Part shown: positions 1 through 64,000 of the stretch, piece after piece
Position numbering within the stretch: position 1 is the stretch's first letter
Layout of the letters: each line of letters opens with the position of its first letter
NCBI RefSeq assembly: GCF_001887775.1
Contig: NZ_CP015519.1
Location: forward strand, 1,674,001-1,738,000
Reading direction: 5' to 3'
From: Syntrophotalea acetylenivorans
Lineage (GTDB): Bacteria > Desulfobacterota > Desulfuromonadia > Desulfuromonadales > Syntrophotaleaceae
DNA: 64,000 nucleotides
Translations under genes and position numbers: made by a program
The notes under the pieces: generated by a model
Told to the model about the DNA's origin: nothing
Databases searched by the model: none
Seen by the model: only the letters and a program-made list of their open reading frames with translations

Positions 1-680
1 GAGATGGAGAAGACGTCCTCGACAGGCATCAGGAAGGGCAGGTCAATGGCACGAGCCGGCTCGGGGATGTAGCTGTCAACAGCTTCCATCAGCTCGAAAA
101 CAGGCTTGCAGGCCGCACAGGCAGCATCGCCGCAACCGCACTCCAGCGCCTGCAGGGCGCTGCCGGGGATGATCGGCAGATCGTCGCCGGGGAAGTCGTA
201 AGCGGACAGCAGTTCGCGAACTTCCAGCTCGACCAGTTCCATCAGCTCTTCGTCGTCGACCATGTCGGCCTTATTGAGGAAGACAACCATGGCAGGTACG
301 CCAACCTGACGGGCGAGCAGGATGTGCTCACGGGTCTGAGGCATGGGACCGTCAGCAGCGGAGACAACCAGAATGGCGCCGTCCATCTGCGCCGCACCGG
401 TAATCATGTTTTTGACGTAGTCGGCGTGGCCGGGGCAGTCAACGTGAGCGTAGTGACGGTTTGCAGTCTCATATTCGACGTGGGCAGTGGCGATGGTAAT
501 ACCGCGCTCACGCTCTTCAGGAGCGTTGTCGATCTGATCAAAAGCCTTGAACTCGGCTCCGCCGCCAGCGGCCATAACCTTGGTGATGGCTGCAGTCAGA
601 GTGGTCTTACCGTGGTCGACGTGACCGATGGTCCCAATATTGACATGGGGTTTTGTTCTTTCAAATTTTTCTTTTGACAT
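1..680 (-). CDS. tuf: Elongation factor Tu (3' part beyond the window)
   Basis: This is the N-terminal 226 residues of EF-Tu, the GTPase that delivers aminoacyl-tRNA to the ribosome. The P-loop GHVDHGKTT, the switch region with RGITIA, DCPGH and NKAD are all present in order. The ATG at 680 follows a clear AGGGAGG ribosome-binding site. The gene is the last member of a tRNA-Thr/Tyr/Gly/Thr-tuf unit. At about residues 180-192 the usual acidic linker of the G domain is replaced by a segment with Cys181, Cys183, Cys188 and Cys191 (CxCx4CxxC), which E. coli EF-Tu lacks. Domains 2 and 3 lie outside the window. Confidence 0.97.
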
Positions 681-802
681 TGCGTCAACCTCCCTTGTTT
701 TTTTATCTTTTTGTCGTGACTTAGGTGGGGCCGCCAGAGCACTGACCGGGGCCGATAAAATTTGCTCCAAAGCAAAATACCCAGCGACGAAACATCAACA
801 AA

Positions 803-878
<76 letters not shown>

Positions 879-921
879 CTATTCGTGATTACGCCTACTG
901 GAGTCGCTGCTTTTTCTAAAA

Positions 922-998
922 TGGAGCGGGAAACGGGACTCGAACCCGCGACCCTCAGCTTGGAAGGCTGACGCTCTAGCCAACTGAGCTATTCCCGC
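922..998 (-). tRNA. tRNA-Gly (anticodon TCC)
   Basis: A complete cloverleaf is seen on the minus strand. The acceptor pairs GCGGGAA with TTCCCGC, the anticodon loop is CTTCCAA, and CCA is encoded. It is the third tRNA in the tRNA-tuf operon. Confidence 0.95.
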
Positions 999-1120
999 CC
1001 GAGAAAACGACAACCAACCTTTGGTGAAGCATTTTGGACTCGGCGACAGCACTGCTTCCAGTACTAACGGCATCAGCCTCCTGGGATACAGCCACCGGCA
1101 CTTTGCCCGGCAAGATTATT

Positions 1121-1205
1121 TGGTGGAGGGGGGAGGATTCGAACCTCCGAAGTCTACGACGTCAGATTTACAGTCTGATCCCTTTGGCCACTCGGGAACC
1201 CCTCC
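1121..1205 (-). tRNA. tRNA-Tyr (anticodon GTA)
   Basis: An 85-nt class II tRNA with a long variable arm, as expected for Tyr. The acceptor pairs GGAGGGG with CCCCTCC, the anticodon loop is CTGTAAA, and CCA is encoded. It is second in the operon. Confidence 0.95.
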
Positions 1206-1258
1206 AAAAGAAATTTCTTTGCTATTCAGTTTTATGCGCCGTCCGATGCGCAGCCTAC

Positions 1259-1334
1259 TGGAGCTGGCGACAGGAATTGAACCCGCAACCTGCTGATTAC
1301 AAGTCAGCTGCTCTACCAATTGAGCTACGCCAGC
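1259..1334 (-). tRNA. tRNA-Thr (anticodon TGT)
   Basis: A complete cloverleaf is seen. The acceptor GCTGGCG pairs with CGCCAGC, the anticodon loop is CTTGTAA, and CCA is encoded. It is the first gene of the operon. The order Thr-Tyr-Gly-Thr-tuf is the same as thrU-tyrU-glyT-thrT-tufB of E. coli. Confidence 0.95.
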
Positions 1335-1423
1335 ACAGAACACAGACAGACTTTATACACGCTAAGCGATATCTTTGCAAGGAGCATTTTCAGAAAAATG
1401 CCGCATGCCGAACAACGGCGTTG

Positions 1424-1453
1424 TGTATATTATATTTTCGCGCCCCCTGTCAA
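1424..1453 (-). promoter_or_regulatory. Sigma-70 promoter of the tRNA-tuf operon
   Basis: The minus strand carries a perfect -35 TTGACA (1453-1448), an 18-nt spacer and a -10 TATACA (1429-1424), about 90 nt upstream of the first tRNA. It is the best promoter match near the operon. A TATAAT lies only 13 nt after the -35 and is too close to be used with it. Confidence 0.75.
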
Positions 1454-1487
1454 GCACATTCAATGTTTTTTTCCTGGACCGGCCAAT

Positions 1488-2243
1488 TTAATTATCGGAT
1501 GAGGGCAGACGTCTCTGGCGGCCGGCCTCAAAAAGGGCTACGGATGTCGCTACCGACGCGTTGAGAGACGATACCTTCCCACGGAGAGGGATCGCCAGCA
1601 ACAAGTCGCAGTGAGACCGGGTATTAGGGCGCAAGCCTGTCCCTTCGCTACCGACCACAAGGGCCAGGTCACCGCACAAATCGGTATCGTAGAGAGGGCT
1701 GGCCCCTTCTTCCCCAGCCAGCCCATAGACCCAAACACCCTCCTTGCGCAAGGCATCGAGAGTGCGGGCCAGATTGGTGACCTGACATAAGGGCACATGC
1801 TCCAGGGCACCGGCGGAAACCTTATCCACTACTCCGGTAACGGGACAGGCGCGGTCCTTGGTCACTATTACCCCATGACATCCTGCCCCGTCGGCACTGC
1901 GTAAGATCGCACCCAGGTTATGGGGGTCGGTAATACCGTCCAAAACCAGGAAAAAGGCCGGCGCTTCGGAAACCCGCCAGCGCTGCAGAAGCTCCTCAAG
2001 GGAAAGATAGGCGAAGGGTTCGATCTCCAGCAAGGCTCCCTGATGATGACCATGCCCTACTAGTCGGTCGAGCTCACGTCGGTCCCGGCGAGCAACCGGC
2101 ACCCCTGCAGACTCTGCCTCCCGCTGCAATTGCACAAGGCGGGGCGACTTGCTGTCCCGCTGCAAGACCAACGACAACGGTTTCCGCCGCGAACTGCGCA
2201 GTCCTTCACTTACCGCATTGATGCCATAGATGAGATCAGCCAC
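1488..2243 (-). CDS. rlmB: 23S rRNA Gm2251 2'-O-methyltransferase (TrmH/SPOUT family)
   Basis: A 251-residue SPOUT-class RNA ribose methyltransferase that would methylate G2251 in the P loop of 23S rRNA. An N-terminal substrate-binding domain opens with YGINAVSEGL. The C-terminal trefoil-knot domain carries LDGITDPHNLGAILRSA (about residues 100-117), VVGSEGTGLRP and the closing LNASVA motif. The length is normal for RlmB. Its start lies inside the end of pyrF (8-nt overlap), so the two genes are co-transcribed from the pyrF side. TrmH-family members that modify other sites look similar, but the RlmB-type N-terminal domain favours this call. Confidence 0.9.
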   Translation of the reverse strand: MADLIYGINAVSEGLRSSRRKPLSLVLQRDSKSPRLVQLQREAESAGVPVARRDRRELDRLVGHGHHQGALLEIEPFAYLSLEELLQRWRVSEAPAFFLVLDGITDPHNLGAILRSADGAGCHGVIVTKDRACPVTGVVDKVSAGALEHVPLCQVTNLARTLDALRKEGVWVYGLAGEEGASPLYDTDLCGDLALVVGSEGTGLRPNTRSHCDLLLAIPLRGKVSSLNASVATSVALFEAGRQRRLPSSDN

Positions 2244-2979
2244 AGTCGACCTCGGCTAAAGCCCGGGCCATTTCTTCAAGAATCATCGTTGCCGCCACCC
2301 TCGAATCGTCTGCCTTAGCAATCGGCCGACCGACTACCAGGTAGTCCGCACCGGCGACGATGGCATCAGCTGGCGTGGTGATACGCTTCTGGTCGTCGAC
2401 AGAAGCAAACGCCGGGCGCACCCCGGGAGTAACGATTACAAAGTCATTACCGCAGGCACGCCGGATCAAGGGCACTTCCCGGGGCGAGGCCACCACTCCG
2501 TCAAGACCGGCCTGCTGGGCAAGCTTGGCGAGGAGCGGCACCATCTCTTCTATCGGCCGATCAATACCTACCGCGCGCAACGTCTCCTGGTCACTCGAGG
2601 TCAGGATGGTCACCGCCAACAAAATAGGTCGTTCAAGATTTTCAGCCGCGCAGCATTCCTTCACTGCAGCCGCTGTTTCACGCATCATGGTTGGCCCGCC
2701 GAGAGCATGCACGTTGACCATTTTAACTCCCAGGCGGCAAGCTTCCACAGTGGCTCGAGCTACCGTGTTGGGGATGTCGTGGTACTTCAGATCAAGAAAC
2801 ACCTGCCCGCCCCGCTGCTGAATCCGCCGAACAATATCGGGGCCGCACTTGGTAAACAGCTGCTTACCGACCTTGAACAATCCAACCTTGTCATGCAACT
2901 GTTCCGCCCAACGTTCCGCAGCAGAACAGGAATCAACATCCAGAGCAAAAACAAGTCGTTGTTTTGCTGCCTCAATCAT
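2236..2979 (-). CDS. pyrF: Orotidine 5'-phosphate decarboxylase
   Basis: The last enzyme of UMP synthesis, converting OMP to UMP, as a cytoplasmic TIM barrel of 247 residues. The catalytic Lys/Asp signature DLKYHDIPNT is at residues 63-72 (Asp63, Lys65, Asp68). The phosphate-binding end VTPGVRP and VVGRPIAKA follow near the C terminus. It starts in the ATGA overlap with the upstream DUF4388 gene and overlaps rlmB downstream, making a tight three-gene unit. Confidence 0.96.
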   Translation of the reverse strand: MIEAAKQRLVFALDVDSCSAAERWAEQLHDKVGLFKVGKQLFTKCGPDIVRRIQQRGGQVFLDLKYHDIPNTVARATVEACRLGVKMVNVHALGGPTMMRETAAAVKECCAAENLERPILLAVTILTSSDQETLRAVGIDRPIEEMVPLLAKLAQQAGLDGVVASPREVPLIRRACGNDFVIVTPGVRPAFASVDDQKRITTPADAIVAGADYLVVGRPIAKADDSRVAATMILEEMARALAEVDCG

Positions 2980-4199
2980 GATTTTCTCTCCAGAATATTT
3001 TTGATCCGCCGGGGGATTTCCTGCACCCGTTGCAATAATTCGGCAGATGCAGCGTTGCCGAGATCACGGCGCGCTGCGTGGCACTCCATATAAACCAGCT
3101 CACTCAGTGCTTCGGCGAGCAACTTCTTTTTGTCCCGTTCTTCGAGACCGGCCAGATTGGCTAAAATCCGTCCTCCATCCACAGAGCCGTCATCAAGCAA
3201 GGCAACATCCCGAAACACGTAGGAGAAGGGAGAAGGAACAGCCCTCAAGAAATTGCGCAACTCATCATTGAACCGGGGGTTGTTTTCGACAATTCGACGA
3301 TACAGAAGAACGAGCACGCCGTTGAACACTTTGAGCATCTCGCCAATATCGCCGCCAATGGCAAAAGAGGGAGCATCCTCAATGCGAACAAGCCCCTTGC
3401 TTACCAGCTGGTGCAACAAACGCAACCCGTCGAGCTCGGCAACGCCACTGCGCCGTAAAACCGACTTGACATTGAGCCGACCGCGCCCAATAACATCGAG
3501 CATCACCTGTTCCTGCTCACCGAGGTTCGTCGCCTCTTTGTCCGTGGGCATGGGAATCGTTTCCAAAGAGCGAATCTGGCGCATGAACAGGGTCCGTTCA
3601 TCGACCCGCCGCAGCCCCTCCATAATCAGATTCTGGGTGCTGGTGGACAGCCTTACCGCCTGGTCCTCTTCGACCTCCCGGTCCTCGTAATAAAAGCTGC
3701 CTTCAGCCGCCAGGAAGAGATTATATATACTCACTTCCACCTGATAGCGACTGGCAAGCCAGAGATCCTTGGCGGTAACAATTTTCTTTTCCACCAGACA
3801 TTTGCCGATCTGAGCCTGACTACCCGCCAACTGACGGGCCTTGTGCAGGGCATCCCGGTCGAGCTTACCCTGATCATAAAGAATCTCGCAGAGATGTTCT
3901 TCGGCAAAGGTGCTGGTCGCAAAGACAATCTCACCCAGTTTGAAATAAATTTCTTTGCGGCCGCCTTTGAGTTCCAGGCATAGCACCCCGGTCTTGCGAA
4001 ACATGTTAAAAAAGGACAACAAGTCAACCAGGGCAATATCACCCAGCCGACCAGCCATCTGCACAGGATTTTCGGGATCAATCACAAACAGGTGGCCAGG
4101 CCCATGGGAAGCAAGCTCCAAAGAATGGCCGCCGAGCTCCTTAGCCGCATAAAAGGGCAGCGCCAACCGGCCACTGCTATCGATACTGGTTTGTTTCAT
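2976..4199 (-). CDS. DUF4388 protein with AbrB-like N terminus
   Basis: A cytoplasmic protein of about 407 residues with unknown function. The first 45 residues resemble a SpoVT/AbrB-like swapped hairpin (IDSSGRLALPFYAAKELGG). A DUF4388 domain follows (about residues 50-150, beginning MAGRLGDIALVDLLSFF), then a mostly helical C-terminal half. DUF4388 proteins are frequent in deltaproteobacteria and have been linked to gliding and signalling complexes. That link is family knowledge, not shown here. The ATG at 4199 is preferred over the GTG at 4208 because AGGTG sits about 6 nt before it. It is translationally coupled to pyrF and follows proS by 41 nt. Confidence 0.8.
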   Translation of the reverse strand: MKQTSIDSSGRLALPFYAAKELGGHSLELASHGPGHLFVIDPENPVQMAGRLGDIALVDLLSFFNMFRKTGVLCLELKGGRKEIYFKLGEIVFATSTFAEEHLCEILYDQGKLDRDALHKARQLAGSQAQIGKCLVEKKIVTAKDLWLASRYQVEVSIYNLFLAAEGSFYYEDREVEEDQAVRLSTSTQNLIMEGLRRVDERTLFMRQIRSLETIPMPTDKEATNLGEQEQVMLDVIGRGRLNVKSVLRRSGVAELDGLRLLHQLVSKGLVRIEDAPSFAIGGDIGEMLKVFNGVLVLLYRRIVENNPRFNDELRNFLRAVPSPFSYVFRDVALLDDGSVDGGRILANLAGLEERDKKKLLAEALSELVYMECHAARRDLGNAASAELLQRVQEIPRRIKNILERKS

Positions 4200-4240
4200 G
4201 ACATGCACCTTTCACCCTGTGTCATGCAGCCAAGCGTTAT

Positions 4241-5956
4241 TTATAGGGCCAAGGCCTGGCGGACTTCCTCGGCAAGGAGTTCCGCAGCCCCTGCCAGAGG
4301 CAGCATAGTCCGCTCACCGTCTTTGCGCCGCTGCAGCTCCACCGCCTCCTCTTTAAGACCACGGGTGCCGACCGTCAGTCGCAGGGGAATACCGAGAAGG
4401 TCGGCATCCTTAAACTTGCTGCCCGGGCGTTCGTCGCGATCATCCAACAGCACCTCGACACCAGCCTGCTGTAACGACTGATAGAGATCTTCAGAGGCCT
4501 TCAAGACCGCTTCATCCTTAGGATTAACCACTGCAATCAACACCTGGAAAGGCGCGATGGGCAGCGGAAAGATAATTCCATTTTCGTCGTGATTCTGTTC
4601 GATAGCCGAGGCAACGGTTCGACCGATACCGATGCCGTAACAGCCCATGATCAACACCCGGTCTTTGCCCTGATCGTCGAGAACCGTAGCACCCAACGCT
4701 TCGGAATACTTGGTGCCGAGCTTGAAGATATGCCCCACTTCAATCCCTCGCCAACTCTCCAACGGACTTGCGCAGCGGGGACAGGGATCGCCCGCCACGG
4801 TCAAGCGCAGATCGGCAAAGGCTTCAACGGTAAAGTCCCTCTGCAGATTAACACCGGCATAGTGACTGTCGGCAGCGTTGGCACCGACAATAAAATCGGC
4901 CATGGCCGCCACTTCGTGGTCGGCCAGCACTCGCAATTCAAGACCGACCGGACCGGCAAAACCGCTGGGCGCGCCGGTGACCTGCTGCACGACCTCTTCG
5001 CTGGCCAGAGTCACCTCGTTGCAGCCGAGCAAACGGCAAAGCTTGATGTCGTTCAGTTCCCGATCACCGCGCAACAGCACCGCTACGGTCTCTCCGCCAT
5101 CGGTCTGCAGAACCAGAGTCTTGACCAGGCGCTGGGGAGTAACCTCAAGATAGGTCGTCACTTCTTCCACCGACTTCATACCGGGGGTGGCCACCTTCTG
5201 CAGATCCATCGCTGGCTCCGGTGTCGCCTCGGCAGTGGCGATCAGCTCCGCCTTCTCTACGTTGGCGGCATATTGGCAGCTGCTACAAGAGACAATAGCA
5301 TCCTCGCCCGATTCGGCTAGAACCATAAATTCATGAGAGGAAGAACCGCCGATATTTCCGGTATCGGCTTCAACCGCTCGAAATTTCAGGCCACAGCGTT
5401 CAAAAATTCTTCGATAAGCCTGGAACATCTTTTCGTACGCGGCATCGGCACCGGCCTCATCGAGATCAAAGGAATAGGCATCCTTCATGATAAATTCACG
5501 ACCGCGCATCAGGCCGAAACGGGGCCGGATCTCGTCGCGAAATTTGGACTGAATCTGGTATAAATTGAGAGGCAATTGTCGGTAGGAGCGTACCGCACCC
5601 CTTACGATGTCGGTAATAACTTCCTCATGGGTAGGTCCCAGACAGAAGTCACTATCTTTACGATCCTTGAGTCGCAACAGTTCCTTGCCGTACTGCTCCC
5701 AGCGCTGCGATTCCTGCCACAACTCAGCTGGGACAACCATCGGCATGAGCAGCTCCAGAGCTCCAGCCTTCTCCATTTCCTGACGAACGATCTCTTCCAC
5801 CTTACGCACTGCACGCAATCCAAAAGGCAGATAGTTGTAGATGCCGGCGGCAACCTTACGGATCATGCCCGCCCGCAGCATGAGTTGATGGCTGACGATC
5901 TCAGCGTCAGCGGGGGTTTCCTTAAGGGTGGTGAGCAGGTATTGGGAATAGCGCAT
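4241..5956 (-). CDS. proS: Prolyl-tRNA synthetase (bacterial type)
   Basis: A class IIa aminoacyl-tRNA synthetase of 571 residues that charges tRNA-Pro. Class II motif 1 and motif 2 lie in the first 200 residues ([20 protein letters not shown], then [18 protein letters not shown]). The YbaK-like insertion domain that edits Ala-tRNA-Pro lies at about residues 225-390. Motif 3 ([17 protein letters not shown]) and the anticodon-binding domain follow. This layout is the bacterial rather than the archaeal type. The ATG at 5956 is preferred because GAGGTG lies 7 nt upstream. An upstream hairpin with a T tract sits in the leader. Confidence 0.96.
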
Positions 5957-6020
5957 GGAGTACACCTCTGACTTGGCAGATTACAGAACACAGAAGCAGC
6001 AAAACAGCAGCGTCGAATTT

Positions 6021-6047
6021 AAAACAAAACAAGGCACCAAGTGCCTT
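6021..6047 (-). terminator. Terminator-like hairpin in the proS leader
   Basis: On the minus strand, AAGGCAC-TTG-GTGCCTT forms a perfect 7-bp stem followed by GTTTTGTTTT, about 65 nt before the proS start. No minus-strand gene lies upstream to be terminated, so it may attenuate proS. No T-box sequence was found, and the stem is short. Confidence 0.4.
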
Positions 6048-6219
6048 TACGGGGCAGAAACTAGCTTATTTCCCGCCAGAATGCAAGCAAACTCGCTCAC
6101 CAGTTAACCTCGTCAGGTTCACCAGTATCAACAGGCACAGGCATTCATGGACATTTTTCGCACAATGAATTAATGTTCAGTTCACAACCACCTGTGACCT
6201 TCCTTCACGGAGTATTCCC

Positions 6220-7709
6220 ATGGACGAATTGCTCAATCCCTCTGTCTTTATCCGCCTGGTTGCAGCCGGAACGCCCCTGCTGTTAATTGCCACGGACAAC
6301 GAGCAACGCAGCGAATCGTTGCTGAGCCGCTCCCTGCAGCAGGGTCTCAAAGATATGCCCGAGCCCCGGTCATGGAGTTGCACGGACGGCTTTCCCAACC
6401 AGGAAGATACCATCGAGCCGCTCAAAGCCCTGTCCTGGGCTATTAACCAGGAAGGCCGCGGCATCTATATCTTCAAGGATCTGCATTGGTTCTGGCAAGA
6501 CCATCCCTTTATCCAGCGGCTGCTGAAAGACTTTGCCAGTCAACGCCGGGCCGCCGGCAAAGTGCTGGTACTGCTCTGCCCGAGGGTCGAGATCCCCCTG
6601 CCCTGCAGCCCTATATCACCGTACTGCGCCATGCCCTGCCAGACCGAGCCGAAATTCGCGGTTATCTGCAAGCCCACCGAGACAAGGACCCGGCGCTAGG
6701 CCGCATGATTACCGGTGATAACGACCTGAATCGTCTGACCCTGGCTGCCCAGGGCCTCGATTTGCGTGACATCGACGGTGCTCTACGCCTGGCCCGTGTC
6801 ACCCGGGATGCGGGAGCCGAAGGAATTCGTGCTGCCCTGTTTCAAGACAAGAAGCAGCTATTGGCCCGCACCGGCATCATGGAATTCGTCGACAACGAAC
6901 TCAATGTCGATCAAGTCGGAGGCATGGAAAACCTTAAGCATTGGATGGACAAACGGGAGCAGGCCTTCGGCGCCGAAGAACTGGCTTCCGGCAACAACCT
7001 GCCCAAAGGCGTCCTGATGATGGGTATCAGCGGATGTGGCAAAAGCATGTTTGTCAAAGCCATTGCCGCCCGCTGGCAGCTGCCCCTGGTGCGTCTCGAT
7101 ATGTCTACCGTCTACGAAGGAACCTACGGCTCTCCGGAAAGCAGCCTGCGCCAGGCCTGCAGTCTGGCCGAGTCGCTCTCCCCCTGCGTGCTGTGGATCG
7201 ATGAAATCGAGGCCGGGATTTCCAACCAGGGCTTCAAGTCCGAAGGCGGCGCAGCATCCCGGGTGCTCGGCTATTTTCTCACTTGGATGCAGGAAAAACG
7301 CGCGCCGGTATTTGTGGCCGCCACGGCCAACGCTATCGAAATGCTACCGGCAGAGATGCTGCGCAAAGGAAGGTTCGATGAAATCTTTTACATCGCTCTG
7401 CCTAGCGTCGAAGAGCGGGAAGAAATCTTCAATATCCATTTGCGGCGGCGTGACTTCCAACCGGCGGACTTCTCGCCGTCGATGCTGGCTCATTCAACGA
7501 AGGGTTTTTCCGGCGCCGAAATCGAACAGGCGGTGGCCGGAGCCTCCTTCGAGGCCCTGGCCCAAGGCCGCCCCATGAACCAACAGGATATTATGGAGGC
7601 CATCGGCCGCACTGTGCCTATTTCGGTAACCATGGCCGAGCAGATCAAAAAGATCGAGGCCTGGGCCTTTAAACGGGCAGTACCGGCCAGTAAAAACGGC
7701 GGCCGCTGA
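6220..7709 (+). pseudogene. Ycf46-like AAA ATPase, interrupted by a single-base frameshift
   Basis: Two overlapping frames together make one protein of about 496 residues that resembles the Ycf46 family of AAA ATPases (function not firmly known). The first frame gives the N-terminal domain up to LVLLCPRVEIP. The second frame picks up at PALQPYITVL and carries the AAA module, with Walker A GISGCGKS, Walker B VLWIDEIE, an arginine-finger region and the lid. The break lies in the five-C run at 6594-6598, where one more C restores a single continuous frame. It is therefore either a true inactivating deletion or a base-calling error. Start ATG 6220 follows GGAG. The aminotransferase begins 24 nt downstream, so the two are probably one operon. 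Confidence 0.8.
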
Positions 7710-7732
7710 CTAAAGCGGCTAAGGAGAGCAGT

Positions 7733-8884
7733 ATGTCCATCCATCGTTCACACCGCGCCGACTCCGTAACGCCCTTTCTGGCCATGGAGGTCATGGAGCG
7801 AGCCCAAGCCCTTGAAGCGGCTGGCCGCGATATTATCTATCTCTGCCTGGGAGAACCGGACCTACCAACACCGGCACCCGTTGTCAACCGGGCCATTGCC
7901 GCCATTGAACAGGGCCAAACCCGTTATACCCACTCTCTGGGTGATCGGGCAATCCGGCAAGCCATTGCCGATCATTACCGAAACCGCTACCGGGTAACCG
8001 TCGATCCAGACTGCGTGCTGGTGTCAGCCGGAACCAGTCCGCTGATGCTTCTGCTGTTCTCCATGCTGCTCGACCCAGGTGACGAGGTTATTCTCAGCGA
8101 TCCAAGCTACGCCTGCTATCCGGACTTTATCCGGTTTGCCGGCGGCGTGCCTCGCCAGCTGCGCACCTTGGAAACGGCCGGGTTCCAGCCGCATCCGGCC
8201 AAGGTCCGCCCCTTGGTAAACGACCGTACTCGGGCAGTGCTGATCAACTCACCCTCCAACCCGACCGGCAGCCTGCTACCAACAGCCTGGCTGAAAGAAC
8301 TGGCTCAACTACCAGTGCCTCTTGTTTCCGACGAAATCTACCACGGCCTGACTTATGAAGGAGAAGAACACAGCGCTCTGGAGTTCAGCGACCAGGCCTT
8401 TGTCCTCGGTGGGTTCTCCAAGGCCTATGCCATGACCGGCTGGAGACTGGGGTACCTTATCGCGCCGGCGGAGGCCATGCGTACGTTACAGACGCTGCAT
8501 CAAAACTTCATGATCTGCGCCAGCAGTTTTGTTCAACAGGCCGGCATCAGCGCCCTTGAAGATTGCCAGACCGACCTCTGCCGCATGCGGGCCACCTACA
8601 ATGAACGCCGCCTGTTTCTGCTGCAGGGACTACAAGATCTGGGGCTAAAGATCAAAAGCCAGCCCGCTGGGGCCTTTTACATTCTGGCCGATAGCCGCCA
8701 CATCTCTGCCGACTCCTTGAAATTAGCGATGGAAATCCTTGAACAAACCGGCGTTGCCCTGACTCCGGGCATCGATTTCGGTGCCGGAGCCGAAGGTTTT
8801 TTACGTTTCTCCTATGCCAATTCCCGAGAGAATATCGACACCGCCTTGCAGCGACTTGCTCCCTTTTTCAAAGCCTGGGCCTGA
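7733..8884 (+). CDS. PLP-dependent aminotransferase, class I/II
   Basis: A 383-residue fold-type I aminotransferase of the aspartate/alanine aminotransferase group. The signature segments are GEPDLPTP (residues 40-47), NSPSNPTG (172-179), SDEIYHG (199-205) and the PLP lysine Lys230 in GGFSKAYAMTGWRLG. Cofactor phosphate and carboxylate-binding Arg (FLRFSYANS) are also present near the end. The substrate cannot be told from sequence. AAGGAGAGC precedes the ATG, and the gene is followed by a strong terminator. It lies directly behind the AAA ATPase, a pairing whose meaning is unclear. Confidence 0.88.
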   Translation: MSIHRSHRADSVTPFLAMEVMERAQALEAAGRDIIYLCLGEPDLPTPAPVVNRAIAAIEQGQTRYTHSLGDRAIRQAIADHYRNRYRVTVDPDCVLVSAGTSPLMLLLFSMLLDPGDEVILSDPSYACYPDFIRFAGGVPRQLRTLETAGFQPHPAKVRPLVNDRTRAVLINSPSNPTGSLLPTAWLKELAQLPVPLVSDEIYHGLTYEGEEHSALEFSDQAFVLGGFSKAYAMTGWRLGYLIAPAEAMRTLQTLHQNFMICASSFVQQAGISALEDCQTDLCRMRATYNERRLFLLQGLQDLGLKIKSQPAGAFYILADSRHISADSLKLAMEILEQTGVALTPGIDFGAGAEGFLRFSYANSRENIDTALQRLAPFFKAWA

Positions 8885-8892
8885 AAAGTATA

Positions 8893-8949
8893 CCGACAAA
8901 AGAAAGCGGGCCCCTCGATTCTCCGAGGCGGCCCGTTTTCTTTTGTCGG
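8893..8949. terminator. Long bidirectional terminator
   Basis: A long inverted repeat runs from CCGACAAAAGAAA to TTTCTTTTGTCGG around a GC-rich core (GCGGGCC/GGCCCG and CCTCG/CGAGG). It has A and T runs on both sides and serves the convergent aminotransferase and ferredoxin genes. Confidence 0.85.
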
Positions 8950-8983
8950 TCAGCTGACACCTGCAGCTTACTAGGTCCCTGCC

Positions 8984-9157
8984 TCAACCGGTCATAATGA
9001 CATCGACCGGGCACACGTCGTCGCAGATTCCACAGTCGGTACATAATTCCTGATCGATCACATGGATTTCACCTTTTTCGCTGATAGCATCCACCGGACA
9101 GATATCGTCGCAGGCTCCACAATTGATACAGTCTTCCGTAATGTAATGTGTTCCCAT
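8984..9157 (-). CDS. 2[4Fe-4S] ferredoxin
   Basis: A 57-residue clostridial-type ferredoxin, a small cytoplasmic electron carrier. Two CxxCxxCxxxCP motifs are seen (CINCGACDDICP near residues 10-21 and CTDCGICDDVCP near 39-50), each binding one [4Fe-4S] cluster. The ATG at 9157 was chosen over upstream in-frame starts because AGGAGGT lies 7 nt before it and the family begins here. It is divergent from the NfnA-like flavoprotein gene, which suggests a shared redox role. Confidence 0.95.
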   Translation of the reverse strand: MGTHYITEDCINCGACDDICPVDAISEKGEIHVIDQELCTDCGICDDVCPVDVIMTG

Positions 9158-9332
9158 TCTGGTACCTCCTCTGGTGATTGGTTTGGTCTGAATGACGTAC
9201 TGATTTACAGCATAGCGAGGCCCGTTGGGATGTCCAGCCCGAACCACAGTTTTTTGCCTGCTATCGAATTGGCGGCCAGCTGGTATAATTACAGTCAGAA
9301 ACAGCTCCAAGGCATCACGAAGGGAGAGTCAC

Positions 9333-10184
9333 ATGTTCCCCATCGTCAGCAACGACCTTATCGCCCCCAACCTGTATCGCATGGTGATTCGCGCACCGCG
9401 AATTGCCCGGTCTCGGCAGCCCGGCCAGTTTGTTATTGTACATGCAGATCAAGAAGCCGAGCGCATTCCCCTGACCATTGCCGACGCGGATATCGACCGG
9501 GGAACCGTCACCCTCTTTGTTCAGGCGGTCGGCTATTCGACCTGCCGTCTGACGGCCTTGCCGGCCGGAACCTCCTTGCGTGATCTGGCCGGCCCCCTTG
9601 GCCGACCGACGGAAATCAAACCCTGGGGGCGGGTCGCCTGCATCGGTGGCGGTGTCGGCACAGCGGTACTCTACCCTCTCGCAAAAGCCCTGGCCGAAGC
9701 CGGCAACCAGGTGATCAGCGTCATCGGCGGCCGTAACGCCGACCTCATTATCCTGGCCGACGAACTGGCAGAGTTTTGCGTCGAAGTGCTGGTAGCCACT
9801 GAAGATGGCAGCCGCGGCAGGCAAGGCTTTGTCACCCATGTTCTGCAGGGACTTATCGCCGACCCCCGCTCGATACCGCAAGCGGTCTACGCCGTCGGCC
9901 CGGTACCGATGATGAAAGCCGTAACCGAGATGACTCGCCCTCATCAGATTCGCACCATTGTCAGCCTTAATCCGATCATGATCGATGGGACCGGCATGTG
10001 TGGCGGCTGCCGGGTGGTGGTTGGCGGCGAACTTAAATTTGCCTGTGTAGACGGACCGGAGTTTGACGGCCATTTAGTTGATTTCGATTTATTGGCCGAC
10101 CGGCTTTCCACCTATCGCACGGAAGAATGTAAAATGATCCGGAAACTTCCAGAGCAGCAACGCCCGGAGCAACGCAATCAATAG
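9333..10184 (+). CDS. Ferredoxin-NADP+ reductase/NfnA-type FAD and [2Fe-2S] subunit
   Basis: A 283-residue flavoprotein of the dihydroorotate dehydrogenase electron-transfer/NfnA (SudB) family, moving electrons between NAD(P)H, FAD and an iron-sulfur cluster. The FAD-binding barrel comes first (residues 1-95), then a Rossmann segment (CIGGGVGTAVLYPL). A C-terminal [2Fe-2S] site with GMCGGC and a later Cys in FACVDGPEFDGH completes it. The ATG at 9333 has GGGAGAG upstream. In most genomes such a gene is followed by its partner GltA-like subunit (NfnB). Here no partner follows, and a terminator hairpin comes next. Confidence 0.85.
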   Translation: MFPIVSNDLIAPNLYRMVIRAPRIARSRQPGQFVIVHADQEAERIPLTIADADIDRGTVTLFVQAVGYSTCRLTALPAGTSLRDLAGPLGRPTEIKPWGRVACIGGGVGTAVLYPLAKALAEAGNQVISVIGGRNADLIILADELAEFCVEVLVATEDGSRGRQGFVTHVLQGLIADPRSIPQAVYAVGPVPMMKAVTEMTRPHQIRTIVSLNPIMIDGTGMCGGCRVVVGGELKFACVDGPEFDGHLVDFDLLADRLSTYRTEECKMIRKLPEQQRPEQRNQ

Positions 10185-10221
10185 CCGGGGGTCCCGTCAA
10201 CCGATCTCGGGCGTACACAAA

Positions 10222-10258
10222 AGGGTCATTTCCATTTCTGGAAATGACCCTATTTTAT
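10222..10258 (+). terminator. Intrinsic terminator after the NfnA-like gene
   Basis: A 12-bp perfect stem, AGGGTCATTTCC paired with GGAAATGACCCT, encloses a short loop and is followed by ATTTTAT. It closes the single-gene NfnA-like transcript. Confidence 0.75.
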
Positions 10259-10311
10259 GTTTCACAATGGCTTGATCGACAAGCCGCTATGGACAGTCTT
10301 TCAGACTTAGA

Positions 10312-10533
10312 TCACAAAGGCGAGTGCCCCGCACGGCTCCTTTCACGACGATGCGGAGCCCGCTCCGACATCCGGGCGCCCGTGGCCACAGGGGTCATCT
10401 TTTCCCCGTTACACATAACCTCGGCATCGCACTCGCTCCAGCAAATATCGCCCTTGCATACCTTGGTTACGGTAAATTCAACATCATATTCACCCGCTTT
10501 ACCGATCAGAACATCACCATCTTGGAGTCTCAT
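10312..10533 (-). CDS. Small cysteine-containing protein of unknown function
   Basis: A predicted 73-residue protein, not recognised. The ATG at 10533 has AGGAGA 7 nt upstream, which supports a real gene. The central part holds four cysteines in a VCKGDICWSECDAEVMC pattern, suggestive of a metal site or disulfides. The last 20 residues are rich in Arg and Ser and look unlike the rest, so the natural end may differ. It stands alone between two opposite or separate units. Confidence 0.5.
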   Translation of the reverse strand: MRLQDGDVLIGKAGEYDVEFTVTKVCKGDICWSECDAEVMCNGEKMTPVATGARMSERAPHRRERSRAGHSPL

Positions 10534-10745
10534 CTCTATTCTCCTTTCTTTTACAGAAGGTGGCATTAACCACCCTCTATATTATAGGCGTCTGCCAAAC
10601 TTCCCGCAAGGCAAGCACCGACAAATATCACCGAGCAAAACACATCTGAAATCTTGTGCTTTGGATAAGACCACGCAAGGCCGCACACGCTGCTGAAGCA
10701 AGAACACACAGCAGTCAAAGACCATGACAATCACTCTTCGCCAAC

Positions 10746-11300
10746 TTATTGAAATTGCACTGGAGCCGCCACGATCCGCCGATAAACGACAAGCTCCCGG
10801 TGATGAGGCTGCCACTCAATGAGCAGATTGGCCAAAGCCTGCCACAAGGAAACCCAGGCGGCTACCGTTAACCCCTCGGTGAGAATTTGACCTGGCACGC
10901 TGCCGTCATGGGCGATCTGTTGGCCTGCGATAATCGCCAGGGTCATCAGTGCCAAGCCAAGTCCGAACAGCGCCAGAGAGCGCCGGAACATGGCTTTTAA
11001 CTCCCGTACCGTGACCTGTTGCAGATAATAGAGGTAGTTGCGAATACTCTGTTGAACCCGCTGCTTATTCTCTACGGAAGCAGGGCTTGTCAGGTTGATG
11101 CGGATGGTGAAATCGTGGCGGCCAAGCTCTTGGGCACAACCGATCAGGTAATCGACGAACTGGGGGTCGAGATCTTTTTTCAGATAAGGCGCGCTACGGT
11201 CAAAGCGGTCGAAAAGGTCTTCTACGGACCGTACCGATACGTCTACCACCACCTGCCGACTGTCGTTCATTTCGTAGCGGTCAATAATGCTTCGTTTCAT
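10746..11300 (-). CDS. Membrane protein of unknown function
   Basis: A 184-residue protein not assigned to a family. The first 105 residues are soluble and charged. Two hydrophobic segments follow (about LALFGLGLALMTLAIIAGQQ, and GLTVAAWVSLWQALANLLI), so it is probably a two-pass inner-membrane protein with a cytoplasmic N-terminal domain. The ATG at 11300 is chosen because TGGAG lies 5 nt upstream. An in-frame GTG two codons earlier is the alternative. Confidence 0.7.
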   Translation of the reverse strand: MKRSIIDRYEMNDSRQVVVDVSVRSVEDLFDRFDRSAPYLKKDLDPQFVDYLIGCAQELGRHDFTIRINLTSPASVENKQRVQQSIRNYLYYLQQVTVRELKAMFRRSLALFGLGLALMTLAIIAGQQIAHDGSVPGQILTEGLTVAAWVSLWQALANLLIEWQPHHRELVVYRRIVAAPVQFQ

Positions 11301-11369
11301 AGCCACTCCACAAGCAGGGGTCCTTAATTACCAACATAGCCTTCGGAAACATTCTTACACTCCCCCACC

Positions 11370-12179
11370 TTATCCACCGAGTGAGGAAACCGGACTGGGC
11401 GCGGTATCTCCCACGCCAACGACTTCGCCTTGGTGAAAGAGCCACATTGTTCCGGGACGCATGGCCACCCAGGCTTCGTTGTCTGTCAGGGGTTGAGTCG
11501 CGATAAGGGCCACCCGATCGTCGGGAGTGGTCACCTGACTAAAATCAATGGTGACATCTTCATCTTTAAGATGAGCTTCGGCAAAAGGGGCGCAGCGAAC
11601 GATGTAGTTCAACTCCGTGGAGCAATGCGCCACCAGGCAGTCACCGTTGGATAGCAGATAGTTGAAAATGCCAGTACCGGCGAGAGGCAGCGTCAATTCC
11701 CGTAACGCTTCGAATAATTCATCGCGCGGCGGCAGACTGGCACCAAAACGTTGCTGCAGGCTCTGCAGTAGCCAGCAGAAGATGAGTTCGCTGTCGGTAT
11801 TACCGACCGGGATAAAATTACCGTCCAGTTCGGGCTTAAAATCGGGAAGGTGACCGTTGTGGGCGAAGATCCAGTAACGCCCCCAGAGTTCACGCATGAA
11901 GGGATGGGTGTTTTCAAGACTGGTAACACCAAGGGTCGATTTACGAATATGGGCGATAACATTGAGGGAATGGATGGGATAGCTGCGCACGAACTCCGAA
12001 ACAATCGATTCCGCCGAAGGTTCCGGATCAAGGAACATTCGCACTCCCTTCCCTTCGAAAAAGGCAATCCCCCAACCGTCGGAATGAACATCCGTGTCTC
12101 CGCCACGGCGTCGAAATCCGGTAAAAGAAAAACAGATATCTGTGGGTACGTTACAGTTCATGCCAAGCAACTGGCACAT
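11370..12179 (-). CDS. Class II glutamine amidotransferase (YafJ/DUG3-like)
   Basis: A 269-residue N-terminal-nucleophile amidotransferase. The nucleophile is Cys2 directly after the initiator Met (MCQLLGMN). Typical motifs follow: SDGWGIAFFEG, AHIRKST, FAHNGHL and GNTDSE. No second synthase domain is present, which matches the stand-alone YafJ-type proteins whose substrate is not established. The start at 12179 is fixed by the need for Cys at position 2. The longer in-frame extension upstream runs through the microsatellite and is not believed. A GGGAAAGG ribosome-binding site precedes it. Confidence 0.88.
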   Translation of the reverse strand: MCQLLGMNCNVPTDICFSFTGFRRRGGDTDVHSDGWGIAFFEGKGVRMFLDPEPSAESIVSEFVRSYPIHSLNVIAHIRKSTLGVTSLENTHPFMRELWGRYWIFAHNGHLPDFKPELDGNFIPVGNTDSELIFCWLLQSLQQRFGASLPPRDELFEALRELTLPLAGTGIFNYLLSNGDCLVAHCSTELNYIVRCAPFAEAHLKDEDVTIDFSQVTTPDDRVALIATQPLTDNEAWVAMRPGTMWLFHQGEVVGVGDTAPSPVSSLGG

Positions 12180-12298
12180 AAGCCTTTCCCTTTCTCGTAA
12201 ACACCGCGCCTCAACAGGCCGTGCACAAAATTTCAGGCGATATAGAGTCGGGGATAGTATAGCAGTTGCCCGAACTCCTCGTCTATCAACGACAGGCA

Positions 12299-12331
12299 AC
12301 AGAAAAAGAAAGAAAGAAAGAAAAAAAGAGA
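12299..12331. repeat. Short AAAG microsatellite
   Basis: An imperfect run of about four GAAA units ending in an A tract lies between the transporter stop (12350) and the amidotransferase start (12179). On the minus strand it is a polypyrimidine tract downstream of the transporter gene. It may simply be part of a weak terminator or spacer. Confidence 0.5.
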
Positions 12332-12349
12332 GTGAAATCAGAGTCGGTT

Positions 12350-13474
12350 TTAAGCGGCACCTTTTCGACAGCCACGACGCTGCTGCCACTCAATACCATA
12401 GTAAACCGCCAGCCCAACCAAAAAGCCGCAGGCCATATTAATCCACAATGAAGCGACCAGGGTCGCCAACAGAGGCAGTAAATCAAGGTTCCAGCGGGTG
12501 TCTTTAGCAAACTTGGTCATCTCGATGCCGACCAAAAACATCATGGCACCAACAATGGCGAGGGGAAAAGCCGCGAAAAGGCCGGCAATTGACTGGGCTA
12601 ACAAAAGCCCCAGTGCCAGTTCCAGCAAGCCTTCGATAATATTGGCGCCGCCGGTACGGGCTCCGAAATAATACTGCCCGGCCAAGCCACCCGCCCCATG
12701 GCACATAGGCATACCGCCAAAAAACGGGCTGAGCAGATTGATAAGCCCCATATTGAGGGACAGACGTGTTTCACTAACGGGCTTATCCGGCCAGTATTCC
12801 TTGATCAGCACAGAGGTGGCGATAACGGCATTGGTAGCCGTCAGAGGCAACTGGGAGAAGCCGGCCGCCAGTAGCGACTGCCAGGATTCCACCAGGGAGA
12901 AACTTACCATCGTCGGCAAGGCAAAGACCGGGGCCTGGACCTGAGCAAAGGTCCCCTTGACCAGCATAATAGCCATGCCGAGCAGCACCAAAACCACCGC
13001 CGCCGGAGCATAGCGATTTCGACGCAGCAACAAAACAATCGCGATTGCGAGCACGCCGAGCACCCAGCCGCCGGCCAGCATTTTAACAGCCTGAACAGCC
13101 AGCATCACACCAAGAGCCACCTGAATGCCGCGAATAACCGGCCGGGGAGTAATTCGAGCCAGCAACCCCATCAGGCCGGTCGCAGACAGAAACAGCCAAA
13201 GGACACCCATGGCAAAACCGGAAGCATAGACCATGGACGGTGACCACTGTTGGGCAATGGCCACAACCGCCAGCACCTTCATCGGCTCAACGGGCATGGG
13301 CAGACGATAGACCAAACCCGTGACAATATTGGTCAGGCCCATCATCACCAGCAAACCTGCGGGATCAAGACCACAGACCACAATGTAGCCGATAGCCAGG
13401 GGAAACAGGGTGCCAAAATCCCCCATGGCGCCGGCCAGTTCACTCAGATTGAATTCAAAGGACTTGATCTTCAC
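12350..13474 (-). CDS. MOT1-like sulfate/molybdate transporter
   Basis: A 374-residue inner-membrane protein of about ten or eleven helices, related to the SulP superfamily and closest in motifs to the MOT1 molybdate transporters. Recognisable segments are ELAGAMGDFGTLFPL near the N terminus, MPVEPMKVLAVVAIA (about residue 60) and PMCHGAGGLAGQYYFGARTG (about residue 260). It lacks the C-terminal STAS domain of true SulP sulfate transporters, which supports a molybdate-type role. The gene lies just after tupA on the same strand, separated by a terminator. That placement and the motifs suggest molybdate or tungstate uptake. Confidence 0.82.
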   Translation of the reverse strand: MKIKSFEFNLSELAGAMGDFGTLFPLAIGYIVVCGLDPAGLLVMMGLTNIVTGLVYRLPMPVEPMKVLAVVAIAQQWSPSMVYASGFAMGVLWLFLSATGLMGLLARITPRPVIRGIQVALGVMLAVQAVKMLAGGWVLGVLAIAIVLLLRRNRYAPAAVVLVLLGMAIMLVKGTFAQVQAPVFALPTMVSFSLVESWQSLLAAGFSQLPLTATNAVIATSVLIKEYWPDKPVSETRLSLNMGLINLLSPFFGGMPMCHGAGGLAGQYYFGARTGGANIIEGLLELALGLLLAQSIAGLFAAFPLAIVGAMMFLVGIEMTKFAKDTRWNLDLLPLLATLVASLWINMACGFLVGLAVYYGIEWQQRRGCRKGAA

Positions 13475-13536
13475 GGTTTTACATCCCTTTTCCGGCAGAG
13501 GTGAGCATCAAGGCCATTCTGCCACAGATCACTTTC

Positions 13537-13580
13537 GCAAACAAAAGCCCTCCCCGTCAACAGAGTCGACAGGGAGGGCC
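13537..13580 (-). terminator. Intrinsic terminator after tupA
   Basis: On the minus strand, GGCCCTCCCTGTCGAC pairs with GTTGACGGGGAGGGC and is followed by TTTTGTTTG. It separates tupA from the MOT1-like gene. Confidence 0.8.
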
Positions 13581-13616
13581 AATGAACTGATCATATCAAA
13601 CGGTAGTGATTAACAC

Positions 13617-14423
13617 TTAGTCGTAGATGAAGAACAGGGGCTGACCGTTCTTACGGAAGTCAGCAATGGCTTTCTGGCCTTCGGGGCCGGTCAGGAAGGC
13701 AATGAAGGACATCGCCAGGTCGTAGTTGACATGGGGGTGCAGTTTCGGATTGACGGCAATCACGCCATAGGGGTTAAACAGGGCGGCGTCGCCGGCAAAC
13801 AGAACCGGCAGTTCGATCTTGTCCTGATAGGCGATGAAAGTGCCACGGTCGGTAATGGTGTAACCCTGCAGTTCGTTAGCCATGGTGATAACCTTACCCA
13901 TGCCCTGACCTGCTTCGATGTACCAGTCACCGGCAGGAGCAACACCGGCTGCTTTCCAGAGATTTTTTTCTTTGGTGTGGGTACCGGAGTCGTCACCACG
14001 GGAGATAAACTTGGCCTTGGCGGCAGCAAGCTTTTCAAAAGCTTCGGCAGCGGTCTTGGCCGACTTGATGCCTGCCGGGTCGTTTTGGGGACCGATGACC
14101 ACAAAGTCGTTGTACATAACGTCGCGGCGGTTTACACCGTTGCCGTCGGCAACAAATTTGTCTTCTTTAGAACGGGCATGAACCATGGTCACGTCTACGT
14201 CGCCGGCAACAGCCAGTTTGATCGCCTTGCCGGTACCGACAGCGATAACGTCAACCTTGCAGTCATACTTTTTTTCAAAAGTGGGCAGCAGTGCATCGAG
14301 CAGACCGGAGTTGTCAGTCGAAGTGGTGGTGGACAGCTTCAGGCGCTCCATGGCCAGGGCGCCGGTGCAGAAAAAGGCCAACAGGGTCAGGGTAACAATT
14401 GACAGTCGAAAGATCGATTTCAT
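13617..14423 (-). CDS. tupA: Tungstate ABC transporter substrate-binding protein TupA
   Basis: A 268-residue periplasmic binding protein for tungstate (or molybdate). A Sec signal peptide spans about residues 1-24. The mature protein opens with LKLSTTTSTDNSGLLDALLP, whose TTTSTDNSGL is a TupA hallmark of the oxyanion site, and SRGDDSGTHTKE forms the second half of the pocket. The ATG at 14423 has AGGAGG 9 nt upstream, and an upstream in-frame extension is rejected. The permease and ATPase genes (tupB, tupC) that normally follow are absent here, so the protein must work with a transporter encoded elsewhere. Confidence 0.92.
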   Translation of the reverse strand: MKSIFRLSIVTLTLLAFFCTGALAMERLKLSTTTSTDNSGLLDALLPTFEKKYDCKVDVIAVGTGKAIKLAVAGDVDVTMVHARSKEDKFVADGNGVNRRDVMYNDFVVIGPQNDPAGIKSAKTAAEAFEKLAAAKAKFISRGDDSGTHTKEKNLWKAAGVAPAGDWYIEAGQGMGKVITMANELQGYTITDRGTFIAYQDKIELPVLFAGDAALFNPYGVIAVNPKLHPHVNYDLAMSFIAFLTGPEGQKAIADFRKNGQPLFFIYD

Positions 14424-14533
14424 TAGTTGTGCTCCTCCTTGGGTGCCAAAATGGCGGGTTAAAAAAACAACAGTTTCTGCCCTACAGAACAGAAGTACCA
14501 GTAACAATTATGACTTTGGCAACAACGGCCGCG

Positions 14534-14587
14534 GTTATCACTATCTTTATATTGCGCGGCGATGTTATCACTTTCTTTATATTGCGC
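14534..14587. repeat. Two tandem 24-bp direct repeats upstream of tupA (candidate operators)
   Basis: Copies at 14534-14557 and 14564-14587 match at 23 of 24 positions (GTTATCACTxTCTTTATATTGCGC) and are spaced exactly 30 bp apart, about three helical turns. They lie 110-165 bp before the tupA start and overlap a possible promoter with TATAAA. This arrangement suits cooperative binding of a dimeric regulator. Candidates are the adjacent HTH-PBP protein or ModE. Confidence 0.7.
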
Positions 14588-14711
14588 CAAGAAAAATTTC
14601 AACCGGATTGATAAAGAACACCTTAGATATTAATACCGCCAAAGTAGTTGAGTGGTGCATAAACAGGATAGTCGGAAAGTTCAGGAAGGGGGGGATCGCA
14701 GGGATCTATGG

Positions 14712-14752
14712 CGTAAAGACAAAGGGCGGATTGCTGTAACAGCAACCCGCCC
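14712..14752 (-). terminator. Intrinsic terminator of the HTH-PBP regulator gene
   Basis: On the minus strand GGGCGG-GTTGCTG pairs with CAGCAA-CCGCCC around TTA, followed by TTTGTCTTT. The 14588-14711 stretch between the repeats and this hairpin shows nothing recognisable. Confidence 0.75.
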
Positions 14753-14798
14753 TGAGAGACATTTCAAACAAACAAGAGAACTGGCAAATGCACTGCAA

Positions 14799-15710
14799 TT
14801 ACCGCCCTTCGTTGGGATAGACCATCTTGCCGGTTAGCTCCAGATCATACCCTGGCAGGTAATCGACCAAGGCACGAAATTCGGGCTCGTGCAGCAATCC
14901 GAGGAAAAGTTGCACTCCCTGATCAAAAAAATGTTCTTTGGGCACCAGCAAATCAAAACGCTCCCAGCCAAGAGAAATAAAGTCGAGGCCGAGTAGAGCC
15001 GCTACCGGACGGATGGTCGGGCCGAGATCGGCTTGACCGCAAAGCACCTCAAGGCCGATGTCGAAATGGCGGGCCACTTCATGGCCGTAGCCTTTGATCT
15101 TGGCGGACTGCAGACCGGCTTTTTGCAACTCGCGATCGAATAAAATTCGTGTGCTGGTGTCCAGGGAACGATTCACCACCGTCAGCTTCTTTGCCACGAT
15201 ATCGGCGACACCGCTAATGCCCAGGGGATTGCCCTTGGCCACCGCCAGCCCTTGCTCACGACGGCAGAAATTAACCACGGCCGGCAACGAATCGAGCTCG
15301 CTGGCGGCAAAAGAAAAGTTGAAATCCCGCCCATCTTCTTCAGCCAGATGGCTGGTAGCCATGTGACAGAGGCCGCGCCTCAAGGCTTTAAGGCCACCGA
15401 GGCTGCCGAAAATACCGAAGGTCGCCAGGTAGCCGTTATTCAGACGCATAAAGAGGTTAAGGGTTCGTTCGAAAAGGACATCATCGCTACCAGCCACCAT
15501 CAGCTGACCGGAGCGTAAAGAAGCCGTTTCCGACTGAGGAACATTAATGGTTCGACTCTCGACCCACTGCTCGACCAGATGGCGAGGGAACAGCCACTTG
15601 CCGGTAATCTTGGTCGCGGGCAGTCCTTTTTCGGTGATCAACGTATAAACCATCTTTTCGTTGACCCCAAGGAGCTGGGCGACCTGTTTGGTGGATAAAA
15701 GCTTATCCAT
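14799..15710 (-). CDS. HTH regulator with periplasmic-binding-like (molybdate-type) sensor domain
   Basis: A 303-residue one-component transcription regulator. Residues 1-55 are an excisionase/MerR-like helix-turn-helix (LLSTKQVAQLLGVNEKMVYT). Residues 70-300 are a PBP-like ligand domain of the type found in molybdate/tungstate regulators, with NRSLDTSTRILFDREL and GHEVARHFDIGLEVLCGQAD. It lies directly upstream of tupA on the same strand, with the tandem 24-bp repeats between them. A role in sensing molybdate or tungstate and controlling tupA is inferred from this context and from the domain family. Confidence 0.85.
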   Translation of the reverse strand: MDKLLSTKQVAQLLGVNEKMVYTLITEKGLPATKITGKWLFPRHLVEQWVESRTINVPQSETASLRSGQLMVAGSDDVLFERTLNLFMRLNNGYLATFGIFGSLGGLKALRRGLCHMATSHLAEEDGRDFNFSFAASELDSLPAVVNFCRREQGLAVAKGNPLGISGVADIVAKKLTVVNRSLDTSTRILFDRELQKAGLQSAKIKGYGHEVARHFDIGLEVLCGQADLGPTIRPVAALLGLDFISLGWERFDLLVPKEHFFDQGVQLFLGLLHEPEFRALVDYLPGYDLELTGKMVYPNEGR

Positions 15711-15798
15711 ATCTTGTCCCTGGGAAAATCAAACCTGAACCATCTGCCGATACCGAGAAATATCCTAACCCGACAGAGCCAGCGAGACAAGAAGGATC

Positions 15799-18753
15799 TC
15801 AGATAGTTTCCAGCCTGAGCCCCTTCTCTCCGAGTTCTTTGTTGGCCTCTTGCAACAGTCCTTCCGCCGAGACCACGCCTACGGCGCTGGCATCCCAACC
15901 GGAGAGCAAATAGGTCTCGACCAGCCGCATTAAAGTAGCCCGGTCGACGGCCAGAATTCCCTGGCGCAGAGCCTGCCGGCTCGCGGCACTGAGTCCCTGT
16001 AACCGGTAGCCGAAACCGCGCTGGCCTTTGCCCGCTGGCGAAACCGGTCGATCAAGGTTGCCAAACACCGCCAGAATGGCCTCGCGGATATCTTCATCGT
16101 TAAAGGATCCAGCCGCCGCCCACTCCGTAGCATCGCGATACACCTGCAGGGTTCGCAGCAGATGGGGATCCCGGTAAGAAAGCATGGAGAAAAGTCCCAA
16201 CTGGGCATCGTAGGTGGCCATACCGCCATAAGCACCTCCCTTCTCCCGCACCTCGCGATGTAGATAACAAGCACGCAACAACTTAGCCAAAACCAGCAAG
16301 CCGGCGGCATCGGCATGAGTCATGGGCACCGTCGGGAACACTCGAGCCACGTAAGAAACAGGCACCGCAGCCGCCCAGCCCACTGCCGCCTCGCCAACGG
16401 CCAACTCCACAGGTTTTCCCGTCGGCTCATCGCCAGCGGGAATCGCCGCAAGAAAGGCTTGCAAAGGAGCATCGATGACAGCAAAGGCCTGTTCCTCAGC
16501 GGTCACCGAGCAACGCAGCCGCGAACGACACAGCACCAGCTCGGCCAGACGCTGCATGCGACCGGCAAACTCAGCCAATTGCTCGGGCTGTAGAGCCGCC
16601 AGCTTTTTGACCTCCCGTACCAAGTGCAGGCCACCCCACTCCTCCCTCAAACGGCCACAGGACGACAGAGCCGCTCCGGCACTGCGGGCCGCGTAGCTGT
16701 GGCCGGCCCCGGGAACACCATTTTCCAGGGAAACACTCAGTTGGTTGATTACCGTATGCAATCGCTGCAAATCACTGAAATCGGGAGCGGTGAAGAGATC
16801 GGTCAGGATCTCATACATCGCCTGCTGATTGCGCAGCAAAGCCTTGCTTCTCACCTCGAAAGCCAACTGGAAGTCTTCAAGGGAGTTAGGATCGCAGATC
16901 ACCGTGCCGCTGGCCTGAACCCCGCCAGTCGAAGCAGAAATCCGTTCGGCCATCTGCAGATAGCTGTGACCGGCCGCACCAATCTTGGGCAGCAAAGTAC
17001 CGAACAGGGGAACCAGGGGAAGCAGATCTGCCGGCAGATCATTCATTACCAGGCTGGTGGTGAAGTAACCGATACCGTTGGTCGGTTGGGGAAAACGGTA
17101 CAGGGAGCAACCGGCAAGTTGCTCCTCCTGGCAGGGCACGGGACGTTCCGTCGCCGGGATATCGCTCAGCTCCAGAGTCGGCAGGCAGGACAGATCCTCT
17201 TCCTCCTCCTGCGCCTGCTGCAGCTCCTTGCCTAATCGGACCAGTTCCTGACGATCGGCAGCGCTGAGTTTTGAGGAGATATCTTGCAGGCGATTGTTCA
17301 AATCCTCTTCCTGCCGTTCCTTCAACTTCGCATCGGGCTGCAGCAGCAGGGTAACCCGATGCGGATTATCCAGCAGTTGGCGACGAATCAGATTTTCGAA
17401 GAAGGGCCCGGCATCCAATTCTTGCCGCAGCCTGGCTAAATTAGCATCCAGCAGCAGTGGCGAAACGGGATCGTCATTGTGCAGCCAGGGACCAAACATG
17501 CGCATGAGCAACAACAGAGCGTAGGGATACTGATCGCCGACTACTTCACGGTGGGAGAGTTCCAGCTGATGAATCGCGGCTTCGACCCGATCGGAACTGA
17601 ACCCCTCTTCAGCCGTCTGCTCTAGGGTTTTCAGCACCAGTTCCTCAATGGCGTCGAGCTGCTCCGGGTCGGTGCCCTGCAAGCCAGCCGCCAGGAAAGT
17701 CTCCCGCTGGTCATCGTGATAGCCGGTACCCGGCGCCAGATTTTGTCCGAGCCCAGACTCGATCAGGGCCTTGTACAACGGCGCAGCCGGGTTGCCGAGC
17801 AACAATTGGGAGAGCAAACTTAGAGCGAGATTTTCAAAACTGTCAGAAAGGGGGCAGGTCAGCCAGGCCACCTGAACCATGGAACGCTGGCTCAGCGATT
17901 CGCCCTCCGCAATGGGAAATCCTTCGGTGACGCGCTGCGGCGCTTTAAACCGCACCTCGTCAGGCACGGCCGTATCGACTTCGAGCGGCTCGAAACGCTG
18001 CAGGACCTGTTCCTCGATCACGGCCAGGTGCTCCTCCAGAGGCAGATTGCCATAACTGAAGAAATAGGCGTTGGCGGGATGATAGTAGCTACGATGGAAG
18101 TCGACCAGCTGCTCATGGGTCAGGTCGAGAATGGCTTCCGGCTCTCCTCCGGAGTTAAAACCGTAGGTAGTCGTCGGAAACAGGGCCTTGGTCAGACGCC
18201 GGTGCAACAAAGAACCGGGGTCGGCCATGGCGCCTTTCATTTCGTTATAAACCACCCCCTTGAAGGCCAACGGCGAGCTGGCATCGGCCGCTTCGGTATA
18301 CTCCAGACGGTGACCTTCCTGACGAAAATCCCGTTCCCGCAGTAGAGGGAAAAAGGCGGCGTCAAGGTAGATACCCATCAGGTTGTAAAAATCCTTGCGA
18401 TTCTGGGAAGAGAAGGGATAGAGAGTCCAGTCGCTGGAAGTCAGGGCGTTCATAAAGGTGTTAAGACTGCGTTTGAGCATGGTGAAAAAGGGATCCCGCA
18501 CCGGATAACGCCGGGAGCCGCATAACACAGTATGCTCCAGGATATGGGCCACCCCTGACGAGTCGCCCGGCGTGGTACGGAAACCGACCCCGAAGAGATT
18601 ATTATCGTCCTCGCAGGCCAGATGGACCATCCGGGAACCGAGTCGCTCATGACGCAGCTCGACAAGAGTCAGGTTCAGCTCGGCCAAAGGGGTGACGCCG
18701 GTGACAATAAACCCGTGCCGCCGCTGACCAGCCTGCCATTCACAATCCATCAT
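15799..18753 (-). CDS. Presequence-protease-like zinc metallopeptidase (M16C)
   Basis: A 984-residue insulinase-superfamily protease, probably cytoplasmic since no signal peptide is seen. The inverted zinc motif HxxEH is at residues 70-74 (GVAHILEHTVLCGS), with a downstream Glu region at VVYNEMKGAMADP. Two M16 halves are joined by a charged helical linker (about residues 480-530), and the length matches PreP/M16C peptidases, which degrade short peptides. AGGAGG lies 9 nt before the ATG. It stands between the molybdate regulator and a SpoIIE-type phosphatase and shows no tight coupling to either. Confidence 0.93.
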   Translation of the reverse strand: MMDCEWQAGQRRHGFIVTGVTPLAELNLTLVELRHERLGSRMVHLACEDDNNLFGVGFRTTPGDSSGVAHILEHTVLCGSRRYPVRDPFFTMLKRSLNTFMNALTSSDWTLYPFSSQNRKDFYNLMGIYLDAAFFPLLRERDFRQEGHRLEYTEAADASSPLAFKGVVYNEMKGAMADPGSLLHRRLTKALFPTTTYGFNSGGEPEAILDLTHEQLVDFHRSYYHPANAYFFSYGNLPLEEHLAVIEEQVLQRFEPLEVDTAVPDEVRFKAPQRVTEGFPIAEGESLSQRSMVQVAWLTCPLSDSFENLALSLLSQLLLGNPAAPLYKALIESGLGQNLAPGTGYHDDQRETFLAAGLQGTDPEQLDAIEELVLKTLEQTAEEGFSSDRVEAAIHQLELSHREVVGDQYPYALLLLMRMFGPWLHNDDPVSPLLLDANLARLRQELDAGPFFENLIRRQLLDNPHRVTLLLQPDAKLKERQEEDLNNRLQDISSKLSAADRQELVRLGKELQQAQEEEEDLSCLPTLELSDIPATERPVPCQEEQLAGCSLYRFPQPTNGIGYFTTSLVMNDLPADLLPLVPLFGTLLPKIGAAGHSYLQMAERISASTGGVQASGTVICDPNSLEDFQLAFEVRSKALLRNQQAMYEILTDLFTAPDFSDLQRLHTVINQLSVSLENGVPGAGHSYAARSAGAALSSCGRLREEWGGLHLVREVKKLAALQPEQLAEFAGRMQRLAELVLCRSRLRCSVTAEEQAFAVIDAPLQAFLAAIPAGDEPTGKPVELAVGEAAVGWAAAVPVSYVARVFPTVPMTHADAAGLLVLAKLLRACYLHREVREKGGAYGGMATYDAQLGLFSMLSYRDPHLLRTLQVYRDATEWAAAGSFNDEDIREAILAVFGNLDRPVSPAGKGQRGFGYRLQGLSAASRQALRQGILAVDRATLMRLVETYLLSGWDASAVGVVSAEGLLQEANKELGEKGLRLETI

Positions 18754-18911
18754 AGGCCGTAGCCTCCTATTTTTAAAACTTCAGTTGTTGGCGCTGAATG
18801 CTCAAAGAGGCTCCGATGAAATACCGAAGACCAGAACTTTTCTCCAGAGTTGGGGAGCCCTCCGTTTAACACAGCATACAGCCAAAGACAATCATGTTCA
18901 CTTGTACGCGC

Positions 18912-19688
18912 CTATTTATCCGCGAGTAAAAGTCGATCATGCAGATCGATGACAATGGCCGTACAGTCATCATCGGGCGGGTCGGGGGCACCGAACTCTC
19001 GCAAGGCGTCAAACAAGCGATCGAGAAAGTCCAGATGCGGGTCGGGATGATTCAGCAACAGCTGTTCGATACGTTCGCTGCCAAAAGACTGTCCTCTGGC
19101 ATTGAAGCTGTCGCTGATGCCATCGGTATAAAGCAGCAGGCGGTCATCGGCTTCGAATTGAAAGGTCTCTACCTCTAATTCCGGGTCACTGAAGTATCCG
19201 AGGGGCGAGGCGGTCGGTTGCAGGGCGAAGACTTCATCGCCCCGCCTCACCAAAGGAGCCACATGGCCGGCGTTGACATAAATCATCATCAGGCTGGCCG
19301 GATCGATGATACTGAAAAAAAGAGTGGCCGAAAAATAGTGATCAAACTTGCGCGAGCGTTTCGCAAAAAACTGCAAAAAGGCATTGGCTTCGGCCACGAT
19401 CTGCTTCGGTAGACAGCCGCTGGTCGAAGCCCGGTGCAGATAACCGTAAAGCAAGGACATCACTACGGACGCCTGCAAGCCATGACCGGTGACATCGCCG
19501 AGGAAAACTACCTGGCAACCGTCGGGCAATGCAATGAATTCAAAAAAATCGCCGCCCAATCCCAGTGCCATGCGGTTTTTGACCCCCATGCAACACCAGT
19601 CGCAGGACGGTGAACTCTTGGGAAAGAGCAATCGCTGGACCTTGCTGGCCAGGTCGAGGTCAAGATCGATGGTCGTTGAATTCGCCAT
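18912..19688 (-). CDS. SpoIIE/RsbU-type PP2C serine phosphatase
   Basis: A 258-residue stand-alone PPM phosphatase with no sensor domain. The metal-binding aspartates are in LGLGGDFFEF and FLGDVTGHG. YVNAGHVAPLV, LLLYTDGISDS and DDDCTAIVIDL complete the family pattern. Such proteins usually dephosphorylate an anti-sigma-factor antagonist, and no partner gene is nearby. GAGGAGTCCC precedes the ATG. ttcA lies 42 nt upstream on the same strand, so co-transcription is likely. Confidence 0.9.
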   Translation of the reverse strand: MANSTTIDLDLDLASKVQRLLFPKSSPSCDWCCMGVKNRMALGLGGDFFEFIALPDGCQVVFLGDVTGHGLQASVVMSLLYGYLHRASTSGCLPKQIVAEANAFLQFFAKRSRKFDHYFSATLFFSIIDPASLMMIYVNAGHVAPLVRRGDEVFALQPTASPLGYFSDPELEVETFQFEADDRLLLYTDGISDSFNARGQSFGSERIEQLLLNHPDPHLDFLDRLFDALREFGAPDPPDDDCTAIVIDLHDRLLLADK

Positions 19689-19730
19689 GGGACTCCTCGG
19701 CTTAGTTTATCCTGCTTAAATGTTTCAGTG

Positions 19731-20492
19731 CTAGAACTCAGTGAATCGCTTATCCAGCAGATGGCGGGGTTGTATATTACCCAAGGCGCCGAGCAGACTG
19801 CCTCGCAAATGAGGTATATCGCCGCTCAGATCCTTGATCAGCCGCTTCATCCGCCGGCGATTACGATCACCGTCGCTGCCAGCCGGACAGGCGCAGGCGA
19901 TCGTCGGAAAATCATTGGCGTAACTGAACTCGACAATATCCCGCTCTTCGACGTAAACCAACGGCCGAATCACCGTATGCCGACCGTTATCGGCCTGCAG
20001 TTTAGGGCTCATGGCTTTAAGGGTGCCGACAAAAAACTGGTTAAGAAGCAGGGTCTCGATAAAATCGTCCGCATGATGGCCGAGAGCCAGCTTGTTGCAA
20101 CCTAACTCATCCATCACCGAGTAGAGCACCCCGCGCCGCAGGCGGGCGCAGAAAGAACAGTAGGAAGAACCGGGCCGGCGCTTGGTTTCGATAATCTGAT
20201 AGCAGTCGGTCAGCTCCATACGGTTGGCGAAACCATATTCCTTCAGATGCTGAGCCAGCGGTTCCGTGCGGTAACCGGGAAAGCCGGGGTGGACGTTAAC
20301 CGTGATCAGCTCGTAGCGGACCGGCGCCCGGCGGCGCAAACTATCGAGGATGTGCAGCAAGGTATAGCTGTCCTTGCCACCGGAGACGGCCACCGCGATG
20401 CGATCCCCTTCTTCAATGAGATCGAAATCACCTATAGCCTTGCCGACCTGTTTTCTGATTTTACGAAAGAGACGATCTTCGATGATGGCCAA
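19731..20492 (-). CDS. ttcA: tRNA 2-thiocytidine(32) synthetase TtcA-like
   Basis: A PP-loop ATPase of 253 residues that would thiolate C32 of certain tRNAs using an iron-sulfur cluster. The ATP loop SGGKDSYTLL is near residue 37. CSFCARLRRG gives the CxxC pair, and GHHADDFIETLLLNQFF and a later Cys-rich CACPAGSDGDRNRR are present. The start is taken as TTG at 20492 because GGGAGG lies 7 nt before it. The upstream extension begins at another TTG with no ribosome-binding site. TtcA and TtuA proteins are close relatives, so the exact tRNA base is less certain than the family. Confidence 0.85.
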   Translation of the reverse strand: MAIIEDRLFRKIRKQVGKAIGDFDLIEEGDRIAVAVSGGKDSYTLLHILDSLRRRAPVRYELITVNVHPGFPGYRTEPLAQHLKEYGFANRMELTDCYQIIETKRRPGSSYCSFCARLRRGVLYSVMDELGCNKLALGHHADDFIETLLLNQFFVGTLKAMSPKLQADNGRHTVIRPLVYVEERDIVEFSYANDFPTIACACPAGSDGDRNRRRMKRLIKDLSGDIPHLRGSLLGALGNIQPRHLLDKRFTEF

Positions 20493-20566
20493 ACGGTTTC
20501 CTCCCTTGCCTGCCGTGGAAGATGTTGTAAGCCATTTTGGGGGATTTTGCAAGGTCCGGCCTAATA

Positions 20567-23500
20567 CTAATGAGTACCGCTGGCCCCGTGGTTAGCATGT
20601 TCCGGGCGCAATCCCAACAGCCGACGAACATCCTCCAAGACCAGATAGAGAGCCGGAATCAGCAGCAAGGTGATGCCGGTGGCGAAGAGGATACCAAAAC
20701 CCAGGGAGATGGCCATGGGGATGAGGAACTTGGCCTGCATGCTGGTTTCAAGAATCATCGGTGCCAAGCCGAAGAAGGTGGTCAACGAAGTCAGCAGAAT
20801 GGGCCGAAAACGCCGCCGACCGGCCTGCAGCAAGGCCTCGCGCAGGCCATCTCCGGCCCGACGACGGGTATTGACATAATCGATCAGCAACAGTGAATCG
20901 TTGACCACCACCCCGGACAGGGCGACGATACCGAACACGCTCATGATGCTCAGACTATAGCCCATGAGCAAATGACCGAGGGCGGCACCGACCACACCGA
21001 AAGGAATGGCCACCATGATCAGCAGTGGCTGGCTGTAGCTGCGAAAGGGAATCGCCAGCAGGGCAAAAATACCGAACATGGCCAGCAGATAGCCACGCTT
21101 CATGCTTTCCATGACATCTTTGAACTCTTTGGCCTCTCCCTCCATATTGAAGGTCAGGCCGGGATAGTCTGCAGCCAGGTCCTGCAACAGACTGCTTTTC
21201 AGTTCGGCCAGAATTTCCTCGGCATTAGCCTGCCGATCATCAACGTTGGCCGTGACATTGATAACCCGCTTGCGATCGGTACGGTTGATACTGTCGAAAC
21301 CGCGCCCCGGCTCGACGGCGGCCGCCCGATCCAGGGGCAGTTCACCGCCATTAGCCAATCGCACCCGCAGCGACTCCAGATTCCACAGATGGCGACGATC
21401 CTGCTCCGGATAGCGCACCATGACCCGCACCTCGTTTCGACCTCGCTGCAGACGTACCGCCTCGGCTCCGTAAAAGGCGGCTCGCAGCTGTCGACCGAGT
21501 TCCTCCTCGGTAATACCAAGAGTACGGGCCTCACTGCTGAGTCGGAATTTAAGTTCTTTTTTCCCCCGCGAATAACTGCTGGCAATATCATCGACGCCCG
21601 GATAATCCCCAATAGCTGCTTTCAGGCGGTCGGCGGCCTGGGCAAGCACAGCAAAATCCTCATGAGCCAATTGGATATCGATATTGGCCCCCATCTGCAC
21701 CAGATCGGTGGTAAAAGTCAGAGAATCGACACCGGGAATTTCACCGACCAGAGCCCGCCAACGGCTCGCCACCTGCGAAGCACTGATTATGCGCTGTTCG
21801 CTCGGCGTAAGAAACACGGCAATGGTCGACAGATTAGAACCGCTGGTTGTGACGACTCCCCCAGGGCCGCCGCCCTTAATGCTGCTGCCGATCAGGGAAT
21901 ACATATTACGCAGGATAGTCTCGTTCTCGGCATCTTGTTCATCGAACTCGGCGATAGCCGCCCGGCCTTGTTCCTCAATGAATTGCTGCACACGCCGGGT
22001 CTCGGCAACGGGCGTACCGGGCAACATGACCAGGTCGACCAGAATCAGCTCCCCATCGACCTTGGGCATGAAACGAAACTTGAGAATGCCGCCGCCCACC
22101 AGACCGGCACACAACAGCAGGATACTGATTGCCGCCGCCACCGTCACATAGCGCCAGGTCAGCACCAGCTGGAGAAGCCGGTGATAGGGCCCATCGATAA
22201 AGGCCCGCAGCTTGCGGCCAAAGCCAAGACGCACCCGTTCAATAGCAGCCAGAAAACCATCTTTACCCAGGGGTCGCGGTCCGCCTGTAGCCAGGTGAGC
22301 CGGCAGAACAAAGAGCGATTCGACAAGGGAAATCACCAGCAGAATAATAACCACCACCGGAATGGTCTTGATAAACTTGCCCATGGTGCCGGAGATGAAA
22401 AGCAGTGGGCAGAAAGCTACCACCGAGGTCAGAATGGCAAAGATCACCGGTGGCGCCACCTCGATAGCCCCGTCTATAGCAGCCCGAAGATAAGGTTTCC
22501 CCTGCTGGCGATGTTCAAAAACATTCTCTCCCACCACAATGGCGTCGTCCACCAGAATCCCCAAGGCCATGATAAAGGCGAACATGGAGATCATATTTAT
22601 CGACGCATCAAAGACCGGGAGAAATAACAGCGCCCCAAGAAGGAGATGGGAATCCCCAGCATGACCCACAAGGCCAGGCGCACCTCAAGAAACAGGCCGA
22701 GCACCAGTAAAACCAACGTCAGGCCAAGCATCGCGTTTTTAGTCAGCAGGCTCATGCGACTGGCGAAAATCTCCGAAGTATCGTTCCACACCGCCAGTTT
22801 TATCGAGTCCGGCAGACGTTGGCGTTTTTGTTCCACATAACTTTTGACGGTGTCCGAAATCTCCGTCGGCTTCTGGTCACCGACCCGAAAGACCTTGACC
22901 ATGGCCGCCGGCTGGCCGTCGAAGCGGGCAAACTCATCCGTTTCACGAAAAGAATCTTTGACGGCGGCGATTTCCCCCAGGCGGACCTCGGTGCCATCCG
23001 AATTGTTTACCACCACGATCGATTCGTATTCGCGGCCGAGATAGCGGCGTTCCTTGGTGCGAACCAGAATCTCGCCACCGGTGGTCTTGATCGTGCCGCC
23101 GGGCATATCAAGGGAGGCCTGGCGAATGCGCCGAGCGACCTGGTCTAAGGTCAAACGATAACGACGTAGATTGGCTTCGGAAATTTCGATGGAAATTTCA
23201 TAGGGACGCACACCGGAAAGATCGACCTGGGTGATGCCCGGCAGGGTGAGCAGCTCCTCGCGCATGGTCTCGGCCTGCTCCCGCAGGCTGCGCTCGGTCA
23301 AATCGCCATAGACCACCACCGAAACGACCTCGCTGCGATTCAACAACTTGGTGATCACCGGTTTTTCCGCTTCTTCGGGAAAAGTAATAATGCGATCGAC
23401 CTCGGTCTTTATATCCTGCAGCACCACATTGGGATCGGCACCGGTCATCAACTCGGCGGTCACCGTTCCGTAGCCTTCCAGAGCCAGGGCTTTGAGCTGC

Positions 23501-23736
23501 CGGATACCATCGACCCCGGTGAGATTTTCCTCGATCTTGAGTAGAATACCGTCTTCGACTTCCTCGGGGCCGGCTCCCGGGTAAGATACGGCCACCTGGA
23601 CCTTGTCCAGGGCCACTTCGGGAAAAACTTCCTGCTTTACCGACAGGCCAATGATCAAACCACCAACCACAAAGGCCAGCATCAGCAAATTGGCGGCCAC
23701 ATGGTTTTGAGTCATCCAACGAATGGCCCCGTTCAT
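20567..23736 (-). pseudogene. RND efflux permease, interrupted by a single-base frameshift
   Basis: Two overlapping frames make one RND inner-membrane proton-driven pump of about 1,055 residues. The upstream frame (22597-23736) holds TM1 and the first porter loop to LGIPISFLG. The downstream frame resumes at ALLFLPVFDASINM and includes GILVDDAIVVGENVFEH, the second porter loop and the last helices. The break is in a run of four C at 22633-22636 (G on the coding strand), where one more base joins the frames exactly. It may be real inactivation or a sequencing error. It overlaps the membrane-fusion gene by ATGA. The pump is of the HAE family, and its substrate is unknown. Confidence 0.85.
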
Positions 23737-24908
23737 GTTCCGGCCTCCTCCCCACGCACTCGCACCTTGAGACCTTCGGCCGCACCAGCCAGGGCGCTAA
23801 CGATAACCCGCTCACCGTCCTGCAGGCCGCTCCCTATAATGACCGAATCTCGTTCGCGGCGCAGCACCTGCACAGAGCGAATATGCAACAGAGAATCCGA
23901 ATCGACTATCCAGACCGTATTGTCGTCCCGCAAGGCGCGACGGGGCAGGACGCTTACCGCAGGCAATTGCTTTCCCTGCAGTTCCAAATCGACAAAGCTG
24001 CCGACAGCCAACGGTGGACGTTCATCAGTCGCCGGCTGTTGCCGTAGATAGGGATCGTCGACCGCCACCACCACTCGAGCCATGCGGCCCAAGGGATCGA
24101 CCTCTCCCAGAGTCCGCACCACTTTTCCCGGCCAATCATAATTCAGCGTCCCCGCGACAAAACGTACCGTAGCCGCCGCTCCCTGACCAGCGCCACGGGG
24201 GATATCCAGCCAGGGCAAAGCATCCAGAGGGAGCGGCACCACAATCTCAGCCGTATCGGTACCGAGCAAGGTACCGACGGTGGCCCCCGCCCGCACATAC
24301 TGCCCAAGGTCGATACCCTCACTGAGAACCAGGCAGTTGAAGGGAGCACGCACTTCGGTTCGTTGCAGATTGATTCCCGCCTGTTTTAAAGCGGCTTTAG
24401 CGGCAGTCACTCGCCCCTCGGCGTTCTTGAGCTGCGGCTCGTAAAGCACCAGCGGGTTGGGATCCCCCTTCCCCATTTGCAGACGCTGCCACTCGTCACG
24501 GGCCACGCGCGCCCGCCCCTTTACCATGGCCAATTCCAGCTCGGCAGCTGCCAAGTCGGCCTCGGCTTGTTCGACCGCCAGACGATAATCGATATCTTCA
24601 AGCAGAAAGAGGATGTCTCCCTTTCCAAACATGCCCCCGGCAATAAATTCATCGGCCAACTTGGTGACCCGACCGCTCACCTGGGCAACGATTTCGGTCT
24701 GCTGGCGGGCCTGTACGGTACCGGTGGCAGCTACCGTCACGATATGATCGCCACGCTGCACCGTCACCGTTTCCACCAACACTCCGGCAAACTCCCTAAC
24801 TTCCTTGACCGGAGCCTGACGGCTGGCAAAAAGCGCCATCAGTATGGCCACACCGACCCCCAGCACCAGAAAAGGCAATACTACTTTCAGCACAGTTGTT
24901 CGACTCAT
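23733..24908 (-). CDS. RND efflux periplasmic adaptor (membrane fusion protein)
   Basis: A 391-residue adaptor of the AcrA/MexA family that bridges the RND pump and the outer-membrane channel. An N-terminal membrane anchor spans about residues 7-27. A lipoyl half-motif follows (VTVAATGTVQARQQTEIVAQ), then a helical hairpin (residues 115-185), a second lipoyl half (RTEVRAPFNCLVLSEGIDLG) and beta-barrel and proximal domains. It lies between the outer-membrane gene (21-nt gap) and the permease (4-nt overlap) in the operon. Confidence 0.92.
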   Translation of the reverse strand: MSRTTVLKVVLPFLVLGVGVAILMALFASRQAPVKEVREFAGVLVETVTVQRGDHIVTVAATGTVQARQQTEIVAQVSGRVTKLADEFIAGGMFGKGDILFLLEDIDYRLAVEQAEADLAAAELELAMVKGRARVARDEWQRLQMGKGDPNPLVLYEPQLKNAEGRVTAAKAALKQAGINLQRTEVRAPFNCLVLSEGIDLGQYVRAGATVGTLLGTDTAEIVVPLPLDALPWLDIPRGAGQGAAATVRFVAGTLNYDWPGKVVRTLGEVDPLGRMARVVVAVDDPYLRQQPATDERPPLAVGSFVDLELQGKQLPAVSVLPRRALRDDNTVWIVDSDSLLHIRSVQVLRRERDSVIIGSGLQDGERVIVSALAGAAEGLKVRVRGEEAGT

Positions 24909-24929
24909 ATCTATGTTCCTTTGTCTTGT

Positions 24930-26339
24930 CTACTTTGACAGACGTTCTCCAACAAACGAATCCATCCAGCTGCCCCCCAGGGCGCGGGCCAGGGAAATAC
25001 GGGCCACGATGCGCTGGCGCTTCGCTGCGAGCAGGGCGCTTTGCGCCTCGGCATGGGCAATCTGGGCGGTCAGTACCGGTAAATATTCTGAAAGTCCCTG
25101 CAAGTAGCGCTCGCTGGAAAGACGCAAGGATCCGGCGGTAGCGGCCACCCTCTCCTTCAACAGTTCGATGCGCCGGGTCCCGGTTTTTTCCTGTACCAGA
25201 GCATCCTCTACCTCCTGGAACGCTTGCAACACCGCCTGATGGTAGAAACCCAGCTTCTCGCGAAACAGAGCCCGGTTGCGGTCGACTTCGGCCTTGCGAC
25301 GGCCCCCGTCAATCAGGGGTTGCGCCAGATTAACCAACAGGTTCCAGAAAATATTGGGTGAAGTGAGCAGGCTGCCCAGCTCGCTATCGGCACCGCCGTA
25401 ATCGGCTACCAGATTGAAGGAAGGGAATCGTTCGGCGATGGCCGCACCAACCCTGGCATCCGCTGCCTGCAGGCGAGTCAAGGCCCCGGCAATGTCGGGC
25501 CGACGCTGCAACAGGGTAGCCGGCAATCCCACGGGAAAAGCCCCCTCCAAGGCCGGCAGTTCCGCCAGAGTACCAGCGGCAGAACGATCTGGAAAACGAC
25601 CGACCAGCACCGCAAGAGCATGTTCCGCAGCCGCCAGGTTAGCCTCGAACAGCGGCCTTGAAGCCTTGGCTACCGCCAGATTCTGTCGTGACTGGTAAAC
25701 ATCGAGAGCCGGCACCAAGCCTTCACGGTACCGGTCTTCCACCCGCTGCAGGGTATCGGTAAAGGAAGCAATGGTCTCGTCGACTAACTCCAGCTGAGAG
25801 CGTTGTTCCACGGCCAGATAGTAGACATCGGCCAGGCGGGCCGACAGGGACAGATATACGGCCCCCAGGTCCTGACGCACCGCCAGAGTATCGAGACGCG
25901 CCGCTTCAGAGCGAGAGGCCAACTTGCGCCAGACATCGATTTCAAAACCGGCAGCCACCGAAAGGCGATAGATGTTTTCGGTTTGAACTCCGAACAACCC
26001 CGGCTGACGAACCCTTCCCGTCGCCCCCTGAAGAGCAACCGTCGGCCGTTGTGCCGCGCCGGCAATACGGGCCTGCGCCTCAAACTGTTCGAGACGGGCC
26101 CGGGTCTGTTCGAGATCGAGATTGTGAGCAAAGGCCTCAGCCATCAAACTATCGAGTTGGGGATCCCGAAACTGTTCCCACCAGCGCTCTAGCGGAGCCT
26201 TAGAATTCATGCCGCCGTCAGCCGTATAATTCTCCGGCAACGGTCCGGGCAAGGGCGTCTTCTGCTTCCGGTGCGGTGTACAGGCGACCAGCATCAGCAA
26301 CATCAGAGCGAACAGGGGCCAACTCTTGCGCATTCTCAT
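24930..26339 (-). CDS. TolC-family outer-membrane efflux lipoprotein (NodT type)
   Basis: A 469-residue outer-membrane channel protein. A lipoprotein signal is clear (LMLLMLVACTP, acylated Cys near residue 20). Two repeats of long helices with internal beta strands form the trimeric tunnel (YYLAVEQRSQLELVDETI and the matching second half). GGAGG is 4 nt before the ATG, and the start overlaps the TetR stop codon (ATGA). It is the first structural gene of the tetR-OMF-MFP-RND operon. Confidence 0.92.
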   Translation of the reverse strand: MRMRKSWPLFALMLLMLVACTPHRKQKTPLPGPLPENYTADGGMNSKAPLERWWEQFRDPQLDSLMAEAFAHNLDLEQTRARLEQFEAQARIAGAAQRPTVALQGATGRVRQPGLFGVQTENIYRLSVAAGFEIDVWRKLASRSEAARLDTLAVRQDLGAVYLSLSARLADVYYLAVEQRSQLELVDETIASFTDTLQRVEDRYREGLVPALDVYQSRQNLAVAKASRPLFEANLAAAEHALAVLVGRFPDRSAAGTLAELPALEGAFPVGLPATLLQRRPDIAGALTRLQAADARVGAAIAERFPSFNLVADYGGADSELGSLLTSPNIFWNLLVNLAQPLIDGGRRKAEVDRNRALFREKLGFYHQAVLQAFQEVEDALVQEKTGTRRIELLKERVAATAGSLRLSSERYLQGLSEYLPVLTAQIAHAEAQSALLAAKRQRIVARISLARALGGSWMDSFVGERLSK

Positions 26340-26968
26340 GGTGCCTCCATTCCGGCGACCAGGAAATCGACCAACATTGTAATCTGTTTTTCGGCACCGG
26401 GCTCCAACTCGACTCCGGGTGGCACTACCGGCAGTTTTTCCGGGAGAAAGGTACAGCGGGCAATGGCACCGATAGCGAAATTCAATCGCCAGAAAACCTG
26501 ATTGTAATCCAAATCCGGCCGGGTTTCGCAGAGCAACTGAAACATCAGGGCGAAAACCGGACCGATCATGCGAAAAAATATAGACCGGACCGCGTCATCG
26601 GGCTCGGTCAAGGCCCGACCGACAAGATGAAGAAAATAGCGGGCGCCGGGGGCCGAGTCGCGAAAATGCAGGGTCGGCTCAATAAAGGCGCGCAGAGCCT
26701 CTTCCGCCGTCGGTTTTCGTCCCTCTGCAGCGGCCTTGACACGAACGACTTCCAGCCGTCCCAGACGTTCCTCATTGAGAGGCTGCAGACGGCGCTCAAA
26801 AATAGCCTCGACCAGTGCTTCTTTGGAGCCAAAGTGATAGCTCACGGAGGCGAGGTTCACCCCGGCCTCGGCGGTAATTTTGCGTAACGAGGTACAGTGA
26901 TAGCCGCTGTCGGCGAAGAGCCTTTCCGCCACATCGAGCAGTCGCTGCTTGGTATTCGACCTGTCCAT
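26336..26968 (-). CDS. TetR-family repressor of the efflux operon
   Basis: A 210-residue one-component regulator. The N-terminal helix-turn-helix is at residues 5-55 (TSLRKITAEAGVNLASVSYHFGSKEALVEAIF), and the C-terminal part is a helical ligand domain. It is the promoter-proximal gene and overlaps the TolC gene by 4 nt, so it probably represses its own operon through the palindrome at 27021-27045. The inducer cannot be read from sequence. Confidence 0.92.
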   Translation of the reverse strand: MDRSNTKQRLLDVAERLFADSGYHCTSLRKITAEAGVNLASVSYHFGSKEALVEAIFERRLQPLNEERLGRLEVVRVKAAAEGRKPTAEEALRAFIEPTLHFRDSAPGARYFLHLVGRALTEPDDAVRSIFFRMIGPVFALMFQLLCETRPDLDYNQVFWRLNFAIGAIARCTFLPEKLPVVPPGVELEPGAEKQITMLVDFLVAGMEAP

Positions 26969-27020
26969 ACCGCTCCGTCTTCAGTTGATGACCAAAAGTA
27001 ACTTAATTAGCCGACCCCAC

Positions 27021-27051
27021 AATTAAAACAAACGTTTGAATTGTTAGTCAA
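27021..27051 (-). promoter_or_regulatory. Promoter with embedded TetR-type operator
   Basis: The minus strand shows -35 TTGACT (27051-27046), an 18-nt spacer and -10 TTTAAT (27027-27022). The spacer contains the palindrome CAAACGTTTG (27029-27038), extended by matching A/T flanks. Repressor bound there would block polymerase. The divergent plus-strand gene starts about 200 nt away. Confidence 0.7.
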
Positions 27052-27245
27052 GAAGAAACGCCTCAGATATCGAGCCCAAGACCACAACAGGCAGCAGAAA
27101 ATTGACCTCAAGTTCTTGCAATAACCGACTTGCAAGCAATAATCAAACAAGGACTGCGGCCGAAGAAAGGTGGTGGATGTTGCGAAGAAGGGTCTATCCT
27201 GCCCCCGGCCGCCCATAAACTTTCTAAAAAAAAGGGGGAGACAGC

Positions 27246-28892
27246 ATGTTTCAGTGGCCAAAAACAAATGATGCTCTGGGCACCGTCAACCGCGGCGAGC
27301 CCTGTGAGTCGGGACTCTGCACCCTCTGCACCGCAGACTGCAAGGGCAAGTGTGAAACCTGGTTATCCTGCCTGATCGGCCGCAAGCTCCTTTATCCGCG
27401 CAGTTTCGGTCGCACCACCTCGGGCTCGGGCAATGTCTCCGCGGTTGGCGTCGGCTATCATGCGCTGCGCATCCAGGGCTATGCCTATGGCGCCCACGGA
27501 CTGCCGTCCGGCCTGTCCAACGATCCCGATGACTGCATCTTTCCCAATGTCAGCGTCGAGACCGAATTCGGTGCCGAGGTAAAAACCCGCTGCCGCCTGC
27601 CGATCATGACCGGGGCGCTGGGCTCGACCTTCGTTGCCGCGGATTACTGGAACTCCTTTGCCGTCGGCGCAGCACTGTGCGGTTTTCCCATCGTGGTCGG
27701 TGAAAATGTGGTGGGGGTCGACAAGGAGGCCCAGATCGTCAACGGCAAGGTGACCACGTCACCGGAACTCGACCGCCGCATCGACTCGTTTTTCCGTTAT
27801 TACGACGGTTACGGGGCGATTATCGTGCAACTGAATGTCGAAGACACCCGCAACGGCGTCGCCGAATATCTGATCAAAAAATACGGCGATCGGGTGATCA
27901 TCGAGTTGAAGTGGGGCCAGGGGGCCAAGGATATCGGCGGTGAGATCCAGGTCACCACCCTGGAATACGCCCTGTTCCTCAAGAAACGGGGATACGTGGT
28001 CGACCCGGACCCCGGCGACCCCGTGGTCCAGGAAGCTTTTAAGAACCGCGCCATAACCTCCTTTGCCCGCCACAGCCGCCTGGGGGCCACAAACCTGGAC
28101 AGCGCCGCACAGGTCAGAGAAGAGTTCCTCACCAGCGTCGCCTATCTGCGCCAACTGGGGTTCAAGCGTATCTCTCTGAAGACCGGCGCCTACGGCATGG
28201 AGGCCCTGGCCCTGGCCATCCGCCTGTCCGCCGAAGCCGGCCTCGACCTGCTGACCGTGGACGGCGCCGGCGGCGGGACCGGCATGAGCCCCTGGAACAT
28301 GATGGAACACTGGGGAATACCTTCGCTCACCCTCCACGCCAAAACTTATGAGTATTGCGCCCTGCTGGCGCAAGGCGACCAACAGGTCCCGGACATCTCT
28401 CTGGCCGGAGGCTTTGCCCGCGAGGACCATCTCTTCAAGGCACTGGCGCTGGGGGCTCCGTACGCCAAGCTGGTGTGCATGGGCCGGGCGCCAATGATCG
28501 CCGGCTTCCTCGGCAACAACATTCAAGGCGTCTTCCAGCCGGACAACAGAGCCGAGCTCAAAGGCTCCTGGGAGGAATTGCCGACCACCGTCAAGGAGGC
28601 AGGAATCTATCCCGAAGAGATTTTCGCCGGTTGGGAATCGGTCAAGAAAAAAGTCGGCGCGGCAGAGATGAAAAATATTCCCTTCGGCGCCGTGGCCATG
28701 TACGGCTATGCGGACAAGCTCGCCTGCGGTCTGCAGCAATTCATGGCCGGAGCCAGGAAATTCAATCTGACCGAGATCTGCCGGGACGATCTCATGGCAG
28801 CAAACCGTGAAACCGCTGCGGAAACGGGCCTGCCTTTCATGACCACGGCCCAGGACGACACAGCCCGCCAAATTATTGCTGGAAAATTCTAG
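27246..28892 (+). CDS. FMN-binding glutamate-synthase-family protein (GltB-like)
   Basis: A 548-residue protein of the archaeal-type glutamate synthase large-subunit family (synthase domain only). An N-terminal cysteine cluster (Cys20, 25, 28, 32, 36, 42) could hold an iron-sulfur centre. The FMN/TIM-barrel part follows, with VDGAGGGTGMSPWNMMEHWG (about residue 340) and SLAGGFAREDH, and a domain near the end contains FGAVAMYGYADKLACGLQ. It has no glutaminase domain. Glutamate synthase activity is not certain, since several such proteins have unknown substrates. GGGGGAGA precedes the ATG. Transcription is divergent from the efflux operon, and an unusual hairpin follows. Confidence 0.82.
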   Translation: MFQWPKTNDALGTVNRGEPCESGLCTLCTADCKGKCETWLSCLIGRKLLYPRSFGRTTSGSGNVSAVGVGYHALRIQGYAYGAHGLPSGLSNDPDDCIFPNVSVETEFGAEVKTRCRLPIMTGALGSTFVAADYWNSFAVGAALCGFPIVVGENVVGVDKEAQIVNGKVTTSPELDRRIDSFFRYYDGYGAIIVQLNVEDTRNGVAEYLIKKYGDRVIIELKWGQGAKDIGGEIQVTTLEYALFLKKRGYVVDPDPGDPVVQEAFKNRAITSFARHSRLGATNLDSAAQVREEFLTSVAYLRQLGFKRISLKTGAYGMEALALAIRLSAEAGLDLLTVDGAGGGTGMSPWNMMEHWGIPSLTLHAKTYEYCALLAQGDQQVPDISLAGGFAREDHLFKALALGAPYAKLVCMGRAPMIAGFLGNNIQGVFQPDNRAELKGSWEELPTTVKEAGIYPEEIFAGWESVKKKVGAAEMKNIPFGAVAMYGYADKLACGLQQFMAGARKFNLTEICRDDLMAANRETAAETGLPFMTTAQDDTARQIIAGKF

Positions 28893-28912
28893 AAAAACAG
28901 ATAGATCATATG

Positions 28913-28958
28913 CACACCCTTGGTGAAAAGTCTGACGAACTTTTCACCAAGGTGTGTG
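28913..28958 (+). terminator. Hairpin after the GltB-like gene
   Basis: CACACC(C)TTGGTGAAAAG pairs with CTTTTCACCAAGGTGTG with one bulged base and a 9-nt loop. No strong T tract follows, so it may end transcription weakly or protect the mRNA 3' end. Confidence 0.55.
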
Positions 28959-29087
28959 GTTGAACCCTGTTTACAGACAAACAGTCGTTGGATAATTAAA
29001 AGATCGGTATTTACAATATTTAGCGTGCATCCGTGGCCTCAACTTCAATCAGGCAAAACAGATAACTACATAAAATCATTATTTTTC

Positions 29088-29116
29088 TTGACCTTTTATG
29101 TATAGCCCGCTAAACT
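29088..29116 (+). promoter_or_regulatory. Promoter for the riboswitch and GGDEF-EAL gene
   Basis: TTGACC (29088-29093), a 17-nt spacer and TAAACT (29111-29116) give a good sigma-70 match. Predicted transcription starts about 29123, only a few bases before the aptamer, which supports both calls. Confidence 0.75.
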
Positions 29117-29130
29117 AAGAAACTACTCAT

Positions 29131-29209
29131 TCCTCCGATAAAAGCAAACCTGAAGCGATTCAGGGACGCAAAGCCACGGATCCCAACGGGACCGCCGGGC
29201 CGCCGAAGA
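29131..29209 (+). ncRNA. GEMM-I family cyclic-dinucleotide riboswitch (A20 variant)
   Basis: The conserved core is present: GCAAACC, a P2 stem CCTGAA-GCGA-TTCAGG with a GNRA loop (29149-29164), then GGGACGCAAAGCC. A P3 stem is built from CGG/CCG and TCCC/GGGA, and GCCGGGCCGCCG follows. By alignment with the known Vc2 RNA, the base before the GCAAACC guanine (position 20) is A. G20 goes with cyclic di-GMP, and A20 is typical of the GEMM-Ib group that senses 3',3'-cyclic AMP-GMP in Geobacter-type bacteria. A terminator lies 8 nt downstream and the regulated gene is 29299-30918. Confidence 0.88.
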
Positions 29210-29216
29210 GAAACAG

Positions 29217-29254
29217 ATCCCATCTTTGGCCATCGCGCAAAGATGGGATTTTTT
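29217..29254 (+). terminator. Intrinsic terminator (riboswitch expression platform)
   Basis: A perfect 12-bp stem ATCCCATCTTTG/CAAAGATGGGAT with a 9-nt loop is followed by six T. It stands between the aptamer and the coding sequence, so ligand binding would decide whether transcription reads through. Confidence 0.9.
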
Positions 29255-29298
29255 GTTTATCGCAATTACCGTAGTCTTTTAATCCGGCGCCCCAAATT

Positions 29299-30918
29299 AT
29301 GAATCGCCCCCTCTTACATTCAAAGACCGCCAGACCGGCACTCTTTTACGCCAGGCAAACGGGTTGGATTTTGTGTGCCCTCATTACGCTCATCTACGCT
29401 CTTCTTTACTTGCTTCCTGACGGGACAATGCCCCAGCTGCTTTCTCCTTCCCACCTCAGCGCAAGCCTGATAATTCTGCTGGCCGGCCTGCTCACGGGAC
29501 AATGGTTACGAAATCATCATCTAACCAAAACCGCGGAAGAACACCACAGCACGGAGGCTGAATTTAAGCGATTGGCGCTATACGATCAGCTCACCGGCTT
29601 GCCGAATCGTTCTCTCCTCCGGGACCGCTTCGAACAATACCTGGCGGAAGCAAAACGATTCGACCATCTGTTGGGGGTAGTTTTTCTCGACCTTGACCGT
29701 TTTAAGCACATCAACGACTCCCTGGGGCATGCGGCTGGAGATACGCTCTTGCAGATGGCTGCGCAGCGCATGCAGGGCTGCCTACGTGATACAGACACCG
29801 TGGCCCGTTTTGCCGGCGATGAATTCGTCATTATCCTGTCCAGCTTTCGCGACATGCAAAACCTGCCGCACATCGCCACAAAATTGCTGAACACTCTTGC
29901 TGAGCCTTATCAGCTTGAAGGCCAAGAGGTTCTTTCGTCAGCCAGCCTCGGTATTTCTACTTATCCGCAAGACGGTACCGGCATAGAGCAACTGATGCGC
30001 AACGCCGATACCGCCATGTACGAAGCCAAAGAAGCCAACGGAAATACTTACCGCTTATTCTCCCGGGAGATGGAGCGCAAACTGAGCCAACGTCTGGAGA
30101 TGGAAACCAGTCTGCGTCTGGGTCTGCACCGGGAAGAGTTCTTTCTCCTCTACCAGCCCCAGTTCGACATGCGCAATCAACAACTGGTCGGAATCGAGGC
30201 GCTGGTCCGCTGGAATCATCCTGTCCGAGGCCTGCTCACTCCGGAGAGCTTCATCGACCTGGCCGAAGAGACCGGCCTCATCGCTCCCCTGGGGGATTGG
30301 ATTCTGCGCGAAGCCTGCAAGCAATGGCAACAGTGGCAAAAAAGCGACGGCCAACCACTACGCCTGGCAATCAATCTCACCAACCGACAGTTCCAAAACG
30401 CCAATTTGGCAAAGGATATTCAGGCCATCATCGAGGAAGCCGGCCTTCCCCCTCAGAGCCTAGAGCTGGAAGTTACCGAAGCAACCCTGATGCAGAATGC
30501 TTCCTCAGCCGACAAATTCCTGGGGCAGCTTAAAGAACTCGGTGTGCAGCTAAGCATCGACGACTTCGGCACCGGCTACTTCTCCTTGGCCTACCTGCAA
30601 CACCTGCCCATCGACCGTCTGAAAATTGATCCTTCTTTTGTACAAGGAGGCCCCGGTGACAGTAACCACGCTTCAATCGTGACAACCATTATCGACCTGG
30701 CCCGAAACATGGACCTTGAGTTGATCGCCGAAGGGGTCGAGTCGGCCAGCCAAATCAAGTTTCTTCTCGAAAAAGGTTGTCACCTTGGCCAAGGCTATTA
30801 TTTTTCCGAGCCTCTGGATGGCGACGGCATTGGTAATCTGATCAACGGCCTTCCGGAACCGCCGCAAAAAGCCAGAGATCTTGATTTTCGTCTTCCCAGC
30901 GATGCCCGCACTTACTGA
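29299..30918 (+). CDS. Membrane-anchored GGDEF-EAL protein
   Basis: A 539-residue dual cyclic di-GMP enzyme. Two membrane helices (about residues 20-42 and 52-70) precede a GGDEF domain (about 90-250) and an EAL domain (about 265-515). The GGDEF site reads AGDEF, which often stays active, with the inhibitory RxxD (RDTD) five residues before it. HIND and AGD residues are those of a guanine-guanine cyclase, not the Ser variant of cAMP-GMP (Hypr) enzymes. The EAL catalytic set is complete: EALVRW, INLTN, LEVTE, DDFGTGYFSL, LKID and EGVES. No clear ribosome-binding site is seen. The gene sits behind the riboswitch-terminator. Confidence 0.93.
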   Translation: MNRPLLHSKTARPALFYARQTGWILCALITLIYALLYLLPDGTMPQLLSPSHLSASLIILLAGLLTGQWLRNHHLTKTAEEHHSTEAEFKRLALYDQLTGLPNRSLLRDRFEQYLAEAKRFDHLLGVVFLDLDRFKHINDSLGHAAGDTLLQMAAQRMQGCLRDTDTVARFAGDEFVIILSSFRDMQNLPHIATKLLNTLAEPYQLEGQEVLSSASLGISTYPQDGTGIEQLMRNADTAMYEAKEANGNTYRLFSREMERKLSQRLEMETSLRLGLHREEFFLLYQPQFDMRNQQLVGIEALVRWNHPVRGLLTPESFIDLAEETGLIAPLGDWILREACKQWQQWQKSDGQPLRLAINLTNRQFQNANLAKDIQAIIEEAGLPPQSLELEVTEATLMQNASSADKFLGQLKELGVQLSIDDFGTGYFSLAYLQHLPIDRLKIDPSFVQGGPGDSNHASIVTTIIDLARNMDLELIAEGVESASQIKFLLEKGCHLGQGYYFSEPLDGDGIGNLINGLPEPPQKARDLDFRLPSDARTY

Positions 30919-30933
30919 GTGCGGGCTTTTTAT
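30904..30933 (+). terminator. Terminator overlapping the GGDEF-EAL stop codon
   Basis: GCCCGCACT pairs with AGTGCGGGC, followed by TTTTTATTT. The stop codon lies in the loop and stem, so the coding sequence runs into the hairpin. Confidence 0.85.
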
Positions 30934-30996
30934 TTGCCTTTGCCGTGCTAAAAAAGTAACTTAAGGGGTATAGTCGTTGAACAAAGGAGGATTGGC

Positions 30997-31806
30997 ATGT
31001 CAGAGAAAAAGCCCTCAGACCTCAAGGTCTCAGGCTCCCTCAGTTTTAAAATGGCAGGAGAGGATTTTCTTGCCCTCAATCGGATTGAACTGCTGGAGAA
31101 GATCGACCAGCTCGGCTCGATTACCAAAGCCGGCAAGGCCCAAGGCATCAGCTATAAAACGGCCTGGGAACAGGTCGACGCCCTGAACAATCTGGCAGAG
31201 CAGCCTCTGGTCATGCGTTCGGCGGGGGGCAAGGGCGGCGGCGGAACCTGCCTGACCGAGGCGGGAAAGGAAGTGATCAAACGCTATCGGGCTATTCAGG
31301 CCGAACACGAACGATTTCTCGCCGCTCTCGGAGAGCACCTCGATGAAGGGGAAAAATTCTACCAGTTTTTAAGGAAGGTCAACATGAAGGTCAGCGCTCG
31401 CAACCTGTGGACTGGAGAGGTGGTGAAACTTTCGCAAGGCGCCATCAATACCCTGGTAGAACTCAAACTCAAGGGGGACGACAGCCTCACCGCTCAAGTA
31501 ACCAACGAAAGTGTCGAAAGCCTGCAACTGGCCTTGGGCCGAGAGGTCTTTGCCATGGTTAAGGCCCCGGCGATCATTATCGTCAAGGACCTTGGCCAAG
31601 CCCGTCTCAGCTCGTGCAACATTCTCAAGGGAGTCATCTGCCGCGTCACCGAAGGGAACGTCAACTCCGAAGTCTCTCTGGAGCTTCCCGGCGGCAGCAC
31701 CATCAGCGCCACCATTACCAAAGGTCAGGACACCATTCCTCTGGCCGAAGGCGATGAGGCCTGGGCGGTCTTTCAGGAATCGAGCGTCATCCTGGGTGTC
31801 GTCTGA
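30997..31806 (+). CDS. modE: Molybdate-responsive regulator ModE
   Basis: A 269-residue one-component regulator. The winged helix-turn-helix is at residues 25-90 (LEKIDQLGSITKAGKAQGIS and KTAWEQVDALNN). Two Mop/TOBE domains follow: SARNLWTGEVVKLSQGAINT (about 130-195) and SSCNILKGVICRVTEGNVNS (about 205-265). This full-length form dimerises and binds molybdate or tungstate. AAGGAGGATTGGC precedes the ATG. It heads a likely operon with the FRG-domain gene (39-nt gap) and a deaminase. Other Mo/W genes are 16 kb and 22 kb away, so it may act in trans. Confidence 0.95.
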   Translation: MSEKKPSDLKVSGSLSFKMAGEDFLALNRIELLEKIDQLGSITKAGKAQGISYKTAWEQVDALNNLAEQPLVMRSAGGKGGGGTCLTEAGKEVIKRYRAIQAEHERFLAALGEHLDEGEKFYQFLRKVNMKVSARNLWTGEVVKLSQGAINTLVELKLKGDDSLTAQVTNESVESLQLALGREVFAMVKAPAIIIVKDLGQARLSSCNILKGVICRVTEGNVNSEVSLELPGGSTISATITKGQDTIPLAEGDEAWAVFQESSVILGVV

Positions 31807-31845
31807 CTTTTTTCCTGCCGCCGTAAAAACTATGGCTTGAGGAAC

Positions 31846-32655
31846 ATGAACGAAATCCGCATCAATAGCTGGGATGAACTGCAACAGGAACTGTTCGCCG
31901 AATCCTGGAACGAGGACCTCGGCCGGTTCCGGTCTCGCTTTGCCTTTCGTGGGCTGTCCGACAGCAACTATACCCTGCAAACGACCCTTATGCGCCTCGG
32001 CGGAGACTACGCTCCCCTGGAGCGCCACCTGATGCGCAACTTTAAAAAGTACGCGCATCACAGCGCCGTCGAATCCGACTCATTCTGGCATTGGATGGCG
32101 CGGGCACAGCACTACGGCCTGCCGACCCGGCTTCTGGACTGGACCTACTCGCCCTTCATCGCCATGCATTTCGCCACGGCCAATATCTGCAAGTATCATC
32201 TAGACGGCGCCATCTGGGCCGTCAACTACATCAAGGTTCATCAACTACTGCCCGAATTGCTGCAGAAGCGCCTCGATGCCGAAGGGGCCAACGTCTTTAC
32301 CGTGGAGATGCTGGCAGAAACCATCCATAACCAGGAAGAGCTGGCCGCCTTGTCGCGAGACCATTCGGTGATCTTCTTCGAACCGCCTTCCATGGAACAA
32401 CGCATCGTCAACCAATTCGCCTTTTTCTCGGTGATGCCCGACCCGACAAAGTCTCTTTGCAAATGCCTGGACAGCCATCCCGATATGTGGCGGAAGATCA
32501 TCATTCCTGCGGAACTGAAGTGGGAAATCCGCGACAAACTCGACCAGGCCAACATCACCGAGCGGGTGTTGTTTCCAGGCCTGGACGGCCTCAGCCAATG
32601 GCTGCGTCGTCACTACAGCCCGAAAGACGCTTCTTCGATCTGTCAAACCGACTAA
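31846..32655 (+). CDS. FRG-domain protein of unknown function
   Basis: A cytoplasmic protein of 269 residues. It carries the FRG domain, named for its conserved Phe/Arg/Gly. FRGLSDSNYTLQTTLMRLG is at about residues 35-55 and AQHYGLPTRLLDWTYSPFIA near 90. FRG domains occur in many uncharacterised bacterial proteins, some near toxin or phage-defence genes, and their activity is unknown. The ATG is preferred over TTG three codons earlier, although the GAGG before it is only 3 nt away. It is closely spaced between modE and the deaminase gene, so the three are likely one transcript. Confidence 0.8.
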   Translation: MNEIRINSWDELQQELFAESWNEDLGRFRSRFAFRGLSDSNYTLQTTLMRLGGDYAPLERHLMRNFKKYAHHSAVESDSFWHWMARAQHYGLPTRLLDWTYSPFIAMHFATANICKYHLDGAIWAVNYIKVHQLLPELLQKRLDAEGANVFTVEMLAETIHNQEELAALSRDHSVIFFEPPSMEQRIVNQFAFFSVMPDPTKSLCKCLDSHPDMWRKIIIPAELKWEIRDKLDQANITERVLFPGLDGLSQWLRRHYSPKDASSICQTD

Positions 32656-32686
32656 CGTCCACCCTCCCCTTGATCGGTCCTGAAAC

Positions 32687-33277
32687 ATGCCCCATTCCTA
32701 CCCGGATATCACGCTGAGCCTGCCCGATTGGCTGGATGCTGTCCTGCCGCCGGCAGAGCGAATATATGCCACCCGCGAAGAGCGCATGGAGCTGGTGATC
32801 CATCTGGCGCGACAGAACATTCAGCGCGGCACCGGCGGCCCTTTTGCGGCTGCTGTATTTAACCTCGATAGCGGAAAGCTGCTGGCGCCCGGTGTCAATC
32901 TGGTACTCGCTGGACACTGTTCGGTAGCCCATGCAGAGCTGGTGGCGCTGATGCTGGCCCAGCAGTTAGCGGGAAGTCACGATCTCGGCGGCCCCTCCCT
33001 GCCACCTTGCGAGCTGGTCACCAGCACCGAACCCTGCGCCATGTGTCTCGGTGCCCTGCCCTGGTCCGGAATCGCCAGCCTGGTCTGCGGCGCCCGTGAG
33101 GGAGATGCCCGCGAAATCGGTTTCGACGAGGGCGACAAGCCTGCCGATTGGCCGGCCTCCCTTCAGCGAAGGGGCATTGCCGTTTATCGAGACGTCCGTC
33201 GCCTTCAAGCATTAGCGATATTGGAGGAATACCGGAACAAAGGTGGGCCGATCTATAATGGCCGAAGTGGCCGTTGA
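32687..33277 (+). CDS. Nucleoside/nucleobase deaminase (CDA fold)
   Basis: A 196-residue zinc-dependent deaminase. The zinc and proton-relay residues are His82 and Glu84 (AHAELVAL) and the PCAMC cysteines (117 and 120). The form resembles guanine or nucleoside deaminases rather than tRNA-specific TadA, but the substrate is not certain. It is the last gene of the modE-FRG-deaminase unit, with a strong terminator 25 nt later. Confidence 0.85.
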   Translation: MPHSYPDITLSLPDWLDAVLPPAERIYATREERMELVIHLARQNIQRGTGGPFAAAVFNLDSGKLLAPGVNLVLAGHCSVAHAELVALMLAQQLAGSHDLGGPSLPPCELVTSTEPCAMCLGALPWSGIASLVCGAREGDAREIGFDEGDKPADWPASLQRRGIAVYRDVRRLQALAILEEYRNKGGPIYNGRSGR

Positions 33278-33301
33278 CATAGGTTCCTGTTGCCCCAAAA
33301 C

Positions 33302-33335
33302 AAAAAAAGCCCCGCCAGACCGCGGGGCTTTTTTG
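33302..33335. terminator. Bidirectional terminator
   Basis: AAAAAAGCCCCGC and GCGGGGCTTTTTT form a strong stem with a CAGACC loop. It serves the deaminase and phoU, which converge here. Confidence 0.9.
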
Positions 33336-33355
33336 TGAAAGATGGAAGATAAGGC

Positions 33356-34009
33356 CTACATGATATGCCGTACGATATCACCCTCTATAAGATAGTGGAC
33401 ATCCTCGGCGATATTGGTGGCCAGGTCGGCGATACGCTCTAAATATCGGGACACCACCAGGTAGGAGATCAGGGCTTCGATCCGATCGGGCTGTTGTCGA
33501 ATCTGCTCGATCACCATGCCGTAGCTTTTGTGATGCAGGGCATCGACTTCATCGTCCAAGGCAATCACCTCATGAGCCTCGTGCAGGTCGAGATTGACCA
33601 GCGAGTCGAGACTCTTTTTGACCATCGAATAAACCTTTTGCGACATGGAATTAAATTCAAAGGGGATTTCTATGGGCTGGACCTTCAGCAGATCGAGGGT
33701 CCGTTCGGCGATATTCACTGACATGTCGGCGATACGTTCCAAGTCGTTGTTGATCTTCAGCACCGAAACGATAAATCGCAGATCGTTGGCCACCGGTTGG
33801 TGCAAAGCAAGGATCTTAAGACACTCCTCCTCCAGATCGACTTCCTGGCGATCAATTCGGTCGTCCGAAGTAGCAACCTGTTTCGCTAAGGTTTCATCCA
33901 TCTCTTCCAGCGCACGAACCGCCATCAGATAGGTTTCCTCCACATCGGCGCTTAAGGTCAACAGGCGTCTTTTGAGCTTTTCCGTTTCTCGTGCAATATG
34001 GCTCGTCAT
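33356..34009 (-). CDS. phoU: Phosphate transport regulatory protein PhoU
   Basis: A 217-residue all-helical cytoplasmic protein with two repeated three-helix PhoU units. The motifs are seen twice: VATSDDRIDRQEVDLEEECL with ALHQPVANDLRF, and ALDDEVDALHHKSYGMVIEQ with ISYLVVSRYLERIADLATNI. These acidic patches bind metals. PhoU links the Pst transporter to the PhoR kinase and holds the Pho regulon off when phosphate is plentiful. It is the last gene of the pst operon, 14 nt after pstB. Confidence 0.96.
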   Translation of the reverse strand: MTSHIARETEKLKRRLLTLSADVEETYLMAVRALEEMDETLAKQVATSDDRIDRQEVDLEEECLKILALHQPVANDLRFIVSVLKINNDLERIADMSVNIAERTLDLLKVQPIEIPFEFNSMSQKVYSMVKKSLDSLVNLDLHEAHEVIALDDEVDALHHKSYGMVIEQIRQQPDRIEALISYLVVSRYLERIADLATNIAEDVHYLIEGDIVRHIM

Positions 34010-34023
34010 CTCTATCAGCCCCC

Positions 34024-34806
34024 TTATCCGAATCGTCCGGTAATATAGTCTTCGGTCTGCTTGCTCTTCGGTTTGACAAACAGTTCTTTCGTCAGGCCGT
34101 ATTCGACCAGCGCCCCTTCATACAAAAAGGCGGTGTAGTCCGACACCCGTGCCGCCTGCTGCATATTATGGGTGACGATGATAATCGTATATTCGGAGCG
34201 CAATTCGCCGATTAATTCCTCAACGCGAATCGTCGACTTGGGGTCGAGAGCCGAACAAGGTTCGTCCATAAGCACCACTTCTGGATTAACGGCAATGGCG
34301 CGGGCGATACACAGGCGCTGCATTTGTCCACCGGATAGACCAAGGGCTGACTCATTCAGCCGATCCTTGACCTCATCCCACAAGGCCGCTCCCTGCAGGC
34401 TGCGTTCGACGGCTTCATCGAGCACCACCTTGTCCTTTACCCCGGCGATGCGCAATCCGTAGACGACATTTTCATAAATCGACTTGGGAAAGGGGTTGGA
34501 TTTCTGAAAGACCATCCCGACCCGTCGGCGCAACTCTATGATGTCCATGGTTGCATCGTTGATTTCGGTATCTTCGAGTAGAATACTTCCTTCGACCCGC
34601 GCCCCGTCGACCAGGTCATTCATGCGATTGAAACAGCGCAGCATGGTCGACTTGCCGCAACCGGAAGGCCCGATCAGCGCGGTGACCTTTTCCCTGGGGA
34701 AATCGAGACTGATGTCGAACAGCGCCTGGGACGCGCCGTAGTAAAAACTCAGGTTGCTTACCCTGACTACAGGGTTATCAACGGTAATACGAATGGGTTC
34801 ACTCAT
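34024..34806 (-). CDS. pstB: Phosphate ABC transporter ATPase PstB
   Basis: A 260-residue ABC ATPase that powers phosphate import. Walker [10 protein letters not shown] is near residue 43, the signature [16 protein letters not shown] and Walker [13 protein letters not shown] follow, and the H loop is in [16 protein letters not shown]. The length and the PstB-specific sequence around Walker A are typical. It sits between pstA (17 nt) and phoU. Confidence 0.97.
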
Positions 34807-34823
34807 CGCAACAAAGCCTTTTT

Positions 34824-36425
34824 TCAGAAAGTTCGATAACTGTAACGCTTTTTCATCTTATTACGCAAATAGATCGCAACGCTGCTCATTGCCAATACGA
34901 TCAACACCAGCAGCAGAGTGGTGACGAAAACCATCGGCTTGGCCGCCTCAACATTGGGCGACTGGAAACCGATATCGTAAATATGAAACCCGAGATGCAT
35001 GAATTTGCGATCAAGGTGTACAAAGGGGAAAGTGCCATCAATAGGCAGGGCCGGAGCCAGCTTGACCACGCCGGTAATCATGAGGGGAGCCACCTCGCCG
35101 GCAGCGCGGGCCATGGCCAGAATCAGACCGGTCATAATGCCCGGCGAGGCCATGGGCAACAGAGTGCGCACCAGGGTCTGCAGCTTAGTTGCGCCCAAAG
35201 CCAGGGAACCTTCCCTCACCCCCTGCGGTATAGCGCCAAGGGCCTCTTCGGTGGCAACAATGACCACCGGCACGGTGAGCAGTCCAAGAGTCAGGCTCGC
35301 CCACAGGATGCCGCCGGTGCCGAAGGTCGGGGTCGGCAGGCGCTCAGGAAAAAACATCCGGTCGATACTGCCGCCAATGCCGTAGACAAAAAATGCCAGG
35401 CCGAAAATCCCGTAAACGATGGAAGGGATACCGGCCAGATTGTTAACTGCGATCCGCACCAAACGAACCACGACACCTTCCTTGGCGTATTCCCGCAGGT
35501 AGATGGCCGCAACCACCCCCAGGGGAAAAGACAGCAGGCTCATGATAAAGATCAGGGTCACGGTGCCAAAAATAGCAGGAAACAACCCGCCCTCGGTATT
35601 CGACTCCCGGGGCTCGCCAAAAATCAGTTCATAAAGCTTGCCGGCATAAAAGGCCGCCTTTTGCCACAAAGGCATCTGATTCGGGCGGTAGAAGCGCACT
35701 ATATTCGCCACTGCCATGGCCTGCTCGGTGCCAGAAGCATCCACAAAGGTGGCGGTGACCTGTGAAAGCTTTTCCACTTGCGCCGCCTGCAACACAACCA
35801 CATCGTTAAATTCCCGGTCTATGTTCAGCTGCTTCTCTTGAAGCTGGCGCATGGCCTCATCCTCGTCCGCAACCCCGAGATAGATCAGTTTATCCATGCG
35901 GGCGCGAATCCCTGACGTTTTGGCATTAAGTCGGGAAAGTTGCTTGGCGATCTGGCTCAGGCTGCCTTCTGTTTGCTCCTCGACATAGCGATGAGCGGCT
36001 TCCAGTTGTTCCCAGGGGCTCAATTGTGCCGCATCGGTCAATTGGGCGGTCTCCACATGGAGCAACCGACCATAAAAATTGCCGTACTCCTCGCGTTCAA
36101 GCACCACTGCATTATCCGGATGGGCCAGCCGAGAAATATCGCTTTCATCCACCCAGCGGAAATCGAGACCGTAGAGCTCGCGATTGCCAACCTTGAACTG
36201 CAAACGCTCACCTTCGCCCCGGTACACCGGTTCCCGGCGAATAACTTCCCCCATCAGACGGCTGCCATCTGCTAACTGGGCTTCCGCCACGGCTGACGGC
36301 CAAAAAACTCCAAGGCCGTTGACGATCACCACTACGATGAGCACCAGGGCCAGCAACAGGGTCAGGGTCAGGGCCGCGGCCGTGCCCCAGACACAATGTT
36401 CACCTCTACGCCAGAAGTTGGTCAT
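34824..36425 (-). CDS. pstA: Phosphate ABC transporter permease PstA (long form)
   Basis: A 533-residue inner-membrane permease. An N-terminal membrane helix (about residues 15-40) is followed by a periplasmic region of some 240 residues containing a charged helical stretch ([20 protein letters not shown]). Six membrane helices then form the permease, with the coupling loop [20 protein letters not shown]-like segment near residue 410. The E. coli protein has about 296 residues, so this is the extended type known in some gammaproteobacteria and deltaproteobacteria. It is downstream of pstC with a 150-nt gap. Confidence 0.93.
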
Positions 36426-36576
36426 AAAACATCCTGTATCCAGGTTACAAATACCAGCGACACCGCCAATGGCTCATTCAAGGCCATTTTGAGTGAAACG
36501 CAGGCAGATTCAAATTTACCCAGCAGAGGGTTGAAAATCCACCCATGGGATATTCACCCTAATTTTCAGCAGCCTG

Positions 36577-38805
36577 CTAGAAACGACCGTACTTTTTCCT
36601 TAACCGCTGCCGAACAACCTCCGCAAAGGTGTTGAGAACAAAGGTCATGAGGAACAATAGGACCGCCGACAGGAACAACACCCGATAGAGTGTTCCTCCG
36701 TGTGGCGCCTCGGGAATTTCGACAGCAATATTCGACGACATGGGCCGCATGCCGTTGAAAATACTCCAATCCATAATCGCCGTGTTGCCGGTAGCCATGA
36801 GCACGATCATGGTTTCACCGATAGCGCGACCGAAACCGATCATCGTGCCGGCAAAAATACCGGGACTGGCCGAAGGCAGAATAACCCGCTTGACCGTCTG
36901 CCAGCGGCTGGCCCCCAAGGCCAGAGAAGCCGCCCGCAAACTTTGAGGCACATTGGAAAGGGAATCTTCAGCGATCGTGAAGATGATCGGGATCACCGCA
37001 AAACCAAGAGCGAAGGAGATGACGATATTGTTACGGGGGTCGTAGCGGGTGCCTGCTTCGGTAAACAACCAGAGTTTGAAATCACCACCGAAGAACCAGC
37101 CCTCTACCACCGGTCCGAGCATCAGTGCACAGGCCACCGCGGCCACCAGCACTGGAGCCAACAGTAAAAATTCATGCCCTTTTTCAATACGTTTGAACAA
37201 TGGATATTTGCGCACGAATTGCCAGACAACCAAAGCCAGCAATAGAAAGGTCGGCACGAACAGAACGCTGAGGAACAGAGCGGTTATCGATTTTTCCAGA
37301 AGCGGAGCAAACCACAGAGCAGCAAGAAAACCGATAATGACTGAAGGCACCGCCGCCATGACCTCAACCGCAGGTTTAATCATGCCCCGCAGCTTATCGC
37401 TTCCGAACTGACTGGTGTAGATAGCACCGAACAACGCCAACGGTACTGCAAACAGCATGGCGTAAACGGTCCCCTTAATGGTACCGAAGACCAGCGGGGT
37501 GAGGCTGAGCTTGGGCTCGAAATCATCGCTGGCAGAGGACGATTGCCAGGCATAGACCGGCTCGTCGTAGCTCTCATACCAGACCTTGCCGAACAGGGTT
37601 TTCCAGCTCACTTCCGGATGGGGATTGACCACCCGCCAGACCACGGCCCTTCCCTGTTCATCGATACCCACCAGCCCGTCGCCTCGCCGGGACAGGGCAA
37701 CGTCACGCAGGGGACCGACTTCCGCCAGGTTCAGCAACTGTCGTTCGCTGGTCATATGGTCGAGATGAACGGAGCCATGTTCATCGACGCTGAGCAGACT
37801 CTTGTCGCGCAACGACGGTAGCAGCCTAGTTACCGCACCACGGTGGGATGCCAGCGTATGAATATGGTGCAGCCGCTTGACCCCGCCGGAAGCTTCACTC
37901 GCCACCGGGAACCAGGTTGTCACGCCGCCATCAGCATCGCCTACCGCCAGGGAAATATCGCCAAGGATCAGACACAGGGAGGTGATTGCCCGCCGTTGAG
38001 TAAAAGCCGGCAGACGATCGAGCAATACCGGCTCTTCCGGGTCGGAAAGATCCCAACGCAACAGGGTACCCTGATCGGTCCCCGCATAGAGGGCGGTGCC
38101 GGTACTGTCCATGGTCAGGGCGGTAATCTGTTCTTGGACCAAACCGGGATCGAGACTGTAACGGTAATCCTCTATCTCCTGTTCGCCGAACAAGTCCTCT
38201 ATGGCGACTTGTTGATCAACCTGCAAAACACCATCAGCTCGCAGGCTGACCCTTACCAGGCTGGCCTCATCGGCGGCGCGGGCCACAAAACGCTGCGGTA
38301 GAACACCGTCCACCGGAGCCATAAGAGCCAAGCGCTCTACGCGGCGTTCAAATGACCGGCGCCCCTCGTCATCAAAGCGGGGCAAAAACCGAACTTCCTC
38401 AATGGTCAGGGAACCGTCGTTCCAGAGGATGTTGAAGCGCCGCGGGCCACTGCGTTCAACATCGACCACCGCCACTCCTTCGCCGGGTGGCGCCAGAACC
38501 ACTGTCTCCAATTGTTTTCCGCTGTCGGTGGCATAAAAAAGCACCGAACCGTCGCTCCGCAGGGTAAAAACGCTTTCCAGATAATCGTCGACTCCCGCCT
38601 GCAGAACAGTGGCCTCTGAGGCGGCACTGACATTGACCAGGGCTTGACGCTCGATGGAGGGCGACTGAAACAGGGGGAAGGTTACCCTTGCGATGAGAAA
38701 CAAGATCAACACAACACTGAGAATGACCGCCACCCCGCCAATGGAGATAACATAGCGGGCAATCCGGTCCCAGCGCTTGACGCTCTTTAAATGCTTTTTA
38801 TTCAT
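36577..38805 (-). CDS. pstC: Phosphate ABC transporter permease PstC with beta-propeller-like insert
   Basis: A 742-residue permease. One membrane helix (about residues 17-40) is followed by about 370 residues of periplasmic domain with repeated WD40-like blades (ALYAGTDQGTLLRWDLSDPE, SLAVGDADGGVTTWFPVASE and LLSVDEHGSVHLDHMTSE). The six-helix permease core then carries ALGASRWQTVKRVILPSASP and FGRAIGETMIVLMATGN. The E. coli form has about 320 residues and no propeller. It works with PstA, PstB and PstS in phosphate import. A terminator lies between pstS and this gene, so expression is probably lower than that of pstS. Confidence 0.93.
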   Translation of the reverse strand: MNKKHLKSVKRWDRIARYVISIGGVAVILSVVLILFLIARVTFPLFQSPSIERQALVNVSAASEATVLQAGVDDYLESVFTLRSDGSVLFYATDSGKQLETVVLAPPGEGVAVVDVERSGPRRFNILWNDGSLTIEEVRFLPRFDDEGRRSFERRVERLALMAPVDGVLPQRFVARAADEASLVRVSLRADGVLQVDQQVAIEDLFGEQEIEDYRYSLDPGLVQEQITALTMDSTGTALYAGTDQGTLLRWDLSDPEEPVLLDRLPAFTQRRAITSLCLILGDISLAVGDADGGVTTWFPVASEASGGVKRLHHIHTLASHRGAVTRLLPSLRDKSLLSVDEHGSVHLDHMTSERQLLNLAEVGPLRDVALSRRGDGLVGIDEQGRAVVWRVVNPHPEVSWKTLFGKVWYESYDEPVYAWQSSSASDDFEPKLSLTPLVFGTIKGTVYAMLFAVPLALFGAIYTSQFGSDKLRGMIKPAVEVMAAVPSVIIGFLAALWFAPLLEKSITALFLSVLFVPTFLLLALVVWQFVRKYPLFKRIEKGHEFLLLAPVLVAAVACALMLGPVVEGWFFGGDFKLWLFTEAGTRYDPRNNIVISFALGFAVIPIIFTIAEDSLSNVPQSLRAASLALGASRWQTVKRVILPSASPGIFAGTMIGFGRAIGETMIVLMATGNTAIMDWSIFNGMRPMSSNIAVEIPEAPHGGTLYRVLFLSAVLLFLMTFVLNTFAEVVRQRLRKKYGRF

Positions 38806-38840
38806 TTTCCCGTTCCAGTGCCAATTCCAAGGCCGAACAT

Positions 38841-38880
38841 AAAAAAGCCCTGCCCACCGGCCCCATGGGTCCGGTGGGCA
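38841..38880 (-). terminator. Terminator or attenuator between pstS and pstC
   Basis: On the minus strand TGCCCACCGG pairs with CCGGTGGGCA and is followed by GGGCTTTTTT. It lies between pstS and pstC and would make the binding protein more abundant than the membrane parts. Confidence 0.85.
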
Positions 38881-38916
38881 GAGTATTAACTGGCAATTGT
38901 GCCATGCAGGCTCAAC

Positions 38917-39915
38917 TTACTTGATCGGGGCCAGCTGCTTCATGGCCACCGGAGCAGGCAGGGGCAGATAGCCGTCTTTGACAACGATTTCCTGGCCTTC
39001 TTTGGAAAGTACGTACTTGAGGAATTCCGCGGTCATTTTCGGCAGGGGCTTGTTAGGAGCCTTGGCAACATACAGGTAAAGCATGCGGCCGAGAGGATAT
39101 TTTTTCGCCAGTACGTTTTCATAAGTAGGCTCGTAGGCTTTTTGACCTTCTTTTTTGGCCAGAGCGATAGCTTTCACGCCAGAGGTCTTATAACCGATAC
39201 CGGAGTAACCGATACCGCCAAGATCTTCAGTTACCGACAGAACCACCGAAGCGGAACCGGGTTGTTCCTTGACGATATCCTTGTAATCGCCTTTGAACAG
39301 AGCCTTCTTTTTGAAGTAACCGTAAGTACCGGAAGCCGAGTTACGACCATAGAGACTGACCGGCTTGTTGGCCCACTCACCACTCAGGCCAGCCTGACCC
39401 CAGGTGGAGATTTCATCCATGCCGCCCTTGCGGGTTTTAGAGAAAACAGCGTCGATCTGCTGCAGAGAGAGGCTTTCGATTGGGTTGTCCTTGTTGACAT
39501 AAACAGCCAGGGAATCGAGGGCTACGCCAACCGGGGTCGGCTTGAAACCGTACTTCTTCTCGAAGGCCTCGACTTCGCCCCGCTTCATGGCACGGGACAT
39601 GGGACCGATCTGGGATACGCCTTCGATCAGTGCCGGGGGAGCGGTACTGGAACCCTTGCCTTCGATCTGAATGTTGACATTGGGGTACTTCTTGCGGAAC
39701 CCTTCGGCCCACAGGGTCATAAGATTGTTGAGGGTGTCAGAACCAACACTGTTCAGATTTCCCGAAACGCCCTGGGTTTTCTGATAAATCGGCAGCTTCG
39801 CATCGACCTTAATCTGCGCTGCAGAGCTGCTTGCAACCATCATCGGAACCGCCAATACGGCGGCGAGGGCCACTGCGGCCACACCTTTGATTTTTCCAGC
39901 TGCCTTGAAATTCAT
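38917..39915 (-). CDS. pstS: Phosphate-binding periplasmic protein PstS
   Basis: A 332-residue periplasmic protein. A Sec signal peptide spans about residues 1-33 (cleavage after SSSAAQ). Phosphate-binding segments are [15 protein letters not shown] and [20 protein letters not shown] in the first lobe and [18 protein letters not shown] in the second. The ATG at 39915 has AAGGAGATGG upstream, and an 18-residue in-frame extension is rejected. It is the first gene of the pst operon and is followed by a partial terminator. Confidence 0.95.
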
Positions 39916-40021
39916 CAAACCATCTCCTTTTTTGAATTGGGGAATGTTGGCCCACCGCAAACAAGTCAAGCAGCAGAGCCCGTAGTCGTCTTATGTTGGT
40001 GAGCCTAATCTGCCCACAGAA

Positions 40022-40040
40022 TGTTAGGCCCTTGTTAGGC
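40022..40040. promoter_or_regulatory. Candidate Pho box upstream of pstS
   Basis: TGTTAGGC occurs at 40022-40029 and again at 40033-40040, an exact 11-bp spacing as in PhoB boxes. It lies 107-125 bp before the pstS start. The bases differ from the E. coli TGTCA core and the direct-repeat orientation is opposite to pstS, so the call rests on spacing and on pstS and phoB context. One TGTTAGG copy is also found upstream of phoB (42847). Confidence 0.55.
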
Positions 40041-40128
40041 AAGCATAAGATGATTGCAAGCACGTCTTTCCCTGAATGGAAACCCTGATGATTTCGAATA
40101 AATGGTTTCAACTTAAAAAAGGAACATC

Positions 40129-41901
40129 TCAAGCAGCAGGCAGTAAAATGGTAAACACACTCCCCGCACCGGGTTCGCTGGAAACAGTTACCGTGCCGCT
40201 ATGGGCCTGAACAATATGTTTAACGATTGCCAGACCGAGGCCAGTCCCTCCCTGACGACGGCTACGGGCCTTGTCGACCCGGTAAAAACGTTCAAACAGA
40301 CGGGACAAATGTTCCCGTGCAATACCGCAACCCCGATCCCGAACCCTAATTTCGATCATATCGTTTCTGACTTCTGCTTCAACCTGCACACTGCTTTTCT
40401 GCTCACTGTACTTAATGGCGTTATCGACCAGGTTGATGACCGCCTGCTCAATAAGGGGAGCATTGATACGGGACTGCAGAGCAGGACTGCAGGCCACCCC
40501 CAGAGAAATCTCCTTGTCCGCCGCCGCCACTGAACAGGACTGAACCGCCGAACGAAGCACCGGTTCCAATTCCTGCATTTCCAGCATCATGCCACTGACA
40601 TCGTCGTTCTGTTCAATGCGCGAAAGGGCCAGCAGGTCGTCGATAATGGCATTGAGCCGGTCAGCCTGTTTGGCGATAATCTTCAAAAATTCCTGACTGT
40701 CGGCCGGCGATACGGCAGCGCCATCCATCAGAGTTTCCACCGAAGCCTTGATCGCGGTGATCGGAGTCTTCAACTCATGGGAAACGTTGGCCACAAAATC
40801 GCGGCGGATATTCTCCAGCCGGCGCAACCGGGTTACATCGTTCAGCACAATTAGCACCCCGATTTCTTGTTGCTCGGCATCGCGCAATACAGTGCCATGG
40901 GCTTGCAGATAACGAGTTTCAGGGTCCTGCAGTACGATTTCGCCTTCTACCGGATCGGGACATTCCAGGGTTCGGCCGATGAAACGCTGTAGATCGGCCT
41001 TGCGGGCTACCTCGGCGATACGCTGCCCCTGCACCTGTTGTGGGTCGACACCGAGAAATTGTGCCGCCGCCTGGTTGAAATGAAGAACCCGTTCCTCCAT
41101 ATCGATAGCCAGCACCCCTTCGACCATGCTCGCCAACACCGCCTGTTGTTCATTTCGCTGTTCCATAATGGTCCGGATACGATCATCAAGCTGTTCGGCC
41201 ATCAGATTCATCGCCCGGGCCAAAGCGCAAACCTCCATGGAACCTGCCGCTGTCAACTTGCGATCGAAACGGCCCTGAGCAAAGTCCACCGCACCGTGAC
41301 GCATGGCCTCCAGCGGCCGACTGATGCGACGAGAAACCCAGAAGCTGGCCAGTGCCGCCAGTACCAGAGCCACCAAGCCACCAATCGGCACCTGGCGATA
41401 AAGCGTCTTCAAAGCGTTTTCAATGGCTGTCAGAGCGCGGGCGGCCCTTACCGTGCCGATGATCCTGGCTTCGTTGGCCACCGGCACCGCCACATACATC
41501 ATAGCCTGCTGCAAAGTACGGCTATAGCGGGTCGAATGAGACACTCGGCCAGCCAGACCATCAGCAACCTCTACTCGACTGGCGTGGTTTTCCATTCGGG
41601 CCGGATCCTCGATGGAGTCGCCAACCACGACCCCCGACGGCAAAACCACGGTAAAACGGGCATCGGCAGCCGCACCGAAGTCCTTGCACAATTGATCAAG
41701 CTTGGCAAAGTCTCCGACCTCAAGAGCAAGGGCGACCTGCGGGCTCACCAAGCGGGCACGAGCCTCCAGGTCGGCTGCAGTCTGTCGAAGAAAGAAATCC
41801 TCGATGGCTCCCGTCAAGTGCCAGCCAACACCGAATAGAACCGCCATAACAATGAACACGTAGGAGGGAAAAATCTGCCAGAGCAAACGGATATTTCTCA
41901 T
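40129..41901 (-). CDS. phoR: Sensor histidine kinase PhoR
   Basis: A 590-residue membrane kinase controlling PhoB. A first membrane helix (about 10-30), a periplasmic domain (about 30-165), a second helix (about 172-195) and a HAMP domain come first. A PAS domain (about 255-360) with a PAC-like end, the phospho-accepting His in SHELKTPITAIKAS, and the ATPase motifs (NLVDNAIKYSE, GCGIAREHLSRLFERFYRVD, GGTGLGLAIVK) complete it. The ATG at 41901 fits the AAGGA best, and an ATG two codons earlier is the alternative. It lies between phoB and pstS. Confidence 0.93.
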   Translation of the reverse strand: MRNIRLLWQIFPSYVFIVMAVLFGVGWHLTGAIEDFFLRQTAADLEARARLVSPQVALALEVGDFAKLDQLCKDFGAAADARFTVVLPSGVVVGDSIEDPARMENHASRVEVADGLAGRVSHSTRYSRTLQQAMMYVAVPVANEARIIGTVRAARALTAIENALKTLYRQVPIGGLVALVLAALASFWVSRRISRPLEAMRHGAVDFAQGRFDRKLTAAGSMEVCALARAMNLMAEQLDDRIRTIMEQRNEQQAVLASMVEGVLAIDMEERVLHFNQAAAQFLGVDPQQVQGQRIAEVARKADLQRFIGRTLECPDPVEGEIVLQDPETRYLQAHGTVLRDAEQQEIGVLIVLNDVTRLRRLENIRRDFVANVSHELKTPITAIKASVETLMDGAAVSPADSQEFLKIIAKQADRLNAIIDDLLALSRIEQNDDVSGMMLEMQELEPVLRSAVQSCSVAAADKEISLGVACSPALQSRINAPLIEQAVINLVDNAIKYSEQKSSVQVEAEVRNDMIEIRVRDRGCGIAREHLSRLFERFYRVDKARSRRQGGTGLGLAIVKHIVQAHSGTVTVSSEPGAGSVFTILLPAA

Positions 41902-41961
41902 CGTCATCAATCCTTGAACTACATGAAAAAAGGCATAAGATGGATAAACAAAAATTTCGTT

Positions 41962-42063
41962 CTACAAGGCTTGGTGTTTTTCAGGGGCGAAGGCATACAC
42001 GGGTATGTCGAGGTCCTGAAAAACGCCGTAACGCCGTAGAGCGGACTTTTTGCGACGCCATCA
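41962..42063. repeat. Palindromic REP-like element abutting the phoB stop codon
   Basis: A roughly 100-bp imperfect palindrome. GTTTTTCAGG pairs with CCTGAAAAAC, and CATAC/GTATG form the tip. On the minus strand it starts with TGATGGCGTCGCAAAAA, and the first TGA is the stop codon of phoB. The same 17 bases open a second copy at 49507-49635. It may also act as a terminator or mRNA 3' stabiliser. Confidence 0.75.
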
Positions 42064-42789
42064 GTCCTTGAAGCGGTAGCCGACCCCCCGCACGGTTTCT
42101 ATAAGCTTTCCGTAAACACCCAGTTTTTTCCGCAACCCAACAATCTGCACATCGACAGCCCGGTCCGTTACCGAATAATCGTCCCCGCGCACGGCATTGA
42201 CGATCTGGTAGCGGGTAAACACCCAACCGGGACGGCTGGCCAGAAAGTGTAACACCCGAAACTCTGTGTAAGTCAGGTCGACAGCCTGGCCGTCAACCAG
42301 AACCTCGTTGCGGCCCGGATGAACTAGCAAACCGTCGGTTTTGATCACCTCGGACTGCTCGGCCGAATCATCGTCCCCCGCATTGCGTCGCAACACCGCC
42401 CTGGCGCGGGCGATAAGGATTCGCGGGCTGAAGGGCTTGGTCACATAATCGTCCGCCCCCATTTCAAGGCCGGCCACCACATCAGCCTCTTCGCCTTTGG
42501 CCGTCACCATCAACACGGCGATAGAACGGGTCTCGGGTTGACTTTTAAGGGTACGACAAACCTCAAGGCCATCAATACCCGGCAGCATCAGATCGAGCAC
42601 GACCAAGTCAGGCGGGTCCTTCTGCACGATTCGCAGAGCCTCTTCTCCGCTGGTGGCACAGGTCGAACGAAACCCTTCCCGGGTCAAGTTGTAATGGATT
42701 AAAGCCAGGATATCTTCCTCGTCCTCGACCACCAGAATATGTTTCCTGGACTTTGAATGCCCTTGGGGCATCGATTGATTGTCTGTCAT
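42061..42789 (-). CDS. phoB: Phosphate response regulator PhoB
   Basis: A 242-residue OmpR-family regulator. The receiver domain (about 15-130) has the acidic pair VVEDEEDI, phospho-acceptor Asp in LVVLDLMLPGIDG, and conserved Thr and Lys (MVTAKGEEADV, YVTKPFSPR). The winged-helix DNA-binding domain (about 140-240) ends GLRKKLGVYGKLIETVRGVG. It is the first gene of the phoB-phoR-pst set. The gene ends in the first TGA of the repeat. Confidence 0.94.
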   Translation of the reverse strand: MTDNQSMPQGHSKSRKHILVVEDEEDILALIHYNLTREGFRSTCATSGEEALRIVQKDPPDLVVLDLMLPGIDGLEVCRTLKSQPETRSIAVLMVTAKGEEADVVAGLEMGADDYVTKPFSPRILIARARAVLRRNAGDDDSAEQSEVIKTDGLLVHPGRNEVLVDGQAVDLTYTEFRVLHFLASRPGWVFTRYQIVNAVRGDDYSVTDRAVDVQIVGLRKKLGVYGKLIETVRGVGYRFKD

Positions 42790-43057
42790 GGGCAGCTCAT
42801 CTCCCTGCCTTAATGGTTAGCGTCACAGATGCTATTACATTGCAAATGTTAGGAAATTATGAGTACGCTTCTGAATATCGTATTCAACCTCTCTAAACAT
42901 GATCTCAGTCTAACATATCAGGAACACCCTTCATTCCGTATCGGAGACCGTCTAACTCACAAGGGTATTTGCCCGTTACCCCACGGGCATTATAGACTGG
43001 AAAAATTGTTGCTTTTTTCCGATAGTCGTGATAGAAATCTGCCTCTGTCGGAAGCCT

Positions 43058-43134
43058 CGGGATGTAGCGCAGCCTGGTAGCGCACCTGCTTCGGGAGCAG
43101 GGGGCCGCTGGTTCGAATCCAGTCATCCCGACCA
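43058..43134 (+). tRNA. tRNA-Pro (anticodon CGG)
   Basis: A 77-nt tRNA. Acceptor CGGGATG pairs with CATCCCG, the anticodon loop is TTCGGGA, and CCA is encoded. It stands alone upstream of plsY, with a small terminator in between. Confidence 0.95.
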
Positions 43135-43146
43135 ATTCCTACACTG

Positions 43147-43170
43147 AAGCGGCCTTCCGGGCCGCTTTTG
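43147..43170 (+). terminator. Terminator after tRNA-Pro
   Basis: AAGCGGCC-TTCC-GGGCCGCTTTTG is a short GC-rich stem with a T tail, 13 nt after the tRNA. Confidence 0.8.
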
Positions 43171-43199
43171 TATTTTTAGCGACTTTCTCCGGGGACTAC

Positions 43200-43790
43200 A
43201 TGATGATCTTTGCACTCGTACTGCTTACCGCTTACCTGATCGGCGCCATTCCAACCGGCCTGCTGCTGACCCGTATGGTCGGCGGCGGTGACATCCGCAA
43301 CAGCGGTAGCGGCAACATCGGCGCTACCAACGTCTACCGCACCATCGGCCGCAAACTCGGTGCCTTGACCCTGGTCGGCGACGCCCTTAAGGGTGCCCTG
43401 CCAGTGCTGGCAGCCAACACCCTGTTCGGCGACAACCTTTATCAGGTCGGTGCAGTTTCTGTCGCGGCCTTTCTCGGCCATTGCTTTCCGGTTTATCTCG
43501 GCTTCAAGGGTGGCAAAGGGGTCGCCACCGCTCTTGGCGTCTATCTGGTTCTGTCTCCCCTGGCAGTGCTCGGCGCCTTCCTGACCTTTGCCGGGCTGGT
43601 GTGGAAAACGCGTTATATCTCAGTGGGTTCCATCAGTGCTGCCGCAGTTATTCCTGTGTTGGTCTGGTTTACTAGAGGCTCGCTGCCCTTGCTGTTGGCC
43701 ACCTTGATAATCAGCAGCATTGTTATCCTGCGCCACCGCACCAATATTCAACGCCTGTTCGCAGGCACAGAAAATAAATTTAAAGCCTGA
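43200..43790 (+). CDS. plsY: Acyl-phosphate glycerol-3-phosphate acyltransferase PlsY
   Basis: A 196-residue inner-membrane enzyme that starts phospholipid synthesis by moving an acyl group from acyl phosphate to glycerol 3-phosphate. Conserved motifs are present: SGNIGATNVYRTIG (about residues 37-50), GHCFPVYLGFKGGKGVAT (about 93-110) and the third short motif near RHRTNIQRL. About five or six membrane helices are expected. It has a 1-base overlap with mltG (TGATG). Confidence 0.96.
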   Translation: MMIFALVLLTAYLIGAIPTGLLLTRMVGGGDIRNSGSGNIGATNVYRTIGRKLGALTLVGDALKGALPVLAANTLFGDNLYQVGAVSVAAFLGHCFPVYLGFKGGKGVATALGVYLVLSPLAVLGAFLTFAGLVWKTRYISVGSISAAAVIPVLVWFTRGSLPLLLATLIISSIVILRHRTNIQRLFAGTENKFKA

Positions 43791-44785
43791 TGAAGCGTCG
43801 GCTGTTCTTCTTCATTTTCGCTCTGGCGCTTCTACCTCTGCTTTTCTGTGGCGGGTATTATACCTTCTTCCTGCGACAGACCGTCTCACCACCGACGCCC
43901 ATCACCATCAGCATAGCTCGGGGCAGCTCTTTTGGTGCCGTGGCTCAGAAGCTTCATGGTGCCGGAGTCGTTTCCAACGTTTTCAGCTTTAAATTACTCG
44001 CCCGGCTACGGCGAGATTCCGCAGCTATCCAGGCGGGCGACTATCATTTTACCGAGCCCGCCACCCCCGGCCAAATCCTCGACCGCCTGGTAGCCGGCGA
44101 TGTCCAACTCCACCGGTTGACCATCCCCGAAGGCTTTGCCATCAAAGAAATCGCCGAACGTCTGCAGCACAGCGAATTTCAAGACGCCGCAGCCTTTCTG
44201 CCCCTAACCCGCGAGCCCGCGCTGCTCCGTGAATTGGGCATCAAAGCTGCCTCGCTGGAAGGCTACCTGTTTCCTGAAACATACACCTTCGACAGCCGTA
44301 CTAACAGCCGCCAGCTGATTGAAGCCATGGTCGATCAGTGTCTGGCCGTACTGACGCCTGCCCTTTTGGCCAAGGCCAAAGAACAGAATCTCAATCGTCA
44401 TCAGCTGCTGACCCTGGCATCCATCATTCAAAAAGAAGCCGGCAACAACAGCGAGATGCCCCTGATTTCGGCGGTCTTTCATAATCGCTTGCAGCGGGGC
44501 ATAGCCCTGCAGGCGGACCCAACCGTCATCTACGGCGTCAAAGACTTCGACGGCAACCTCACCCGCCGCCATCTGCGGGAAATCACTCCCTACAACACCT
44601 ATCGCGTTCCCGGCTTACCGCCCGGTCCCATCGCCAGCCCCGGCCAAGCCGCCCTGCAGGCTGCGGCCAATCCGGCATCGGTAAACTACCTCTACTTCGT
44701 CGCCCGCGGCGACGGCAGTCACAAGTTTTCCAGCACCCTGCGCGAGCACAATGCGGCGGTACGGCGTTATCAGCTCAAGCAATAA
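43790..44785 (+). CDS. mltG: Endolytic murein transglycosylase MltG (YceG)
   Basis: A 331-residue membrane-anchored lytic transglycosylase that ends glycan strands during cell-wall growth. One N-terminal membrane helix (about 5-27) is followed by a LysM-like region (about 40-120) and the catalytic YceG domain with LEGYLFPETYTF and LASIIQKEAGNN, whose Glu is catalytic. HNRLQRGIALQADPTVIYG and TYRVPGLPPGPI are typical. It is translationally coupled to plsY. Confidence 0.96.
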   Translation: MKRRLFFFIFALALLPLLFCGGYYTFFLRQTVSPPTPITISIARGSSFGAVAQKLHGAGVVSNVFSFKLLARLRRDSAAIQAGDYHFTEPATPGQILDRLVAGDVQLHRLTIPEGFAIKEIAERLQHSEFQDAAAFLPLTREPALLRELGIKAASLEGYLFPETYTFDSRTNSRQLIEAMVDQCLAVLTPALLAKAKEQNLNRHQLLTLASIIQKEAGNNSEMPLISAVFHNRLQRGIALQADPTVIYGVKDFDGNLTRRHLREITPYNTYRVPGLPPGPIASPGQAALQAAANPASVNYLYFVARGDGSHKFSSTLREHNAAVRRYQLKQ

Positions 44786-44823
44786 ATTCCAGTGATTAGT
44801 AATGAGTGATGAGTAAAAAAACT

Positions 44824-44857
44824 GAAAGCCCCAAAATCCTGAGATTTTGGGGCTTTC
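44824..44857. terminator. Bidirectional terminator
   Basis: A perfect 15-bp stem, GAAAGCCCCAAAATC with GATTTTGGGGCTTTC around CTGA, separates convergent mltG and the SPFH gene. The outer flanks (GTAATGAGTGATGAG and ACTAATTACTGACTACTC) are also similar to one another in inverse order. Confidence 0.9.
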
Positions 44858-44892
44858 CACACATTACTAATTACTGACTACTCGAAGTTTCC

Positions 44893-45771
44893 TTATTTCC
44901 CCAACAACCCCCGCACAGCACCGATGACATCGGCTGGCAATAGGACCAACTTGGAGTTCGAAGAACCGGACATCTCTTTAACCGCTTCCACATACTGTTC
45001 GCCGAGCAAATAGGTAGCGGGCAGTTGATTTTCGCCGATCGCCTCGGTCACCCGGCTGATCGCCTCGCGCGTCGCGTCGGCGAGAATCTTTTTCGCCTCG
45101 GCATCCCGCTTGGAAGCTTCAAGGTTACCTTCGGCTTCACGAATAGCGGCCTCTTTGGCCCCTTCGGCATTGAGGATGGCGGCCGATTTCTTGCCTTCGG
45201 CTTCGGTGATAGCGGCACGGCGGGTACGCTCGGCAGCGGCTTGCTGTTCCATCGCCATCTGCATGGTAGCAGAAGGCTTGATGTCCTGAATTTCTACCGT
45301 CTTGACCACGATTCCCCAGGCCGCCACATCATCTGAAATCGACTCTTTGAGCCGCGTCTTTATGAGCTCCCGGGAAGTGAGCGCGTCATCGAGGTTCATC
45401 TCGCCGATAATGCTCCGCAGCGAGGTCTGCACCAGGTTGCGAATCGCGACCAGGTAGTTATCGATGCCAAACACCGCCTTGGGCGGATCGATGATATTGA
45501 TGAAGGCAATCGCGTTGGCGGTAATCACAGCGTTGTCCTTGGTGATAACCTCCTGGCTGGGAATATCGAGGGAGATATCCTTGGTCAGTACTTTGTACGC
45601 AATCGTATCGAGATAGGGAATGACGAAGTTAAGGCCGGGGTTGAGAGTCTTGTGGTACTTACCCAGCCGTTGCACCACGTGCTTGTATCCTTGAGGTACG
45701 ATGCGTACGCCGAGAAAGATGGTTACCAACACCAGCGCCAGCAAAATAACGATCAGAATCAAACCTGGCAT
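44893..45771 (-). CDS. SPFH/stomatin-family membrane protein (QmcA type)
   Basis: A 292-residue membrane-anchored scaffold protein. One N-terminal membrane helix (about 2-22, LILIVILLALVLVTIFLG) is followed by the SPFH domain (about 25-190, with VPQGYKHVVQRLGKYHKTL) and a long Ala/Glu-rich coiled coil (about 190-250). These proteins form ring-like oligomers and often pair with NfeD proteins. The NfeD gene lies directly upstream (74 nt), the usual pairing. Confidence 0.93.
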   Translation of the reverse strand: MPGLILIVILLALVLVTIFLGVRIVPQGYKHVVQRLGKYHKTLNPGLNFVIPYLDTIAYKVLTKDISLDIPSQEVITKDNAVITANAIAFINIIDPPKAVFGIDNYLVAIRNLVQTSLRSIIGEMNLDDALTSRELIKTRLKESISDDVAAWGIVVKTVEIQDIKPSATMQMAMEQQAAAERTRRAAITEAEGKKSAAILNAEGAKEAAIREAEGNLEASKRDAEAKKILADATREAISRVTEAIGENQLPATYLLGEQYVEAVKEMSGSSNSKLVLLPADVIGAVRGLLGK

Positions 45772-45845
45772 AATCCGAACCTCCCGATTGCAATAGAGTG
45801 ATTAACGTTTGATGCATTCGCAAAACTCATAGGATGGCTGAGCCA

Positions 45846-46301
45846 TCAACGTTTTTCTACTGTCAGCACATGACCTTCAATGCCGGTAACTCTTACCTCA
45901 TCCCCCGCCTGCAGCGATTCGGAGCAGATGCAAGGCCATTCCTCGCTGCCCAACAGAGGCACCGTAAAACGCACCCTCCCCTTGTCCCGAGGGCTGGCCG
46001 AACCTTTGATGACCAGGGCCAGTTCACCAATGATCGCCTCGCGAGCCATACCGGCGGTACTGCGATCAGCCATGCGCGGCTTCAAAACCCGAAACCAGAA
46101 GATCGTAGAGCCCGCCGAGAAAAGGGCAAATAAAGCCAATTGAGCGGTCAGGGACAGGCCCGGAAAGAGCAACAACAACAGACCGGTAAATCCTGCACCG
46201 AGCCCGAACCAAAAAATGGTAAATGAAGGCACGATCAATTCGGCCCCGACCAACAACAAGCCGAGGGCCAGCCAATGCCACCACTGCATAGAAAATTCCA
46301 T
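45846..46301 (-). CDS. NfeD-family membrane protein
   Basis: A 151-residue protein with about three N-terminal membrane helices (residues 5-75) and a soluble C-terminal OB-fold (about 90-148, GELALVIKGSASPRDKGRVR and GDEVRVTGIEGHVLTVEK). It is the short NfeD type, without a serine protease domain, and normally partners an SPFH protein as here. The ATG at 46301 fits GGAG 6 nt upstream. Another ATG four codons earlier lacks a ribosome-binding site. Confidence 0.9.
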   Translation of the reverse strand: MEFSMQWWHWLALGLLLVGAELIVPSFTIFWFGLGAGFTGLLLLLFPGLSLTAQLALFALFSAGSTIFWFRVLKPRMADRSTAGMAREAIIGELALVIKGSASPRDKGRVRFTVPLLGSEEWPCICSESLQAGDEVRVTGIEGHVLTVEKR

Positions 46302-46342
46302 GTTGGACTCCATTTAATCAGCGCCGCTTACCGCGAAAAATT

Positions 46343-48628
46343 TTACGGCTCCTGGCGATTGATAAACACCTCTCTTGGACGACTGGTACCGTCCGAGGGA
46401 CCGATGATCCCTTCCTGCTCCATCTTTTCAACCATGCGTGCGGCCCGGTTGTAACCGACTCGCAAACGCCGCTGCAACATGGAGATGGAGGCCTGACGGG
46501 TTTCTGCTACCAGGGCCAAGGCCTCATCCCACTTCTCGTCGTATTCATCGTCCCCGTCCCCGTCGCCCCCTCCGTCGCTTGATGGCGGGGCAGTAAGGAT
46601 CGACTCATCGTATTCGGGGGTCCCTTGCTTTTCCAGGAAATCAACGACCCTTTTCACCTCCAGCTCGGAAACAAAGGCGCCGTGAACCCTCTGCAGCGCG
46701 CCGGTCCCCGGAGGCAAAAAGAGCATATCCCCCATGCCCAGCAAGGTTTCCGCGCCCATGGTGTCAAGAATGGTGCGGGAATCGACGCGGGAAAAAACCT
46801 TAAAGGAAATACGGGTCGGGAAATTGGCCTTGATCAAACCGGTGATAACATCCACGCTCGGCCGTTGGGTAGCCAGTATCAAATGAATTCCGGCGGCCCT
46901 TGCCATCTGGGCCAGGCGGGCGATGGATTCTTCAAGTTCGCGGCCGGCGACCAGCATCAGGTCGGCCAGCTCATCGACAATAACCACGATGCGCGGCAAA
47001 TGACCGTGTTCCAGCTCTTCCTCGGGGTCGACCTCCACCGGCGGCAATTCCTCGTCGACCTCTTCCACCGCCTCGACGATCATCTGCCCCTTGGCGCGCA
47101 GCTCCTCTTCCTCCTGCAGTTCCTTACGCAGTTTTTTATTGTAGCCGTCGACGTTTCGCACACCCTTGTCGGCCATCAGTCGATAACGCCGCTCCATCTC
47201 CCGGACCGCCCAATTCAGGGCCAGAGCCGCCTTTTTGGGGTTGGTTACGACCGGCAACAGCAGGTGGGGGATCCCCTCATAAATGGACAATTCAAGCATC
47301 TTCGGATCGATGAGAATGATACGCACATCCTCGGGAGCCGCCCTGTAGAGAAGAGACAGGATCATGGTATTGATGGACACCGACTTACCGCTGCCGGTGG
47401 AACCGGCCACCAGCAAGTGAGGCATCTTGGCCAGATCGGAGACCACCGTGCGGCCGAAGATATCCTGCCCCAGGGCCATGGGGAGCCGGCTACCGGAGCG
47501 CTGGAATTCGTCGGACGCCAGAATTTCTTTCAGGTAAACGGTCTGCCGTTCATGATTGGGGATTTCGATACCGACCACCCCACGACCGGGAATAGGTGCC
47601 ACGATACGGATAGCGATGGCCTGCAGGGCCATCGCCAGGTCATCGGAGAGGCCGGCGATCTTATTGACCTTCACCCCCGGCGCCGGCGAGAATTCGTACA
47701 TGGTCACAACCGGACCCGGTTTAACCTCGGTCACCTCGCCCACCACGCCAAAATCGGCAAGCTTCTTCTCCAGAATTCGGGCGTTCATCATCAACGCCTC
47801 GCGATCGACGGGGGCCGGCCCCTCATCTTCGTGATCGAGCAAAGACAAAGAGGGAATGTGATAGGTACCGCTTGGCTCCAAAAAGTCGAAGGATTCCTGT
47901 TGGCGCTGAGCTTCTTCCTTAGCCTTTTTTTTGCCTTTTTTGGCCTTGCTTGGCACCTTCGGCACCGCCGTGGGGGCGATAATCGGACCGGCCTCAGTTC
48001 GTTGCTGAGCAGCGCTGCGTTTTTCGGCACGACGGACCTTCCGCAACTCACGGCGGCGGTCGAGATAACCACCCAAACGGCTCAACAGGCCTTCAAGAAA
48101 AAGCATCATGGAAAAGCGGGCCGCCAGCATCAGCGCTACAAGCAGACAGACCGTGAGGAAGATCGCCGCACCGGTCACATTCAACAACCCGCTCAGCTGA
48201 GAAGCCAATAGACGTCCAATCGCCCCCCCAGCCTCTTTGATTTGTTCGCCGAACAGGCTCAGGGCCCGAAAGCGCAGGGCCAGCAATCCGGCAAGGGACA
48301 GCACCAGGCCGAAAAAAGCACAGCCCCGATACCAACGCAAACGCAAATCACGAAACTTGAGCAGCCGCCAGGCCAGGAGAAAACAGCCGCCGGGAAACAG
48401 CAGCGACGGTAAACCGAAGACCTGGTACATGAGGTCGGCCAGATGAGCGCCGACCGTGCCACCGAAGTTACTGATGGTGTCGGGATGAAGATTATTGTTG
48501 AAGGAAGGGTCGGCATTGCTAAAGGACAGCAGGGCCAGCAGCAGGTAAAAGCCCACAGCAAGCCAGAAGACCCCGAGAATCTCCTTCTTGAGATGTTCGC
48601 GCATCAACGGTTGGGCTTGATCGGTCAT
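46343..48628 (-). CDS. ftsK: DNA translocase FtsK
   Basis: A 761-residue septum-linked DNA pump that clears the chromosome from the division site and brings XerCD to dif. About four membrane helices occupy residues 15-190. A short linker (about 200-270) is followed by the RecA-like motor with Walker A VAGSTGSGKSVSINT (about 410-425) and Walker B IVVIVDELADLM. The gamma winged helix lies at the end (ISMLQRRLRVGYNRAARMVE). The linker is much shorter than in E. coli. The motor also contains an acidic insertion (EEVDEELPPVEVDPEEELE). Confidence 0.96.
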   Translation of the reverse strand: MTDQAQPLMREHLKKEILGVFWLAVGFYLLLALLSFSNADPSFNNNLHPDTISNFGGTVGAHLADLMYQVFGLPSLLFPGGCFLLAWRLLKFRDLRLRWYRGCAFFGLVLSLAGLLALRFRALSLFGEQIKEAGGAIGRLLASQLSGLLNVTGAAIFLTVCLLVALMLAARFSMMLFLEGLLSRLGGYLDRRRELRKVRRAEKRSAAQQRTEAGPIIAPTAVPKVPSKAKKGKKKAKEEAQRQQESFDFLEPSGTYHIPSLSLLDHEDEGPAPVDREALMMNARILEKKLADFGVVGEVTEVKPGPVVTMYEFSPAPGVKVNKIAGLSDDLAMALQAIAIRIVAPIPGRGVVGIEIPNHERQTVYLKEILASDEFQRSGSRLPMALGQDIFGRTVVSDLAKMPHLLVAGSTGSGKSVSINTMILSLLYRAAPEDVRIILIDPKMLELSIYEGIPHLLLPVVTNPKKAALALNWAVREMERRYRLMADKGVRNVDGYNKKLRKELQEEEELRAKGQMIVEAVEEVDEELPPVEVDPEEELEHGHLPRIVVIVDELADLMLVAGRELEESIARLAQMARAAGIHLILATQRPSVDVITGLIKANFPTRISFKVFSRVDSRTILDTMGAETLLGMGDMLFLPPGTGALQRVHGAFVSELEVKRVVDFLEKQGTPEYDESILTAPPSSDGGGDGDGDDEYDEKWDEALALVAETRQASISMLQRRLRVGYNRAARMVEKMEQEGIIGPSDGTSRPREVFINRQEP

Positions 48629-48661
48629 ATCCGTGCCTCTATTACAGGGAGCCAGGCTCCT

Positions 48662-49453
48662 TTATTGGGAAAGATACAAAAACAGTCCGCCGGCCAGCCA
48701 GCAGTAAAGGGCAAAAGCAAACAGCCGCTTGCGCCGCACCACGGCCAACAACAGGTGGATAGACAATAAACCGGCAAAAAAGGCCATCAGCATGCCAGCA
48801 ATATAGTTGGACACTTCGGCTGCGGGGACAGCCGTCATATCCCCGGCCGACAGCAAGCCGGCACCAAAAATGGCCGGCAGAGCAAGCAGAAAGGAGAAGC
48901 GGGCCGCCGTTTCCCCATCGACTCCCTTAAGCAGTAAAGCGGCAATGGTCGAACCGGAGCGGGAAATCCCCGGGATAATGGCCCCACCCTGTACCGTACC
49001 GACCAACAGGGCGTCGCTCCAGGTCAGCTGATTTTCTTTGCGAGTTCCGCGCCGAAATCGTTCGGAGACAAATAATAATGTGCCGGTCACCAGCAGCATC
49101 AGCGCCACGGCCGTCAGATTGTGAAACAGACCTTCGAAAAAGTCCTTGAACAACAGACCAATGACGGCTGTCGGCACACTACCCACCATCAACAACAGCA
49201 ACAGTCGACGGTAAAGAGTTGCCTCTTCATCCCGCCGAAAGGGAGCCGTTGCCAGCAACAGGCATTCGCGGCGAAAATAAAGAATCACCGCGCCCATGGT
49301 GGCGACATGCAACAGCACGTCAAAAAGTACTCCGGGCTGACTGAAGTCAGACAAAAAGTGCTGGGCAATGGCCAAATGACCGGAAGAGGAGACGGGCAGG
49401 AACTCCGTCACCCCCTGCAGCAGGCCAAGAAATATAGCATCAAACAGATTCAC
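48662..49453 (-). CDS. uppP: Undecaprenyl-diphosphatase
   Basis: A 263-residue polytopic membrane enzyme that removes one phosphate from undecaprenyl diphosphate to recycle the cell-wall lipid carrier. Signature motifs are LQGVTEFLPVSSSGHL (about residues 13-28) and PGISRSGSTIAALLL (about 160-175). It starts with GTG at 49453, with AGGAG 9 nt before it. It follows ftsK's strand but has no tight coupling to it. Confidence 0.95.
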   Translation of the reverse strand: MNLFDAIFLGLLQGVTEFLPVSSSGHLAIAQHFLSDFSQPGVLFDVLLHVATMGAVILYFRRECLLLATAPFRRDEEATLYRRLLLLLMVGSVPTAVIGLLFKDFFEGLFHNLTAVALMLLVTGTLLFVSERFRRGTRKENQLTWSDALLVGTVQGGAIIPGISRSGSTIAALLLKGVDGETAARFSFLLALPAIFGAGLLSAGDMTAVPAAEVSNYIAGMLMAFFAGLLSIHLLLAVVRRKRLFAFALYCWLAGGLFLYLSQ

Positions 49454-49506
49454 TTTAAATCACTCCTGGTCCGCCGCAGTCGGCGATTTGATTGTTAACG
49501 CACTAC

Positions 49507-49635
49507 TAATGGCTAAGCAAAAAGCGCCAAATGCAAGGCGCGTAATTGTCGAGGAATGAGGCGTACCCAGGTACGCCGCAGTGACGAGAGCAATTGCAGC
49601 AACGCAGCAGTTGGTGAGTTTTTGCGACGCCATCA
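49507..49635. repeat. Palindromic REP-like element abutting the RNase J stop codon
   Basis: An imperfect palindrome of about 130 bp whose tip is GGCGTACC-CA-GGTACGCC. The arms CAAAAAGCGCC and the T-rich distal arm are partly complementary. On the minus strand it begins TGATGGCGTCGCAAAAA, identical over 17 bases to the copy after phoB, and again the first TGA is the gene's stop codon. Confidence 0.75.
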
Positions 49636-51306
49636 TTGTTCAAAGATCACCGGTAGTATCAGCGGCCGCCGGTCGATATGACGATTGAAAAAGCGGCGCA
49701 AGGTCTTGCGCACTTCGGCCTGCATTTCTTCCCAGTCCGACAGGACTTCGAGGCTGTGTTCCTCCAGCAGTTGACAAAGCTGCTGCCGAGCTTCGTCGAG
49801 AAACTCCCGGTGTTCCTCTTCGACAACAAAACCGCGGGTAACAAGCTCGGGGCCATACGATATGGTTCCATCGTTCTGATTGATTCCGAGCAGCACCATA
49901 ACCAGACCGTGGTTGGCGAGATGGCGTCGATCCCGCAACTCCATCATACCGACGTCACCAACCCCCTTGCCGTCGATAAAGACCCGGCCCGTTGCAACCC
50001 GATCTTCCAGCCGCAAACCGTTGATGGAAACCAACAGGGGTTGGCCATTTTCCAACACCTGTACCCGTTCGGCGGCTACCCCCATGCTCTTCGCCAACTG
50101 GGCGTGTTTGACCAAATGGCGATACTCGCCATGAATCGGTACGAAACAGTGGGGCCGGGTCAGGGAGAGCACCAGCTTCAACTCTTCCTGACTGGCGTGA
50201 CCGGAAACATGCACCTCGCTGGTCTTTTCATAAAAAACTTCGGCGCCACGGCGATAAAGCAGGTTGATCAAGCGACTGATAGCCTTCTCATTGCCGGGGA
50301 TAAATTTGGAGGAAAGAATAACCGTATCGCCCGGTTCCAGCGGCAGCTTTCGGTAGTCATCCATGGCCATGCGCGACAAGACGCTCAACGGCTCGCCCTG
50401 GCTGCCGGTAGTAATCACCACCACTTCGTTGCGAGGCAGATCGCGTAACGCTCCCAGCTCCACCAAAGTCTCCGGAGGAACCTGGAGATAGCCAAGCTGG
50501 CGGGCAACGGTCGTATTGGACACCATACTGCGACCGTTGACCAGCACCTTACGGCCGCAGGCCACAGCCGCATCGATCACTTGCTGGATACGGTGGATGT
50601 TGGAGGAAAAGGTCGCCACCAGGACCAGGCCGTCACAGCCCGGCAAAATCTCGGCAAGGGCCTCGCCGACCTCCCGTTCCGACAGGGTATAACCTTTGCG
50701 CTCGACATTGGTCGAGTCGGACAACAGCAGCAGAACACCCTCGTCACCGTAGGCGGCAAGCCGAGCCAGGTCCGTCGGCTGATTATCCACCGGTGTCTGA
50801 TCGATCTTGAAATCGCCGGTATGCACGACCAGCCCAGCCGCGGTGCGAATCGCCAGACCGACTCCGTCGACAATGGAATGAGCGGCACGGAAGAACTCGA
50901 CCTCAAAAGCGCCCAGGGTAACCTGCTGCCGAGGACGCACCTGATGCAGACAAGCACTGCTCTTCAGATCGTGCTCTTCCAGTTTGTTAGCCAGCAGCCC
51001 GAGGGTCAGAGCCGTGCCGAAGATGGGGGGATTACCCAACCGTTCGAGCAAAAAAGGCACCGCTCCGATGTGATCCTCATGGCCGTGAGTTAACACCAGG
51101 CCACGGATGTCATCGATGCGTTCGTCCAGCACTGTAACATCGGGGATCACCAGGTCGATGCCCAGCATGTACGCCTCGGGAAACATCAACCCGCAGTCGA
51201 TGAGCAGCAGTTCGCCTTGATACTCCAGAGCCATCATGTTGAGGCCGATCTCTCCCAGCCCCCCCAACGGCAACAGCCTCAGAGTATCGGCAGCGGACTC
51301 GGTCAT
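49633..51306 (-). CDS. rnj: Ribonuclease J
   Basis: A 557-residue metallo-beta-lactamase/beta-CASP ribonuclease with 5'-exonuclease and endonuclease activity, central to mRNA decay and rRNA maturation. The zinc motif HGHEDHIGAVPFLL is near residue 74, with DCGLMFPE earlier and HTGDFKIDQTPVD and SDSTNVERKGYTLSE after it. SGHASQEELKL supplies the beta-CASP histidine, and a C-terminal domain ends the protein. It overlaps plsC by 4 nt (ATGA) and ends in a palindromic repeat. Confidence 0.96.
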   Translation of the reverse strand: MTESAADTLRLLPLGGLGEIGLNMMALEYQGELLLIDCGLMFPEAYMLGIDLVIPDVTVLDERIDDIRGLVLTHGHEDHIGAVPFLLERLGNPPIFGTALTLGLLANKLEEHDLKSSACLHQVRPRQQVTLGAFEVEFFRAAHSIVDGVGLAIRTAAGLVVHTGDFKIDQTPVDNQPTDLARLAAYGDEGVLLLLSDSTNVERKGYTLSEREVGEALAEILPGCDGLVLVATFSSNIHRIQQVIDAAVACGRKVLVNGRSMVSNTTVARQLGYLQVPPETLVELGALRDLPRNEVVVITTGSQGEPLSVLSRMAMDDYRKLPLEPGDTVILSSKFIPGNEKAISRLINLLYRRGAEVFYEKTSEVHVSGHASQEELKLVLSLTRPHCFVPIHGEYRHLVKHAQLAKSMGVAAERVQVLENGQPLLVSINGLRLEDRVATGRVFIDGKGVGDVGMMELRDRRHLANHGLVMVLLGINQNDGTISYGPELVTRGFVVEEEHREFLDEARQQLCQLLEEHSLEVLSDWEEMQAEVRKTLRRFFNRHIDRRPLILPVIFEQ

Positions 51307-52010
51307 GCCTGGCCGGCCTCCTTGAGAGCATCGACGATGGGCTGTCGCACCTCTTCCATCAGAACAGTCCGTTCGGCCACTTCCCGACCGCTTGTGATCA
51401 CCGGCGGCATGATTGCCAGACGAATATGACCACCGCGTATCCAGCGACTGTGTTTGGGCATCACCTCGCCACTGCCGATAATAGCCAAAGGCACCACCGG
51501 CACCTGCGCCTGCAAAGCCAGAGTGAAGCTGCCGGTCTTGAAGCCCTGCAAGGTACCGTCCGGAGAGCGCGTCCCTTCGGGGAAAATAATCACCGAGGTA
51601 CCGGCGGCGATGCGGCGCACCGCCTCCCTCATGCTGAGCACGCTGTTTCTACGGTTCGACCGGTCGACGGGAATGGCACCGGCACGGCGCATGGCCAGAC
51701 CGAACAGCGGGATGCGAAACAGTTCGATTTTAGCCATCCAACGAAACTGATCGGGCACCCCGGCAAACAGCGCCAGGATATCAAAGTTGCTCACATGGTT
51801 GGCCATATAGACCACCGGACCATTGTGAGCAAGATGTTCCCGGCCGGTGACGGTCAATCTTACACCGGCCAGCCACAAACTGACGCGTCCCCAGATACGG
51901 GCATAGGCATGTAGATAGTCGGCGCCAAACAACGATAGAGGTACCCCGGTAAAAATTACGAACAGGGTCCAGGGAACAAACGTAAGCAGAAAAAACAGGG
52001 TGCGAAACAT
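51303..52010 (-). CDS. plsC: 1-acyl-sn-glycerol-3-phosphate acyltransferase (PlsC-like)
   Basis: A 235-residue membrane-associated enzyme making phosphatidic acid from lysophosphatidic acid. One or two hydrophobic segments (about 1-50) precede the acyltransferase motifs. The HX4D motif is NHVSNFDIL (His about residue 72), then PVDRSNRRN and FPEGTRSPDGTL. The last residues overlap the RNase J start. The ribosome-binding site is weak (AAAGGA). Confidence 0.93.
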   Translation of the reverse strand: MFRTLFFLLTFVPWTLFVIFTGVPLSLFGADYLHAYARIWGRVSLWLAGVRLTVTGREHLAHNGPVVYMANHVSNFDILALFAGVPDQFRWMAKIELFRIPLFGLAMRRAGAIPVDRSNRRNSVLSMREAVRRIAAGTSVIIFPEGTRSPDGTLQGFKTGSFTLALQAQVPVVPLAIIGSGEVMPKHSRWIRGGHIRLAIMPPVITSGREVAERTVLMEEVRQPIVDALKEAGQA

Positions 52011-52156
52011 CCGGAAATCCTTTCATAAATCTATTAATGGCGCCAGTTTAAGAGAGGGGCGCGGGGGAGTCAAACCTTTTTCGGCAAAGGCCTTTACAGG
52101 CTCGGCCAATTTCGCTAGACTCTTGCCAACTCAATCTACGAAGGAGGCTCACCGCT

Positions 52157-52606
52157 ATGTCGGTTAACAAAGTAATCCTGGTCGGAAACCTCGGCAAAGA
52201 CCCCGAGTTACGCTATACTGCCAGCGGCACCGCTGTTTGCAATTTCTCCATCGCCACCACGGAAAGCTACAAAGACCGAGACGGCAACCGGCAGGAGAAG
52301 ACGGAATGGCACAACATCGTCGTCTGGCGACAGCTGGCCGAAATCTGCGGCAAATACCTGGCCAAAGGCAAACAGATTTATATCGAGGGCAAGCTACAAA
52401 CCAGAAAGTGGGAGGATCGCGACGGAAATCCCCGCTACACCACCGAAATCGTCGCCGACCAGATGCAAATGCTCGGTCGGGCTGGAGACGACAACAGTGC
52501 AGGACCCCGCCGTGAACCCCGGCAAGAGCCGTCGATGAATCAGAGTCCTCCACAGAATAATTACGACAACGTCCAGTTCAACCCCGATGACGATATTCCC
52601 TTTTAA
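52157..52606 (+). CDS. ssb: Single-stranded DNA-binding protein
   Basis: A 149-residue SSB. The OB fold occupies residues 1-105 ([34 protein letters not shown] and [20 protein letters not shown]). A short Gln/Asn/Pro-rich linker leads to the acidic tail DDDIPF that recruits partner enzymes. GAAGGAGG lies before the ATG. A terminator follows. Confidence 0.97.
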
Positions 52607-52633
52607 TTCCTCGTTATCTGCAAGAATGTTTAT

Positions 52634-52665
52634 AGCCGCCGACCTCAGTGTTGGCGGCTTTTTTA
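52634..52665 (+). terminator. Terminator of ssb
   Basis: AGCCGCCGAC pairs with GTTGGCGGCT (one G-T pair), followed by TTTTTAATTTA, 27 nt after the ssb stop. Confidence 0.85.
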
Positions 52666-52740
52666 ATTTAATTCCTCTCCGCAAACACCTCACACCGGCC
52701 CTCATTTTAACGAGAGGCGGCCGATAAAGACGACTATACA

Positions 52741-52778
52741 AAAAAGAGCCCCGCAGATTTGCAGGGCTCTTTTCTTTT
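52741..52778. terminator. Bidirectional terminator
   Basis: AAAAAAGAGCCC and GGGCTCTTTTCTTTT form a stem around CGCAGATTTGCA. It ends the minus-strand molybdenum-storage unit. Confidence 0.85.
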
Positions 52779-52805
52779 AGCTAATCACTATCCGGCGGCA
52801 CAAGG

Positions 52806-53024
52806 CTATTCATCGCCCTCGTCATCCATCTCATGCTTAGGGCCGCGGGGCAGAGCCTTAAGCTCAGCGCCGATGCCTTCAGCAATCGCATCCAGTTCGC
52901 ACTTACGCAGATGCTTACCAAAAATCTTGAGGTTGACGTCGGCAACCGCAACCACCATGTAACGAGCCTGGTGGGAACCTTCGCCGGGCTTACGACGCTC
53001 CCGATAGAAAATCTTTCCTGCCAT
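52806..53024 (-). CDS. Small soluble protein downstream of the molybdenum-storage gene
   Basis: A 72-residue protein not assigned to a characterised family. It opens MAGKIFYRERRKPGEG, continues with a beta-rich segment (RYMVVAVADVNLKIFGKHLR) and ends in an acidic tail (HEMDDEGDE). The ATG at 53024 has AGGAGA 7 nt before it. It lies 103 nt after the MosA-like gene on the same strand and before a terminator, so they are probably co-transcribed. No function can be given. Confidence 0.75.
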   Translation of the reverse strand: MAGKIFYRERRKPGEGSHQARYMVVAVADVNLKIFGKHLRKCELDAIAEGIGAELKALPRGPKHEMDDEGDE

Positions 53025-53127
53025 AATCAAATCTCCTTTTCTGGGTGTACCGCTCTAAGTAGCGGTAGATACAGTTGATTCTTTACCTGTACCACAAAGG
53101 AAATTTTCTTGCCACAGCTTTATCAAG

Positions 53128-53934
53128 CTACTTGCGGACTACAGTACCGACTTTTTCGCCACGCATGGCCTTCTCGATATTACCGCGCTTATGACCATTG
53201 ACTATGCGGATTTCTTGAACATTGGCGGCATCGCGAAGCAAATAGAGCAATTTCTGTTCAAAGACCAGATCTTCCATGTCCAGGTCCAGCAACTCCGCAA
53301 CCGTAATATCTTCAATCAGTGTGGCATCGGGGTTAACAACCGGGTTTTCAGTAAAAAGGCCATCGACATTTTTAACCAAAATGCAGCTCTTGGCGCCGAG
53401 GACTTCCGCCATAAGGAAGGCACCGGTATCGGTACGGTGCGGCGGTATCAACCCGATCCCCGGCGGGTGCTCGAACAGACCGTATGGAGGAGTCCCATGG
53501 GTAACGGGCAACATGCCGAGCCTGAGCATCGTCGGCAACTCGAGCAACTCGCCACTGGCAACGCAAGTCCCACCCCATTTGGAGAGAAGCAACGCTACCA
53601 TTTCGGCATTTTGTTCGCTGATCTTGCTTGCCAGTTGAGCCAATACACCCGTTGGCATACCGAGATCTATGCCCAGGTCGAGAATGTGTCGGACCCGAAC
53701 CCCGCCACCGGTCACTACCAGCATCTGATACGACTTGGACAGCTCGCCAACTTCTTCCATCAAAGGCAACACCACCTCTCGGCCGAAGTCGATGGTGCCG
53801 TGGCCTCCGATTTTGACCACATGCAGGTCAGGCAGCAGCCGCAATTGTTCAACTTGCGCATGTTTCTTCATCAATCCCTTGCGACCAAGGGTTTCCCCCC
53901 GCAACTTGTTCTCCAACTCGTGCCTACCAGCCAT
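53128..53934 (-). CDS. Molybdenum storage protein-like (MosA/MosB) amino-acid-kinase-fold protein
   Basis: A 268-residue protein resembling the subunits of the Azotobacter molybdenum storage protein, which packs polyoxomolybdate or tungstate clusters with ATP. Matching segments include VVKIGGHGTIDFGREVVLP (nucleotide site), VVTGGGVRVRHILDLGIDLG, MPTGVLAQLASKISEQNAEM, GIGLIPPHRTDTGAFLMAEV and ILVKNVDGLFTENP. The alternative is UMP kinase, but the length, the PPHRTD stretch and the absence of typical PyrH features favour the storage family. Only one subunit gene is present, unlike the mosA/mosB pair. AGGAGAGG lies before the ATG. Confidence 0.82.
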   Translation of the reverse strand: MAGRHELENKLRGETLGRKGLMKKHAQVEQLRLLPDLHVVKIGGHGTIDFGREVVLPLMEEVGELSKSYQMLVVTGGGVRVRHILDLGIDLGMPTGVLAQLASKISEQNAEMVALLLSKWGGTCVASGELLELPTMLRLGMLPVTHGTPPYGLFEHPPGIGLIPPHRTDTGAFLMAEVLGAKSCILVKNVDGLFTENPVVNPDATLIEDITVAELLDLDMEDLVFEQKLLYLLRDAANVQEIRIVNGHKRGNIEKAMRGEKVGTVVRK

Positions 53935-54053
53935 AGTCAAATCCTCTCCTGTTAATCATATGAAAAACTCGCACATAGAAATTTCCGACTTGAGATTGCT
54001 TTTCTCTTACAGGCTATTAATAACACAACATTACCACTAAACCACAATTCATT

Positions 54054-54224
54054 TTACCCGCACCTCCGCCAAAAAAAATCGGAACTGTAAACGGTGCCCA
54101 GGTCTTTGCTGCCAAGTTTCACATCAAGGCCTGTACAAAGCATGTTTATGATGGATAAAGTTGTAGGGAGCCTTAAAATCAGAAAACCCGCAAATTCTTC
54201 CCTGGAGAGCTCCAAGGGTCCCAT
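54054..54224 (-). CDS. Possible tiny ORF of unknown function
   Basis: A 56-residue open frame in the AT-rich island, starting MGPLELSREEFAGFL and containing TGLDVKLGSKDLGTVYSSD. Its composition looks coding, but no ribosome-binding site is visible, and the frame remains open 11 codons further upstream without a start. It could be a remnant of a longer gene. Not recognised. Confidence 0.3.
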   Translation of the reverse strand: MGPLELSREEFAGFLILRLPTTLSIINMLCTGLDVKLGSKDLGTVYSSDFFWRRCG

Positions 54225-54352
54225 CAGAACGTTAAAACCGCCCCTTAGAGGCCCCAGTCAGGCGGGTCGTAGGCAACGGCCAAAACTAAAGGAGAGGGAG
54301 AAAAAAAGCAATACATTGATATAGCAGGTCATGAATTGTCGCGACACGACCA

Positions 54353-54592
54353 CTATTGCAGACCTTGAACCGAAACCAAGGAAAAGGCAATGTGGATGAT
54401 AAACAACCAGAAACACCCTCCGGAGAAGAGCTCTCCCAGAGAAAAGTTGCCTTGTTCTATAGCTCTTGCGCTAACAACTCTGCAAAGCCGAATCCAAGAC
54501 ACTAGAAAGCAGAACACTATTTTAAAACTTACATAATTTCGTATAATTACAGCCAGAACTGCTTTAAACATAGGGGCGAACGGCAATAACAT
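54353..54592 (-). CDS. Possible small membrane protein
   Basis: A 79-residue frame with two hydrophobic stretches (FKAVLAVIIRNYVSFKIVFC and CFWLFIIHIAFSLVS) that could span the membrane. The ribosome-binding site is weak and base composition is AT-rich compared with neighbours. Not recognised. Confidence 0.35.
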   Translation of the reverse strand: MLLPFAPMFKAVLAVIIRNYVSFKIVFCFLVSWIRLCRVVSARAIEQGNFSLGELFSGGCFWLFIIHIAFSLVSVQGLQ

Positions 54593-54654
54593 CGTTCCCA
54601 AACAAATCAGAATTAAAAGATACCTGGCTAATTTGCGTTATAAAAAAAACTATG

Positions 54655-54867
54655 TTATGGTCTATCAAACAACATGATCACGACAGACGGGATACGCAGA
54701 GTTGCGCCCCTCACTAAATAAGCGCCACAGGCCGCACCTCGAAGCGAACAGCCTTCTATCGCACCGTCATCAGCATTATCAGTAATACCTCCCGCCGGGC
54801 ACCAAGCACTGACTGCAGCCAAATCGTCAGCCGTAGGCCAGCCGACCAAATTACAAGCCCGCGCCAA
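54655..54867 (-). CDS. Possible small ORF upstream of kamA-like gene
   Basis: A 70-residue frame starting with TTG, with GAGG 6-7 nt upstream. It contains VGWPTADDLAAVSAW and four Cys (C5, C23, C40, C47). It is divergent from the radical SAM gene and 62 nt upstream of the small membrane ORF. Not recognised, and it may be a gene remnant. Confidence 0.35.
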   Translation of the reverse strand: MARACNLVGWPTADDLAAVSAWCPAGGITDNADDGAIEGCSLRGAACGAYLVRGATLRIPSVVIMLFDRP

Positions 54868-54956
54868 GGAAAACCTCTTCTCGACAAAGCTCGAGAGGCC
54901 AGGTATTGCTGTCTCGTTTTTTTACTAAAAACGGGCAGGCATAAAAGGAGCAAACC

Positions 54957-56078
54957 ATGACCAAAACCAAATACCTAAACAAGCTGAGCCAGGTTTCGCA
55001 ACTTGCAGACATACCCGCCGCCGAGCTTCGAAAATTAGAAGAAGTAGAACAACGCTATGCGTTTCGCAGCAATGAATACTACCATTCTCTGATTGACTGG
55101 AACGACCCCCAAGATCCGATTCGCCGCATTGTTATACCCCACAAGGATGAATTGGAACGCTGGGGCCAACTCGATGCTTCCGGAGAGCATAATTATGCCA
55201 AAACCCGCGGCCTGGAACACAAGTATCCCGACACCGCCCTATTGCTGACCAGCGATGTCTGCGGCGGCCTGTGCCGTTTCTGTTTTCGCAAGCGCCTCTT
55301 CATGGCCGACAACAACGAAGTCAACCGTGACGTCTCGGCCGGGCTCGAATATATTCGCAACCACCCGGAAATCAACAACGTGCTGCTGACAGGCGGCGAC
55401 CCGCTACTCCTTTCGACCCGGAATCTGGAAACGATCATATCCGAACTCCGCACAATCGACCATGTTCAAATCATCCGCATTGGCAGTAAGCTACCGGCCT
55501 TCAATCCCTTCCGCATTTTAGATGACCCCGATTTGCTGCGCATGCTCAAGCAATACAGCCTGCCCGAACGTCGAATTTACCTCATGGCCCAATTTAACCA
55601 TCCTCGGGAGCTGACCCCCGAAGCAGTTCAAGCTTTGACACAAATCCGGGAAGCCGGGGTTGCCGTCATGAACCAAACACCTTTGATCCGCGGCGTAAAT
55701 GATGATGCCGCGACACTGACCGAACTGCTTAACAAGTTATCGTACATGGGCGTTTCCCCTTATTACGTATTTCAATGTCGCCCAACCGAGGGAAACAGCG
55801 CCTATACCGTTCCCATCGAGGAAGGTTACCAAATCTTTTCCGAAGCAATCAGCAAATGCTCAGGCCTGGCCAGACGCTGTCGTTATAGCATGTCCCATGT
55901 CAGCGGAAAGATCGAGGTGGTCGGCATGACCGCCGAGCAAATATTTTTTCGCTATCATCGCCCGGCCGACCTTGATCAGAATCCCGGAGAAATCATCGCC
56001 TGCACACGAAATCCGGACAGCTATTGGTTCGATGACTATATGGACGACGGCCCCGCCGCAGTTGCCAACTGCCGCTAA
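54957..56078 (+). CDS. KamA-family radical SAM aminomutase-like protein
   Basis: A 373-residue radical SAM enzyme related to lysine 2,3-aminomutase and EpmB. The cluster motif is C102xxxC106xxC109 (CGGLCRFCFRKR). LLTGGDPLLLSTRNL (SAM-binding GGD), RIGSKLPAFNPFRI and NQTPLIRGVNDD agree with the family. A C-terminal domain with PLP lysine cannot be assigned with certainty, so either true aminomutase or a KamA-like enzyme of other role is possible. AAGGAG precedes the ATG. It is the only gene of its transcript. Confidence 0.85.
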   Translation: MTKTKYLNKLSQVSQLADIPAAELRKLEEVEQRYAFRSNEYYHSLIDWNDPQDPIRRIVIPHKDELERWGQLDASGEHNYAKTRGLEHKYPDTALLLTSDVCGGLCRFCFRKRLFMADNNEVNRDVSAGLEYIRNHPEINNVLLTGGDPLLLSTRNLETIISELRTIDHVQIIRIGSKLPAFNPFRILDDPDLLRMLKQYSLPERRIYLMAQFNHPRELTPEAVQALTQIREAGVAVMNQTPLIRGVNDDAATLTELLNKLSYMGVSPYYVFQCRPTEGNSAYTVPIEEGYQIFSEAISKCSGLARRCRYSMSHVSGKIEVVGMTAEQIFFRYHRPADLDQNPGEIIACTRNPDSYWFDDYMDDGPAAVANCR

Positions 56079-56106
56079 CCGTCAGCCCGACAGAGCAAAA
56101 AACACC

Positions 56107-56144
56107 AACACCCCGCGCGTCCAATGACGGCGGGGTGTTTTGTT
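56107..56144. terminator. Terminator between kamA-like and macro-domain genes
   Basis: AACACCCCGC pairs with GCGGGGTGTT, followed by TTGTTT. It lies between two convergent genes. Confidence 0.85.
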
Positions 56145-56163
56145 TAGCGTTCTCGGGCCGGGA

Positions 56164-56592
56164 TCAAGCCTGGGTGATGATATAAAAACGCTTATCGAAG
56201 TGCCGTTCCAGCAAAGGCCGCACCTGACGCCATTCTAAGCCACCCCCACCGCAACCAGGGCGGGGCAACACGACCTTCGACCAGCCCTGCTGATTCGTGA
56301 GCTCGACCAGTTCTCGGCAGGAACGTTCGATGATACTCAACTCCGGCACTTCGAAGGGGCTATTTTCGACCGGGAAACTGTACAGACCGTTGCCAAGGTG
56401 AAAGACATGATTGCCTTCGACTCGAATGAGAGAGCCCAGCTTCTCCGGCAGATCGGGGAAGCGATCTTTGGCCTGTCGGGCACAGCCGCGGGGCATCATG
56501 CATTGCCCTTTCCTGCTCACCTGGCCTCCCGTGGTTATGCCGACGGCAGCAGTACCGTAATAATCCCACAGATCACCAAAGATTTCCTCCAC
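56164..56592 (-). CDS. Macro-domain-like (ADP-ribose-binding) protein
   Basis: A 142-residue single-domain protein. The pattern fits macro domains of the Poa1/phage type: FGDLWDYYGTAAVGITTGGQ (Asp and the glycine turn), KGQCMMPRGCARQAKDRFP, and the glycine-rich loop LPRPGCGGGGLEWRQV. Such proteins bind ADP-ribose or remove it from nucleic acid or protein. It starts with GTG, has GGAG 6 nt upstream, and follows the preceding gene by 9 nt, so the two are translated together. Confidence 0.8.
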   Translation of the reverse strand: MEEIFGDLWDYYGTAAVGITTGGQVSRKGQCMMPRGCARQAKDRFPDLPEKLGSLIRVEGNHVFHLGNGLYSFPVENSPFEVPELSIIERSCRELVELTNQQGWSKVVLPRPGCGGGGLEWRQVRPLLERHFDKRFYIITQA

Positions 56593-56601
56593 AGCCGACT
56601 C

Positions 56602-56892
56602 CTATCCCACAATGTCGCGCAACTGATCGACGAGGAAATCGAACATATCCTCCCGTTTGGGCTGATAGCCGGGAGGGATACTGTTCACGATGTTTTCCAG
56701 CTCATTCAGCACCCTGCCGTCCGTACTTTGCACGGCATCCATCACCGCCTCGAACATGGGGATCACCTCGTAAAGATCTTCACCGTCAAAAGGCAGGGGG
56801 TCCGGTTTGCCCTGAAATTTCTGTTCATCTCGAAGCTCTTTTTTACGGCGATACTTAAACTGCAAATCCGACGGCTTTATAGTAACTCCCAC
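56602..56892 (-). CDS. Small conserved-looking protein of unknown function
   Basis: A 96-residue charged, soluble protein that is not recognised. It contains a Lys/Arg-rich N-terminal part (KPSDLQFKYRRKKELRDEQ) and a helical acidic C-terminal part (PKREDMFDFLVDQLRD). GTG start with GGGAGGT 4-5 nt before it. It sits between the HTH/Cys-rich gene (39 nt) and the macro-domain gene (9 nt). Confidence 0.75.
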   Translation of the reverse strand: MGVTIKPSDLQFKYRRKKELRDEQKFQGKPDPLPFDGEDLYEVIPMFEAVMDAVQSTDGRVLNELENIVNSIPPGYQPKREDMFDFLVDQLRDIVG

Positions 56893-56931
56893 TGCGACCT
56901 CCCTCTCTTTCTGCCTGTATTTTAGGCATCT

Positions 56932-57180
56932 TTACTCACAGCTGCCGCAGCCACCGGCCTTACTACAAGCCGACCGACAGGTCGCACGGCCATTCTGCCC
57001 GGCTTCGCTGGCGCGAAACGCCGCAAAACTTTCCTGGGCCACTACCCAGCCGCCTTCACTCTCCAGACCTTCCAGCAAACCGCGCTTGATAAAGAGAAGC
57101 ACGTTGACTGGCGTGGTTCCCAGGGCTTCGGCCACCTCAGCCACTGTCATATCAGTTGACTCTGATTGCTTGCTTGCCAT
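56932..57180 (-). CDS. Small HTH protein with Cys-rich tail
   Basis: An 82-residue protein. Residues 10-60 look like an excisionase-type helix-turn-helix (MTVAEVAEALGTTPVNVLLF then IKRGLLEGLESEGGWVVAQE). The last 15 residues hold a cysteine cluster (CRSACSKAGGCGSCE, after C68) that may bind a metal or an iron-sulfur cluster. It could be a redox- or metal-sensing regulator of the small genes downstream. That function is inferred only from layout. AAGGAG lies before the ATG. Confidence 0.75.
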   Translation of the reverse strand: MASKQSESTDMTVAEVAEALGTTPVNVLLFIKRGLLEGLESEGGWVVAQESFAAFRASEAGQNGRATCRSACSKAGGCGSCE

Positions 57181-57289
57181 CTTCGTATTCTCCTTTGCTT
57201 GATGCGTTCACGCCATTGTTACAGCGCTTGTAGATATCCCTGACTCAACCAACTTACTCCCTGGAAGTTGCAGGGATCGGGCCAGACAT

Positions 57290-57328
57290 AAAAAAGCGGA
57301 CCAGGCTAGTGCCTGATCCGCTTTTTAT
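57290..57328. terminator. Terminator after the DUF5320 gene
   Basis: AAAAAGCGGACCAGGC pairs with GCCTGATCCGCTTTTT. It separates the DUF5320 gene from the HTH gene. Confidence 0.85.
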
Positions 57329-57345
57329 CTGGACAAATTACAAGA

Positions 57346-57666
57346 TCAATCTTCCGTCACACCTCCCAGAGTCGCAAGGCGCTGATTGAGAGCCTTCAGC
57401 GTTTTTTCCAACCGACCAATTCGATCCTTGAGCTGATCGGCTTCGTTGACCGGCGGCTCTATTGGCCCCCCCATCCCGGACTCCGGAAACCCTGCACCGC
57501 GGCGGAATGCCACCCCCCGGCCACCCTGGGCGCGACCACGGCCACGACCGCATCCATAAAATCCGCCTTGTCCATAGCCGGGCTCGTCATACCCGGCGCA
57601 ATACCCCAACTGCCGTCCGGTCATCTGCCCGCGTCCCAGCGGTCCCGTTCTATCTCCTCTTGGCAT
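57346..57666 (-). CDS. DUF5320 domain protein
   Basis: A 106-residue protein with the typical start MPRGDRTGPLGRGQMTGRQ, a Gly/Arg-rich middle with several Cys (YCAGYDEPGYGQGGFYGC) and a coiled-coil C terminus (ADQLKDRIGRLEKTLKALNQ). DUF5320 proteins are small, often near iron-sulfur or nitrogenase-cofactor-type genes in anaerobes, and their function is unknown. GAAAGGAGG precedes the ATG, and a strong promoter lies about 100 nt upstream. Confidence 0.85.
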   Translation of the reverse strand: MPRGDRTGPLGRGQMTGRQLGYCAGYDEPGYGQGGFYGCGRGRGRAQGGRGVAFRRGAGFPESGMGGPIEPPVNEADQLKDRIGRLEKTLKALNQRLATLGGVTED

Positions 57667-57761
57667 CTGCGCCTCCTTTCAGCCACCTTGCGGTGGCACG
57701 TCTTTTTTGTGGGCCACACCAACGATTGGCCAAACAACACTTTTAGATGCTTTTCACACCT

Positions 57762-57790
57762 AGAATACAAAACCACACCATGCTTGTCAA
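57762..57790 (-). promoter_or_regulatory. Promoter of the DUF5320 gene
   Basis: The minus strand shows a perfect -35 TTGACA (57790-57785), a 17-nt spacer and -10 TATTCT (57767-57762). Expected start is about 80-90 nt upstream of the DUF5320 ATG. Confidence 0.8.
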
Positions 57791-57830
57791 GGGAGCACCC
57801 CTGCCAAACTCCAGCCCTGGAAGCAAGGTC

Positions 57831-57869
57831 AAAAACAAAACGGCAGGCCACCCTGAGGGCGACCTGCCG
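57831..57869 (-). terminator. Terminator of fba
   Basis: On the minus strand CGGCAGG and CCTGCCG form a stem with an internal GCCCTCAGGG part, followed by TTTTGTTTTT. Confidence 0.85.
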
Positions 57870-57900
57870 CATAGTCATTACTTTTCAATGACGCTAATTT

Positions 57901-58881
57901 TTAGGCTTGTCCGGCGCTGCCAAGAACCTCCTTGTTCTTGTGCTTAATCAATCGCACCAGCTCGCTGCGGGCGGCCCCGAGATATTTACGGGGATCGAAT
58001 TCGGCCGGATTCTGCGCCAGGTACTCGCGCACCTTGGCGGTTACCGCCAGGCGGCCATCGGAGTCGATATTGATCTTACACACCGAGCTGGCCGCAGCCT
58101 TACGCAATTGCTCTTCGGAGACGCCGACCGCTCCCTCCATCTTGCCGCCATACTGGTTGATCAGTTCGACATATTCGGGCACCACGCTGGATGAGCCGTG
58201 GAGCACAATGGGAAAGCCGGGGATGCGTTTTTCGATTTCATACAGAATGTCGAACCGCAACGGAGGCGGCTCCTCACCAGGCTTAACCTTGAATTTGAAG
58301 GCCCCGTGACTGGTGCCGATGGAGATAGCCAGGGAATCGACTCCGGTCTTGGCGACGAAGTCTTCGACCTCTTCCGGCTTGGTATAGGTAGAATGCTCGG
58401 CCTGAACTTCGTCCTCAATACCGGCCAGCACACCGAGCTCGCCCTCGACGGTCACATCGTGCTCATGGGCGTATTCGACCACCTTGCGAGTCAAGGCCAC
58501 ATTGTCATCGTAAGGCAGGTGGGACCCATCGATCATCACCGACGAAAATCCCGACTCGATACAAGCCTGACACAGCTCAAAAGAGTCGCCGTGATCCAGG
58601 TGAAGAGCGATGGGAATCTGTGAGCCCATTTCACGGGCCATCTTCACGGCACCCATGGCCATATAGCGCAACATAGTTTCGTTAGCGTAATTACGAGCGC
58701 CCTTGCTAACCTGCACGATGACCGGTGAGGCGGTCTCCACGCAGGCGGCAACGATAGCCTGAAGCTGCTCGAGATTATTGAAATTATAAGCCGGAATAGC
58801 GTAACCGCCACTAACCGCCTTTTGAAACATTTCTCGAGTATTGGCCAGCCCCAGCTCCCGATAATATACTTGCTTGCTCAT
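57901..58881 (-). CDS. fba: Class II fructose-bisphosphate aldolase
   Basis: A 326-residue zinc-dependent TIM-barrel enzyme that splits fructose 1,6-bisphosphate to triose phosphates and makes it in the reverse direction. ALHLDHGDSFE (Asp96, His97) and IDGSHLPYDDNV give catalytic and zinc ligands, with VEGELGVLAGIEDEV, GTSHGAFKF and VLHGSSSVVPEY completing the barrel. The ATG at 58881 has GGAGG 8 nt upstream, and a 24-codon in-frame extension is rejected. The gap gene is divergent and shares a 290-nt upstream region, in which no operator was recognised. Confidence 0.96.
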   Translation of the reverse strand: MSKQVYYRELGLANTREMFQKAVSGGYAIPAYNFNNLEQLQAIVAACVETASPVIVQVSKGARNYANETMLRYMAMGAVKMAREMGSQIPIALHLDHGDSFELCQACIESGFSSVMIDGSHLPYDDNVALTRKVVEYAHEHDVTVEGELGVLAGIEDEVQAEHSTYTKPEEVEDFVAKTGVDSLAISIGTSHGAFKFKVKPGEEPPPLRFDILYEIEKRIPGFPIVLHGSSSVVPEYVELINQYGGKMEGAVGVSEEQLRKAAASSVCKINIDSDGRLAVTAKVREYLAQNPAEFDPRKYLGAARSELVRLIKHKNKEVLGSAGQA

Positions 58882-59171
58882 GTCTGATCCTCCGCTATAG
58901 TTATGCAGCGCCAGCTCAACGCCTATAATCAATTGGCCGCCACTGGCCGACAAAGCCGGTTCTTTCGGGCAGCAAAAAAGTCGTAACCGCTTGCCGGCCC
59001 GACATTGAACAATTAATAGCAGATTGACAAATTAAGTCCAGCCAAAAGTCGTACCAAAATCAAGCGAATTGAGTTGAAAATTAGGCGCTACTCGTATAAT
59101 ATGTGGGGCCGTTTGGCCACCTGAAACGGTCATTAACGGTCGAAAAAAACAGCCACCGAAAGGGAGTAACC

Positions 59172-60617
59172 ATGAGCATGGACAAGTACCAAAAATACCT
59201 TAACGACTGGATGGGACAGGACGAAGCCGCCCAGACGATGCTGCCTTTGATTGGCCAGCTTTATCGTAGCCGAGGCGTCAACACCAACGTCTACGGTCAG
59301 TCGCTGGTCAACAAAACGGTTATCGACATTCTTAATGCCCACGGCTTTGCTCAACAAGTTCTTGGCAGCAAGTTGTCGATTCTCGACACTTTTCCGATCC
59401 TGCAAGCCATCAGCAAGCTCGACCTGTCTCCCTCACGGATCGATATTGGCAAACTGACGGTCAAGTACCGCACCCTGAAGGACCAACAATCAATCGATGA
59501 GTTTGTTGCTCAGGAACTGGCCGACGTCAACAACGGCCGTGGCTCCCTGCTCAGCGAACCGCGAGACGTGGTCCTGTACGGATTCGGACGCATCGGCCGC
59601 CTGCTAGCCCGCGTGCTGGTAGAAAAAACCGGCAGCGGCGACAAGCTGCGGCTGCGAGGCATTGTAGTACGCAAAGGCACCGACGAGGACCTGATGAAAC
59701 GCGCCAGCCTGCTGGAGCGTGATTCGGTCCACGGCCCCTTCAATGGCGTAATTGACTTTGACGAAGAAGAAAATGCGATTATCGTCAACGGCAACATGAT
59801 CCGCCTGATCTATGCCAACTCTCCGGAGAGTATCGATTACACGGCCTACGGCATCAACGACGCCATCGTCCTCGACAATACCGGCCTCTGGCGCGACCGG
59901 GAAGGGCTCGGCAAGCACCTGCAGGCCAAAGGGGTATCGAAGGTCATTCTCACCGCTCCCGGCAAGGACGACATCCCCAACATCGTATTCGGCATCAACG
60001 ACGACCAGGTCGACGCCAAGGAAACCATCTTCTCGGCTGCCAGCTGCACCACCAACGCGGTGGTACCGGTACTCAAAGCCATCAATGATCGGTTCGGTAT
60101 CGAAAGCGGCCACCTCGAAACGTGTCACTCGTATACCAACGACCAGAACCTGATCGACAACTATCACAAAAAAGAGCGCCGCGGACGGGCTGCCGCCCTT
60201 AACATGGTTATCACCGAAACCGGTGCCGCCAAAGCATCGGCCAAAGCCTTGCCCGAACTGGCAGGCAAGCTGACGGGCAACGCTATCCGCGTGCCGGTAG
60301 CCAATGTTTCTCTAGCGGTCCTTAACCTGAACCTTCAAAAAGAAACCAGCGTCGAAGAGCTCAACGGCTACCTGCGCGATCTGGCGCTTCATTCGCCCCT
60401 GCAAAACCAGGTGGCTTATGTCAACTCGCCGGAACTGGTTTCGAGCGACTTCATCGGCTCTCGCCACGCCAGCGTCGTCGATTCACTGGCCACCATCGTC
60501 GAAGGCGACCGCTGCGTTCTCTACGTCTGGTACGATAACGAGTTCGGCTATACCTGCCAGGTCGTACGCCTCCTGCAAAAAATTGCCGGAATCGAACTAC
60601 CAGCCTTGCCGGCCTGA
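59172..60617 (+). CDS. gap: Glyceraldehyde-3-phosphate dehydrogenase (long form)
   Basis: A 481-residue GAPDH. A 130-residue N-terminal extension of unknown role (helical, DEAAQTMLPLIGQLYRSRGV) precedes the normal enzyme. The NAD-binding GFGRIGRLLAR is at 137-147, catalytic Cys292 is in SAASCTTNAVVPV, and the catalytic His is in CHSYTNDQN. The C-terminal part ends WYDNEFGYTCQVVRL. GAPDH is usually about 335 residues, and a long form like this is known in some proteobacteria and may be gluconeogenic. GGGAG precedes the ATG at 59172. Confidence 0.92.
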   Translation: MSMDKYQKYLNDWMGQDEAAQTMLPLIGQLYRSRGVNTNVYGQSLVNKTVIDILNAHGFAQQVLGSKLSILDTFPILQAISKLDLSPSRIDIGKLTVKYRTLKDQQSIDEFVAQELADVNNGRGSLLSEPRDVVLYGFGRIGRLLARVLVEKTGSGDKLRLRGIVVRKGTDEDLMKRASLLERDSVHGPFNGVIDFDEEENAIIVNGNMIRLIYANSPESIDYTAYGINDAIVLDNTGLWRDREGLGKHLQAKGVSKVILTAPGKDDIPNIVFGINDDQVDAKETIFSAASCTTNAVVPVLKAINDRFGIESGHLETCHSYTNDQNLIDNYHKKERRGRAAALNMVITETGAAKASAKALPELAGKLTGNAIRVPVANVSLAVLNLNLQKETSVEELNGYLRDLALHSPLQNQVAYVNSPELVSSDFIGSRHASVVDSLATIVEGDRCVLYVWYDNEFGYTCQVVRLLQKIAGIELPALPA

Positions 60618-60633
60618 TCGGCGACAAGCTGAC

Positions 60634-60685
60634 CACCAATAAAAAAGAGGGCCGATCCTGGGGATCGGCCCTCTTTTTTATTGGT
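60634..60685. terminator. Strong bidirectional terminator
   Basis: An uninterrupted stem of over 20 bp (ACCAATAAAAAAGAGGG to CCCTCTTTTTTATTGGT, with GCCGATCC/GGATCGGC inside) lies between convergent gap and rpsU. Confidence 0.95.
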
Positions 60686-60703
60686 CATTTAAACAGCGAG
60701 GCT

Positions 60704-60898
60704 TTAGAACTTCTTCATCAGCCGCATTTTTTTACGCAAACGGCGCTGGGCTTCCTTCTCTTTGCGCTTGCGCTTAACACTCGGCTTTTCGTAGAACTTG
60801 CGCTGCTTCATTTCCCGAAACAGTCCCTCCTGCTGCAACTTACGCTTGAGTACCCGAATGGCTTTTTCGACATTGTTGTCGACCACTTGGATTTCCAA
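60704..60898 (-). CDS. rpsU: 30S ribosomal protein S21
   Basis: A 64-residue basic protein of the small subunit, bS21. The pattern EIQVVDNNVEKAIRVLKRKL near the start and KRKRKEKEAQRRLRKKMRL near the end are typical. The start is taken as TTG at 60898, where GAGGTGA lies 6 nt before it and the product would begin MEIQVV as usual for this family. A TTG two codons earlier is possible. Confidence 0.94.
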   Translation of the reverse strand: MEIQVVDNNVEKAIRVLKRKLQQEGLFREMKQRKFYEKPSVKRKRKEKEAQRRLRKKMRLMKKF

Positions 60899-61009
60899 AG
60901 ACAATCACCTCGCTTTCACTGATCTAAATACTTAGGCCTTCAGCACGTGAAGGCATCCGGAGATATTAAGCAAATATAGCAGAAAGATCAAGGAAAAATA
61001 GCCCCATCA

Positions 61010-62122
61010 CTATTCCACAGTAAACAGTCCGACACGGATCCCGCCATTCTGCAAGCTGGCGGCCTGCGCCAGAGGTAAACCGATTCTTTTAGCCAGGCGG
61101 GGTTCGGGACACAAAAAGGCTCGTTGCCACTCAGGCAGCACCTGCCGATAAACGCGCCCCAGAGCGCGATAGGTATCGTCCAATTCACCCCGGCCAAGAC
61201 GAGTTCCGTAGGGCGGATTAGAGAGAGCCAGTCCCGGCGGTGCCGCCGGGGGAGAGAAATGCTGATTTAACTCCAACGGCTGAAACGACAGATATTCCTC
61301 TACTCCGGCCCGTTTGGCGTTTTGCCGGGCGGCATCGATCACGGTCGTTTCACGGTCGGCTCCCACCAACATCGGGCAACTATTTTTCTCCTGTTTAGCG
61401 GCTTCCAGCAGAAGAGCCTGCCAAAGCCCCGGGCGATAACGGGGCCAGTCCATAAATGCAAATTTTCTCTGGGCTCCGGGAGGCCGTTGAAGGGCCAGCA
61501 AGGCTCCCTCTACAAGGAAAGTACCCGAACCACACATGGGATCAAATAACGGCCGATTTCCCTGCCAGTCGAGCAACATGAGGATGCCGGCAGCCAGGGT
61601 TTCACGTAAAGGCGCCGGCCCTATATCCTGACGATAGCCACGGCGGTGAAGCAACTCACCAGAGCTGTCCAAGGACAATCGACAAATATCGTCCTCCAAA
61701 GAAACAATTAACAGCTGTTTCGGTACATTTTCCTCAGCACCAACTCCCCCCAGAGCCTTGACCATGGCCTCTTTGAGAGTATCTGAAATGCGCTCGGTAT
61801 GCTGTAAGCGCGAGCGACGGCTGGTCACCCGCACCTGCAGCCGCGTTCCCGGCTTAACATAGCGTCCCCAGGGCAACCTCAGAGCCTTCCGATAGAGAGT
61901 GGGAAAATCCCGACAGCGCACCTCACCCAGCCGAGCCACAACACGGCTGGCGGTGCGCAACCAAAGATTGGTCAGGTAAAGTTCCCGCAATCCACCACAA
62001 AACTCAACCCCACCGGGAACTGCCTTAACGCCGGGAATACCAAGCGCGATCAATTCGGTCGCACAAACGCCTTCCAAACCGGGTGCCGTTGCGGCGAATA
62101 ATTGTTCGGTGTGCTTTTTCAC
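61010..62122 (-). CDS. THUMP-domain RNA methyltransferase (RlmL/TrmN-like)
   Basis: A 370-residue SAM-dependent RNA methyltransferase. An N-terminal ferredoxin-like/THUMP part (about 1-155) is followed by a Rossmann methyltransferase with DPMCGSGTFLVEGALLA (SAM loop) and LSNPPYGTRLG (catalytic NPPY motif, an N-methylase sign). It matches the N-terminal half of E. coli RlmL, which makes m2G2445 in 23S rRNA, but tRNA-modifying relatives are close. The start overlaps the upstream region of the divergent DUF815 gene. Confidence 0.88.
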   Translation of the reverse strand: MKKHTEQLFAATAPGLEGVCATELIALGIPGVKAVPGGVEFCGGLRELYLTNLWLRTASRVVARLGEVRCRDFPTLYRKALRLPWGRYVKPGTRLQVRVTSRRSRLQHTERISDTLKEAMVKALGGVGAEENVPKQLLIVSLEDDICRLSLDSSGELLHRRGYRQDIGPAPLRETLAAGILMLLDWQGNRPLFDPMCGSGTFLVEGALLALQRPPGAQRKFAFMDWPRYRPGLWQALLLEAAKQEKNSCPMLVGADRETTVIDAARQNAKRAGVEEYLSFQPLELNQHFSPPAAPPGLALSNPPYGTRLGRGELDDTYRALGRVYRQVLPEWQRAFLCPEPRLAKRIGLPLAQAASLQNGGIRVGLFTVE

Positions 62123-62272
62123 TTAGACAAAACCTTTTTCCTGCTCGCAAAAGGGAAAGCGATCCTAACACAAGGACCATTCGCTGGCAATTGGACTGCC
62201 TTGCAACGTGCAGGCAATAGCTCCCTCTGTTATCCTTTATATGAACTACAAGAACTCTCGGAAAGGGCCACA

Positions 62273-63181
62273 ATGGATATCGAACGATTGGACATTGACT
62301 GGGAGTATGTTGTCGAACGCCTTGACCGAATACTTGATCTCGGCGAAGAGTATCTGACGCGCCGGCTCGTGGAGTATCAGCTTGATCCGGGGATATTCCG
62401 TAATTATATCGCTTTTCGCTGGATACAGCATCCTGACAATGGCTATTTGGCTGAGGTAGCCCACCCTGATCTGGCCGACCATGATGAGCTCTTCGGCATT
62501 GATCGAATTCTGGAAAATCTACAGCGCAATACCGAACAATTTGTCCACAACTATCCGGCTAACAACGTACTTCTGTGGGGCGAACGGGGTTGCGGCAAAT
62601 CGGCGGCCATCAAAGGCCTGCTTAAACTCTATTTTCAAGCCGGATTGCGCCTGGTCGAGGTGCAGAAGGAAGACCTGTTCCAACTTCCGCAAATAACTCA
62701 TCAGCTACGAGACCAACCCTACCGCTTTATCCTGTTTTGCGATGACCTTTCCTTTGACGAAGGGGAACCGGGCTACCGAGAACTCTATTCTTTACTTGAG
62801 GGTGGCATCGAAGAACCTGCCGGCAATATCCTGCTCTACGCCACCAGCAATCGACACTACCTGCTGCCAGATCGTTTAAGCGACAACTCCGATGGTCGAC
62901 ACCCCCAATCCGAAGAGGCCTGGTCGGAAAAACTTTCCCTGGACGACCTCTTCGGGATCAGTCTCGGGTTTTATCCCATGAGCCAACCGGTCTACCTGGA
63001 AATCGTCGGCTACCTGGCCCAGCAGCGCCGCTTGATCATCTCCGAAGAGGAACTTCATAGCGCGGCCCTGAGTTGGGCAATGGAGCGAGGCAGTCGCTCC
63101 GGCCGCGTAGCTCGGCAATTCATGGACGACCTCAGCGGCCGAATGGCGATGGAGGGCAAAATTGCCCCTCTTTCAGACTGA
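62273..63181 (+). CDS. DUF815 AAA-type ATPase
   Basis: A 302-residue cytoplasmic ATPase of the DUF815 family. Walker A is WGERGCGKSAAIKGLL (about residues 103-118), Walker B is ILFCDDLSFDE, and RELYSLLEGGIEEPAGNILL with TSNRHYLLP are family features. The C-terminal lid is helical. The biochemical role is not known. An ATG at 62273 with GAAAGGG upstream is preferred over longer in-frame starts at 62102. A PilZ-like gene follows 72 nt after it, probably in the same transcript. Confidence 0.85.
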   Translation: MDIERLDIDWEYVVERLDRILDLGEEYLTRRLVEYQLDPGIFRNYIAFRWIQHPDNGYLAEVAHPDLADHDELFGIDRILENLQRNTEQFVHNYPANNVLLWGERGCGKSAAIKGLLKLYFQAGLRLVEVQKEDLFQLPQITHQLRDQPYRFILFCDDLSFDEGEPGYRELYSLLEGGIEEPAGNILLYATSNRHYLLPDRLSDNSDGRHPQSEEAWSEKLSLDDLFGISLGFYPMSQPVYLEIVGYLAQQRRLIISEEELHSAALSWAMERGSRSGRVARQFMDDLSGRMAMEGKIAPLSD

Positions 63182-63253
63182 ACAATGGAATACTATTTGC
63201 TGTCTTACAACTGTTGTTTCCCACTTCCAACAGTGAAAGGGTATTTGAGTATT

Positions 63254-63985
63254 ATGTACAGCCGCTATTTTACCCCAGGTCAAAGACTGCAGGTTCAAAC
63301 CTTGTATGAGGACAACCTCCCGGCTCGTCGCGAAGCGATGAACGTCCTGTTCACCAATTACGAGCTCGGATATTTCGATGTCGCCATCCCCCATAGCTGG
63401 CCCGTCAAGGAAGGGCTCCCCTTTCCGGAAGGAAGTCCCCTGGAGATCGTTTCGGAACGATACGGCCTTTGGCTCAAATCGTCGGCCTCATTTCACAGCC
63501 AGCCCTCCGACAAAGTGATTAGACTGCGCATGAACGACGACCTATGCATCTTTCGTCATAGTCCGCAACAACGAGTTGAAACGCAAATTGGTCTGTGTTA
63601 TAGCGCTCGCAGAGGGGATTTGCCGACTTTTCATCGACAATGGCGGCAACAGATCAAAAAACTGTCCACCACGGCTACGGCCCTGACAGCGCCCTCTTTT
63701 AGCCGGGGCCAGGTGAACCTCAGCGCCAGCGGGATTCGTATGCCGCTCCAGACAGCCGTGGAAAAGAACGACCTCTGCCTTTTGATGCTGTCCCTGGACG
63801 ATGCGAGTGATCCGATCTGCACCCTGACAGAGGTCATCTGGACAGCGCCACAGGAAGAAGGGCAAGGCATCACTACCGGCATGCAGTTTCTCAACATTCT
63901 GCAAAAGGACCAACAGCGAATCGAGCAGTTCGTTAACCGAAACCTGCCGCGTAAAACCAAAGGCCCCGCCGTGGCTGACCGCTAA
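63254..63985 (+). CDS. PilZ-like protein (possible cyclic di-GMP receptor)
   Basis: A 243-residue protein. An N-terminal YcgR-N-like beta domain is followed by a PilZ-like C-terminal barrel with SRGQVNLSASGIRMPL and a late DQQRIEQFV helix, as in PilZ proteins. The NxSxxG motif is clear, but the RxxxR arginine pair that normally clamps cyclic di-GMP is not obvious, so ligand binding is uncertain. The ATG at 63254 has only a distant AAAGGG. An in-frame ATG at 63185 lacks any ribosome-binding site. It follows the DUF815 gene on the same strand. Confidence 0.7.
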   Translation: MYSRYFTPGQRLQVQTLYEDNLPARREAMNVLFTNYELGYFDVAIPHSWPVKEGLPFPEGSPLEIVSERYGLWLKSSASFHSQPSDKVIRLRMNDDLCIFRHSPQQRVETQIGLCYSARRGDLPTFHRQWRQQIKKLSTTATALTAPSFSRGQVNLSASGIRMPLQTAVEKNDLCLLMLSLDDASDPICTLTEVIWTAPQEEGQGITTGMQFLNILQKDQQRIEQFVNRNLPRKTKGPAVADR

Positions 63986-64000
63986 AAGAAGACAATTTTT

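Follow-up and report, generated by a model that had tools for sequence, protein, structure and literature searches.

Which dinucleotide is read by the leader RNA that precedes a GGDEF-EAL gene of Syntrophotalea acetylenivorans, and does the ligand turn that gene on or off? The host genome (G000) is a single contig of 3.22 Mb, of which we analyzed a stretch of 64,000 nucleotides (hereafter the window; positions 1,674,001 to 1,738,000 of NZ_CP015519.1). The riboswitch interval lies on its + strand, between a glutamate-synthase-like gene (27246-28892) and the GGDEF-EAL gene (29299-30918). A sequence-only reading of this interval had described a GEMM riboswitch and a likely sensor of cyclic AMP-GMP.

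The leader RNA and its signals

The following features were identified, with positions counted from the first letter of the window:

29088-29116, + strand: sigma-70-like promoter, TTGACC and TAAACT separated by 17 nt (consensus scan, 9 of 12 matches)
29134-29208, + strand: GEMM-I (c-di-GMP-I clan) aptamer of the A20 type (RF03167, 59.7 bits; RF01051, 57.8 bits)
29143, + strand: base equal to G20 of Vc2, here an A, the specificity position (family-model alignment, Vc2 numbering)
29149-29164, + strand: P2 stem CCUGAA/UUCAGG with a GCGA (GNRA) tetraloop (sequence and fold)
29173-29200, + strand: P3 stem-loop (family alignment and fold)
29202-29209, + strand: strand A, GCCGAAGA, holding C92 (29203) and the P1 3' strand (8-bp complement to 29223-29230; in the predicted minimum free energy fold of transcripts ending at 29236-29244)
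29217-29228, + strand: terminator 5' arm, AUCCCAUCUUUG, overlapped by strand T (perfect 12-bp stem with 29238-29249)
29238-29255, + strand: terminator 3' arm (strand H; stem partner 29238-29249, 12 bp) and U-run (T-run to 29254)
29299-30918, + strand: regulated gene, encoding a 539-aa GGDEF-EAL protein (Pfam GGDEF 170 bits, EAL 249 bits)

The GEMM assignment was confirmed by covariance-model search, the check that the sequence-only reading had proposed: at 29134-29208, RF01051 (GEMM-I / c-di-GMP-I) scored 57.8 bits against a cut-off of 35, and RF03167 (c-di-GMP-I-GGC) scored 59.7 bits, barely over its cut-off of 59 (E 1.5e-11 for the whole window). The clear core and tetraloop stem of that reading are also borne out, as the aptamer has P2 with its GNRA tetraloop, P3, and the conserved GCAAACC / GACGCAAAGCC core; its P1 is short and contains mismatches. 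The terminator is as clear as had been described, with a perfect 12-bp stem and a U-run spanning 29217-29255, and the predicted fold of the 141-nt leader is better by 3.85 sd than those of its shuffles, 0 of 200 of which were equally good. A promoter had been placed just before the aptamer, and a site is indeed present there, which would put the transcription start at about 29122; the scan that found it is weak evidence, having returned 3 sites where 0.6 are expected from shuffles. Further upstream, 3' of the glutamate-synthase-like gene, the window contains a strong inverted repeat (CCCTTGGTGAAAAG...CTTTTCACCAAGG, 28914-28962) that has no clear T-run and is conserved in L063.

Position 20 and the candidate ligand

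Next, we numbered the aptamer on Vc2, using as anchor the published list of Vc2 contacts (G14, C15, A16, C17, A18, G19, G21, C46, A47, A48, A49 and G50; PMC7288161). Positions 13-22 of the window copy then read C G A U A A A A G C, and other core bases fall at 29144 (G21), 29169 (C46), 29170 (A47) and 29203 (C92). The base equal to Vc2 position 20 is therefore A rather than G, as had been noted from the sequence, and the copy has the GEMM-Ib combination of A20 with A47 and C92 (A29143, A29170 and C29203). The use of A20 as a mark of selectivity comes from work in Geobacter, where an A20G change in a GEMM-Ib switch turned its selectivity to c-di-GMP (PMC6456294). Position 20 is necessary in the known cases, yet other bases tune selectivity. 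We compared 12 A20 switches of this bacterial family, in which positions 14, 17, 18 and 20 are invariant and positions 16 and 19 vary freely. The solved cGAMP riboswitch contacts its ligand through G8, A9, A11, A12, A14, A41 and C75, and, with an offset of 6, the four invariant positions equal contacts G8, A11, A12 and A14 (PMC6274999).

A source of the putative ligand was sought among the 39 GGDEF hits of the genome. Exactly one of them is clearly of the Hypr kind and keeps its active site intact (FKLINDSRGHLAGS...RYGGDEF): the position of PleD D344 is a Ser, within GHxxGS, and the GGDEF motif is retained:

L050:851-2221 (G000:C1:1302850-1304220), adjoining hisS: Hypr GGDEF protein of 456 aa, receiver-GAF-GGDEF, with GHLAGS and GGDEF

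Its closest solved relative is the GGDEF domain of Geobacter GacA (6d9m, 5e-51; PleD, 2e-34). A further GGDEF-like domain, encoded at G000:C1:3097359-3097664 (L055), also has Ser at the specificity position (YGYQAGS), but its active-site motif is degenerate (GGDDY). At a match threshold of 1e-70, a GacA orthologue is present in 52 of 56 genomes of the order, and the Ser is kept in all 50 orthologues recovered. The four genomes with no match at this threshold are G030, G033, G044 and G052; no GEMM RNA was found in G030 and G052, G033 has two GEMM RNAs with G20 and one odd copy (L216) that reads A at position 20, and G044 has two, both G20 when read with C21. Our A20 and G20 counts leave out an automatic classification of all loci, which misreads C21 types by one base. 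Three other genomes (G015, G016 and G018) have the orthologue, yet no GEMM RNA was found in them. Since GacA is nearly universal in the order, comparing its presence with that of A20 has little power, and the orthologue is permissive for a cyclic AMP-GMP reading, not diagnostic of it.

Taken together, the A20 mark, the invariant contact positions and the Hypr GGDEF encoded in the genome make cyclic AMP-GMP a very probable ligand of the window switch. This supports the sensor proposed in the sequence-only reading, with A20 found in 12 of 12 A20-class switches of the family while positions 16 and 19 vary. The host genome has seven GEMM-I RNAs over the cut-off, five with A20 (L001, L002, L003, L005 and the window copy, L006) and two with G20 (L004 and L007), so that one cell probably has riboswitches for each of the two messengers, c-di-GMP and cyclic AMP-GMP. 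Downstream of the A20 copies lie another GGDEF-EAL gene, with a degenerate GGDEF (NGDEF) and an intact EAL (L001, G000:C1:2876126-2876204), an operon encoding a FIST protein (L002) and one for outer-membrane efflux / phosphonate binding (L005). Of the two G20 copies, L004 is followed by genes for a phosphonate-binding protein and a sensor kinase, and L007 by a chemoreceptor gene. L003 (G000:C1:889496-889571, minus strand) has A20 and a terminator, yet the 550 nt that follow contain no clear gene; a UvrD-like helicase starts after them, and L003 is possibly a lone leader or a small-RNA-like element. A degenerate GEMM-like RNA, possibly decayed, lies at G000:C1:431965-432047 on the minus strand (L008; RF01051 23.5 bits, RF03167 27.7 bits).

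Direction of control and alternative readings

The direction of control, left open in the sequence-only reading, was assessed from the expression platform. Strand T (UCUUUGGC, 29223-29230), the inner half of the terminator 5' arm, pairs with strand A over 8 bp, including one G-U, and the terminator 5' arm is thus complementary to the aptamer 3' strand, as in OFF switches of the Cd1 type. In predicted folds of the growing transcript, the A:T helix, the putative antiterminator, is the minimum free energy structure until about nine bases of the terminator 3' arm are out; from then on the terminator is favored, by 2 kcal/mol at first and by up to 9 later. Since the terminator of the full-length RNA is predicted to be 8-9 kcal/mol better than the A:T form, switching would have to be kinetic. 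An A:T helix of 6-8 bp occurs in 11 of the 12 A20 switches compared in the bacterial family (L001, L002, L003, L005, L006, L207, L192, L193, L195, L196 and L198; the exception is L213 of G005, and the relation was also seen by eye in L218), a recurrence that partly reflects shared ancestry and does not amount to twelve independent observations. Among control terminators of the window, a 6-bp complement to an A strand arose by chance in 3 of 26.

These features point to a ligand that turns the terminator on and the gene OFF. Without ligand, strand A would pair with strand T once T is transcribed, which would delay the terminator and allow transcription to continue into the gene. With ligand bound, strand A, whose C92 would face the guanine of the ligand, would be held in the aptamer and P1, and strand T would be free to form the T:H terminator. 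Overall, we favor with some confidence a GEMM-Ib-type A20 riboswitch that most likely binds 3',3'-cyclic AMP-GMP and exerts OFF transcriptional control over the GGDEF-EAL gene that follows.

Other readings differ from this one in the ligand or in the sign of control. The same OFF architecture could respond to c-di-GMP, or to both dinucleotides, as plain feedback on the GGDEF-EAL enzyme that it precedes. The regulated gene does encode a c-di-GMP enzyme, sister genera have G20 GEMM RNAs before GGDEF-EAL genes (L220-L224), and the many standard GGDEF domains of the genome mean that c-di-GMP is surely present. However, A20 is kept in the relative G001 and in every A20-class switch of the family, the host retains G20 in two other GEMM RNAs and it encodes a Hypr cyclase, and we consider c-di-GMP feedback rather unlikely. 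It is very improbable that the RNA belongs to the c-di-GMP-I-GGC variant class, with an altered or unknown ligand. RF03167 is the top-scoring Rfam family (59.7 against 59), but the consensus of that model has G20 and G47, which we read as its diagnostic bases, whereas the window alignment has A at both positions, and membership was rejected on this ground. RF03167 is also over its cut-off in 48 of 58 relatives, with G47 in no copy read, which suggests that its score reflects a general resemblance among Desulfuromonadales RNAs and not the variant. The Rfam label, although the best score, thus names the wrong subclass and is misleading.

An ON switch for cyclic AMP-GMP, as in Geobacter pilM and pgcA, in which the ligand prevents the terminator, has precedent in G. 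sulfurreducens, where every GEMM-Ib gene tracked by RNA-seq drops upon gacA deletion (PMC6456294). In pilM of G. metallireducens, however, the aptamer 3' strand belongs to the terminator, so that bound aptamer and terminator are mutually exclusive (PMC9262584). In the window, the aptamer 3' strand does not lie within the terminator stem: the stem at 29217-29249 leaves the aptamer intact, the shared strand being T and its competitor A. Geobacter-type ON logic was accordingly rejected as the main reading, given predicted folds in which this terminator is wholly downstream of the aptamer, and we regard it as distinctly unlikely.

The regulated gene, its relatives and known systems

The N-terminal part of the 539-aa protein includes a hydrophobic stretch, and the closest solved relative of the protein is MorA (4rnh). 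Its GGDEF part has AGDEF, an I-site of the form RxxD and, in GHxxGD, the customary Asp, which makes it a domain of the c-di-GMP type, not Hypr. The EAL motifs searched for are all intact (EALVR, NLTNRQF, ELEVTE, DDFGTGY, LKID and IAEGVES; GGDEF and EAL motif positions 163, 172, 300, 359, 389, 421, 441 and 476), and the protein could plausibly both make and degrade c-di-GMP; we infer that the switch would affect c-di-GMP accordingly. No clear Shine-Dalgarno sequence was seen for the gene at 29299-30918. Riboswitch, terminator and gene are conserved in the one close relative found for this locus (G001, the MAG Desulfuromonadales bacterium C00003107), whose protein is 78% identical. The orthologue in that MAG (G001:C106:6133-7746) has an in-frame TGA near its C-terminus. 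In G007, from another genus, the orthologous gene is preceded by a remnant of the aptamer 5' half only (ACAATAGCAAACCTG), and no terminator was seen before it.

Full-length relatives of the gene that follows L001 occur in G004 (61%), G007 (48%) and G009 (48%); all three have a GEMM RNA at the corresponding position and share the divergent transporter gene on their upstream side. At this syntenic GGDEF-EAL locus, the copies of G000 and G004 (genus g1; L001 and L218) have A at position 20, and those of G007 and G009 (the neighboring genus g4; L220 and L221) have G. A terminator follows the aptamer in G000 and G004; none was found in L204/L220 of G007, and the expression platform thus changed too. 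If A20 and G20 mean what they do in Geobacter, the predicted ligand changed at one syntenic locus. Other arrangements were seen among the relatives: two identical tandem G20 aptamers lie 228 nt apart in G004 (L203/L212, G004:C315:1897-2203), and G20 GEMM RNAs before GGDEF-EAL genes in G012, G013 and G008 (L222-L224) have an A-complementary CUUCGG in the 3' and not the 5' arm of the terminator, a different switching layout.

These patterns raise the broader proposal, about evenly balanced in our judgment, that cyclic AMP-GMP riboswitches of this family have been rewired to OFF and control GGDEF-EAL genes of c-di-GMP turnover, with orthologous riboswitches swapping G20 and A20 at one locus between genera. 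If so, cyclic AMP-GMP would directly control transcription of a c-di-GMP enzyme. In Geobacter the known connection has the opposite direction, c-di-GMP inhibiting GacA via its I-site (PMC6456294), so that a two-messenger loop would be closed if cyclic AMP-GMP in turn controls c-di-GMP enzymes. Depending on the expression platform, aptamers of one class could then exert control of opposite sign, and the A20/G20 orthologous pair at one syntenic locus would be a natural test of how riboswitch specificity evolves.

The window switch resembles the Geobacter GEMM-Ib (3',3'-cGAMP) riboswitches (pgcA/GSU1761, Gmet_0970 and pilM; structure 4YAZ) in its aptamer fold, in A20 with A47 and C92, in a genome with a GacA-type Hypr cyclase, and in the use of a transcription terminator as platform. 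The window switch differs from them in a terminator that does not include the aptamer 3' strand, and in its target: a c-di-GMP enzyme takes the place of the cytochrome, pilus or surface genes controlled there. Its predicted logic is OFF, whereas the Geobacter switches with cyclic AMP-GMP as ligand act as ON switches (PMC9262584, PMC6456294). The c-di-GMP-I riboswitch Cd1 of Clostridioides difficile matches the prediction for the window in its OFF logic, its antiterminator A:T opposed to a terminator T:H, and a terminator compatible with the bound aptamer (PMC9262584), but has G20, c-di-GMP as ligand and a longer spacer before the terminator. Thus, the aptamer class and its ligand are already known; what departs from the accounts of Geobacter consulted here is the predicted OFF logic and the choice of a c-di-GMP enzyme as target.
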